Assembly (NCBI GenBank): GCA_017625395.1
Contig: JAGALD010000062.1
Location: forward strand, 1-38,250
Source: Bacilli bacterium
GTDB lineage: Bacteria > Bacillota_I > Bacilli_A > RF39 > UBA660
Direction: 5' to 3'
DNA length: 38,250 nt
Below the pieces are notes generated by a model that saw only the letters and a list, made by a program, of their open reading frames with translations, was not told where the DNA came from and searched no databases. The position numbers were made by a program, and so were the translations under genes. Position 1 is the stretch's first letter; each line of letters opens with the position of its first letter. Shown here one piece after another: positions 1 to 38,250 of the stretch.

Positions 1-696
1 ATATTATTTATTAATGGAAAACTTACACTTAAAGATTCAAATATAGAATTTAGAGGAGATAATTCTATAATTTATATTTGTGAAACAGATGATGTAATAA
101 CACTTGATGTAAAAGTATATAATAATTCTACATTTTATGTAGGAGAAAATATATGGATAAATAAAGGAATAAAAATAGTAATTTCAGAAGAGACAAATGT
201 ATTCTTTGGAAGAGACTGTCTAATAAGTTATGACACATGTATTAGAACAGGTGACCCACATTTATTGTACGACTGTAATACATTTGAAAGGATAAACCCA
301 AGTAAAAGTGTTTATGTAGGAGATCATGTCTGGCTAGGCCAACACGCATACATTTTAAAAGGCACAAAAGTAGGTTCGGGAACAACTTTCGGTGCAATGT
401 CACTTCTAAGCGGAAAAAAATATTATTCTAATTGCTATTATGGAGGAAATCCTGCTAAACTAATAAAAAAAGATGTGTTCTTTATAAAAGATGACTGCCA
501 TAGATTTACAAAAAAAGAAAAAGAAGAATATCAAAAATATTATGGAAAAGAATTTATATATGAAGTTGATAACAATACTTTAAGTTTTGAATCAATAGAA
601 GAAAGTTTAAATAATTTATCAATAAAAGAAAAACTAAAATTTTTAGATAATATTACAAATAATCAAAATAAAAATAGATTTTGTATAAAGGAGTAG
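1..696 (+). CDS. Acyltransferase of the left-handed beta-helix (hexapeptide repeat) family, 5' end outside the window
   Basis: The frame is open from base 1, so at least 231 codons are present and the N-terminus is missing. The middle carries spaced imperfect hexapeptide turns (VGDHVWLGQHAYILKGTKVG, then GSGTTFGAMS), followed by YYGGNPAKLIKK, the usual end of a CatB/NodL/LacA-type beta-helix transferase. Family members use acetyl- or acyl-CoA to modify sugars, often in surface polysaccharide synthesis. The last 80 residues are Lys/Glu-rich and look like a helical tail. The stop lies 2 bases before the ATG of the next gene, whose SD (AAAGGAG) lies inside this frame, so the two are probably co-transcribed. 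Family call is firm; the substrate is unknown. Confidence 0.75.
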   Translation: MLFINGKLTLKDSNIEFRGDNSIIYICETDDVITLDVKVYNNSTFYVGENIWINKGIKIVISEETNVFFGRDCLISYDTCIRTGDPHLLYDCNTFERINPSKSVYVGDHVWLGQHAYILKGTKVGSGTTFGAMSLLSGKKYYSNCYYGGNPAKLIKKDVFFIKDDCHRFTKKEKEEYQKYYGKEFIYEVDNNTLSFESIEESLNNLSIKEKLKFLDNITNNQNKNRFCIKE

Positions 697-698
697 TT

Positions 699-1477
699 AT
701 GATTAGATACAGTAATGAAGAAGGTTTTATTAAAGCAAGAGGATTAAAAACAAGAGAAGGACAAAAAAGTGATATAGTATTACCAAAAGTAGCAGTTGGT
801 GTATTTTCAAGACAATTATATAATGACGTTATTCAAAAGTTTAATTTCGAAGAAGTAGGATATATTTCTATGGCCAATATGGAAAGAAATGTATATATAT
901 ATTAGATTATAAGGGAACAAAATTAACATTTTTTATGGCAGGAGTAAGTGGACCTTGGATCTCAGGAGATTTAGAAAATCTAAGTGTTAATGGTGTAGAA
1001 AAATTTATAATATTTGGTAACTGTGGAGTTCTAGATTCTAAAATTGAAGACTGTTCAATAATAATTCCTACAAAAGCATTTAGAGAAGATGGAACAGGAC
1101 AACATTACATAGAGGATTCAGAAACAATTGATTTAAATCCAAAGTATCAAGAAGAATTTATTGAAATTTTAAATAAATATGACTTTGATTATACAAAGGG
1201 GTATACTTGGACAACAGATGCATTCTTTAGAGAAACAAAAGATAAAATAGACTATTATAGAAAAAAAGGTGCAGTATGTGTTGAAATGGAAGGTGCCACT
1301 ATTGCAGCTATTGCACAAAGGAAAAATCTAGAATATTTTACTTTCTACTATGCTGGAGATAATCTAGATAGTGCAGAGTGGGATGAAAGAAGTTTAAGTG
1401 GTAACGTAAATATAGATAAGAAAAAAGAAGTAATGACTTTAGCCCTAGAACTTGCATTAAAACTTAATGAAAAATAG
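699..1477 (+). pseudogene. Nucleoside phosphorylase (PNP/UDP family), frameshifted in a TA repeat
   Basis: The first segment (699-905) begins at ATG 699 behind AAAGGAG and stops just after MERNVYIY. A second segment in another frame resumes with LDYKGTKLTFFMAGVSG and runs to 1477. The break falls in a run of five TA units at 892-901. Removing one TA joins the halves into one continuous frame reading ...RNVYILDYKGTKL..., so one extra TA unit fully explains the break. The joined protein is about 258 residues, normal for uridine or purine nucleoside phosphorylases. It has the family motif VEMEGATIAAIA near the C-terminus, which binds the nucleoside. Role: phosphorolysis of nucleosides for salvage. 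It could be a true pseudogene, a slippery repeat with an in-frame subpopulation, or an assembly error. Confidence 0.8.
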
Positions 1478-1503
1478 AAATCTCGAAAGGGATTTTCTTT
1501 TTT
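1478..1503 (+). terminator. Intrinsic terminator after the nucleoside phosphorylase
   Basis: AAATCTC-GAAA-GGGATTT forms a seven-pair stem with a GAAA tetraloop (one T-G pair), followed by a T-rich run. It separates this unit from sbcD. Confidence 0.8.
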
Positions 1504-1521
1504 ACTAAAAATGGAGGCATT

Positions 1522-2673
1522 ATGAAAATATTACATTTAGCAGATTTACATATAGGAAAAAGCATTTTAGAACAATCACTTTTAAAAGATCAAGAATATA
1601 TGCTTGAACAAATAATAAAAATAATAAAAGAAAAAGACATAAATACAGTATTAATAGCAGGAGACATATACGATAGAAGTATTCCATCAACAGAAGCAAT
1701 AAATCTTTTAGATAACTTTTTAGTAACTCTTACTAAAGAATTAAAAATAAAAGTATTAATTATCTCAGGAAATCATGATTCAAAAGAAAGATTAAACTTC
1801 GGAAGTAAATTATTTGAAAAAGAAGGATTATATATACAAACTAGTTATGATGGAAATTTAAGAAAAATAGAAATACCAGATGAATATGGATTTATTAATT
1901 TTTATTTATTACCATATTTAAAACCAGCAGATGTTAAAGCTTTCTTTGATTGTGATATAGAAAACTATAATGATGCAATAAAAAAAATAATTGAAAAAGA
2001 AACGATTAATGAAAAAGAACGAAATATAATTGTCTCACATCAATTTGTTACAAGTGGAACATTTTCACCAGAAAGATCAGACTCTGAAACTATAACATTA
2101 GGAGGAACAGAAAATGTTGATATTTCTAATTATGATAAATTTGATTACGTTGCACTAGGACACATCCATAGACCACAAAAATTAATAAAAGATAATATTA
2201 GATATTCAGGAACAATACTAAAATATTCATTTTCAGAAGTAAATCATAATAAGACAGTTCCAATAATTGAGTATAAAGAAAAAGGCAATTTAACAATTGA
2301 ACTAATACCTCTAGTACCAGCAAGAGATATGCGAATAATAAAAGGACCAATTGATGAACTTTTGAAAAAAGAAAATTATCTAAATACAAATTTAGATGAC
2401 TATATAGAAGCAATTATTACAGATGAAGAACCTGTATATGATGCAATAAATAGAATTAGAAGAGTATATCCAAATACATTGAAATTAGACATTCTAAATA
2501 ATAGAACAAGAGAAAATGAAGAAACACACTTAGAAAGCATAGAAAAAATAAAAGAAAAAACAGAACTAGAACTATTTAATGAATTTTTTAAATTTCAAAA
2601 CAATGAAGAAATGAACAAAAAAGAAGAAAAAATAATTAAAGAAATAATAAATGAATTAAGAAAGGAGGAATAA
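1522..2673 (+). CDS. sbcD: SbcD, nuclease subunit of the SbcCD (Mre11-Rad50-like) complex
   Basis: Calcineurin-type metallophosphoesterase of 383 residues. Metal-binding motifs appear in order: DLHIG (residues 8-12), GDIYDR (47-52), GNHD (83-86), SHQF (172-175) and GHIH (213-216). The C-terminal third is Lys/Glu-rich and would contact SbcC. In the family, SbcD is the Mn-dependent nuclease that opens hairpins and processes DNA ends under control of the SbcC ATPase. ATG follows GGAGG at a normal distance. The stop at 2673 is directly followed, after one base, by the sbcC start at 2675, the classic sbcDC operon order. Confidence 0.97.
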   Translation: MKILHLADLHIGKSILEQSLLKDQEYMLEQIIKIIKEKDINTVLIAGDIYDRSIPSTEAINLLDNFLVTLTKELKIKVLIISGNHDSKERLNFGSKLFEKEGLYIQTSYDGNLRKIEIPDEYGFINFYLLPYLKPADVKAFFDCDIENYNDAIKKIIEKETINEKERNIIVSHQFVTSGTFSPERSDSETITLGGTENVDISNYDKFDYVALGHIHRPQKLIKDNIRYSGTILKYSFSEVNHNKTVPIIEYKEKGNLTIELIPLVPARDMRIIKGPIDELLKKENYLNTNLDDYIEAIITDEEPVYDAINRIRRVYPNTLKLDILNNRTRENEETHLESIEKIKEKTELELFNEFFKFQNNEEMNKKEEKIIKEIINELRKEE

Positions 2674-2674
2674 C

Positions 2675-5368
2675 TTGAAACCTTTGAAACTAACAATGTC
2701 AGCTTTTGGTCCATACAAAGACAAAGTAGAATTAGACTTTACTAAAATAGGAAACGAAGGAATATTTTTAATAACAGGTGACACCGGAGCAGGAAAGACT
2801 ACAATTTTTGATGGAATTGCATTTGCATTATATGGTGAAACAAGCGGAACAACTAGAACAATATCTTCTATAAGAAGTAATTTTGCACTTCCTGAAACAG
2901 AAACTTTCGTAGAACTAGAATTTATTCACAAAAATATAAAATATAAAATTAAAAGAGTTCCCTTATATAAAAAGTTAAAGAAAAATGGAACTGGATTTAC
3001 TAAAAGCCTAGCAGATGCAACACTTGAATATGAAAACCAAATAGTAACAGGAATATCAAATGTAAATCAAAAAGTAGAAGAAATTTTAAGTATTAATTCT
3101 AAACAATTTAAACAAATATCAATGCTTGCTCAAGGAGAATTTATAAAAGTATTACATTCTGAAAGTAAAGAAAGAACAGAAATATTTAGAAAAATATTTG
3201 ATACATATTTATATGACTTAATAACACAAAAATTAGGAGAAAAACTAAAAAATAAAAAAGAACAATTACAAGAATCAAAATATAGTTTTACTACCAATAA
3301 AAATAACATTTATTGGAGTGAGACATTTAAAGAACAAGAAATCATAAAAGAAGATAATTTCACACAAGAATATATAGAAGAATTATTTAATTTAATAAAA
3401 AAGCAAATTTTAGAAAATGAAAAAGAATACGAAAATTCAAATAAAAAATTAAAAACACTTGATGAAAAACAAAAACAATTAAAAGAAAAAATAAGAAAAC
3501 AAGAAGAAGAAAATAAGAAAATAGAAACATATCAAAAGAATGAAAAAGAAAAAGAACTTTTAAAAAATAATGAACAACAAATTAAAGAAGATAAAGAATT
3601 ACTTAATAAAAATAATAAAATAATAAGTATTATTAAACCAATTGAAGAAAAATTAAATGTAAATAAAAAAGATTATGATTATTTGATAAAAGAATTAAAG
3701 ACTATTGATTCAAAAATATTAGAAGCATCATCATATGAAAAAGAAATAGATAATAAAAAGCAAACTATAAAACAAATAAAAACTACACATGAAAAATATT
3801 TAAATAGTTTAAAAGAATTAGAAATATTAAAAGAAAAAGAAATCTCTATTAAAAAGATAATACTTGAATTAAAAGAAAAAGAACAATATATAATCAAATA
3901 TGAAAATATATTTAAAGAATATCAAGAAAAAAATAACAATTATATAAATGAAGAAGATATGTTTTTTAAAAATCAAGCTGGAATCATTGCAACAAAATTA
4001 GAAGAAAACAAACCTTGTCCAGTATGTGGTAGTAAAGTTCATCCTAATGTTGCAAAATCTCCAACGAATATACTAACAAAAGAACATCTTGATAATTTAA
4101 AAAATGAATTAAATACAATAGAGAAAAAGAAAAACGACATAAAAGAAAAATTAACTTCTATCAATACCAAAATAGAAACATTATTATCTAATGTTGAAAA
4201 TTTAAAAATAGAAAATATAGAGCTAGAGTATGAACAACTACAAAAAAATATATTAATTTGTGAAAAAGATATTGAAGAAAATAAAAAAGAATTTCATAAA
4301 CTATACTTTGAAATAAATAATAAAGAAATTAAGATTCAAGAATTTGATTATAATATTTTTAATGAAGAATTTGAGATAAATAATAAAAAAATACATGATG
4401 AATTAATAGGAAATAAAGTTAAGAAAGAACAATTAGATAAGCAAATTACAAACAAAGAAAAAGAAATTGAAAGTATTAATAAAGAATATGAACAAGAAAT
4501 AATAAAATTAGGTTTTTTAAATATAACTGATTATAAAGAAAAAACTTTAAGTGAAAATGAATGTGCTATTATAGAAAGAAAAATAACTGACTATAATAAT
4601 AAATTAATAGAGATTAATACTAAAATAGAAATATTAAAAAAAGAATTAAATTCCTATACAATTGTAGATTTAACTGATTTAAAATTAGAACTTTCTAATA
4701 TAGAAAAAGACATATTAACTGAAAAGAAATTTAATGATAACGCAAATATTAATTTAACGAATAATAAAAGAATTAAAAATATTTTAAATAATACTAAAGA
4801 TGAATTATTTAAAAATATAGAAGATTTTACAATATATGATAATCTTTATAGAATTTCAAATGGTACAATGCCAGGAAAAAGAAAAATAGAATTTGAGCAA
4901 TATGTTCAAGCTACATATTTTGAAATGGTATTATATGAAGCAAATAAAAGACTAGCAAATATGACAGATAATAGATATATATTAGTAAGAAAAGAAGAAT
5001 CAGATAAAATATCTGATAAACTTGGTTTAGAACTAGAAGTAATAGATAACTATAACGGGAAAAGAAGAGATGTTAAATCACTATCAGGTGGAGAATCATT
5101 TAAAGCATCACTATCTTTAGCATTAGGATTATCAGACGTTATTCAAAGCTATTCTGGTGGAGTTGTAATAGATACACTGTTCATCGACGAAGGCTTTGGT
5201 AGCCTAGATATTGAATCAAGACAACAAGCAATTGATACATTAACAAACTTAAGTAATAACAATAAACTAATTGGAATAATAAGCCATGTCACAGAATTAA
5301 AAGAAAAAATAGAAAGAAAAATTATAATAACAAAAACAAAAGATGGAAGTATTATTTCAATAGAATAA
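2675..5368 (+). CDS. sbcC: SbcC, SMC-like ATPase subunit of SbcCD
   Basis: An 897-residue Rad50-type ATPase starting at TTG 2675, with a strong SD (AAAGGAGGA) inside the end of sbcD. Walker A GDTGAGKT is at residues 35-42. The zinc-hook CPVCG (Cys448, Cys451) sits at the tip between two long Lys/Glu coiled coils. The ABC signature LSGGES is near residue 803, and Walker B ends FIDEGFGSLD near 838. The ATPase heads join and the hook tethers two complexes, so SbcD can cut DNA hairpins and blocked ends. It is somewhat shorter than the roughly 1,000 residues of many homologues because the coiled coils are short. No motif is missing. Confidence 0.97.
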   Translation: MKPLKLTMSAFGPYKDKVELDFTKIGNEGIFLITGDTGAGKTTIFDGIAFALYGETSGTTRTISSIRSNFALPETETFVELEFIHKNIKYKIKRVPLYKKLKKNGTGFTKSLADATLEYENQIVTGISNVNQKVEEILSINSKQFKQISMLAQGEFIKVLHSESKERTEIFRKIFDTYLYDLITQKLGEKLKNKKEQLQESKYSFTTNKNNIYWSETFKEQEIIKEDNFTQEYIEELFNLIKKQILENEKEYENSNKKLKTLDEKQKQLKEKIRKQEEENKKIETYQKNEKEKELLKNNEQQIKEDKELLNKNNKIISIIKPIEEKLNVNKKDYDYLIKELKTIDSKILEASSYEKEIDNKKQTIKQIKTTHEKYLNSLKELEILKEKEISIKKIILELKEKEQYIIKYENIFKEYQEKNNNYINEEDMFFKNQAGIIATKLEENKPCPVCGSKVHPNVAKSPTNILTKEHLDNLKNELNTIEKKKNDIKEKLTSINTKIETLLSNVENLKIENIELEYEQLQKNILICEKDIEENKKEFHKLYFEINNKEIKIQEFDYNIFNEEFEINNKKIHDELIGNKVKKEQLDKQITNKEKEIESINKEYEQEIIKLGFLNITDYKEKTLSENECAIIERKITDYNNKLIEINTKIEILKKELNSYTIVDLTDLKLELSNIEKDILTEKKFNDNANINLTNNKRIKNILNNTKDELFKNIEDFTIYDNLYRISNGTMPGKRKIEFEQYVQATYFEMVLYEANKRLANMTDNRYILVRKEESDKISDKLGLELEVIDNYNGKRRDVKSLSGGESFKASLSLALGLSDVIQSYSGGVVIDTLFIDEGFGSLDIESRQQAIDTLTNLSNNNKLIGIISHVTELKEKIERKIIITKTKDGSIISIE

Positions 5369-5408
5369 TAATTTTGCTATACTATAAATAATAGGAGGTA
5401 CAAATATT

Positions 5409-6104
5409 ATGGGAAAATGGATTAACTGGATTTTAGGAATATTGTTTTTAGTTATTGGTATAGGTTGTGTAGTAGGTTTTGTTTTTACAAAAAATTCAAA
5501 TGATGATTTTATGAAAAAAGCTGTTGAAACAAGTGCAGAAATTGTTCGTATCAAGGAAAAATATGATTCTCTTGACGAAGACTATGAATATACCGTTTAT
5601 GTTGAATTTGATGTGGATGGACTAACATACGAAGGAATATTAAATGAATATCATTCAGGTATGAGAGAAGGCGATAAAGTTACAATATATTATGACCCAC
5701 AAGACCCTGAAAACTTTAGATCAGGTAGCGACTTTCTTGTATTTATTCCATTAATAGTAGGAGTAATCTTTGCAATAGTTGGATCATTTCTTCTTATCTT
5801 TGCAATAAAAAAATCTAAAAAAATAAAAAACTTAAAATCAACAGGAAAAATAATTACTGCTGAAATTAATGAGGTAATTATTAATAGAAATACAACAGTA
5901 AATGGAAGACACCCATATCAAGTTATTTGTAGTGCAAACATAGACGGAGTTATGTATACATTCACAAGTGATGATATATGGTTTGATATTTCTATGGTAG
6001 TAACAGGTTTAGGAATTAAACAAGTACAAGTATATATAAATCCTATGAAACCAAGTGAATATCATGTAGATGTTGAAAACTTAAAACAATATATAAGTAA
6101 TTAA
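5409..6104 (+). CDS. Membrane protein with DUF3592-like domains
   Basis: 231 residues with one N-terminal transmembrane helix (about 5-27) and a second at about 115-138. Each is followed by a small beta-rich domain that may lie outside the membrane. The first has EYTVYVEFDVDGLTYEG and then GDKVTIYYDPQDPENF, the usual wording of DUF3592 proteins; the second (about 155-225) looks like a partial repeat of it. Function is unknown in the family. ATG 5409 follows AGGAGGT. A promoter with an extended -10 (TGCTATACT, 5375-5383) lies in the 40-base gap after sbcC, so it can be transcribed separately. Confidence 0.65.
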   Translation: MGKWINWILGILFLVIGIGCVVGFVFTKNSNDDFMKKAVETSAEIVRIKEKYDSLDEDYEYTVYVEFDVDGLTYEGILNEYHSGMREGDKVTIYYDPQDPENFRSGSDFLVFIPLIVGVIFAIVGSFLLIFAIKKSKKIKNLKSTGKIITAEINEVIINRNTTVNGRHPYQVICSANIDGVMYTFTSDDIWFDISMVVTGLGIKQVQVYINPMKPSEYHVDVENLKQYISN

Positions 6105-6126
6105 AGAGGGCAAACCTCTTTTTTTA
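6103..6126 (+). terminator. Intrinsic terminator after the DUF3592-like gene
   Basis: AAAGAGG-gcaaa-CCTCTTT followed by a T run. The rest of the gap to 6311 is very A-rich and holds only a possible extended -10 box, TGATAAAAT at 6254-6262, for the next gene. Confidence 0.85.
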
Positions 6127-6311
6127 TTGAATTTTAAAAGATAAAAAACATATACTAAAATACAAATAAAAATATTAAAATAAGAAAAATTTTAAATGAA
6201 TAAAAAAATAAATAAAAAATTAAAAAAAATATATAGGATAATTAAAATTAGTGTGATAAAATAATTGAAAAAAAAGAAAGCAAGTGTTATATTACTAAAG
6301 TAGGTGATTAG

Positions 6312-6920
6312 ATGAAAAGGGAGTATGCAAAATTATTTAGTTTTATATTAGGAATAGCATTTATATTGACAGGAGTAATCTTTATTATTTCAACAGAATA
6401 TAAAGAAAAGAAACAAGATAAAATAAATGAAGAAAACAAAATAATCGATGAGATATTTAATATCTATGAAGTTTTTAAAAAGAAAACGGAAGAATTTAGT
6501 AATAAGCGTGATGAAGTAAACACTGAAGTAGCTGATTACATATCATATTACACAGGAATGATTGATAAATATGATTCTATCGTTGCTACTTTAGAAACCT
6601 ATGAAACTATGGTAAAAGAAGTAGAAGATACTGCTGTTTACTTAAAAGACCATTGTATAAAAAATTCATATAGTAGCATAGATGCAAATACTAAATGTAA
6701 TTCATATATAATGAATTATGAAAAAGTAGTTAACACATTTGTTCTTGATATAGAGTTTTTTAATAGTAAAATAAACGAATATAATGAATGGGCAGCAAAA
6801 GAAAATGAAGAATTGAAAATAGAAAAGTATCAATCACTAGAAAAATTTGTTCCAAAAGTTTATAAAGAATACATAGATATTAATAATGATGGTACATATT
6901 TAGGTAGAACTAGCGATTAA
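6312..6920 (+). CDS. Unknown membrane-anchored helical protein
   Basis: I do not recognise a family. The 202 residues start with a single hydrophobic helix (about 9-27, FSFILGIAFILTGVIFII). A long, mainly helical Lys/Glu/Asn-rich segment with two cysteines (in KDHCIKN and NTKCNS) follows, then a short tail DINNDGTYLGRTSD that resembles a dockerin or EF-hand calcium-loop fragment. Topology suggests a thin N-terminal anchor with the body outside. ATG 6312 follows AGGTGAT. It ends 15 bases before the next gene, a phosphodiester glycosidase, and the two are probably one operon acting at the envelope. Confidence 0.6.
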   Translation: MKREYAKLFSFILGIAFILTGVIFIISTEYKEKKQDKINEENKIIDEIFNIYEVFKKKTEEFSNKRDEVNTEVADYISYYTGMIDKYDSIVATLETYETMVKEVEDTAVYLKDHCIKNSYSSIDANTKCNSYIMNYEKVVNTFVLDIEFFNSKINEYNEWAAKENEELKIEKYQSLEKFVPKVYKEYIDINNDGTYLGRTSD

Positions 6921-6935
6921 AAGGAGTGGGTAGTA

Positions 6936-8207
6936 ATGAATCAAAATTATAAATTGCCAAAAAAGAAGATTGGTAATATTTTTACAGTATTAGGAATAAT
7001 ATTCTTTCCACTTTTTGCTAGTTTATATATTGTTTCACTTAATAGTAGTGATTTAATAAGCGAAGTATTAGCATTACCTGTATTAGTATTAGCTTGTCTA
7101 TCATTTGTACTACTAGTAACAGGTATAATTTTTGAACTAACTGGAAAAGATACCGTAAAACCAAGATTTAACACACCATTAAGAGCAACATTTGCAGTTT
7201 TAGCAGTAATTTATGTAGTAGGTGCTTATGCAGTAGTAAATGTATTATATACGCCAGGAAGTAAATTTAAAGATTGGTTAATAACAACAGCAATGACTAC
7301 AATGAACCATCAGTATTTAGCTACATGGTTTTATGGACCATACGATGTAAATAGTGTCTTAGCAAATAATGTTGTAGTTGAATCAGGAGAAGATACAAAC
7401 CCTGACCTAATAACATTTACAGAACCTGATTTTAATCAAGTAACATATAAAAATGAATTTGAAAAACAAATATTAACTAAAGATGAAGGAAATGATTTAT
7501 ATAAAATAATAGATATTAAAAGAGATGGATTTAAAGGAAAAATGGCAGTAATATATGATCCATCAAAAGTAAAATTAGGTGTTTCAAAAGGAACAGGATC
7601 AAATCTTTCTAATTCATATGGACAATTTATTAATACAATAGCAAGTAGATATAATGCAGTAATTGCAACAAATGCTGGCGGATTCTATGACCCAGACTGG
7701 AACTCTTCAGGTGGAGTACCACACGGAGTAGTTATATCAAATGGAAAACTTATTGCCAATAATTCAAGAGCAAACTCAAGTGGTGGAATAATTGGGTTCG
7801 ATAAAGATAATAAGTTAATACTTGCAAGAATGTCAGCTAAACAAGCACTTGCAAAAGGAATAAGAGATGCAGTAGATTTTGGACCATTCTTAATTGTAAA
7901 TGGTAAATCATCTTATATCACTGGAAATGGTGGTTGGGGAGATGCACCAAGAACTGCAATAGGTCAAAGAGCTGATGGTATAGTACTTCTATTAGTAATT
8001 GATGGAAGACAAACAGGAAGTATTGGAGCAGATATGAATGATCTAGCAAGAGTAATGAATGATTACGGTGCAATAAATGCAGCAAACCTAGATGGTGGAA
8101 CATCATCTGCAATGTCATTAAATGGTCAAATAATAACTAACCCAAGAAATGGTGCATTCCAAGCCAAAACAAGACCAGTTCCAAATGCATGGATAGTAGT
8201 AGAATAA
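6936..8207 (+). CDS. Membrane-tethered phosphodiester glycosidase (NAGPA/DUF2233 domain)
   Basis: 423 residues: three N-terminal transmembrane helices (about 14-36, 43-67, 79-103), a linker, and a C-terminal phosphodiester glycosidase domain (about 190-423). Domain marks are ATNAGGFYDP, GGVPHGVVISNGK, DFGPFLIVNGK, APRTAIGQRADG, LLLVIDGRQ and AANLDGGTSSAM, in the order seen in NAGPA-like enzymes. The family cleaves sugar phosphodiesters (human NAGPA uncovers mannose-6-phosphate); bacterial members are linked to exopolysaccharide or wall-polymer metabolism. The topology places the enzyme outside the cell. ATG follows AAGGAG. The exact substrate is not known. Confidence 0.85.
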   Translation: MNQNYKLPKKKIGNIFTVLGIIFFPLFASLYIVSLNSSDLISEVLALPVLVLACLSFVLLVTGIIFELTGKDTVKPRFNTPLRATFAVLAVIYVVGAYAVVNVLYTPGSKFKDWLITTAMTTMNHQYLATWFYGPYDVNSVLANNVVVESGEDTNPDLITFTEPDFNQVTYKNEFEKQILTKDEGNDLYKIIDIKRDGFKGKMAVIYDPSKVKLGVSKGTGSNLSNSYGQFINTIASRYNAVIATNAGGFYDPDWNSSGGVPHGVVISNGKLIANNSRANSSGGIIGFDKDNKLILARMSAKQALAKGIRDAVDFGPFLIVNGKSSYITGNGGWGDAPRTAIGQRADGIVLLLVIDGRQTGSIGADMNDLARVMNDYGAINAANLDGGTSSAMSLNGQIITNPRNGAFQAKTRPVPNAWIVVE

Positions 8208-8232
8208 GATTAGAATTTCTAATCTTTTTTTA
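8208..8232 (+). terminator. Intrinsic terminator after the phosphodiester glycosidase
   Basis: AGATTAGA-att-TCTAATCT stem followed directly by a run of T. Confidence 0.9.
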
Positions 8233-8267
8233 TAAAATACTAACTTTGTAAAGTTTTGTCTAAACTA

Positions 8268-8296
8268 TTGAAAATATGTTGTAGTTAATATATTCT
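8268..8296 (+). promoter_or_regulatory. Promoter of rpoZ
   Basis: TTGAAA at 8268 and TATTCT at 8291 are separated by 17 bases and lie just upstream of the SD of rpoZ. Confidence 0.6.
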
Positions 8297-8317
8297 TAAA
8301 ATAGGGAAGGTGATAGA

Positions 8318-8515
8318 GTGATATATCCGTCTATTGATAAACTTTTAAACATCGTTGATTCTAAGTACCAATTGGTACATATATCAGCAAGACGAAGCAA
8401 AGAAATAACTGCAACTAATCATTTGCAAATGCCAATTAATAAATATGTTTCAAAGAAAAATATCGGAAGAGCATTAGAAGAAATAGCAGAAGGTTATATT
8501 GTTGTAAAAAATTAG
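8318..8515 (+). CDS. rpoZ: RNA polymerase omega subunit
   Basis: A 65-residue protein starting at GTG 8318. The N-terminus YPSIDKLLNIVDSKYQLVHI and the following SARRSKEI match the omega core that binds the beta-prime C-terminus. Omega helps fold and hold beta-prime in RNA polymerase. In many Firmicutes rpoZ sits with gmk and priA; here it stands alone, with its own promoter and terminator, next to recX. The family resemblance is clear despite the short length. Confidence 0.9.
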   Translation: MIYPSIDKLLNIVDSKYQLVHISARRSKEITATNHLQMPINKYVSKKNIGRALEEIAEGYIVVKN

Positions 8516-8540
8516 ACACTGTAAAAATGTGTCTTTTATT
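8514..8540 (+). terminator. Intrinsic terminator after rpoZ
   Basis: AGACAC and GTGTCT flank a nine-base loop and are followed by a T-rich run. The likely recX promoter follows at once (TTGCAG at 8541, 16 bases, TATAAT at 8563). Confidence 0.7.
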
Positions 8541-8585
8541 TTGCAGTACTCTTTTTTTTAATATATAATGATCCTAGGTGATGTT

Positions 8586-9338
8586 ATGAAAATAAATAAA
8601 TTTACCAAAAAGAAAAATGGAATGTATGATATTTCCTTCGAGGGCGGAAGAACAATTACAGCACACGAAGATATCATATTAAAATATGAACTGTTAATAA
8701 AAAAAGAATTAACAGAAGAACTTGAACAAAAAATAGAAAAAGAAAATATAACCTACATCGCATACGATCTTGCTATAAAATATATAACAAAAAAAATGCG
8801 TTGTAAAAAAGAACTAAAAGAATATTTGAGTTCCAAAGAAGTAGATTTAAAAGAGATAGAAAAAGTAATAGAAATACTTGAAAAAAATGGATACTTAAAT
8901 GAGGAAATATATGTAGAAAGTTTTATAAATGATAAAATTATTTTATCAAATGATGGACCAAATAAAATAAGAAAAGAATTACAAACAAAAGGTATAAATA
9001 CGAAAACAATAGAAGAAAAAATAGTCATATTTGAAAAAGAACAACAGATTGAAAAAATTAATAAAATAATTACTAAAATAATTAAATCAAATAAAAATAA
9101 AAGCACCTACATATTAAAAAATAAAATTATAGATTATCTTTCTAACCTAGGTTATGAAAAAAGTTTAATTCTTGATTTATTAAGCAACTTTGAATTAGAA
9201 GATAGTAAAGATTTAATAAAAAAAGAATATGACAAAATATATAAAAAACTTTCGAAAAAATATTCTGGAAAAGAATTAGAATACAAAGTAAAACAAAAGA
9301 TGTATTCTTTGGGATTTCAAAATTATTATGTTGAATAA
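8586..9338 (+). CDS. recX: RecX, RecA-modulating protein
   Basis: About 250 residues made of repeated three-helix RecX modules; the clearest is DLAIKYITKKMRCKKELKEY with IEKVIEILEKNGYLNEEIYV just after it. RecX binds RecA filaments and limits their growth, holding back recombination and the SOS response. I start it at ATG 8586 rather than the in-frame ATG at 8568: the AGGTGAT SD at 8576-8582 serves 8586, and the TATAAT at 8563-8568 overlaps the upstream ATG, so the mRNA should begin downstream of 8568. There is no recA nearby. Confidence 0.87.
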   Translation: MKINKFTKKKNGMYDISFEGGRTITAHEDIILKYELLIKKELTEELEQKIEKENITYIAYDLAIKYITKKMRCKKELKEYLSSKEVDLKEIEKVIEILEKNGYLNEEIYVESFINDKIILSNDGPNKIRKELQTKGINTKTIEEKIVIFEKEQQIEKINKIITKIIKSNKNKSTYILKNKIIDYLSNLGYEKSLILDLLSNFELEDSKDLIKKEYDKIYKKLSKKYSGKELEYKVKQKMYSLGFQNYYVE

Positions 9339-9365
9339 AAAGATTTAATTCTTTTTATTTTTATT
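9335..9365 (+). terminator. Probable terminator after recX
   Basis: A weak A/T hairpin (AAAGA...TTCTTT) overlapping the recX stop, followed by a T-rich tract; the stem is short. Confidence 0.4.
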
Positions 9366-9414
9366 CTTTAATGATATGCTATAAGTAAGATATATGATAT
9401 TTTTGGGAGGTATT

Positions 9415-10509
9415 ATGAAAAAATATTTTTTTACCAGTGAATCAGTTACAGAAGGACATCCTGATAAAATATGTGACAAAATAAGTGATAAAATATTAGA
9501 TATTGCATTATCTTTGGATAAAAATAGCAAAATGGCTGTTGAAGCAACGATAAAAGATAATTTTGTATTAATATATGGTGAAGCTAATACAAAAGCAGAA
9601 CTAGATTATGAGAATATTGCAAAAAGTGTATTAAAAGAAATTGGATACACCAACGATTTTGAAGTATGCATCAAAGTAAGTAAACAATCAAGTGAGATAT
9701 CTTGTGCTGTTGAAAAAGAAGCAATTTGTGCTGGTGACCAAGGAATTATGTTTGGCTATGCCACTAACGAAACAAAAGAGTATATGCCACTTCCAATATC
9801 TCTAGCAAATAGACTTGCAAAAAGATTGGCTGATGTAAGAAAAGAAGGAAAAACAGATTTTTTAAAACCGGATGGTAAAACATCAGTAACCATAGAATAC
9901 ATTAACGATATACCTACAAGAGTAGATACTGTAATAATTGCGTCACAACACCAAGAAAATATTGATATGAATGTGTTAAGAGAATTTATTATAGATGAAG
10001 TAATAAAGAAAGTAATACCTAGTAATTTAATTGATAATAATACTAAATTTTTAATTAATACAAGTGGTTCTTTTGTAGTTGGTGGACCATTTGGGGATAG
10101 TGGAACAACGGGAAGAAAAATTGTGTGTGATACATATGGTGGATTCGCTCGTGTAGGTGGAGGATGCTTTAGTAGTAAAGACCCATCAAAAGTAGATAGA
10201 ACAGGTGCTTATTATGCAAGATTTGTTGCAAAAAATATCGTCGCACATAATCTAGCAGATAAATGCGAAATACAAGTTTCATATGCAATTGGGATGGAAA
10301 AAGAAATATCATTGTTTATTGAGACTTTTGGAACAAATAAAGTACCTATCGAAGAAATTTATAATTATGTAAGAACAAATTTTAATTTTTCTGTTCAAAA
10401 CATGATTGATGAACTAAACTTATTAAGACCAATATATTATGATTTGGCAAGTTATGGTCATTTTGGAAGAGAGGAATTAGATCTTTCCTGGGAAAAAATT
10501 AAAAATTAA
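9415..10509 (+). CDS. metK: S-adenosylmethionine synthetase
   Basis: Makes S-adenosylmethionine from methionine and ATP. Motifs include TSESVTEGHPDKICD at the N-terminus (methionine/ATP site), GDQGIMFGYA, GGPFGDSGTTGRKI with YGG soon after (phosphate-binding loop), and DPSKVDRTGAYYAR. The 364 residues are slightly shorter than the usual 380-400 but all blocks are present. ATG 9415 is chosen because GGGAGG sits at 9405-9410; the ATG at 9394 lies upstream of that SD. A probable -10 (TGATATGCT) lies at 9372-9380, leaving a leader of only about 30 bases, too short for a SAM riboswitch, and none is seen. Confidence 0.97.
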   Translation: MKKYFFTSESVTEGHPDKICDKISDKILDIALSLDKNSKMAVEATIKDNFVLIYGEANTKAELDYENIAKSVLKEIGYTNDFEVCIKVSKQSSEISCAVEKEAICAGDQGIMFGYATNETKEYMPLPISLANRLAKRLADVRKEGKTDFLKPDGKTSVTIEYINDIPTRVDTVIIASQHQENIDMNVLREFIIDEVIKKVIPSNLIDNNTKFLINTSGSFVVGGPFGDSGTTGRKIVCDTYGGFARVGGGCFSSKDPSKVDRTGAYYARFVAKNIVAHNLADKCEIQVSYAIGMEKEISLFIETFGTNKVPIEEIYNYVRTNFNFSVQNMIDELNLLRPIYYDLASYGHFGREELDLSWEKIKN

Positions 10510-10560
10510 AATGTAAAGCTAAAAAAAAAGAAGATAAAAACTATTAAATTTTATATATAT

Positions 10561-10743
10561 GTGTTATATATAATTCTTCAAGTAATTGGACTAGGTATTG
10601 TAAATTACTGTTTGGTACAAAGTGAACTAAATAACATTGCTGAAATGTATAATGGTACAGGAATTGGTGGATTTCAATATCAACAACCAAACCAATATCA
10701 ACAAGTAAATAATAATGATTTCAATAATGGAAACATGCAATAA
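10561..10743 (+). CDS. Small Q/N-rich putative membrane protein, start uncertain
   Basis: Hypothetical. From GTG 10561 the 60 residues begin with a hydrophobic segment (LYIILQVIGLGIVNYCLV) and end in a Gln/Asn/Tyr-rich tail (FQYQQPNQYQQVNNNDFN). The frame is open upstream back to the metK stop. It would add a Lys-rich stretch and a longer membrane helix, but that part contains no ATG, GTG or TTG. No SD precedes GTG 10561. A terminator hairpin follows at 10762. It may be a real small protein with an unusual start or a gene that lost its start. I do not recognise a family. Confidence 0.35.
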   Translation: MLYIILQVIGLGIVNYCLVQSELNNIAEMYNGTGIGGFQYQQPNQYQQVNNNDFNNGNMQ

Positions 10744-10761
10744 TCTTAAATATTAAGGAGT

Positions 10762-10789
10762 AGAAAAAGAAGTAATTCTTTTTCTTTTA
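10762..10789 (+). terminator. Intrinsic terminator before the DUF2752 gene
   Basis: AGAAAAAGAA-gtaa-TTCTTTTTCT followed by TTTTA. It lies between an SD-like AAGGAG (10755-10760) and the ATG at 10796, so the next gene has no SD close to its start. Confidence 0.65.
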
Positions 10790-10795
10790 TATTAT

Positions 10796-11176
10796 ATGAA
10801 TAATAAAAAAATAAAAAATATTTTATTGACAATACTAATTCTATTTCTTTTATATATATTTGATTTTCTTTTTTGCCCATTCCATAAATTAACAAATTTA
10901 TATTGTCCAGGATGTGGTGTTACAAGAATGATTTTTTCAATTTTAAAATTAGATTTTTATCAAGCATTTAGATTTAACCCATTTTTATTTATTCTTTCTC
11001 CCTTTTTACTTCTTTATATCGTTGATGAATTTTTAATAAATATTTTTGGAAAAAAGAGTTTTTTTATAAACAAAATATCAGATAATGTATACTTATTTTT
11101 ATTGATTTTAGCAATTATTTTTGGAATTTTAAGAAATATACCAATGTTTGATTATTTAATTCCGACATATGTATAA
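10796..11176 (+). CDS. DUF2752 family membrane protein
   Basis: 126 residues with three predicted membrane helices (about 7-25, 61-79, 95-112). The DUF2752 signature CPGCGVTRM (after FCPFHKLTNLY) falls between helices 1 and 2, with Cys residues that could bind metal or form a disulfide. Function is unknown in the family; members are small inner-membrane proteins. The ATG has no nearby SD, only the terminator hairpin upstream, so translation may be weak or the start may lie slightly further in. Confidence 0.75.
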   Translation: MNNKKIKNILLTILILFLLYIFDFLFCPFHKLTNLYCPGCGVTRMIFSILKLDFYQAFRFNPFLFILSPFLLLYIVDEFLINIFGKKSFFINKISDNVYLFLLILAIIFGILRNIPMFDYLIPTYV

Positions 11177-11212
11177 TTGTTGTAATTAAATGAAATAATA
11201 AATTTAATTTTA

Positions 11213-11244
11213 TTGACTTGAAAAAAATATAAAAAACATATATT
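11213..11244 (+). promoter_or_regulatory. Probable promoter of tRNA-Gln
   Basis: A good -35 (TTGACT, 11213-11218) faces an A/T-rich -10 region. The best TATATT match (11239) is at a wide 20-base spacing, so the exact -10 is uncertain. Confidence 0.45.
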
Positions 11245-11258
11245 ATATATATGTTGAT

Positions 11259-11333
11259 TGCCCCATAGCCAAGCGGTAAGGCTCGAGACTCTGAATCTTG
11301 CATGCGCTAGTTCGAATCTAGCTGGGGCAGCCA
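11259..11333 (+). tRNA. tRNA-Gln (anticodon CTG)
   Basis: Full cloverleaf: acceptor TGCCCCA pairs with TGGGGCA, D stem GCC/GGC, anticodon stem CGAGA/TCTTG around the loop CTCTGAA, and T stem GCTAG/CTAGC around TTCGAAT. Discriminator G and an encoded CCA follow. The anticodon at 11291-11293 reads CAG. It lies 30 bases before gltX. In most Firmicutes tRNA-Gln is first charged with Glu by GluRS and then amidated by GatCAB; I see no glnS or gat genes in the window. Confidence 0.95.
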
Positions 11334-11363
11334 AAAGATTATTATAGAAAGTAGGTTTCTTTT

Positions 11364-13025
11364 ATGACAGATAAAGAATTAGCAGAATTAATATTTCCAA
11401 ATATAACTAAAACACCTGAAGATTATGAAAAAATATATCCAGAAAGAAAATTAGAAAGTGGTGCAGCAGTATCTAGATTTGCACCGTCTCCGACCGGATT
11501 TGTTCACATGGGAAGCTTGCTTACTACCGTTATAGAAAGAAAAATACCAGATGAAACAAATGGAGTATTTTATTTAAGAATAGAAGATACAGACCAAAAA
11601 AGAAGTGTTGAAAATGGTATTAAAGGAATTGTCGATGACCTTAAAAATTTTGAAATAAAAATTGATGAGGGAGCTTTAGGTGAAGATGAAGAAATAGGAG
11701 ACTATGGTCCATATATTCAAAGTAAAAGAAAAGAAATATATGAGTGTTATGCCAAAGACTTAATTTCAAAAGGACTAGCATATCCATGCTTTTGTACACC
11801 AGAAGAACTTGATGAGACAAGAAACCTTCAAGAGTTAAATAAAGAGCGAATTGGATATTATGGTTCATTTGCAAAATGTAGAAACTTAAGCAATGAAGAA
11901 AGAGCTGAAAGAATAAAGAATGGAGAGCCATATATTATTAGATTAAAGTCACCTGGTAATTATGAAAATAAAGTTATGTTTAATGATTTAGTAAGAGGAA
12001 AAATTGTTTTCCCAGAAAATGATTTAGATGTAGTTTTAATTAAAAGTGATGGACTTCCAATATATCACTTTGCACATGCAATTGATGACCATTTAATGAG
12101 AACAACTCATGTATTAAGAGGAGAAGAATGGCTTTCATCAGTACCAGTACATATTCAATTATTTAAAATACTTGGATTTGAACTTCCACAGTATGCTCAT
12201 CTTGGACTTGTTATGAAAATTGATGAAGAAACAGGTGCAAAAAGAAAACTTTCTAAAAGAAAAGATAAAGAAGCAGCTGTTAGTTTCTATCATGAACAAG
12301 GAATACCAGTTGAAGCAGTTAAACTATATTTAATGACTATTGGAAATTCAAATTTTGAAGAATGGTTAAATCAAAATCCAGATGCCTCAATTAATGACTT
12401 TAAATTTAACTTTAAGAAAATGAGTGCAAGTGGATCACTATTTGATTTAGAAAAACTTATTAATATTTCAAGAAATTATATAAGTAGATTAAAAGCTCAA
12501 GAAGTATATGAAAGAGCATTAAAACATTCAAAAGAATTTGACACTGAATTTTACGAATTATTGACAAAATATAAAGACTATTGTGTAAATATGTTCAACA
12601 TAGAAAGAGAACAAAAGAAACCAAGAAAAGACTATGCAATGTTTTCTGAAATAAAAGGATATACATGGTATATGTTTGATGAATTATTCACTGGTGATAT
12701 AAACTATGAATTCCAATCAATTAATGATTTAGAAGAAATTAAAAATATTTTAAAAGTTTATTTAGAAAAATATTACAATGAAGAAGACGATGAACAAACT
12801 TGGTTTGAAAGACTTAAAGACTTGTCAGAAGAATTAGGTTATGCAAGAGAAGTAAAAGAATATAAGGAAAATCCAGATAATTACAAAGGACATGTTGGAG
12901 ACATAAGTATGGTACTTCGTGTAGCACTATCATCTAAATCAATGACACCAAACTTATATCAAATTATGAAATTGTTTGGCCGCGAAAGACTAACTAATAG
13001 ATTTAACCTAGTTATCAATAAATAG
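11364..13025 (+). CDS. gltX: Glutamyl-tRNA synthetase
   Basis: Class I synthetase charging tRNA-Glu, and in lineages without GlnRS also tRNA-Gln, with glutamate. The 553-residue protein belongs to the longer form (about 550 residues) I associate with clostridia. FAPSPTGFVHMGS (39-51) carries the HIGH-type motif as HMGS; YLRIEDTDQKRS follows; CFC near residue 150 gives part of a zinc-site-like region; KLSKRKD near 294-300 is the KMSKS-type loop. The C-terminal third is the helical anticodon-binding part. The start at ATG 11364 follows a weak SD-like GTAGG. It is probably transcribed with the upstream tRNA-Gln. Confidence 0.96.
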   Translation: MTDKELAELIFPNITKTPEDYEKIYPERKLESGAAVSRFAPSPTGFVHMGSLLTTVIERKIPDETNGVFYLRIEDTDQKRSVENGIKGIVDDLKNFEIKIDEGALGEDEEIGDYGPYIQSKRKEIYECYAKDLISKGLAYPCFCTPEELDETRNLQELNKERIGYYGSFAKCRNLSNEERAERIKNGEPYIIRLKSPGNYENKVMFNDLVRGKIVFPENDLDVVLIKSDGLPIYHFAHAIDDHLMRTTHVLRGEEWLSSVPVHIQLFKILGFELPQYAHLGLVMKIDEETGAKRKLSKRKDKEAAVSFYHEQGIPVEAVKLYLMTIGNSNFEEWLNQNPDASINDFKFNFKKMSASGSLFDLEKLINISRNYISRLKAQEVYERALKHSKEFDTEFYELLTKYKDYCVNMFNIEREQKKPRKDYAMFSEIKGYTWYMFDELFTGDINYEFQSINDLEEIKNILKVYLEKYYNEEDDEQTWFERLKDLSEELGYAREVKEYKENPDNYKGHVGDISMVLRVALSSKSMTPNLYQIMKLFGRERLTNRFNLVINK

Positions 13026-13028
13026 TTA

Positions 13029-13063
13029 ATAAAAACAATATAAACCTTTATATTGTTTTTAAT
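13029..13063 (+). terminator. Intrinsic terminator after gltX, overlapping the next promoter
   Basis: AAAAACAATATAA and TTATATTGTTTTT form a 13-pair stem followed by T/A. The TTGTTT inside its 3' arm (13053) also serves as a -35 for TATAAT at 13076 with 17-base spacing, a probable promoter of the muramidase. Confidence 0.85.
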
Positions 13064-13136
13064 TTGGTTTAAAAGTATAATTGAATTAGGAGAAAAAGAA
13101 TTACTTAGTAATAATATTATTATAAGGAATGATTAA

Positions 13137-14294
13137 ATGAAAAAAAATATTAAGATAATAATTATATCTTTAATAACAATTGCAATTATAAGTATTTTTA
13201 TACTGATAATGACATTTAATAAAAAAGAAAAAGAGATAATTGAAGTAGAAGTATATTCTGAAATTAAGCTATCAGAACTTATTAAAAATAATGAAAAAAT
13301 ATTAACAGAAAACTTTTATATTGATACTACTTCTTTAGGAGAAAAAGAGATTACATATTCTTACTATGATAATAATAAAAAGAAGAATGATTCTTTATTT
13401 ATTAAAGTTGTTGATAAAGAAAAACCGTATGTTATGCTAGGAAACACATATACATATGTAATTGGTACCAAATTCAATATGGAAAATACCGTTTTTTGTG
13501 GGGATAATGTAACAAAAAATCCAAAGAAAACAATAGTTGGAAAATATGATTTAAATAAAGTAGGAGAGTATCCTTTAATATTTAAAGTAGAAGATGAATT
13601 TGGAAATGTTAATGAAAAAAAATTTACATTAAAGGTTATAGAAGAAAAAATACCTTCTAAATCAAGTTACATAACTTTTGAAGAACTTAAAAATCGTCTT
13701 CCAAATGATGCTAGTTTAATGATAGATGTTTCTAAATGGCAGGCAGATATTGATTGGAAAAAAGTTTTTGAAAGCGGAATAAAATATGCAATGTTAAGAT
13801 TAGGAACGCAAAAAGGCGTTGATTTAGATTCCAGAATAGATGAGTATTTTGATAAGAATATTAAAGAAGCAAGAGCAAATGGGATACAAGTTGGAGTATA
13901 TTATTTTACTTATGCAAATGATATTCATGACGCAAAAGAACAAGCAAAATGGGTTGTTGATGTTTTAAAAGATTATACTCTTGATTTACCAGTGGCATTC
14001 GATTGGGAATGTTGGGATTTGTTTGATGAGTTCAATTTGAATTTCTATGAACTCAATATGATAGCAGATACCTTTTTAAAAGAATTAGAAAAAGAAGGTT
14101 ATGACACATTGTTATATGGAAGTAAAAATTATATTGAAAATGTTTGGAAATATTTTAGTTATGATATTTGGTTAGCACATTATACAAAGGAAACATCATA
14201 TCAAGGAGAAAAAATGATGTGGCAATTTACAAGCTCTGGTAGAATACCAGGAATAAAAGGAAATGTTGATGTGAATTTTTATTATAATAAATAA
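13137..14294 (+). CDS. Membrane-anchored GH25 muramidase (lysozyme)
   Basis: 385 residues: a signal anchor (about 4-26), a linker, one or two Ig-like domains of the DUF5011 type (about 45-170, with DKEKPYVMLGN and FKVEDEFGNVNEKKF), then a GH25 domain (about 192-385). GH25 marks are MIDVSKWQADIDWKKV, AMLRLGTQKG, GVYYFTYAND, PVAFDWECWD (catalytic Asp/Glu region) and VDVNFYY at the end. GH25 enzymes cut the MurNAc-GlcNAc bond of peptidoglycan. With no phage genes nearby, this is more likely a wall-remodelling enzyme than an endolysin. SD is AAGGA before ATG 13137. Confidence 0.92.
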   Translation: MKKNIKIIIISLITIAIISIFILIMTFNKKEKEIIEVEVYSEIKLSELIKNNEKILTENFYIDTTSLGEKEITYSYYDNNKKKNDSLFIKVVDKEKPYVMLGNTYTYVIGTKFNMENTVFCGDNVTKNPKKTIVGKYDLNKVGEYPLIFKVEDEFGNVNEKKFTLKVIEEKIPSKSSYITFEELKNRLPNDASLMIDVSKWQADIDWKKVFESGIKYAMLRLGTQKGVDLDSRIDEYFDKNIKEARANGIQVGVYYFTYANDIHDAKEQAKWVVDVLKDYTLDLPVAFDWECWDLFDEFNLNFYELNMIADTFLKELEKEGYDTLLYGSKNYIENVWKYFSYDIWLAHYTKETSYQGEKMMWQFTSSGRIPGIKGNVDVNFYYNK

Positions 14295-14317
14295 TAATTA
14301 GTAGTGGGGTGATTTAA

Positions 14318-15343
14318 ATGTATAAAAAAATTTTGTTAATATTACTGTCTTTAATAATACTTGCAACAGGTTGTGGGAAAAAAGAAAATAAGAATGAACC
14401 TGAAAAAGAAGAAAATGAAGAAAACGTAATTGTAGATCAAAAGGTAGATATTATTAACTTAGATTCAACATCAAGACCGTATGCGGTAGTTATAAATAAT
14501 TATCCATCAGCAGTTAAAGTACAAACAGGGCTTAATGAAGCATATATGGTCTATGAAATTCCTATTGAAGGAGGAATGTCAAGGTCAGTTGCATTTTACA
14601 AAGACATATCTGATTTAAAAATAGGAACCATAAGAAGTGCTAGACATAATTATTTAGATTATGTACTAGAACACGATGCAATTTTTGTTCACTTTGGTTG
14701 GAGTAAACAAGCAAAAAAAGATATATCTGATTTGAAAATAGATTATATAGATGGTAATTCACGAGATCCATCAGTTTTTTGGAGAGAAAACCCAGAAAGC
14801 TTATCAAGAGAACACACTGTATATACTAATTTATCAAAGATAATTACGTATAGAAATTTTAGAAAAGAAACACAAATAAAACCACCATTAAATTATTCTA
14901 CAACTGACATTGATTTAAGTTCATATAAAGATTCAAAGAAAGCAAACTCTATAGAATTTAATTATTCAAAAACATATAGAGTAAAGTTTTTATATAATGA
15001 AGAAACAGGAAAATACGATAGATATGTAAATGATAAACAGCATCAAGACTATTTTCAAAATAAACCATTTACTACAGAAAACATAATTGTAATATTACTA
15101 GATTGGGGATATACTTCAAACTATGTAGATGCAGCAGGAAATAACTATCTAGATTTACACAACACAGGTAGTGGTAAAGGATATTACATAACTAATGGAT
15201 ATGCAAAAGAAATCACTTGGGAAAAAAAGAATAGATCAAGTCAAACTGTTTATAAATATCAAGACGGAACACCAGTTAATGTAAGTGATGGAAATACATA
15301 TGTTATGTTACAATCTAAAACATTGGGAGTTAGTATTAAATAA
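14318..15343 (+). CDS. DUF3048 (YerB-like) lipoprotein
   Basis: 341 residues with a lipoprotein signal: hydrophobic LLILLSLIILATGC gives Cys19 as the lipidated residue. The mature part has the DUF3048 pattern: RPYAVVINNYPSAVKVQTGL, YEIPIEGGMSR, IGTIRSARHNYLDY, FVHFGWS, and a second half beginning near residue 215 with FNYSKTYRVKFLYNEETGKY. The domain structure is related to B. subtilis YerB; function is unknown, presumably at the outer face of the membrane. It follows the GH25 gene by 23 bases with a strong SD (GGGGTGA), so both are probably one wall-related unit. Confidence 0.87.
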   Translation: MYKKILLILLSLIILATGCGKKENKNEPEKEENEENVIVDQKVDIINLDSTSRPYAVVINNYPSAVKVQTGLNEAYMVYEIPIEGGMSRSVAFYKDISDLKIGTIRSARHNYLDYVLEHDAIFVHFGWSKQAKKDISDLKIDYIDGNSRDPSVFWRENPESLSREHTVYTNLSKIITYRNFRKETQIKPPLNYSTTDIDLSSYKDSKKANSIEFNYSKTYRVKFLYNEETGKYDRYVNDKQHQDYFQNKPFTTENIIVILLDWGYTSNYVDAAGNNYLDLHNTGSGKGYYITNGYAKEITWEKKNRSSQTVYKYQDGTPVNVSDGNTYVMLQSKTLGVSIK

Positions 15344-15351
15344 AGTTATTA

Positions 15352-15380
15352 TTGTAAAATAAAAAAAATAATGATAAAAT
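15352..15380 (+). promoter_or_regulatory. Promoter of tRNA-Glu
   Basis: TTGTAA (15352-15357), 17 bases, then TAAAAT (15375-15380) preceded by TGA, an extended -10. Confidence 0.65.
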
Positions 15381-15412
15381 AATAATGTCTTTAACAAAAG
15401 GCATTATTTAAT

Positions 15413-15489
15413 GGCTCGTTGGTGAAGTGGTTTAACACGCTGCCCTCTCAAGGCAGTATTCATGGGTCCGAACCCCATACGAGTCACCA
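15413..15489 (+). tRNA. tRNA-Glu (anticodon CTC)
   Basis: Complete cloverleaf: acceptor GGCTCGT pairs with ACGAGTC, D stem GTG/CAC, anticodon stem CTGCC/GGCAG around CTCTCAA, and T stem ATGGG/CCCAT around TCCGAAC. Discriminator A and an encoded CCA follow. The anticodon at 15447-15449 reads GAG. Together with tRNA-Gln(CUG) it puts two GluRS substrates within 4.2 kb, either side of gltX. Confidence 0.95.
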
Positions 15490-15501
15490 TATTGAAATAT
15501 A

Positions 15502-15528
15502 AAGAAGATATTTGCTATCTTCTTTTTT
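15502..15528 (+). terminator. Intrinsic terminator after tRNA-Glu
   Basis: AAGAAGATA-tttgc-TATCTTCTT followed by TTTT. Confidence 0.88.
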
Positions 15529-15529
15529 A

Positions 15530-15557
15530 TTGACATTAAATCAATTTATGATATTAT
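15530..15557 (+). promoter_or_regulatory. Promoter of helD
   Basis: A perfect -35 (TTGACA, 15530-15535) and TATTAT (15552-15557) with 16-base spacing, directly after the tRNA terminator. Confidence 0.75.
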
Positions 15558-15583
15558 AAAGAACACACGAAAAAGAGGTTAAT

Positions 15584-17665
15584 ATGGATAAAATAGAAAA
15601 CAGTGAATATGAATATTTAAGTCAAACATTAGATGCGTTAAAATCTATTGTAGGAGAATTATCTGAAAAAACAGAAAACAGTATTAGTGAAATAACAGAG
15701 TTTAACAAATATCTTTGGGAAAATATAGATGCAATGGACATAGAAGAAAGAATTTTAGGAATTACTTCAAATGAACAATATGCTGATATTACAAATTCTT
15801 CTTTAAGAAAAATTAGAAGTTTGAAAAAATCTCTTAATTCTCCTTATTTTGGTAGAATTACTTTTGTACCAAATGATGAAAAAATAACTAAAAATAATGA
15901 TATATACATAGGAATAAATACCATTATGGATGATAAAGGTTTTTATGTTTTTGATTGGAGAACTCCGATAGCAACATTATTTTATAACGGAAAATTTGGC
16001 CCAGTTTCTTATAAAGCACCTAAAGGGATTGTTGAAGGAAAATTAACAGGAAAAAGACAATATAAAATTGTAAATGGAAAATTAAAAAGAGTTGTTGATA
16101 CTGAACTACATTTAGATGATGATGCATTACAGGAAGCATTAAGACGTGCTACTAGTGATAAAATGAGAGATATAGTAACAACTATTCAAAAAGAGCAAAA
16201 CGAGATTATAAGAAATACGAGAAGTCATTCTCTAATAGTACAAGGTGGAGCAGGTAGTGGAAAAACATCAGTAGCACTTCACCGTCTTGCATACCTTTTG
16301 TACCAAGACAAAAAAGCAAATTCAAATAATATGTTAATTTTTTCGCCTAATGATGTTTTTTCAAAATATATTTCAGGAGTTCTTCCAGAACTAGGTGAAG
16401 AAAATGTTTTACAAACTACCATAAGTGACTTTGCATCTAGTTATATAAAAGGATATGACCATTTAGAAACATTCACAGAATTTATATCAAGATATTATGA
16501 TGGAAATAACATTACTGATGAACAAAAAGAATTATATAAATTCAAGTTTTCTAAAGAGTATAAAGAAGCATTAGATGAATATATTAAAAGAATTAATCAA
16601 GAATTCTATTTTAAAGATTATGTTAAAGCAAAAGGACAAAGCTTTGATAATGGATATATGACTAAAATGTTAAGAAATTTAGGAAATATGCAAATAAGCG
16701 ATAAAATAGATGAACTTGCTAAATCTATTTGTGAATATTTAAAAGTTCCATATAAATCTAATAGAGATTTAATAAGAAAAAGTTTAAAGAAACAATTAGA
16801 ACCAAAATTAAATTTTAAAAACTTATATAATGGATTCTTATCTTCAGAAGAATTTGTTTCAAGATTTGGAAAAACAGATAAAATTAAAGGAACAAGTACT
16901 TTAGAATATCCTGATATTTTAGGTATGCTTTATTTGCAATTTGAATTATATGGATATCCAAAAAATGATATTATACGTCATATAGTAATAGATGAAGTTC
17001 AAGATTATTCACCACTTCAAATAGAAATGTTAAGAAAAATATTTAGTGGAGCAACATTTACAATTTTAGGTGATGTTAATCAAACAATTAATCCATATTT
17101 TAAATATAATTCATTAGAAGAATTAGTTCCAATCCTTGGAAAAGATTCTGAATATTATGAATTAAATAAATCATATCGTTCTAGTCCAGAAATAACTGAA
17201 TATACTAATAGTTTAATTGGTTCTGAAAATGAAGCAGCAAGAACAAGTGGTGATATTCCAGTATTGGTAAAAGAAGTACCAAAAGAAAGCCTATATACAG
17301 AACTTGTTAGTGATATTCTAACAATGAAAGAAAATGGTCTTTCCAGAATTGCAATTGTTACAAGAAGTAATAATGAAGCAAGGGCAATATATGAAGGATT
17401 AAAAGATGATGTAACAGAACTTTCCATCGTAAGTGATGAAGGAGAAACTTATACAACAGATACACTCGTAGTTCCTGCAACAATATCAAAAGGATTAGAG
17501 TTTGACGCAGTTATTAGCTATAATAATCAAGATAATCCGTATAAAGAAGATGATAAATATTTATACTATGTTGCATGCACAAGAGCACAACATGAACTTG
17601 TTGTATATAACGAACCAAAAGATATTAAAAAGAAAGTATTAAGAAAAGAGGATTCTAATGACTAA
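15584..17665 (+). CDS. helD: HelD-type superfamily 1 helicase, RNA polymerase recycling factor
   Basis: 693 residues. The N-terminal arm (1-130) and the block DWRTPIATLFY near 125-135 are typical of HelD rather than UvrD/Rep. Walker A is GGAGSGKTSVALHR near residue 222; motif II is VIDEVQDYSPLQ, motif III TILGDVNQTI, motif IV region LNKSYRSSPEI, motif V PATISKGLEFDAVI and motif VI YYVACTRAQHEL. In B. subtilis and mycobacteria, HelD pushes arms into the RNA polymerase channels and frees stalled polymerase in an ATP-dependent way. It overlaps the next gene by 8 bases, implying coupling. Family assignment is strong. Confidence 0.92.
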   Translation: MDKIENSEYEYLSQTLDALKSIVGELSEKTENSISEITEFNKYLWENIDAMDIEERILGITSNEQYADITNSSLRKIRSLKKSLNSPYFGRITFVPNDEKITKNNDIYIGINTIMDDKGFYVFDWRTPIATLFYNGKFGPVSYKAPKGIVEGKLTGKRQYKIVNGKLKRVVDTELHLDDDALQEALRRATSDKMRDIVTTIQKEQNEIIRNTRSHSLIVQGGAGSGKTSVALHRLAYLLYQDKKANSNNMLIFSPNDVFSKYISGVLPELGEENVLQTTISDFASSYIKGYDHLETFTEFISRYYDGNNITDEQKELYKFKFSKEYKEALDEYIKRINQEFYFKDYVKAKGQSFDNGYMTKMLRNLGNMQISDKIDELAKSICEYLKVPYKSNRDLIRKSLKKQLEPKLNFKNLYNGFLSSEEFVSRFGKTDKIKGTSTLEYPDILGMLYLQFELYGYPKNDIIRHIVIDEVQDYSPLQIEMLRKIFSGATFTILGDVNQTINPYFKYNSLEELVPILGKDSEYYELNKSYRSSPEITEYTNSLIGSENEAARTSGDIPVLVKEVPKESLYTELVSDILTMKENGLSRIAIVTRSNNEARAIYEGLKDDVTELSIVSDEGETYTTDTLVVPATISKGLEFDAVISYNNQDNPYKEDDKYLYYVACTRAQHELVVYNEPKDIKKKVLRKEDSND

Positions 17666-18743
17666 TATCAAACCACTAAATTATAGAATTCTAGCAATTA
17701 GATATTTAGCAGAATATATAACAGGAAATACAATTGAAGAAGAAGATTTTCCTGAAAAATATAATAAAGCAACAGAATTAATGAGAATGATAGAAATATA
17801 TGATTCTGATTTATCATCATATAGCAAAATATCAAAGTTAAGAGAAATATGCTCATCTCTTCCAAAATTAAAAGAAAAACTAGGTTCAATAGTTAATTAT
17901 GATAATGACGAAATTTTAGGACCATATGTGGCTAAATGGAAAGAAATCTGTGAATTTTATGATAGATGTAATAAAGAAGGAATTACAAAGGATATTGAAT
18001 ATTTAAATAACATTAGTACATATTTTAAACACTATGAATATGCAAGATTTGTAGTTGAATCATATATTTCAGCTAGTGACAGTTTTGATACTAAAAAATT
18101 CCTAGAAACATTAGGAATTAATAGAGATATTTTTGATTATTGTCTTTCAGTAATAAATGAATTAGATCTAGATTTATATAAAAAATGCGTAAATAAACAA
18201 GAAGAAAATAAAAAAATAAGAATTATGTTAACTAGAGCTAAAGTAAATGAAATAATGTGTGGAATAAAAACAGGATTCTTATCAGATGGAACACCATTTG
18301 ATGAAATAGAATTCATAAAAAGACTTCCTTTTTACGATACTGAAACAGGAAGAGAAATTTTAACTGATTTTAATATTTCTTTATTTGCAAAGTCAGATTT
18401 TAATATAAAATTAAGGGCACTTATTACAAAAATTCTCCCAAAGGATTTTGAAACATTTTTAAGATACGCTCATAAATGTAGAATTGATAATGGTACTGTA
18501 CAACCATTTAATCTAAAAGAATTATATGCAACTAGATATTTTGTTAATGGAAGAGAAATTAAACAAGAAGAAACAGAACTTATGCTTAGCTATATGAAAG
18601 AAAATAATATTCCTATGATTAATAGAGGACTATCAATTGTAAGAGATAAGTACTTAAATGGTCAAATAACTAAAAAAGATATTAAGGAAAAAAAGTATAT
18701 TCCACCACATAAATGTACTTTAATACCAGGAAATAAAAATTAG
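17658..18743 (+). CDS. Unknown protein translationally coupled to helD
   Basis: 361 residues with no signal peptide, membrane helix or family I recognise. The composition suggests an alpha-helical cytoplasmic protein with six cysteines scattered singly and no metal-site spacing. A conserved-looking C-terminal segment reads NIPMINRGLSIVRDKYLNG, followed by a basic tail. ATG 17658 lies inside the end of helD (8-base overlap) behind AAGAGGA, so its output should track HelD. That linkage suggests a partner or modifier of HelD or RNA polymerase, which is inference from position only. Confidence 0.72.
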   Translation: MTNIKPLNYRILAIRYLAEYITGNTIEEEDFPEKYNKATELMRMIEIYDSDLSSYSKISKLREICSSLPKLKEKLGSIVNYDNDEILGPYVAKWKEICEFYDRCNKEGITKDIEYLNNISTYFKHYEYARFVVESYISASDSFDTKKFLETLGINRDIFDYCLSVINELDLDLYKKCVNKQEENKKIRIMLTRAKVNEIMCGIKTGFLSDGTPFDEIEFIKRLPFYDTETGREILTDFNISLFAKSDFNIKLRALITKILPKDFETFLRYAHKCRIDNGTVQPFNLKELYATRYFVNGREIKQEETELMLSYMKENNIPMINRGLSIVRDKYLNGQITKKDIKEKKYIPPHKCTLIPGNKN

Positions 18744-18769
18744 AGGAAAACTGCTTTTCCTTTTTTTTA
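18744..18769 (+). terminator. Intrinsic terminator of the helD operon
   Basis: AGGAAAA-ctgc-TTTTCCT followed by seven T. Confidence 0.9.
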
Positions 18770-18798
18770 TTGAAAAAAAATAAAAAATATGGTATAAT
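18770..18798 (+). promoter_or_regulatory. Near-consensus sigma-A promoter
   Basis: TTGAAA (18770-18775), 17 bases, TATAAT (18793-18798). It serves the 565-residue gene and is among the best promoter matches in the window. Confidence 0.82.
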
Positions 18799-18822
18799 TA
18801 CTGCAAATTTAAGGGGTGTTTT

Positions 18823-20520
18823 ATGAATAATGATATTTTAACTAAAAGTGTAAACAAGGGTATACCATCATCTTTAGCTACACCAGTTATATTAAGATAT
18901 GTTGACTTATATAATATTTTAACAGACAAAGGAAAGTTTGATAGTAAAATAAATAGACAATTTGATATATTTTTAAATAGAATAATGCCAAACAATGAAA
19001 CATTTAGATTTATGAGAAGTTTTGAAATTAGAACTAATCCGGAAAACTTAGAAAGACAAATAATAGTTTCACCAGTGACATTTTTAAATTCTATAGCACT
19101 TAATCTTAATTATGATAATATTTGTACCAAAGGAGTATCGTCATCAGTTGGTTATGAAAAATATCAAATAGAAACAAGATTATTAGAAGAAAGATTAAAA
19201 GTTTTAAAAAAAATAAAGACTGAACAAGAATTTCGAAGAGAATTCCCTTTTTTATATGAAAAATATATATCTGAATTATCTACTTTTAAACCATATTTGA
19301 GTTTTAAGGAAAGAGTTTTAGATAATCCACAAGTACCACCAAATATAAAAAGGAAATATAAAGCTGCAATAGGAATTGAATTATCTAAAATGCTTGAAAA
19401 AAATGATAGTAGAACAGACCTAATATTTCAAAATATAACATCGCCATTTTATAATCTAGAAAGTATAAATGAAAATTCTTTTGAAGGAATAGCGGCAATT
19501 GCTAAAACAGAAAAAATATTAGGTGAAATAGATAGTATATTATCGAAATATAAAATAAAAAATTATATTAATACTGCATCAAAGAATATTGAATATGTTG
19601 TAAGACATATGGATCAAATATTACAAGAATTATCAAAAACAATATTTGACTTTTCATTTTTAGGTGAACAAGATCAAAATAAATTAGAGCTTTACATTGC
19701 ATATATGTATATGAATGCAGCAAAAAAATCAAATTTAGAGGATAAACAAAAATGTTTATATTATATATCAAATTATTTCTTTGAACATCATGATTTATTA
19801 GATTCTGATTTATCAATACATATCGGACAAAATTGCAGTGAATATATCAATGTTGAAAATAAAGATGGGTTTAAAGTAACACCAAAAAGTCTATATTTAG
19901 AATATAGACAAATGCTAATTGATAACCCTGAATTAAGAGTGATTGATTCAACAAGTTTTGACTTTTCAAATATGACTTTAGAAGATGTTAATTTATATAT
20001 GAAAAAATATTTACAAGATTTATCAGCAACCTGGGACTTTTTACCACCAGATGAATCTAATGATGTTTTAACATTACAAAATATCACTACTAAAACAAAA
20101 ACAAATCCAATAGATGAAGAAGAATTGAAAAGAAGAATAGTAGATATGTTTATGGATAAAAAAGAGTTTTATGGAAGTACTAATCCTATGTTTAGAGTAA
20201 AAGGAAAAGATACATTTGATGGATATATTGGATACATTTATCCAAATGGTAAAGTGGTATTAGATAAGTTTTATGAAAATGCATCTCGTGGTGAACTAGC
20301 GTATGGTAATGCTGTATACATCATGAACTTAGATGATTTTTATGAATTAACAAAACTTAGTAAAACTACAATTATTAGAGATAAAATGTGTAAAAGATTT
20401 GTTCACTCCGGTGATTGGAAAGAAAGAGTAAGAAAAGAAATAACGTCAGGAAAAAAAGAAGATAAAGGAAAAATCAAGGCAAAGATAATTTCTAGCAATC
20501 TTGCTAGTGAAGAAAACTAA
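18823..20520 (+). CDS. Unknown 565-residue cytoplasmic protein
   Basis: No family recognised. It has no signal peptide or membrane helix and is largely helical through residue 440. The last 125 residues are more structured, with FDGYIGYIYPNGKVVLDKFY, then ASRGELAYGNAVYIMN and FVHSGDWKERV; this looks like a compact domain with conserved Gly and aromatic residues. The final 30 residues are Lys-rich. It has its own strong promoter and terminator, with ATG 18823 behind AAGGGG. Like its left neighbour it is a large unknown next to helD, but the separate promoter argues for independent control. Confidence 0.75.
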   Translation: MNNDILTKSVNKGIPSSLATPVILRYVDLYNILTDKGKFDSKINRQFDIFLNRIMPNNETFRFMRSFEIRTNPENLERQIIVSPVTFLNSIALNLNYDNICTKGVSSSVGYEKYQIETRLLEERLKVLKKIKTEQEFRREFPFLYEKYISELSTFKPYLSFKERVLDNPQVPPNIKRKYKAAIGIELSKMLEKNDSRTDLIFQNITSPFYNLESINENSFEGIAAIAKTEKILGEIDSILSKYKIKNYINTASKNIEYVVRHMDQILQELSKTIFDFSFLGEQDQNKLELYIAYMYMNAAKKSNLEDKQKCLYYISNYFFEHHDLLDSDLSIHIGQNCSEYINVENKDGFKVTPKSLYLEYRQMLIDNPELRVIDSTSFDFSNMTLEDVNLYMKKYLQDLSATWDFLPPDESNDVLTLQNITTKTKTNPIDEEELKRRIVDMFMDKKEFYGSTNPMFRVKGKDTFDGYIGYIYPNGKVVLDKFYENASRGELAYGNAVYIMNLDDFYELTKLSKTTIIRDKMCKRFVHSGDWKERVRKEITSGKKEDKGKIKAKIISSNLASEEN

Positions 20521-20546
20521 AAACATCTTTATAGATGTTTTTTTTA
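20519..20546 (+). terminator. Intrinsic terminator after the 565-residue gene
   Basis: AAACATCT-ttat-AGATGTTT followed by a T run. A probable promoter for the next gene follows: TTGAAT (20560), 17 bases, TATACT (20583). Confidence 0.9.
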
Positions 20547-20627
20547 AAATAAAATTCAATTGAATTTTATCTAAGGAAATTGTATACTTAACTTATAATA
20601 AAAAACTTATGATAGAGGGGATAATAT

Positions 20628-21515
20628 ATGAGTAAAAGAATTATCAGTAATATTATATTGTTATTATCTTTGTTTAGTTATTCTCTTGTGCATAGACTTT
20701 ATTTAGTTCAAAATATACCGTCTATGGCAAACTTTATAGCAACGTCATTTTTAATATTATTAACATCATTAACAATACTTTTATTAGGATTCAAAAAAGA
20801 TAAAATTAATCCATTAAAGAAAAAAGTAAATATAACAGTAATTATATTCTTAGTTTTATATTTTGCTATCTCATATCTAATTGGATTAGAAGGTGGATAT
20901 GTAGCAAATTCTAATTCATTAAATTTAATTTCAATTTTAGGAAATATATTTATTCCAACAATAATAATAATTTGTACTGAAATATTTAGATACATTGTTA
21001 TAAATGCAAATAAGGATAGAAAATTCATATTAAGTTTATCAACAATTTTAATTATCTTTTTTGAACTATGTTTTACAAATGATTTGAAGATTTTTATGAA
21101 TAAAGAAACCTTGGTAATGGCACTTACATTAAATATTATTCCAATTATAAGTAAAAACTTAGCATTAAGTTATTTAACTTATGAAACAGGTTTGAAACCA
21201 ACACTTTTCTATAGATTAATAATGGAATTATCAATATTTGTAGTACCAATGGTTCCTGTATTAGGAAATTATTTGACTTCAATCATTGGAGTGACTCTTC
21301 CAGTATGTATATTTATTAAAGCTTCTCAAATAGTGGATAAATATTATGGCAGAGAAGAAATAGAAAAAAAGAAAAAAACAGGCTTTATAGATGTTATTAT
21401 TGTTGGAATGCTTGCTATAGTATTTTTTGTAGCATGCAAAACACTACCAAGTAGAGCACCAACCCCAGGAAATTTTTCAAATTCAATAATATCTGTATTT
21501 AATATAGGGGAATAA
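20628..21515 (+). CDS. Polytopic membrane protein of unknown function
   Basis: 295 residues with about eight hydrophobic segments spread over the whole length, including LILLTSLTILLLGF, VIIFLVLYFAISYLI, FIPTIIIICTEIF and a last helix VIIVGMLAIVFFVAC. It ends soon after that helix with a short tail. In some low-GC genomes I associate this architecture with the membrane part of large S26 signal-peptidase-like proteins, but no Ser/Lys peptidase domain is present, so I do not assign it. ATG follows AGAGGGG. The next gene starts 1 base after its stop, so they are one operon. Confidence 0.68.
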   Translation: MSKRIISNIILLLSLFSYSLVHRLYLVQNIPSMANFIATSFLILLTSLTILLLGFKKDKINPLKKKVNITVIIFLVLYFAISYLIGLEGGYVANSNSLNLISILGNIFIPTIIIICTEIFRYIVINANKDRKFILSLSTILIIFFELCFTNDLKIFMNKETLVMALTLNIIPIISKNLALSYLTYETGLKPTLFYRLIMELSIFVVPMVPVLGNYLTSIIGVTLPVCIFIKASQIVDKYYGREEIEKKKKTGFIDVIIVGMLAIVFFVACKTLPSRAPTPGNFSNSIISVFNIGE

Positions 21516-21516
21516 T

Positions 21517-21954
21517 ATGAAAAGAAAAGATAAAATTGGAGAAATTATTATATTGTTTTCTATGACATTAATTATAATAAGTCTTTTGCTTTATTTAGAT
21601 TTAAATAATTATCTTTTAGTTGTTGCAACATTTAGCATAGTAATATTAATTAATTTGTTATTAACTATAATTAATAATAGAAGCAATATAGCAATCTATA
21701 ACAATAAAATAAATAATATACTAAAAACGTATGACTCAGTTATAAAAAAATGCTCAACAATTCCAAACTTAGAAAATAAAACAATTGAGAAAACAAATAA
21801 TATAGACATTTTATTTGATGAGCAAAATCTTCAAGATAATTATATATATTGTCTTAAAGAAGAAAAATGTTGTTCGTTCTTTCTTGTACAACAAGGAAAA
21901 ATAATCTTTCATACAATTAAACTAGAAGAAAGCATTCTATCAATGTTCGAATAA
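21517..21954 (+). CDS. Small two-helix membrane protein, unknown
   Basis: 145 residues: two adjacent membrane helices (about 9-28 and 32-52), then a soluble domain. That domain starts near TIPNLENKTIEKTNNIDILF, with YIYCLKEEKCCSFFLV and GKIIFHTIKL further on. The pattern faintly recalls the C-terminal part of DUF5305-type proteins, found beside signal-peptidase-like genes, but the match is by eye and weak. Its start lies 1 base past the stop of the polytopic protein, so the two are probably co-expressed and may form one complex. Confidence 0.6.
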   Translation: MKRKDKIGEIIILFSMTLIIISLLLYLDLNNYLLVVATFSIVILINLLLTIINNRSNIAIYNNKINNILKTYDSVIKKCSTIPNLENKTIEKTNNIDILFDEQNLQDNYIYCLKEEKCCSFFLVQQGKIIFHTIKLEESILSMFE

Positions 21955-21978
21955 AACTAATATCATTAGTTTTTTCTT
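21953..21978 (+). terminator. Intrinsic terminator before the htpG control region
   Basis: AAAACTAAT-atc-ATTAGTTTT followed by T and C. Confidence 0.82.
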
Positions 21979-21990
21979 TTTTTAAAAAAA

Positions 21991-22017
21991 CTAGCACTTT
22001 GATTTGACAAGTGCTAA
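21991..22017 (+). promoter_or_regulatory. CIRCE element, HrcA operator of htpG
   Basis: Inverted repeat CTAGCACTT, nine bases, AAGTGCTAA. The consensus is TTAGCACTC-N9-GAGTGCTAA; the innermost C/G pair is changed symmetrically to T/A, so the palindrome is kept, and the first base differs. It overlaps the -35 box of the htpG promoter, so HrcA binding would block polymerase. hrcA is not in the window. Confidence 0.88.
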
Positions 22018-22032
22018 AAACAGTGATACCAT
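22004..22032 (+). promoter_or_regulatory. htpG promoter
   Basis: A perfect TTGACA (22004-22009), 17 bases, then TACCAT (22027-22032) preceded by TGA (extended -10). The -35 lies across the CIRCE spacer and right arm. Confidence 0.75.
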
Positions 22033-22068
22033 TTTATTAGTTGAGAATTTCAACGGAAAGAGGCTAAT

Positions 22069-23949
22069 ATGAAGAAAAAAGAATTTAAAGCAGAATCTAA
22101 AAGATTATTAGATTTGATGATCAATTCTATTTATACAAATAAAGAAATATTTTTAAGAGAATTAATTTCTAATGCAAGTGATGCAATAGATAAACTTTAT
22201 TATCGTTCATTAACTGATAGAAAAGTAAAATTAGAAAAAGAAGATTTCTTTATTAAAATTGATGTAGATAAAGAAAAAAATACATTAACTATTACTGACA
22301 ATGGTTGTGGTATGACTGAGGCTGAACTAGAAGAAAATCTAGGAACAATTGCTCAATCTGGAACTCTTCTTTTTAAAGAAGAAAATAAAAATAAAGACAT
22401 GGATATTATTGGACAATTTGGTGTTGGATTTTATTCAGCATTCATGGTAAGTGATAAAATTGAAGTCGTAAGTAAAAAGTTTGGTGAAGATAAAGCATTT
22501 GTTTGGGAAAGTTCTGGAGCAAGTGGTTATACTATTGAAGAAACAGAAAAAGAAGACTTTGGAACTAGTATTATTCTTCATTTAAAAGAAGATGATGAAG
22601 ATTATGAATATAGTAAATATTTAGATTCATTTACTATTGAAAATCTAGTAAAAAAATATTCTGATTATATTAAATATCCAATAAAAATGGATGTAACTCA
22701 TGAACATAAAAAAGAAGATAGTGATGAAGTTGAAGAACATACACATGAAGAAACTCTTAACAGTATGGTTCCACTTTGGAAAAAAGATAAAAAAGAAGTT
22801 ACAGATGAAGATTATGAAAGATTCTATATGGATAAGTTCTATGACTATGAAAAACCACTTAGAACAATTCATAGCAAAGTAGAAGGACAATGTAGCTATA
22901 ACGCATTATTATTTATTCCTGGAAAAGCACCTTTTGATTTCTATACAAAAGATTATGAAAAAGGACTTGAACTATATTCTAATGGAGTTCTAATAATGGA
23001 AAAATGTTCTGACCTTTTACCAGACTATTTCAGCTTTGTAAAAGGACTTGTTGATACTCCTGATGTTTCACTTAATATATCAAGAGAAATACTACAACAA
23101 AATAAACAAGTACAAATAATTGCAAAAAGTATTGAAACAAAAGTTAAAAAAGAACTTGAAAACTTACTTGAAGAAAATAGAGAAGAATATGAAAAATTCT
23201 TTAAGACATTTGGAATTCAATTAAAATTTGGAATCTATAATGGCTATGGAGTAAATAAAGATACATTAAAAGATTTAGTAATGTTTTATTCATCAAACGA
23301 AAAAGCTCTTACAACATTAAAAGAATATGTTTCAAGAATGAAAGAGGAGCAAGATAAGATATATTATGCATGTGGAGAAACAGTTGATAAGATTGATTTA
23401 CTACCACAAGTTGAAATGGTTAAAGATAAAGGATATGAAGTATTATATTTAACTGAATATGTTGATGAATTTGCACTTCAAGTATTAATGGAATATGATA
23501 ATAAAAAGTTCGTAAATGTAAGTAGTGAGAACCTAGATTTAGATTCAGAAGAAGAAAAAGAAGAATTAAAGAAGAATAATGAAGAAAGTAAAGATATGTT
23601 CTTATTCATGAAAGACTCATTAAAAAATGAAGTTAAAGCAGTTAGATTTACAAAAAGACTTAAGAATCATCCAGTATGTTTAACTAGTGAAGGTAATGTT
23701 TCAATTGAGATGGAAAAAGTAATTAATGCAATGCCTACTGACGAAAAAGTAAAAGCAGAAACAGTACTTGAAATAAATGAAAGTCATCCAATCGCAGACA
23801 AAATAAAAGATCTTTATGAAAATGATAAAGAAGCTTTAGATAAATATACAAAAGTATTATATTCACAAGCAAGATTAATTGAAGGGCTACCTATAGAAAA
23901 CCCAACAGAAATCAGTAACTTAATTTGTGAAATAATGACAGATAATTAA
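22069..23949 (+). CDS. htpG: HtpG, Hsp90 chaperone
   Basis: 626 residues, full Hsp90 length for bacteria. The N-terminal GHKL ATPase has [33 protein letters not shown] and [13 protein letters not shown]; the middle domain has [11 protein letters not shown] and [17 protein letters not shown], with the catalytic Arg; the C-terminal dimer domain is present. An acidic, His-containing insert around residues 205-230 is typical of the charged linker. HtpG folds and remodels client proteins with ATP. The upstream CIRCE element predicts heat-shock induction through HrcA. In B. subtilis htpG is not under CIRCE, so this wiring differs from that model. Confidence 0.98.
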
Positions 23950-23964
23950 AAATAATGATATAAC

Positions 23965-23998
23965 AAAAAGAAGAAATTAATAATATTTCTTCTTTTTT
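23965..23998. terminator. Bidirectional terminator between htpG and the carD operon
   Basis: AAAAGAAGAAAT and ATTTCTTCTTTTT form a long A/T stem, with a T run on the + side and an A run that acts as T on the - side. The minus-strand gene ends inside it. Confidence 0.82.
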
Positions 23999-24215
23999 AA
24001 TACACTTTCTTATTTAAATCAATACCATTTAATTGAAGTTGAATAATTATTTTATTAATCTCACTATCATTTAAATCTAAATCTTTTAAATTTTTTCGCT
24101 TTAAGCACCAAATATCTTTAATAAAAAATATGTTATTAAGTTTTAATTTATTAACAATATTATCCTTAATATCAAGTTTTTCTACTGTAAGTTCTAAATA
24201 ATTTTTATATCCCAT
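23997..24215 (-). CDS. Small protein resembling the RNA polymerase alpha C-terminal domain
   Basis: 72 residues. The spacing of LTVEKLDIKDNIVNKLKLNN, then IFFIKDIWCLKRKNLKDL, then SEINKIIIQLQLNGIDL follows the alpha-CTD/helix-hairpin-helix plan: one helix ending in a hydrophobic turn, a central IxxIxDL-like helix, and a last helix. In alpha subunits this domain contacts UP-element DNA and activators. Its ATG overlaps the stop of carD by one base (TAATG), so the two are translationally coupled. A free alpha-CTD-like unit paired with CarD would fit a role at the promoter-polymerase interface; this is inference and the similarity is by eye. Confidence 0.6.
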   Translation of the reverse strand: MGYKNYLELTVEKLDIKDNIVNKLKLNNIFFIKDIWCLKRKNLKDLDLNDSEINKIIIQLQLNGIDLNKKVY

Positions 24216-24706
24216 TATCCTTCTAACTTCCTTACTTCATCTTCAACATATTTTTTAGTATCTTCATAACTTTTATTTAATACAATAGAAAACTCAGTAT
24301 ATAAATATTTTTCTGCTAAATTAAAATAAGTATTATCTTTATCACTAAGCTTTCTCTTAGTATTTTCTCGTGCTTTGTTTCGTAAATACGTTGTTTTAAT
24401 AATTGTTATTAAATCTTCAAAAGTTCCACTTTTTAGTAATTCTTTGTATTCATTTTCAATAAGTCGATCATTTTCTTCAATAATTTTAATACTTGGAATT
24501 TTTTTAATAATATTATCTATTTCCTCAATTGAAATAAGATTTCTTAAATGCCCAAGTCTATTTGCAGTTGGAACCTCAATTTTTAGTGATTCATCAGTAA
24601 CTGGTATTAAAACATAATAGGAAGATTTATCTAAACTATTTTCTTTTATTTCTTTAACCCTACAAACTTCTTTTTTATATACTAGAAAATCATTAACATT
24701 AAACAT
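24215..24706 (-). CDS. CarD family RNA-polymerase-binding regulator
   Basis: 163 residues. The N-terminal Tudor-like RNA polymerase interaction domain (about 1-60) has MFNVNDFLVYKKEVCRVKEI, then SYYVLIPV and VPTANRLGHLRNLIS, the standard CarD/CdnL pattern. The C-terminal helical domain (about 70-163) would bind promoter DNA. CarD proteins hold the RNA polymerase beta lobe and stabilise the open complex. The ATG follows an AAGGTGGGG SD on the minus strand, just after a terminator-like hairpin in its own leader, so expression is probably controlled by read-through. Confidence 0.88.
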   Translation of the reverse strand: MFNVNDFLVYKKEVCRVKEIKENSLDKSSYYVLIPVTDESLKIEVPTANRLGHLRNLISIEEIDNIIKKIPSIKIIEENDRLIENEYKELLKSGTFEDLITIIKTTYLRNKARENTKRKLSDKDNTYFNLAEKYLYTEFSIVLNKSYEDTKKYVEDEVRKLEG

Positions 24707-24721
24707 TTTATCCCCACCTTC

Positions 24722-24768
24722 AAAAAAAAGTAGCTAATCAACTGGACTTATGCCAATTAATTAGCTAC
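24722..24768 (-). promoter_or_regulatory. Terminator-like hairpin in the carD 5' leader
   Basis: On the minus strand GTAGCTAAT...ATTAGCTAC (9 pairs) continues inward through a U-G pair and AATTGG/CCAGTT, about 16 pairs with a seven-base loop, followed by eight T. It ends about 15 bases before the carD ATG and starts only a few bases after the predicted transcription start. It is a complete intrinsic terminator inside the leader, so either an attenuator or the end of a very short RNA. Confidence 0.75.
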
Positions 24769-24781
24769 ACGTTGTAAATAA

Positions 24782-24790
24782 ATTATATCA
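24782..24790 (-). promoter_or_regulatory. Extended -10 promoter of carD
   Basis: TGATATAAT on the minus strand, a perfect extended -10. The best -35 match, TTGGCA at 24809-24814, is 21 bases away, so the TG element probably compensates. Confidence 0.6.
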
Positions 24791-24851
24791 AAAAAACCTT
24801 TTTTTGTGTGCCAAGAAAATTAAAAAAATATTTAATTAAATAGTTATTTAT

Positions 24852-24880
24852 TTGTATATTTTATTAATAAATGATAAAAT
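24852..24880 (+). promoter_or_regulatory. Promoter of the FucO-like dehydrogenase
   Basis: TTGTAT (24852-24857), 17 bases, TAAAAT (24875-24880) with TGA before it. Confidence 0.65.
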
Positions 24881-24915
24881 CATATTGTAATTATAATAGA
24901 AAGGATGATTATAAT

Positions 24916-26067
24916 ATGGCGAATAGAATAGTTTTAAATGAAACGTCTTATTTTGGATTTGGTGCAAGAAATGTATTAAGTGAAGAAATTAAGAAGAGAG
25001 GATTAGTAAAAGCTTTATTAGTAACTGATAAGACTTTAATGTCTTGTGGTGTTACTAAAATGGTTTTAGATGTATTAGATAAAGATGGTATTGAGTATAC
25101 TGTATATGATGATATTAAACCTAATCCAACAGTAGAAAATGTATTAGAAGGTGTAACAGCCTGTATTGATGCTAAAGCAGACTACATTATTGCAGTAGGT
25201 GGAGGTAGTGTAATTGATACAGCAAAAGGTATATCAATCATTATGACAAACCCTGATAGAGTTGATGTAGTAAGCCTAGAAGGTGTATCTAATACTAAAA
25301 ATAAAGGATTACCTCTAATTGCACTTCCAACAACAAGTGGAACTGCAGCAGAAGTAACAATTAACTATGTTATTACAGATGAATTAAGAAAAGTAAAAAT
25401 GGTATGTGTTGATCCTAATGATATACCAATGCTTTCAATAGTAGATGCTGAATTAATGAAAGGTATGCCAAAAAGCGTTGCAGCATCAACTGGGCTTGAT
25501 GCATTAACACATGCAATTGAAGGATACATTACTAAAGGTGCATGGCAAATGACAGACATGTTCCATATCGAAGCAATTAAATTAATTTATGAAAATATTG
25601 AAAAAGCAGTTAATGAAAAAGATACTACAGCAGTAGAAAATATGGCTTTAGCACAATATGTTGCAGGTATGGGATTCTCTAATGTTGGACTAGGTATCGT
25701 TCACTCTATGGCACACCAACTAGGAGCAATATATGATACTCCACATGGTGTTGCAAATGCATTATTACTTCCATACATAATGGAATTTAATGGAGTAGTA
25801 TGTGTTGATAGAATGAGAAAAATTGGTGAAGCTTTCAAACTAGATATGAACGGATTAACTGATGAAGAAGTAGTTAAAACAGTAAGTGGAGCAGTAAGAG
25901 AACTAGCTATTAGATTAGAAATTCCACAACACATTAGTGAAATTGGTGGTAAAAAAGAAGATATTCCAATGCTAGCTGAAAAAGCTCTAGTGGACCCATG
26001 TACTGGTGGAAATCCAAGAGAAGTTGATGTTGAAACTCTAGAAAAATTATTTGAAGAAGCATTTTAG
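24916..26067 (+). CDS. fucO: Iron-containing alcohol dehydrogenase, FucO (lactaldehyde reductase) type
   Basis: 383 residues, very close along its length to E. coli FucO as I remember it: MANRIVLNETSYFGFGA at the start, GGGSVIDTAKG (NAD site), LPTTSGTAAEVTINYVITDE, GLDALTHAIEGYI (metal ligands), GMGFSNVGLGIVHSMAHQLG, TPHGVANALLLP, and CTGGNPREVD near the end. Such enzymes interconvert lactaldehyde and 1,2-propanediol with NADH and act in anaerobic fucose/rhamnose fermentation. The start is ATG 24916 behind AAAGGA; an in-frame ATG at 24871 sits within the -10 region. No fucose genes are nearby, so the substrate could be another short aldehyde. Confidence 0.93.
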   Translation: MANRIVLNETSYFGFGARNVLSEEIKKRGLVKALLVTDKTLMSCGVTKMVLDVLDKDGIEYTVYDDIKPNPTVENVLEGVTACIDAKADYIIAVGGGSVIDTAKGISIIMTNPDRVDVVSLEGVSNTKNKGLPLIALPTTSGTAAEVTINYVITDELRKVKMVCVDPNDIPMLSIVDAELMKGMPKSVAASTGLDALTHAIEGYITKGAWQMTDMFHIEAIKLIYENIEKAVNEKDTTAVENMALAQYVAGMGFSNVGLGIVHSMAHQLGAIYDTPHGVANALLLPYIMEFNGVVCVDRMRKIGEAFKLDMNGLTDEEVVKTVSGAVRELAIRLEIPQHISEIGGKKEDIPMLAEKALVDPCTGGNPREVDVETLEKLFEEAF

Positions 26068-26138
26068 AAAACAGTAAAGAATATTTTTGAAAAATAAAAA
26101 ATATTGAAATTTAAAATATTTTATGATATGAAGAATGT

Positions 26139-26840
26139 ATAAAAAATAGGAAATTAATTAAAAACACTCGTGGATTTACTTTAATTGAATTATTAGCAGT
26201 TATTATAATACTAGGAGTATTAATGATAATAGCAATTCCAAGTGTAACTGAGTATATTCAACAATCTAGAAAAAATGCTTATGTTAATACAGCTGTTCAA
26301 TATATCAGTGCAGCACAGAATCTAGTAAACTCTAATACTGATTTAAATCTTTTTGATACCGAAGTATTGTATCTTATGCCAGTAGGACATAACAAAAATA
26401 CATCATGTATAACATTAGAAAAAGGTGGACAATCTCCTTTTAATGATATGTGGGTTTATTCATATGTTGGTATAGTTTACACAGGAACGGGATATAATTA
26501 TTTTTATACAAGTATGGATGGTTCAAAAGAAGGAATTGAATTTTTAGACTATAATTTTTTAACTGGCGATGAAGCAAGTGACTATGTTATACCTTCATTT
26601 GATCAAACTGATAAATATTCAAGTGTTTTCTATTGGATTTACAATGGCGGAAGTAGACCAAGCGCAAATTCAAAAGGAAGAGATAAGGCAATTTGTTATG
26701 CACTAGATGGAGGAGTTTACGGATGCCAAGTATTGTCTAATGATGCAGGACTTACAGCTATGCTTAATAAAACTGGAAAAAGAAAAGCAGTTTTACTTGG
26801 TGTCGTTGATGGAAAATGTATAAGTGAAGTATTATCATAA
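26139..26840 (+). CDS. Prepilin-like protein with a type III signal, no standard start codon
   Basis: The N-terminus is a textbook prepilin: basic residues, then TRG followed by FTLIELLAVIIILGVLMIIA. Prepilin peptidase would cut after Gly and the Phe would be methylated. The rest (about 200 residues, three Cys) is a globular pilin head with Gly/Tyr-rich loops. The frame is open back to a TGA at 26124 but has no ATG, GTG or TTG upstream of the signal. The most likely reading begins at ATA 26139 (ATA AAA AAT AGG...). The first ATG (26223) falls inside the hydrophobic helix and cannot be the start. No pilus assembly genes are near, so it is an orphan, either a real gene with a rare start or one that has lost its ATG. 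Confidence 0.7.
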   Translation: MKNRKLIKNTRGFTLIELLAVIIILGVLMIIAIPSVTEYIQQSRKNAYVNTAVQYISAAQNLVNSNTDLNLFDTEVLYLMPVGHNKNTSCITLEKGGQSPFNDMWVYSYVGIVYTGTGYNYFYTSMDGSKEGIEFLDYNFLTGDEASDYVIPSFDQTDKYSSVFYWIYNGGSRPSANSKGRDKAICYALDGGVYGCQVLSNDAGLTAMLNKTGKRKAVLLGVVDGKCISEVLS

Positions 26841-26856
26841 AAAATGTAATTAAATA

Positions 26857-26888
26857 AAAAACTAGGGAATTTTTCCTAGTTTTTTTAT
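26857..26888 (+). terminator. Intrinsic terminator after the prepilin
   Basis: AAAACTAGG and CCTAGTTTT pair around an eight-base loop; a T run follows. Confidence 0.88.
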
Positions 26889-27289
26889 TATAAAAGTGAT
26901 TCCCTAATAAATAATAAAAAGTGCTATTTCACTACAAAATAAGTCTATGCATCTTCAGAGTTTTCGATAGGAAAAGATGATCTACGCAATATGGATATTT
27001 CACTCTGGATAATTTTTTAACTTTATCTTTAAAATGAATGAAAATTTATCTTACTCAGCACAAATAATCATAAATATATTTTAATACAAAAGAAAACAAC
27101 ATAAAAAAGGTTAGTGAATGAAATTAATTTCATTCATCTTTTATTAATAAGAATTTTTGCTAAATTTAAAGTATAAAATTTATAAAAAAATATTAAACAA
27201 TATTTTATTTTTTTATTATAATTTATATTTAAATTTTAATTTAACCAATTTTACAAGTAAATTTTAATGTATTAGAATCATTTTTCGAG
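26889..27289. other. 400-base region with no clear gene
   Basis: I find no convincing gene. The left part (about 26920-27020) is less A/T-rich than its surroundings. It contains a direct repeat TATTTCACT at about 60 bases distance and can fold CATC/GATG with TTTTC/GAAAA inside. Read on the minus strand it gives a short peptide-like end (SILRRSSFPIENSEDA, stop), which looks like a decayed or repeated fragment. A hairpin AATGAAAT/ATTTCATT lies near 27116-27136. The rest is nearly pure A/T. Confidence 0.5.
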
Positions 27290-28192
27290 GTGATAGAAAT
27301 ATTAAAATTAAGAAATTATGATAAGAGAAATCTTTTTGATTTTGAAGTATCAGTAAAAGATGCAGTAAAAATTGAAAAGTTAAAAGAAGGTGAAAAACCA
27401 TCACTATTATCTGATAGTATGTTTAAAGCAATGTTCTTTAATGAAAATAGAATAAAATATTCAACTAAATTTTTATCATATTACATAGATATTAGTTATG
27501 AAGAACTATTAAAAAATATTCATTTATCAAAAAATGAACATAATAAATATAAAGAAAAAGATAAGGGCGAGAAGAGTGACTATGTAGCAGTAATTAATGA
27601 CTCTATTATAAATATAGAAGTTAATAATAATGAAAATAGTGAGATTTTAGAAAGAAATATGGAATATGCTCATAGACTTTATGCAAGTGGAGTAAAGCGA
27701 GGTGGAAAATATAAGTATAGACAAGTAATACAGTTTAATTTAAATAATTTTTCATATAATGGAAATGAAAAGATAATAGATATATATTCAATTCAAAATG
27801 ACGAAGGACTAGTACTTAACAACAAGTTAATATTTATTCAAATATTTGTTCCTGCTTTAAGAAGAAAATGGTATAATTTAGGTAGTGAAGGATTGCTAGA
27901 AGAAGAAAGATATATACTTGCAATGATAGAACCTAAGATATCTTCTTCAATTGATTTGGGAAAGGATATTGGTATAGTGGAAGAGTATATTAAAGAAACA
28001 GAAGAAGTTATGGATGATGAATTCTTTGGAGAGTCATATGACAAAGAATGGGCTTTAAAAGATCAAGGAAAAAGAGAAGGAATAAGAGAGGGAATAAGAG
28101 AAATAGCAAAAAAAATGAAAGAACACAATATTTCCGAAAGTGAAATTTCTGATATTACAGGATTAACTCTAGAAGAAATAAATGATTTATAA
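27290..28192 (+). CDS. Rpn-type PD-(D/E)XK nuclease (transposase-like) protein
   Basis: About 300 residues. SDSMFKAMFF marks the start of the core. The nuclease block is KSDYVAVINDSIINIEVNNN, where Asp and the Glu-x-Asn replace the usual D...ExK, as in many Rpn/PDDEXK_2 proteins. The C-terminus has a basic helix (GKREGIREGIREIAKKMK) and ends SEISDITGLTLEEINDL, the small helical repeat common in this family. Family members promote RecA-independent recombination or act in phage defence. The start is unclear: GTG 27290 overlaps the only SD (GAGGTGAT), and the codon at proper distance is ATA 27299. No inverted repeats of an IS are seen around it. Confidence 0.8.
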   Translation: MIEILKLRNYDKRNLFDFEVSVKDAVKIEKLKEGEKPSLLSDSMFKAMFFNENRIKYSTKFLSYYIDISYEELLKNIHLSKNEHNKYKEKDKGEKSDYVAVINDSIINIEVNNNENSEILERNMEYAHRLYASGVKRGGKYKYRQVIQFNLNNFSYNGNEKIIDIYSIQNDEGLVLNNKLIFIQIFVPALRRKWYNLGSEGLLEEERYILAMIEPKISSSIDLGKDIGIVEEYIKETEEVMDDEFFGESYDKEWALKDQGKREGIREGIREIAKKMKEHNISESEISDITGLTLEEINDL

Positions 28193-28209
28193 AAAGGAAA
28201 TTAAATAGG

Positions 28210-28247
28210 AAAGTCAATTGACTTATTAAGTCAGTGACTTTTTTTCT
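28210..28247 (+). terminator. Intrinsic terminator, two nested stems
   Basis: AAAGTCA...TGACTTT encloses TGACTT-att-AAGTCA; seven T follow. The extended -10 TGATATGAT (28253-28261) for the next gene lies just downstream. Confidence 0.8.
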
Positions 28248-28279
28248 TTTTTTGATATGATTTAATTAGAGGTGATTAT

Positions 28280-29275
28280 ATGAATCAAATAAAAATGGGA
28301 GAATTTATTTGTAATTTAAGAAAAGAAAAAGGCCTTACTCAAAAACAAATAGGAGATATGTTAGGTATAACTGATAATTCTATATCTAAATGGGAAAGAG
28401 GAATAAATGCTCCAGATATTTACTATTTAGCACCTTTATCAGAAATATTTAATGTATCAATTAAAGAGCTTTTAAATGGAGAAAGAAATAATAAAAGAAA
28501 AGAAAAAAAAGAAGAAAATAGAAATAAAGTTTTAGAAATAAAAAATCTATCTAAAAAATTTGGAAATAAAAATATATTAAATAATATAAGCTTATCTATT
28601 TATGAAGGAGATATTGTTGGACTAATTGGTCCTAATGGAGCAGGAAAAACTACATTAATTAAAACTATTCTAGGTCTTCTAAATAAAAACAGCGGAAGTA
28701 TTGAAATATGTAATATAAATCTAGAAAAAAATTTCGAAGAAGCTCTTTCTAATGTCGGATGTATTATTGAAAAACCAGATTTATATGAAAAATTAACTGG
28801 TACTAAAAATTTAAAAATAACCTCTATTATCAATAATATAAATGATAAAGAATATATAGATAAAGTTATTAAAATGGTTAAATTAAATACTAGAATCAAT
28901 GATAAAGTCAAAAAGTATTCTTTGGGAATGAAACAGCGTCTTGCTCTTGCAAATGCACTTATTAAAAAACCCAAATTATTAATTCTTGATGAACCTACTA
29001 ATGGACTGGATCCACTTGGTATTAAAGAACTAAGAAATATAATAAAAGATGTTAATAAAAATATGAGAATATCTATTCTTATAAGTAGTCATATTTTATC
29101 TGAGATAGAAAATATTTCTGACAAAATTATTATTATAGATAATGGATATGTTATTGAAGAATTAGATATTGATGATATTAAATATTTAAATATTTCTTTG
29201 GAAGAAGAGTTCTTAGATAAAACAAGTGGTTCCAAAAGTCAGATAGGAGGTAATGTAAATGAAGAAGATAATTAA
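28280..29275 (+). CDS. XRE-family HTH regulator fused to an ABC transporter ATPase
   Basis: 331 residues holding two complete domains. Residues 1-66 are an XRE helix-turn-helix (ICNLRKEKGLTQKQIGDMLG, then ISKWERGINAPD). After a Lys/Glu linker, residues 78-300 are a BcrA/NatA-type ATPase: GLIGPNGAGKTTLIK (Walker A), YSLGMKQRLALA (signature), LLILDEPTNGLDP (Walker B) and SSHIL (switch). The ATPase would drive the permease encoded next, while the HTH domain could bind the operon promoter. The usual arrangement uses separate XRE and ATPase genes. Sequence quality across the join is good and the frame is continuous. The permease ATG overlaps its end by 17 bases. Confidence 0.93.
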   Translation: MNQIKMGEFICNLRKEKGLTQKQIGDMLGITDNSISKWERGINAPDIYYLAPLSEIFNVSIKELLNGERNNKRKEKKEENRNKVLEIKNLSKKFGNKNILNNISLSIYEGDIVGLIGPNGAGKTTLIKTILGLLNKNSGSIEICNINLEKNFEEALSNVGCIIEKPDLYEKLTGTKNLKITSIINNINDKEYIDKVIKMVKLNTRINDKVKKYSLGMKQRLALANALIKKPKLLILDEPTNGLDPLGIKELRNIIKDVNKNMRISILISSHILSEIENISDKIIIIDNGYVIEELDIDDIKYLNISLEEEFLDKTSGSKSQIGGNVNEEDN

Positions 29276-30854
29276 TTTAATAAAATGCGAATTTATAAAA
29301 AATTATACATTAAAAAACATTGTTATAAGTACTTTAATACTTTTTATATCTGTCTTTGGAATAATATATATTACCGAACTATTTTATAATGATAATGAGT
29401 ATGTGGCAACTTATACGGAAAGCAATTATTATCAAAATATCCTTGATAATCTAAATAATAAAGTAAATTTAAACTATAAAGAACAATTTGAATTCTTTCA
29501 ATGTAACAGTGTTATTAAAATGCTAAAAGAAATAGAAAAAATTGGAGGTATTACCCAAAGAAGTTGGCAATACGAAGTATTGTTTAATAAGTTAGAAGTA
29601 GAAGAAAATATTTTTGTTCTAAACCAAATAAAAGAAAAAGTTAATGATGAATATTTTAAAAATATTTATAATTCAAATATGACCTATTATGATGAATATG
29701 AAGGATTAATAAATTCAAATTATTCACGTGATATGAATGAACTTAATGAAAGAATTCTAGAAAATGAAAAATTACTGAAAGAATATGATTTATTAATCAA
29801 AGAAAATAAATATTATAAATATTTAGAGTTTATAATAAATCATGAAGATATGTCTGAAGAAAGACTTAATGCATATAAAAAAGTAATAGATTTAAAAGTA
29901 GAAAAACAAAGTGATTATATGTCATTAAACCTATTTCAATTGGCTAATATGAATTATCAAAATAGGGAACAAATTATATCAAAAGAAGAATTTTATAATA
30001 ATTATGATTTGGTAATGCAATATAAGACTTATGAAGGATATGTAAGATATCAAGAAAAAATAGTATCAGAATTTGAAAGAAAACAAGCTATTATTAAATA
30101 TTCTTTAGATAATAATATGAAACATGATTTAGAATTTGCTAGTTATATGGATGGTATTGATGTAGGACAAAAATATATAAGTAGTAAAGTTATTGTTAAT
30201 CAAGCTTTAAATTTATCAATTATAGTAATTGTAATAGTGATATTAACGAGTGGTGGAATAATTAGTAAAGAACATTCGACAGGAACGGAAAAAATTTTAT
30301 TAACCCAACCAGTAAAAAGATGGAAAGTTCTTTTAAGTAAATTCATTTATCTAATATTACATAGTTATATTATTTGGATAATAGGACTTATTTTATTAAT
30401 ATTATTTGCAGGATTTAAATATGGATTTAATGATTTAGTTACATCTAAATTAATATTTGAAAATAATGTTGTTGTAGAAGTTAATTACATAATTTATTTA
30501 TTAAAAAATATACTAATTTGTAGTATTCCCATTATTACATTTATATCAATACTGCTATTTATATCAACACTTACATTAAGTACAACTCTTACAGTTGGAT
30601 TATCAATGATATTTGCACTTATTTCACCATTTAGTTGGTATTTAATTTATAATTTTAAATTAGTTTTCTTAGCATATACCCCAATACCATATTTTAATAT
30701 AGGTTTAATTATTAATAATTTTGAAGCATATGTTAACTCATTACAATTAGTAAATACAAATATTAATTTAGGAATTACTATATCCATAATTACAGCAGTA
30801 GTACTATATATAATTACAAATTTAGTATATACAAAAAGAGATGTAAAAAATTAA
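29259..30854 (+). CDS. ABC-2 type transporter permease
   Basis: 531 residues. One N-terminal helix (about 18-39) is followed by a long extracytoplasmic Tyr/Asn/Glu-rich region (about 40-305), then a block of about five helices beginning VNQALNLSIIVIVIVILTSG. IISKEHSTGTEKILLTQPVKR is the short coupling motif of ABC-2 permeases that export drugs, peptides or lipids. The start overlaps the HTH-ATPase gene by 17 bases, so the two are coupled and form one exporter. The substrate is unknown; BcrAB- and NatAB-like systems are the nearest idea. Confidence 0.87.
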   Translation: MKKIINLIKCEFIKNYTLKNIVISTLILFISVFGIIYITELFYNDNEYVATYTESNYYQNILDNLNNKVNLNYKEQFEFFQCNSVIKMLKEIEKIGGITQRSWQYEVLFNKLEVEENIFVLNQIKEKVNDEYFKNIYNSNMTYYDEYEGLINSNYSRDMNELNERILENEKLLKEYDLLIKENKYYKYLEFIINHEDMSEERLNAYKKVIDLKVEKQSDYMSLNLFQLANMNYQNREQIISKEEFYNNYDLVMQYKTYEGYVRYQEKIVSEFERKQAIIKYSLDNNMKHDLEFASYMDGIDVGQKYISSKVIVNQALNLSIIVIVIVILTSGGIISKEHSTGTEKILLTQPVKRWKVLLSKFIYLILHSYIIWIIGLILLILFAGFKYGFNDLVTSKLIFENNVVVEVNYIIYLLKNILICSIPIITFISILLFISTLTLSTTLTVGLSMIFALISPFSWYLIYNFKLVFLAYTPIPYFNIGLIINNFEAYVNSLQLVNTNINLGITISIITAVVLYIITNLVYTKRDVKN

Positions 30855-30878
30855 AAGAACAGATTTCTGTTCTTTTTA
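30853..30878. terminator. Bidirectional terminator between the permease and the EamA gene
   Basis: AAAAGAACAG-attt-CTGTTCTTTT with T on the + side and A on the other. The minus-strand gene stops at its edge. Confidence 0.88.
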
Positions 30879-31733
30879 AATTCTAACAAGTATAACACCA
30901 ATTATTAAAAGTATCGCTGAAATTAATTTCTGTACTAACTTATTCTTATTTTTATTAAATATAAATTCAATAACTGCATTTATTATAGAAGTTAATGCAA
31001 ATAGGGGAGCAACAATCATAACACTTCCAACTTGATATGCTTTAACAGAAGAGATTAACATCAAACACCAAGTAAAAGCAGAAATAAGAAAATCTTTTTT
31101 GTCATATAATTTAAATTCATTCTTTAATTCTTTAACGCTATGATGCCCAAAAATAAAAATATATATTGCAGGAATACCCACAGTAAGAATAGTATAAATT
31201 CCTAAATTAAAAGATTCTGAAATATTAACGTTAATAAGCATCGCTACTGCAAAAAGAAAATTAGAAATAAACGACATTATAAAATATTTATTTATTTTTA
31301 TTTTTCCTTTTTCAAAAGCTAGAATAACATTAGCAAGAACAATAATAATTGCCCCAATAATCTTATTTAATACTAACTCTTCATTAAGAAAAATAAGACC
31401 AAATATAATCATAAAAACAGTAGATAATTGTTTTAACATACTAAATGTTGATGGATCAAGACCATAACGAGATTCAATATTTAATCTATCAGTAGCAGCA
31501 TATATAATAGTTACAATAAATAAAGTTATATAAATACCGATATCACTTGATATTTTAAACTCAAAAAATGGAATAAAGAGTAAAGCAAATAAAGCTGTAA
31601 AAACTTCTAATAAAATAGTAAGACTTCCAGCATCTTTCATCTTTCTATTAGCTCTTTTAAAAGTATGGGCAAAAATAACAGCAGATACTAAATAAAGTAT
31701 TACCCAAAATTCCCACGAATTAAATATTTCCAT
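30876..31733 (-). CDS. EamA/DMT superfamily transporter
   Basis: 285 residues with about ten hydrophobic helices in two similar halves (about 1-138 and 148-285). Both halves end in the EamA style: LNEELVLNKIIGAIIIVLAN in the first, and IEFIFNKNKNKLVQKLISA then LLIIGVILVRI in the second. Members move small metabolites (amino acids, nucleotide precursors) across the cell membrane. It is a single-gene unit transcribed leftward from around 31740-31800, divergent from the lipase-like gene. The substrate cannot be told from sequence. Confidence 0.83.
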   Translation of the reverse strand: MEIFNSWEFWVILYLVSAVIFAHTFKRANRKMKDAGSLTILLEVFTALFALLFIPFFEFKISSDIGIYITLFIVTIIYAATDRLNIESRYGLDPSTFSMLKQLSTVFMIIFGLIFLNEELVLNKIIGAIIIVLANVILAFEKGKIKINKYFIMSFISNFLFAVAMLINVNISESFNLGIYTILTVGIPAIYIFIFGHHSVKELKNEFKLYDKKDFLISAFTWCLMLISSVKAYQVGSVMIVAPLFALTSIINAVIEFIFNKNKNKLVQKLISAILLIIGVILVRI

Positions 31734-31766
31734 ATTATCACCTAGTAAATTATAACATGCTATTTA

Positions 31767-31797
31767 TTGTGTTTACAAACATAATATGTGATATAAT
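31767..31797 (+). promoter_or_regulatory. Extended -10 promoter of the DUF2974 gene
   Basis: TATAAT (31792-31797) preceded by TGA; the best -35, TTGTGT (31767-31772), is at 19 bases. Confidence 0.6.
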
Positions 31798-31827
31798 TTA
31801 TTTACCTTTTTACTTATGGAGGAACTT

Positions 31828-32916
31828 ATGGCAACAGTATTTGATTATATTGATAAATATAAAGAAACATTTTTAGAAAAAGAATTTAATGAAATAGATA
31901 ATTTGATTTTTACACGTTTTGCATATATTAAATTTGATGGAATAATCAAAAAAGATGAAAGAATATATCTAATAGATGCTTATAAAAGATATATATTAGA
32001 AGAAGCTATAACATTTGATAAAGATTCTGTTACTTTATTTGAAAAACTAGCATATAGTCCTAGGTACAAAGATTTAGTTATTGGAAACTATGAAAGTATA
32101 ACTTGTAAAGATTTAGAAGAACAGTTTGCAGCAATCACAATATATCTTCCTGATGAATCAATGTATATTGCGTTTAGAGGAACAGATAGTAGCCTAGTAG
32201 GAATTAAAGAAGATTTTAACATGACTTACATGGTACATATTCCTTCCCAAAAAGATAGTGTTAAATACTTAATAAATGTATCAAAAGATAATGATTACAA
32301 GATTAGAGTAGGAGGTCACTCTAAAGGTGGAAACTTAGCAATGTATGCTTCAGTTTTTTGCAATAAAGAGTGTCGTGATAAAATAATTGGAATATATAAT
32401 GTTGATGGTCCAGGATTCTTTAATGAAATATTAGAAAGTAATGAATATAAAGAAATATTAAATAGAACATATACATATGTGCCACAAACTTCAATAATAG
32501 GAATGCTTTTATATCATGAAGAAGAGTGTATTGTTGTAAAAAGCAATAAATCACTAATAATGCAACACGATGTATTATCATGGGAAGTTAATGATGATAA
32601 ACTAACAAGACTTAATTCAGTAAATAAAAAAAGTAAATATATTGATGACGTCATGAGCAGTCTATTATTACTTCCAACTGAAGATAAAAAAAGATTTTTT
32701 GATGTTTTTTATCAAATATTATCATCAACTGGTGCAAAAACAATGAAAGACTTATCACAAGCAAAAATAAAAAGTATAAAAGATATATTGGAAAATTATA
32801 AAAAGTTAAATGAAGAAGATAAAAAAATCTTTATAAAAGTATGGAAAGAAATAATAAAAACAGCTAAAACAAATATTTCTAATTATTTGCCACTAAAAAA
32901 AGAAAAAGTTCAATAA
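31828..32916 (+). CDS. DUF2974 (Mbeg1-like) alpha/beta hydrolase
   Basis: 362 residues from ATG 31828. The upstream ATG at 31816 overlaps the SD (GGAGGA) and is rejected. Features are YIAFRGTDSSLVGIKEDFNM (oxyanion region), the nucleophile elbow VGGHSKGGNLAMYA with Ser in HSKG, IYNVDGPGF (acid), and QHDVLSWEV with a likely catalytic His. This is the lipase-like fold called Mbeg1/DUF2974, found in many gut Firmicutes. There is no signal peptide, so it acts inside the cell. The last 90 residues are a Lys-rich helical tail. The real substrate is unknown. Confidence 0.85.
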   Translation: MATVFDYIDKYKETFLEKEFNEIDNLIFTRFAYIKFDGIIKKDERIYLIDAYKRYILEEAITFDKDSVTLFEKLAYSPRYKDLVIGNYESITCKDLEEQFAAITIYLPDESMYIAFRGTDSSLVGIKEDFNMTYMVHIPSQKDSVKYLINVSKDNDYKIRVGGHSKGGNLAMYASVFCNKECRDKIIGIYNVDGPGFFNEILESNEYKEILNRTYTYVPQTSIIGMLLYHEEECIVVKSNKSLIMQHDVLSWEVNDDKLTRLNSVNKKSKYIDDVMSSLLLLPTEDKKRFFDVFYQILSSTGAKTMKDLSQAKIKSIKDILENYKKLNEEDKKIFIKVWKEIIKTAKTNISNYLPLKKEKVQ

Positions 32917-32942
32917 AAAAAGGATTCACTGAATCCTTTTTA
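32917..32942. terminator. Bidirectional terminator
   Basis: AAAAGGATTC-act-GAATCCTTTT. It serves the DUF2974 gene and, read leftward, the DUF4353 gene whose stop lies in it. Confidence 0.9.
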
Positions 32943-34700
32943 TCGTCTATTTGGTTTTCCTCCTGGACCACCATGACCACCAGGTCCACCCATAGAAGTA
33001 TTACCAATAGAAGTAGAAATTGAATTAATTGTAAAGTTAGAATACTCTTCATCATTTAGTTTTATTGTATAATTTCCTTTAGATAATTCATTTGAAGAAA
33101 ATATAATTGATGAAAAACTCTTTGATGGAGTGTAAGATATTATTTCTTTATTATTTGAATCTAATATTGAAATATTTTTATCTTGATAAGTTGAATTAAA
33201 TACAATAGCCACATTGTATTGAGTAGAAGATGAACTTATTGCCTGCATCATTCCACTAGAACCTGCTGCAATAAATGTACCACCATTTACTATAAATTCT
33301 CTATCATAGTCAAGTGAACCATTTCCACTATTAGTAGGACCATCTACTGTAATATTCCCACCATAAACATACCCGCTTCCATTAATATCAATTCCGTCTC
33401 CCGTAGAATTAACATAAATAGTACCGTTATTTATAATAAGAATATTATCAGTATTACTAGCATAGTTATTTTGACCAGGTCTAGACATACTAGATGAATC
33501 CATACCACCTGCAACATTAATACCATCATCACTTGCTACAAGACTAATATTACCGCCATTTATAGTAATTTTAGCTGATTCAATTCCTTCATAACTTTTA
33601 GTAATATTAATATCACCATTATCTATAATGATTTCTTTATCAGCATGTATTCCGTCATCTCCTGATGAAATATTAATATTTCCATTAGTTATTCCAACAT
33701 AATTATTAGAGTGAATTGCGTCATCAGATGTATTTAAATTAATTGTTCCATTTTTTATTACTAGATTATCTCCTGATTTTAATCCCTTTGCACTAGCTGT
33801 AGTATCATCATTACCATAGTCTTGCATAGGGGATCTTCTGGGGTATGGTTGCATTCCCCAATCTCCCCAGTCATCACTAGTACTATCATTTCCACTACCA
33901 CCACCAGTAGTAATATTAAAAGTACCATTTTCAATAACTAACTTTGTAATAGCAGAAATACCATCAAGTTCTGACTTAATATTAAAATTACCATTTTCAA
34001 TTAAAACATATCCTTTTTCACTATCTTCTTCATTAGTTGTTTTTATTGCATCTCCTCCAGATTTTATTTCAAAATTTCCATCTAATATATATATAGAATC
34101 TTTTCCACGAATAGCATCATCAACTGATGTAATAGAGTAGTCACCATTTATAATTTTTAAATCATCTTTACTAACAATACCATCTTGATAATTTGACACA
34201 ATTGTTAGTTTTCCAACCCCATCAAAAACAAGATCATCTTTGCTATAAATAACCCCATTAACATCTTCATCTAAATTAGAATAAGTACTACCATCTTCTA
34301 AATAATTATTGGAATTTTCTTCAAGATAGATAAGAACTGTTTCAGCTTGTTCTATAATTACAGCAGGCCCATTACTATTTTTAATATTTACATTATTTAA
34401 CACAAGTTTTACATTTCCATTAGCATTAACAGTAACTGCACCATCACTAATGTTACCTGATAGAGTATAAGTACCACTTTCAGTAATGTTAATGCTTTCA
34501 GTTAATGTTTCTTCATGTGATTCATAATCCTCCCAAGAAATCTTTTCATCATCATCATCAGTGTTTATATTAGTATCTATATCTTCAACTGTTAAAGTTT
34601 TTATAACATTATCGTCTTCCAAAAAAAGTGTGTATGAAAAATATAAAACTATTATTATCAAAAGAGCTACAACTATTAGTATCACGTTATTCTTTTTCAT
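32940..34700 (-). CDS. Membrane-anchored DUF4353 (carbohydrate-binding-like) beta-helix protein
   Basis: 586 residues: a signal anchor (about 4-26), an acidic linker (DDDDEK), then many short repeats of the type DGIxAxxxIxIxNGxxNI (about 70-480), for instance SSGDDGIHADKEIIIDNGDI. These form a right-handed beta-helix annotated in databases as DUF4353. A Trp/Pro insert (DDWGDWGMQPYPRR) and a Gly/Pro tail (GGPGGHGGPGGKPNRR) stand out. It is the last gene of a VTC-DUF4956-DUF4353 operon, a set often found together, sometimes with CotH. It probably acts outside the membrane on a surface polymer; this is inference from context. Confidence 0.87.
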   Translation of the reverse strand: MKKNNVILIVVALLIIIVLYFSYTLFLEDDNVIKTLTVEDIDTNINTDDDDEKISWEDYESHEETLTESINITESGTYTLSGNISDGAVTVNANGNVKLVLNNVNIKNSNGPAVIIEQAETVLIYLEENSNNYLEDGSTYSNLDEDVNGVIYSKDDLVFDGVGKLTIVSNYQDGIVSKDDLKIINGDYSITSVDDAIRGKDSIYILDGNFEIKSGGDAIKTTNEEDSEKGYVLIENGNFNIKSELDGISAITKLVIENGTFNITTGGGSGNDSTSDDWGDWGMQPYPRRSPMQDYGNDDTTASAKGLKSGDNLVIKNGTINLNTSDDAIHSNNYVGITNGNINISSGDDGIHADKEIIIDNGDINITKSYEGIESAKITINGGNISLVASDDGINVAGGMDSSSMSRPGQNNYASNTDNILIINNGTIYVNSTGDGIDINGSGYVYGGNITVDGPTNSGNGSLDYDREFIVNGGTFIAAGSSGMMQAISSSSTQYNVAIVFNSTYQDKNISILDSNNKEIISYTPSKSFSSIIFSSNELSKGNYTIKLNDEEYSNFTINSISTSIGNTSMGGPGGHGGPGGKPNRR

Positions 34701-34712
34701 AAAATCTCCTTA

Positions 34713-35384
34713 TTATAAATCGTTTTCTCCAAGTGGGTGAGTAAGTATAATTTTTAAATTACCATTTTTAATTCTTAAATCATCAATAAATTCTTTTTCA
34801 TTAATATCTTTATCAAGAGTAACTCTATAAGTAAGTTCAAAAATACTTCCTAAATTTGTAGTCTTAACTTGGTCAAGTGATACTTTAGTAGTGTATTTTT
34901 CGAATGTCTTATCAAATATTTTTGTATAATCTAAATTTTCAGGTATAGATATCTTTAAAATTCTATCATATTTATTAACATCAAATAATTTAACTTTATT
35001 TAATAGTAAAAGAGAAATACATCCAATAACAGTAATAATACCTGCAAAAAGAAGTTGTCCCATACCAGTTGCAAGTCCAACAGTCATAGAAAAGAAAACA
35101 CTTAATATTTCTTTAGAGTTTCCAGGTAGGCTTCTAAATCTTACAAGACTAAATGCACCAAGTATTGCAACAGAAGTTCCTAAATTACCATTAACCATTA
35201 TTATTACAGTTTCTACTAATAATGGAAGAATACTAATAGTAACTAAAAAATTCTTATTGTATTTAGAAGTTACCTTGTGAGTAAATGCAATTAAAAGACC
35301 TAAAACAATTGATACTAATGAACATAATAAAATTGGAGTTAGTTCTACTGAACTAGTTGAATTTGTAAAAATACTTTCTAACAT
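34713..35384 (-). CDS. DUF4956 membrane protein
   Basis: 223 residues with about four membrane helices in the first 130 (PILLCSLVSIVLGLLIAF, VTISILPLLVETVIIMV, VFFSMTVGLATGMGQLLFAG, VIGCISLLLLN). The signature ILGAFSLVRFRSLPGNSKEI sits between helices, followed by a cytoplasmic ferredoxin-like domain of about 85 residues. It typically accompanies VTC polyphosphate polymerase genes in bacteria and is thought to form the channel or anchor of that complex. It overlaps the VTC gene by 7 bases (ATG within ATGTTAG) and precedes the DUF4353 gene by 12 bases. Confidence 0.88.
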   Translation of the reverse strand: MLESIFTNSTSSVELTPILLCSLVSIVLGLLIAFTHKVTSKYNKNFLVTISILPLLVETVIIMVNGNLGTSVAILGAFSLVRFRSLPGNSKEILSVFFSMTVGLATGMGQLLFAGIITVIGCISLLLLNKVKLFDVNKYDRILKISIPENLDYTKIFDKTFEKYTTKVSLDQVKTTNLGSIFELTYRVTLDKDINEKEFIDDLRIKNGNLKIILTHPLGENDL

Positions 35385-36070
35385 AATTGCTTCATCCTTT
35401 CTTTTTTATAAATGCTTCCATATTTTGAAAATGATGTTGGATAAATTTTTAACTCTGATAATGCTCTAACCAACCAAAGTAGCATAGCACCTAATGTTTT
35501 AATTTCCATTATGTATGTATCATCATCAAAAAATAACTCTCCAAAGTCACCATACTCAAGCCTCAAATTATCTTTTCTACTTCTTAGATTATTATCAAAA
35601 GTAATACGAAGTTCTGCGTCTTCGATACCTTTATAACTTTGTCTATCATATCCAATAAAGATTGAAGGTTTAAGCTTATGAAATTCGAAATAATAATTTA
35701 TTTCTTTCATAATTTGATTAGTCTCATCATAATTTTTCTTTTTCAAATATGAATAGAAATCCTTTAGCTTTAACTTAATTCTTCTTTTTCCAACAATCCC
35801 TTTATATTTCTCTTTTATTTCTAAAAATACATCACTATAAATATTCGGAGTACCATAACTTCTAAGTCTTAATTTTTCTTTAAAAGTAGGTTTTTCTAAA
35901 GAATTTATTATTAAGTCATTATTCTTAGTATCAAAGTAAATATTGCATATAGTACTTTCAAAATATTTATCTTTTTCAATATGTTCATCTATTTCTTTTA
36001 ATAAATTTTCTTTTTGATCTTTCGTTAATACATATTTTTGTTCAACCCGTTGAAATATATTTTCACTCAT
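35378..36070 (-). CDS. VTC-domain polyphosphate polymerase-like protein
   Basis: 230 residues with the VTC tunnel-fold pattern: FQRVEQKYVLT at the start, YFDTKN, KEKLRLRSYG, FLEIKEKYKGIVGKRRIKLK, IGYDRQSYKG, LRITFDNN, YIMEIKTLGAMLLWLVR and SFSKYG near the end. The Arg/Lys/Glu ladder lines the tunnel that binds nucleotide and polyphosphate in yeast Vtc4. Whether bacterial members make polyphosphate or another polymer is not settled. ATG lies behind AGGAGGA. First gene of the three-gene operon. Confidence 0.88.
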   Translation of the reverse strand: MSENIFQRVEQKYVLTKDQKENLLKEIDEHIEKDKYFESTICNIYFDTKNNDLIINSLEKPTFKEKLRLRSYGTPNIYSDVFLEIKEKYKGIVGKRRIKLKLKDFYSYLKKKNYDETNQIMKEINYYFEFHKLKPSIFIGYDRQSYKGIEDAELRITFDNNLRSRKDNLRLEYGDFGELFFDDDTYIMEIKTLGAMLLWLVRALSELKIYPTSFSKYGSIYKKERMKQLC

Positions 36071-36163
36071 TAAGTCCTCCTTCCAAATAATTAATATATT
36101 TAATGTTAGTGTTAATAATGTGGATTTATTATGAAATTTTTCTGAAATTTTTCTTATTTGTAG

Positions 36164-36193
36164 TTTACATATTAAAATAAGTTAATGTATAAT
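36164..36193 (+). promoter_or_regulatory. Promoter of the attenuator leader
   Basis: TTTACA (36164-36169), 18 bases, perfect TATAAT (36188-36193). It predicts a start near 36200, just upstream of the leader SD. Confidence 0.72.
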
Positions 36194-36211
36194 TTGTCTT
36201 GGAGGGATATT

Positions 36212-36247
36212 ATGATTATTTCTAGAGTTATCGGATATAAGAAATAA
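36212..36247 (+). CDS. 11-residue leader peptide of an attenuator
   Basis: ATG 36212 follows a strong SD (GGAGGG, 36201-36206) and encodes MIISRVIGYKK before TAA. Hairpin 1 begins at the very next base. Short leader peptides of this design, in which a ribosome slowed by an antibiotic changes the fold of the RNA behind it, commonly control ABC-F ribosome-protection genes, erm genes and similar. The downstream ABC-F gene at 37727 is its probable original target. The frame is too short for statistical support, and its credibility comes from the promoter, SD and hairpins around it. Confidence 0.7.
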   Translation: MIISRVIGYKK

Positions 36248-36342
36248 TCACACCTAGGTCTTTTTAATAAGAAAGATGTAGGTGTGAATTTTCGTCGTGC
36301 CTACATCTGTATTACTACTATACAGATTGTATAGTTTTTTTA
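36248..36342 (+). promoter_or_regulatory. Attenuator: competing hairpins ending in a terminator
   Basis: Four overlapping stems. H1: TCACACCTA (36248) with TAGGTGTGA (36279), extended by TCTTT/AAAGA. H2: AGATGTAGG (36274) with CCTACATCT (36300). H3: ATCTGTAT (36305) with ATACAGAT (36320). H4: ACTATAC (36317) with GTATAGT (36329) and seven T, an intrinsic terminator. H1 excludes H2, H2 partly excludes H3, and H3 excludes H4. Drawn simply, a ribosome held early in the leader leaves H1 and H3 free and favours read-through, while one at the leader end favours H2 and termination. Confidence 0.75.
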
Positions 36343-36377
36343 TTTATAAGGAAAGTGAGTTTCTTGTTTAAAATACA

Positions 36378-36406
36378 TTGACAAACATTAGTTTGATAGT
36401 TATGAT
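36378..36406 (+). promoter_or_regulatory. Near-consensus promoter at the left end of the TnpB element
   Basis: TTGACA (36378-36383), 17 bases, TATGAT (36401-36406). It drives tnpB and may read on into the ABC-F gene. Confidence 0.75.
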
Positions 36407-36438
36407 AATAAGACATAAACATCAGGATGGTGATACTA

Positions 36439-37566
36439 ATGTATAAAGCATATAAATTTAGATTATATCCAAATGATAAACAAAAAGAACTTATTCATAA
36501 AACATTTGGATGTACCAGATTTATTTATAATTATTTTTTAAATGAATGTAAGGAAAATGAATATCAAAAAGCTTATGACATGTGTAATAAATTAAAAGAA
36601 TTGTTGATAGAGTATCCCTTTTTAAAAGAAGTAGATAGTTGCAGTTTAAGAAATAGTATATTTAATTTAGAAGATAGTTATAAAAACTTTTTTGAAAAAA
36701 GAAGTAATTATCCAAAGTTCAAAAGTAAATTCAATAAACAAAGTTATCGTACCACATGTATAAGAAGTAGTTACAAAGGAAATGGTTATAGTAATATAGA
36801 AATAGATTTAAAGAATAGAAAGATAAAATTACCAAAATTAGGATTAGTAGATATCAGAGGATATCGTAATTTATATAATATAAATGGAAAAATAATAAAT
36901 GTAACAGTAGAAAAAGAAACAACAAATAAATATTATGTAAGTGTAATAGTAGAAGAAGTAGAAGTAATAAATAAAAAGAAAAATCCTACTAGTATAGTAG
37001 GAATAGATTTAGGAATAAAAGATTTAGTAGTAACTTCAAATGGAGAAAAGTATACTAATCCTAAAGAAATAAAAAAACATGAAAAGAGATTAAAAAGATT
37101 ACAAAAAAAGTTATCAAGACAAATAAGAGAAAGTAATAATTATTATAAAACCAAATTAAGAATATCAAGACTTCATAGTAAGATTAAAAATAGCAGAAGA
37201 CATAATTTAATTGAGATAGTAAATAGAATAGTAAAAGAACATGATATTATTATAAGTGAAAAGTTAAAAGTAAAAGAAATGAGTAGTAATCATAATTTAG
37301 CTAAACAAATATTAGATGCAAGTTTTAATAAAATATGTAATTTATTAAAATGGAAAGCAAAACTAGAAGGAAAATATTATTATCAAGTAGATGCATATTA
37401 TCCAAGTAGTAAAATATGTAGTCATTGTGGTAATAAAACAAAAAAAACCAGTAATTTGAGTATAAGAAAATGGGAATGCATAAATTGTGGATATGAAAAT
37501 GACAGAGATATAAATGCAAGTATAAATATTATGTTTGAAGGATTAAAAATACACTATCAAAATTAA
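36439..37566 (+). CDS. tnpB: TnpB RNA-guided endonuclease
   Basis: 375 residues from ATG 36439, giving the standard N-terminus MYKAYKFRLYPN behind GGTGAT; an ATG at 36427 is in frame but lies upstream of that SD. RuvC catalytic residues are all present: Asp190 in GIDLGIKD, Glu274 in ISEKLKVKEM and Asp357 in NDRDINAS. The zinc finger has CSHCG and CINCG. TnpB, the ancestor of Cas12, uses an omega-RNA made from the element's right end to cut DNA next to a short TAM, keeping the element in the population. No TnpA transposase is present, so movement would need one in trans. The protein looks intact and active. Confidence 0.93.
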   Translation: MYKAYKFRLYPNDKQKELIHKTFGCTRFIYNYFLNECKENEYQKAYDMCNKLKELLIEYPFLKEVDSCSLRNSIFNLEDSYKNFFEKRSNYPKFKSKFNKQSYRTTCIRSSYKGNGYSNIEIDLKNRKIKLPKLGLVDIRGYRNLYNINGKIINVTVEKETTNKYYVSVIVEEVEVINKKKNPTSIVGIDLGIKDLVVTSNGEKYTNPKEIKKHEKRLKRLQKKLSRQIRESNNYYKTKLRISRLHSKIKNSRRHNLIEIVNRIVKEHDIIISEKLKVKEMSSNHNLAKQILDASFNKICNLLKWKAKLEGKYYYQVDAYYPSSKICSHCGNKTKKTSNLSIRKWECINCGYENDRDINASINIMFEGLKIHYQN

Positions 37567-37680
37567 TAAAAAAATAATATAAATAAAGTACGGTAGCGAC
37601 TATCGGAATTTAAGCCTATGGAGAATAGATGTTAGTCTATCTGTGAAGTAGGAAACTTAGGAGGTAACGACTGAGGTGAA
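37567..37680 (+). ncRNA. Possible omega-RNA scaffold at the right end of the TnpB element
   Basis: The stretch after tnpB is clearly less A/T-biased than its surroundings. It folds as CGGTAG-cga-CTATCG (37591-37605), then has AGCCTATGGAG, an ATAGAT...TCTATCT stem, GAAGTAGGAAACTTAGGAGG and a final ACTGAGGTGAA. The order and wording resemble right ends of other IS605-family TnpB elements that I recall. The guide would be the bases just after it, in the 5' region of the ABC-F gene. The call is by eye; the 5' end probably extends into tnpB. Confidence 0.5.
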
Positions 37681-37706
37681 TAAAAATCAAAATTTTTATT
37701 CTTTTG
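37678..37706 (+). terminator. A/T hairpin between the TnpB element and the ABC-F gene
   Basis: GAATAAAAAT-caaa-ATTTTTATTC followed by TTTTG. The stem has only one G-C pair, so it may stop transcripts from tnpB only partly. Confidence 0.55.
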
Positions 37707-37726
37707 TTCTTGAAAGGAAGATAGTT

Positions 37727-38250
37727 ATGATAGATATATCATTTAATAAAGTTAGTAAAAATTATGGAAGTAATAAAGTTTTAGAAGAAATAAGTTTTGA
37801 TATAAAAGAAAATGAAAAAGTTGCATTAGTAGGAATTAATGGTTGTGGAAAAACTACTATATTAAATTTAATAATTGGAAAAGAAAATTTAAATGGCGGA
37901 ACAATATCAATTAGAAAAGATACAACTATAGGAGTACTTAATCAAATTTCCCCTAAATGTGAAGATAATTTTAAAGTAATAGATTTTTTATATCAAGGAA
38001 TAAAAGAAATACTTGATTTAAAGAAAAAATTAGAACTATTAGAAGAAAAATTAACAACTACAGAAGGAAAAGAATTAGATAATATAATACTTAAATATAC
38101 AAAAACACAAGAAAAGTTTTCATTCCTTGGTGGATATGAAATAGATAGTATGATTGGTAAAATTACAAAAGTATTTAAAATATCTGATGATATGCTTAAT
38201 AGAGATTTTAATACTTTGTCAGGTGGAGAAAAAACAGTAGTACAACTAGC
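37727..38250 (+). CDS. ABC-F ribosome-associated ATPase, 3' end outside the window
   Basis: At least 174 residues of the first ATPase domain: SFNKVSKNYGSNKVLEEISF, Walker A VGINGCGKTTILN, the Q-loop LNQIS, and the signature LSGGEKTVVQLA right at the window edge. There are no membrane helices. Between Walker A and signature lies the helical part (about 95-140) expected for ABC-F arms. ABC-F proteins bind the ribosomal E site; many (Vga, Lsa, Msr, VmlR, OptrA) remove antibiotics, others are translation factors. The attenuator upstream favours a resistance-type member. ATG 37727 follows GAAAGGAAG. The interdomain linker that decides specificity is beyond the window. Confidence 0.9.
   Translation, partial: MIDISFNKVSKNYGSNKVLEEISFDIKENEKVALVGINGCGKTTILNLIIGKENLNGGTISIRKDTTIGVLNQISPKCEDNFKVIDFLYQGIKEILDLKKKLELLEEKLTTTEGKELDNIILKYTKTQEKFSFLGGYEIDSMIGKITKVFKISDDMLNRDFNTLSGGEKTVVQL

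Follow-up and report, generated by a model that had tools for sequence, protein, structure and literature searches.

ARE ABC-F genes are typically controlled by the stalling of ribosomes on a uORF (PMC10314930, PMC9226507, PMC10201436). In systems of the vmlR, cplR, msrD and vgaL type, the uORF is combined with a conditional terminator 5' of the ABC-F gene, and the known uORF peptides are marked by MIN, MRI, MK[L/Q], MAGN or MYLIFM. The vmlR leader forms an anti-antiterminator, an antiterminator and a terminator, and the stalled ribosome there prevents the first of these hairpins. In the Salmonella his attenuator, a stall gives the B:C and D:E pairings and read-through, and completion of the leader gives the E:F terminator (PMC4046918). 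Candidate His attenuators, with three to five His codons in a row before the attenuator and terminator hairpins, have been described from the Peptostreptococcaceae, the B. cereus group and the Erysipelotrichales, the last of these reported in 2022 (PMC9413887).

The locus described here likewise places a uORF and a conditional terminator 5' of an ABC-F gene, but its uORF encodes a peptide which, across the family, has 11-19 aa and the motif [KRHQ]-x-I-[MGA]-[YF]. The leader RNA is proposed to comprise five segments, a to e, that would pair as H1 (a:b), H2 (b:c), H3 (c:d) and the terminator H4 (d:e). Segments a-e correspond to B-F of the Salmonella and E. coli his attenuator, and H1-H4 to B:C, C:D, D:E and E:F, although the his attenuator has a run of one codon and a his target, whereas this leader has no such run and serves an ABC-F gene. 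The chain has one hairpin more than that of vmlR, so that the sign is reversed and a stalled ribosome must here spare the first hairpin. We regard it as very probable that this is a ribosome-mediated transcription attenuator of the ABC-F gene with the four-hairpin logic of the his operon, turned on by a ribosome stalled at or before the peptide motif. The ABC-F attenuator is an un-catalogued variant of his-type attenuation, and a literature search conducted largely outside the subscription journals found no description of an ABC-F gene on this chassis.

The window, meaning the whole stretch of DNA analysed, is 38,250 bp long and forms contig C31 of a draft genome of 1.49 Mb. The reading frame at its right end encodes the first 174 residues of an ABC-F ATPase, with NF000355, the ribosomal protection-like ABC-F family, as best match. 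The ABC-F proteins of three relatives, which were cut at the locus end, scored 398.6, 370.0 and 390.1 against this model, two of the three passing its cut-off of 380. A TnpB-only element of the IS200/605 type sits between the attenuator and the ABC-F gene. Upstream of the leader, a consensus scan found a promoter-like sequence that predicts a transcript start just 5' of the leader's Shine-Dalgarno sequence; the chance expectation for such sites in the region is 2.9. The features are listed in Table 1.

Table 1. Positions in the window of the leader, its hairpins and the genes downstream
Feature	Position	Strand	Details
Promoter-like TTTACA-18-TATAAT	36164-36193	+	Consensus scan, 11/12 matches
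Shine-Dalgarno GGAGGG of leader ORF	36201-36206	+	From sequence
Leader ORF MIISRVIGYKK, ATG...TAA	36212-36247	+	Family motif present as R-V-I-G-Y
H1	36248-36287	+	36248-36256 with 36279-36287, 9 bp
H1 inner helix	36258-36265/36270-36277	+	8 bp
H2	36274-36308	+	36274-36287 with 36295-36308, 14 bp including 3 G-U
Conserved TTTTCGTCGTG (spacer TTTTYGTCGTG, nearly invariant)	36289-36299	+	Candidate hairpin pause site
H3, antiterminator	36302-36331	+	36302-36312 with 36320-36331, 11 bp, one bulged U
H4, intrinsic terminator	36317-36341	+	36317-36324 with 36328-36335, T7 tract 36335-36341
Promoter-like TTGACA-17-TATGAT	36378-36406	+	Consensus match only; downstream of attenuator, upstream of tnpB
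TnpB (IS200/IS605-type) gene and conserved 3' flank	36433-37640	+	NCBIfam IS200_TnpB, guided_TnpB
ABC-F ATPase gene	37727-38250	+	Leader's target in all relatives; runs off contig end

A preliminary description of the window, made from its sequence alone, had H1 beginning one base past the leader stop and each of four stems competing with the next. Both statements were borne out: the stop codon ends at 36247 and H1 runs from 36248, and every stem shares nucleotides with its successor from H1 through to H4. The 3' arm of H1 is common to H2, which favours termination, and formation of H1 is predicted to block H2. The leader region folds with -41 kcal/mol, against -27.2 +/- 3.3 kcal/mol for dinucleotide shuffles (z -4.1). 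Under a mechanical definition of the four-stem chain with its T tract, the real sequence qualified and 0 of 2000 dinucleotide shuffles did. The rest of the 38 kb window, scanned on both strands, contained no further chain of four stems with a U-tract at its end. A terminator scan based on G+C content misses the A+T-rich H4 of the window. T-boxes and other Rfam families are, like this leader, cis-regulatory and terminator-based, but the Rfam 15 covariance models gave no match for the window's leader or for the relatives tested, and identity as a riboswitch or T-box was dropped.

Homologous leaders were sought in succession with the ABC-F protein as query, a covariance model based on ten leaders, and a DNA pattern applied to GTDB genomes. 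No relatives turned up when genome contigs were searched with the truncated ABC-F protein, and the pattern for the conserved core gave 31 loci. In one relative genome (G035), a sequence 90% identical to the 3' half of the leader lies directly 5' of an ABC-F gene, without TnpB. In total, 39 distinct leaders including that of the window were obtained, from metagenome-assembled genomes labelled Bacilli, Bacillales, Bacillota or Erysipelotrichaceae, many of them from rumen and gut. All 39 belong to genes for ABC-F ATPases of the 'ribosomal protection-like' family, and the ATG of the ABC-F gene lies 18-30 nt past the terminator in 38 of 38 relatives. In a tree with 13 leaderless paralogues of the same family, the leader-bearing genes make up one side of a branch with support 100/99. 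Since the leaders of relatives adjoin the ABC-F gene and the leader-bearing genes form a branch of their own, the leader is assigned to the ABC-F gene and TnpB is taken as the intruder.

Because the leader of the window was misaligned by MAFFT alone, the alignment (A3) was instead fitted to a covariance model in which H2 and H4 were imposed and H1 and H3 were not. All four stems can be formed in 39 of 39 leaders. In H1, 92% of cells are paired and two-sided changes occur in 7 of 10 pairs; the values for H2 are 88.6% and 3 of 13. Covariation scores as high as those of H1 and H2 were reached in 0 of 500 shuffles, and slid versions of these stems mostly collapsed; the shuffles covered these two stems, and for H3 and H4 the covariation was tabulated. 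At one a/b/c position of the arm common to H1 and H2, C-G-U is found in 22 sequences and U-A-U in 16, while L042 shows a three-way change from C-G-C to U-A-U and L065 several such changes, a pattern expected of one arm that has two alternative partners. The covariation on which the preliminary description had made its hairpin switch depend is thus present in the homologues, and no relative was found to keep the hairpins without the reading frame: in 37 of 37 leaders whose 5' end is intact, a frame of 11-19 codons opens with an ATG preceded by a Shine-Dalgarno sequence.

Equilibrium folding of the window with the RNA before H1 masked gave probabilities of 1.00 for H1, 0.86 for H3 and 0.11 for H4. 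When the 5' arm of H1 was masked as well (11 nt), H2 and H4 reached a probability of 1.0 in 39 of 39 leaders. The folds of the window therefore follow his-type logic, a free segment a giving H1 and H3 and a covered one H2 and H4, which agrees with the parity argument put forward earlier. In about half of the relatives, mainly those of the MLNY..RTIMY class, equilibrium prefers H2 and H4 even with H1 free. In transcripts ending before the 3' arm of H4, again with H1 free, H1 dominates in 34 of 39 leaders and H3 in 37 of 39. It follows that in relatives preferring H2 and H4 at equilibrium, read-through would require H1 and H3 to form first, while the RNA is still being made. These models support the parity logic, although part of it holds kinetically rather than at equilibrium.

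Hairpin pauses of the hisL type have about 10 nt from the stem to the pause site (PMC9291695). A T-G step in the conserved spacer lies 11 nt (26 leaders) or 12 nt (13 leaders) past the base of H1 in 39 of 39 leaders, a spacing which suggests that H1 may double as a pause hairpin for RNA polymerase. The his attenuator also has a segment A, which pairs with B in untranslated RNA. Nothing equivalent was established as a feature of the ABC-F leader family, and on that basis the window's RNA, when untranslated, is predicted to favour read-through over termination. Within the leader ORF of the window lies a perfect 10-bp inverted repeat (36214-36223/36240-36249) that overlaps H1 by 2 nt only and could be a weak equivalent of segment A; inspection by eye of L060, whose peptide is of the same class, showed no such repeat.

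The state of the switch in this particular genome is a separate matter. In the window alone the leader and the ABC-F gene have been displaced from each other, by about 1.37 kb, and the TnpB insertion with its own promoter-like sequence may have bypassed the switch. We give somewhat short of an even chance to the leader being a relic here, parted from its gene by TnpB and a promoter belonging to it, with a decaying terminator and an unattenuated ABC-F gene, an explanation that is compatible with attenuation at the level of the family. Besides the insertion and the TTGACA-17-TATGAT sequence, it has in its favour the H4 of the window, at -6.4 kcal/mol the weakest terminator stem among all 39 family members, and the strong bias of this leader to the ON fold; set against it are the leader ORF, the motif and all four stems, which are intact, and the U7 tract, which has been kept.

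For the family as a whole, the proposed attenuator turns on the position of the ribosome on the leader peptide. The motif [KRHQ]-x-I-[MGA]-[YF] is commonly found as RTIMY, HVIMY, KKIMY or KVIGY and in minority forms as KGF, TAY or RLY. Its basic position is coded by AGA, CGT and CGC and its Tyr by TAT and TAC, and these synonymous changes of Arg and Tyr codons indicate that the peptide is conserved rather than the DNA. Tyr or Phe occupies one position in 36 of 36 aligned leaders; among these, the Met position carries Gly or Ala in 12, the Ile position Lys, Thr or Arg in 5, and the Tyr position Phe in 3. Measured back from H1, the codon of the middle motif residue lies at a fixed distance of 15-18 nt (for L062 the automatic measurement was wrong because of a misalignment). 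The toeprint edge of a ribosome is about 15-16 nt from its P-site codon, so that a ribosome with the middle motif codon in its P site would halt just short of H1. The frame ends inside the 5' arm of H1 in many relatives and directly before that arm in the class of the window, and with either end a ribosome finishing the peptide must occupy the arm.

A ribosome completing the leader would accordingly reach the stop codon at or inside segment a and leave H1 unfolded; b would then pair with c in H2, d would remain free, and H4 would terminate transcription. A ribosome held at or before I-[MGA]-[YF] would have its 3' edge at the base of H1, which would stay folded, so that c would pair with d in H3, H4 could not form and transcription would continue. 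The likeliest natural signal would be an antibiotic that binds the ribosome, or some other condition in which ribosomes are arrested on the peptide, as the gene behind the leader belongs to a ribosome-protection family. The preliminary description had ribosomes held at the start of the peptide switching the system on and ribosomes finishing it switching it off. Its polarity agrees with the masked folds and with the His, Arg and Cys leaders described below, and its place of stalling may need revision, since the fixed position of I-[MGA]-[YF] points to a stall midway along the peptide, either in place of one at the start or in addition to it.

It is possible, though we think it unlikely, that the attenuator is the same and the peptide is not its sensor, H1 being left free by generally slow translation or by drugs that freeze ribosomes at initiation or just past it, such as lincosamides, pleuromutilins and streptogramin A. 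A ribosome on the leader start codon would likewise leave H1 free, but a motif that is kept at a fixed distance from H1 while its codons change synonymously and its flanking residues vary speaks against a peptide without a sensing role.

Stalling on the peptide as the ON signal is further suggested by leaders of other genes on what appears to be the same chassis. The weaker matches of the ABC-F leader model were nearly all leaders with His runs (e.g. MLKQINRQHHHNNLHL) before hisS and other genes. One match, L142, has tandem Cys codons (MLLYRNTCCMKSMHLSL) before cysS, the gene for cysteine--tRNA ligase, and L072, from another family of this class, has HHHH before a hisZ-like gene. In the reciprocal search, a model built from 24 His leaders returned the ABC-F leaders as its best matches in 218 kb, with E-values down to 1.5e-5. 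The His model also found Arg leaders (RRRR or RRR) preceding M20 peptidases, including one in the window's own genome (L146, G000:C79:6365-6492), where the Arg version MNKYSVNRRRRY precedes an M20 peptidase; similar RRR leaders are L158, L159, L160, L162 and L163. It added a hisG-like gene and a second cysS-like case, both genes being named from sequence by eye. The His-model matches L149-L153, outside the family and with E-values of 0.01-0.02, were set aside as ordinary terminators, no codon-run leader being evident in them.

Relative to H1, the sensing codons of the His, Arg and Cys leaders occupy about -10 to -21, the same place as I-[MGA]-[YF]. Because a stall on starvation codons must turn such genes on, a stall at this place should mean ON in the shared chassis. 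The candidates described in PMC9413887 control his operons, and the His leaders found here resemble in sequence the ABC-F leader, which has no His run. The His, Arg and Cys leaders match the ABC-F leaders in their openings (GATTATTATGTTAAA), in the spacer (TTTGTnGTGC) and in the terminator (CTATACAG), and for this reason we favour descent over convergence as the probable source of the likeness. We lean slightly towards a single chassis with exchangeable sensors, which are His, Arg or Cys runs in some leaders and a previously undescribed arrest motif in the ABC-F clade, with a sensor swap that could have gone in either direction.

Such a chassis would mean that an amino-acid attenuator became a sensor of ribosome inhibition by a swap of the peptide alone, or the reverse. 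If this is true, the locus is a natural experiment in regulatory evolution, in which one RNA switch has several sensors that are exchanged by changing a dozen codons, and it predicts a new context-specific ribosome arrest motif. It would also offer a closed, quantitative test of attenuation logic, with four stems and one extra sign inversion as compared with vmlR, and a route to inducible ribosome-protection genes in uncultured gut bacteria.

Related attenuators precede cysteine--tRNA ligase genes at L142 and L164. His leaders were also observed before two conserved types of protein (L067, L068, L070, L124, L132, L135, L143, L145, L168 and L169), one with GIVFSxDIxRI and one with AGSxPxIxTxxxNxRxN. 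These two types had no NCBIfam or Pfam match where tested and are candidates for new His-related genes.

The His, Arg and Cys leaders, which sense by codon runs at the position of the motif, raise the question of whether the ABC-F leader itself responds to a shortage of Tyr, Ile or Met and not to an antibiotic. The Tyr or Phe present in every aligned leader would fit such a response, but the ABC-F leaders have I-[MGA]-[YF] in place of a run of one amino-acid codon, all three residues are replaced in some leaders, and the target is an ABC-F ATPase and not an amino-acid gene, all of which makes this reading improbable. Given the lack of a codon run, the ABC-F leader works like an amino-acid attenuator but is not filed as one.

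IS200/IS605-type elements have end hairpins, and TnpB begins about 90 bp downstream of those in the window, but the idea that these are left-end structures of the insertion, with no leader at all, deserves next to no credence and was rejected, since the same leader lies directly 5' of the ABC-F gene without TnpB at 38 distinct loci and the similarity to other TnpB copies starts only at about 36433.

For those other TnpB copies, found in relatives, the alignment is confined to about 36433-37640, and the ends given for the element are thus approximate. The promoter-like sequence at 36378-36406 could drive the ABC-F gene past the attenuator. On the other side of the leader, a divergent cluster on the minus strand (32940-36070) encodes a VTC-domain protein, a DUF4956 protein and a Cthe_2159 (carbohydrate-binding) protein.
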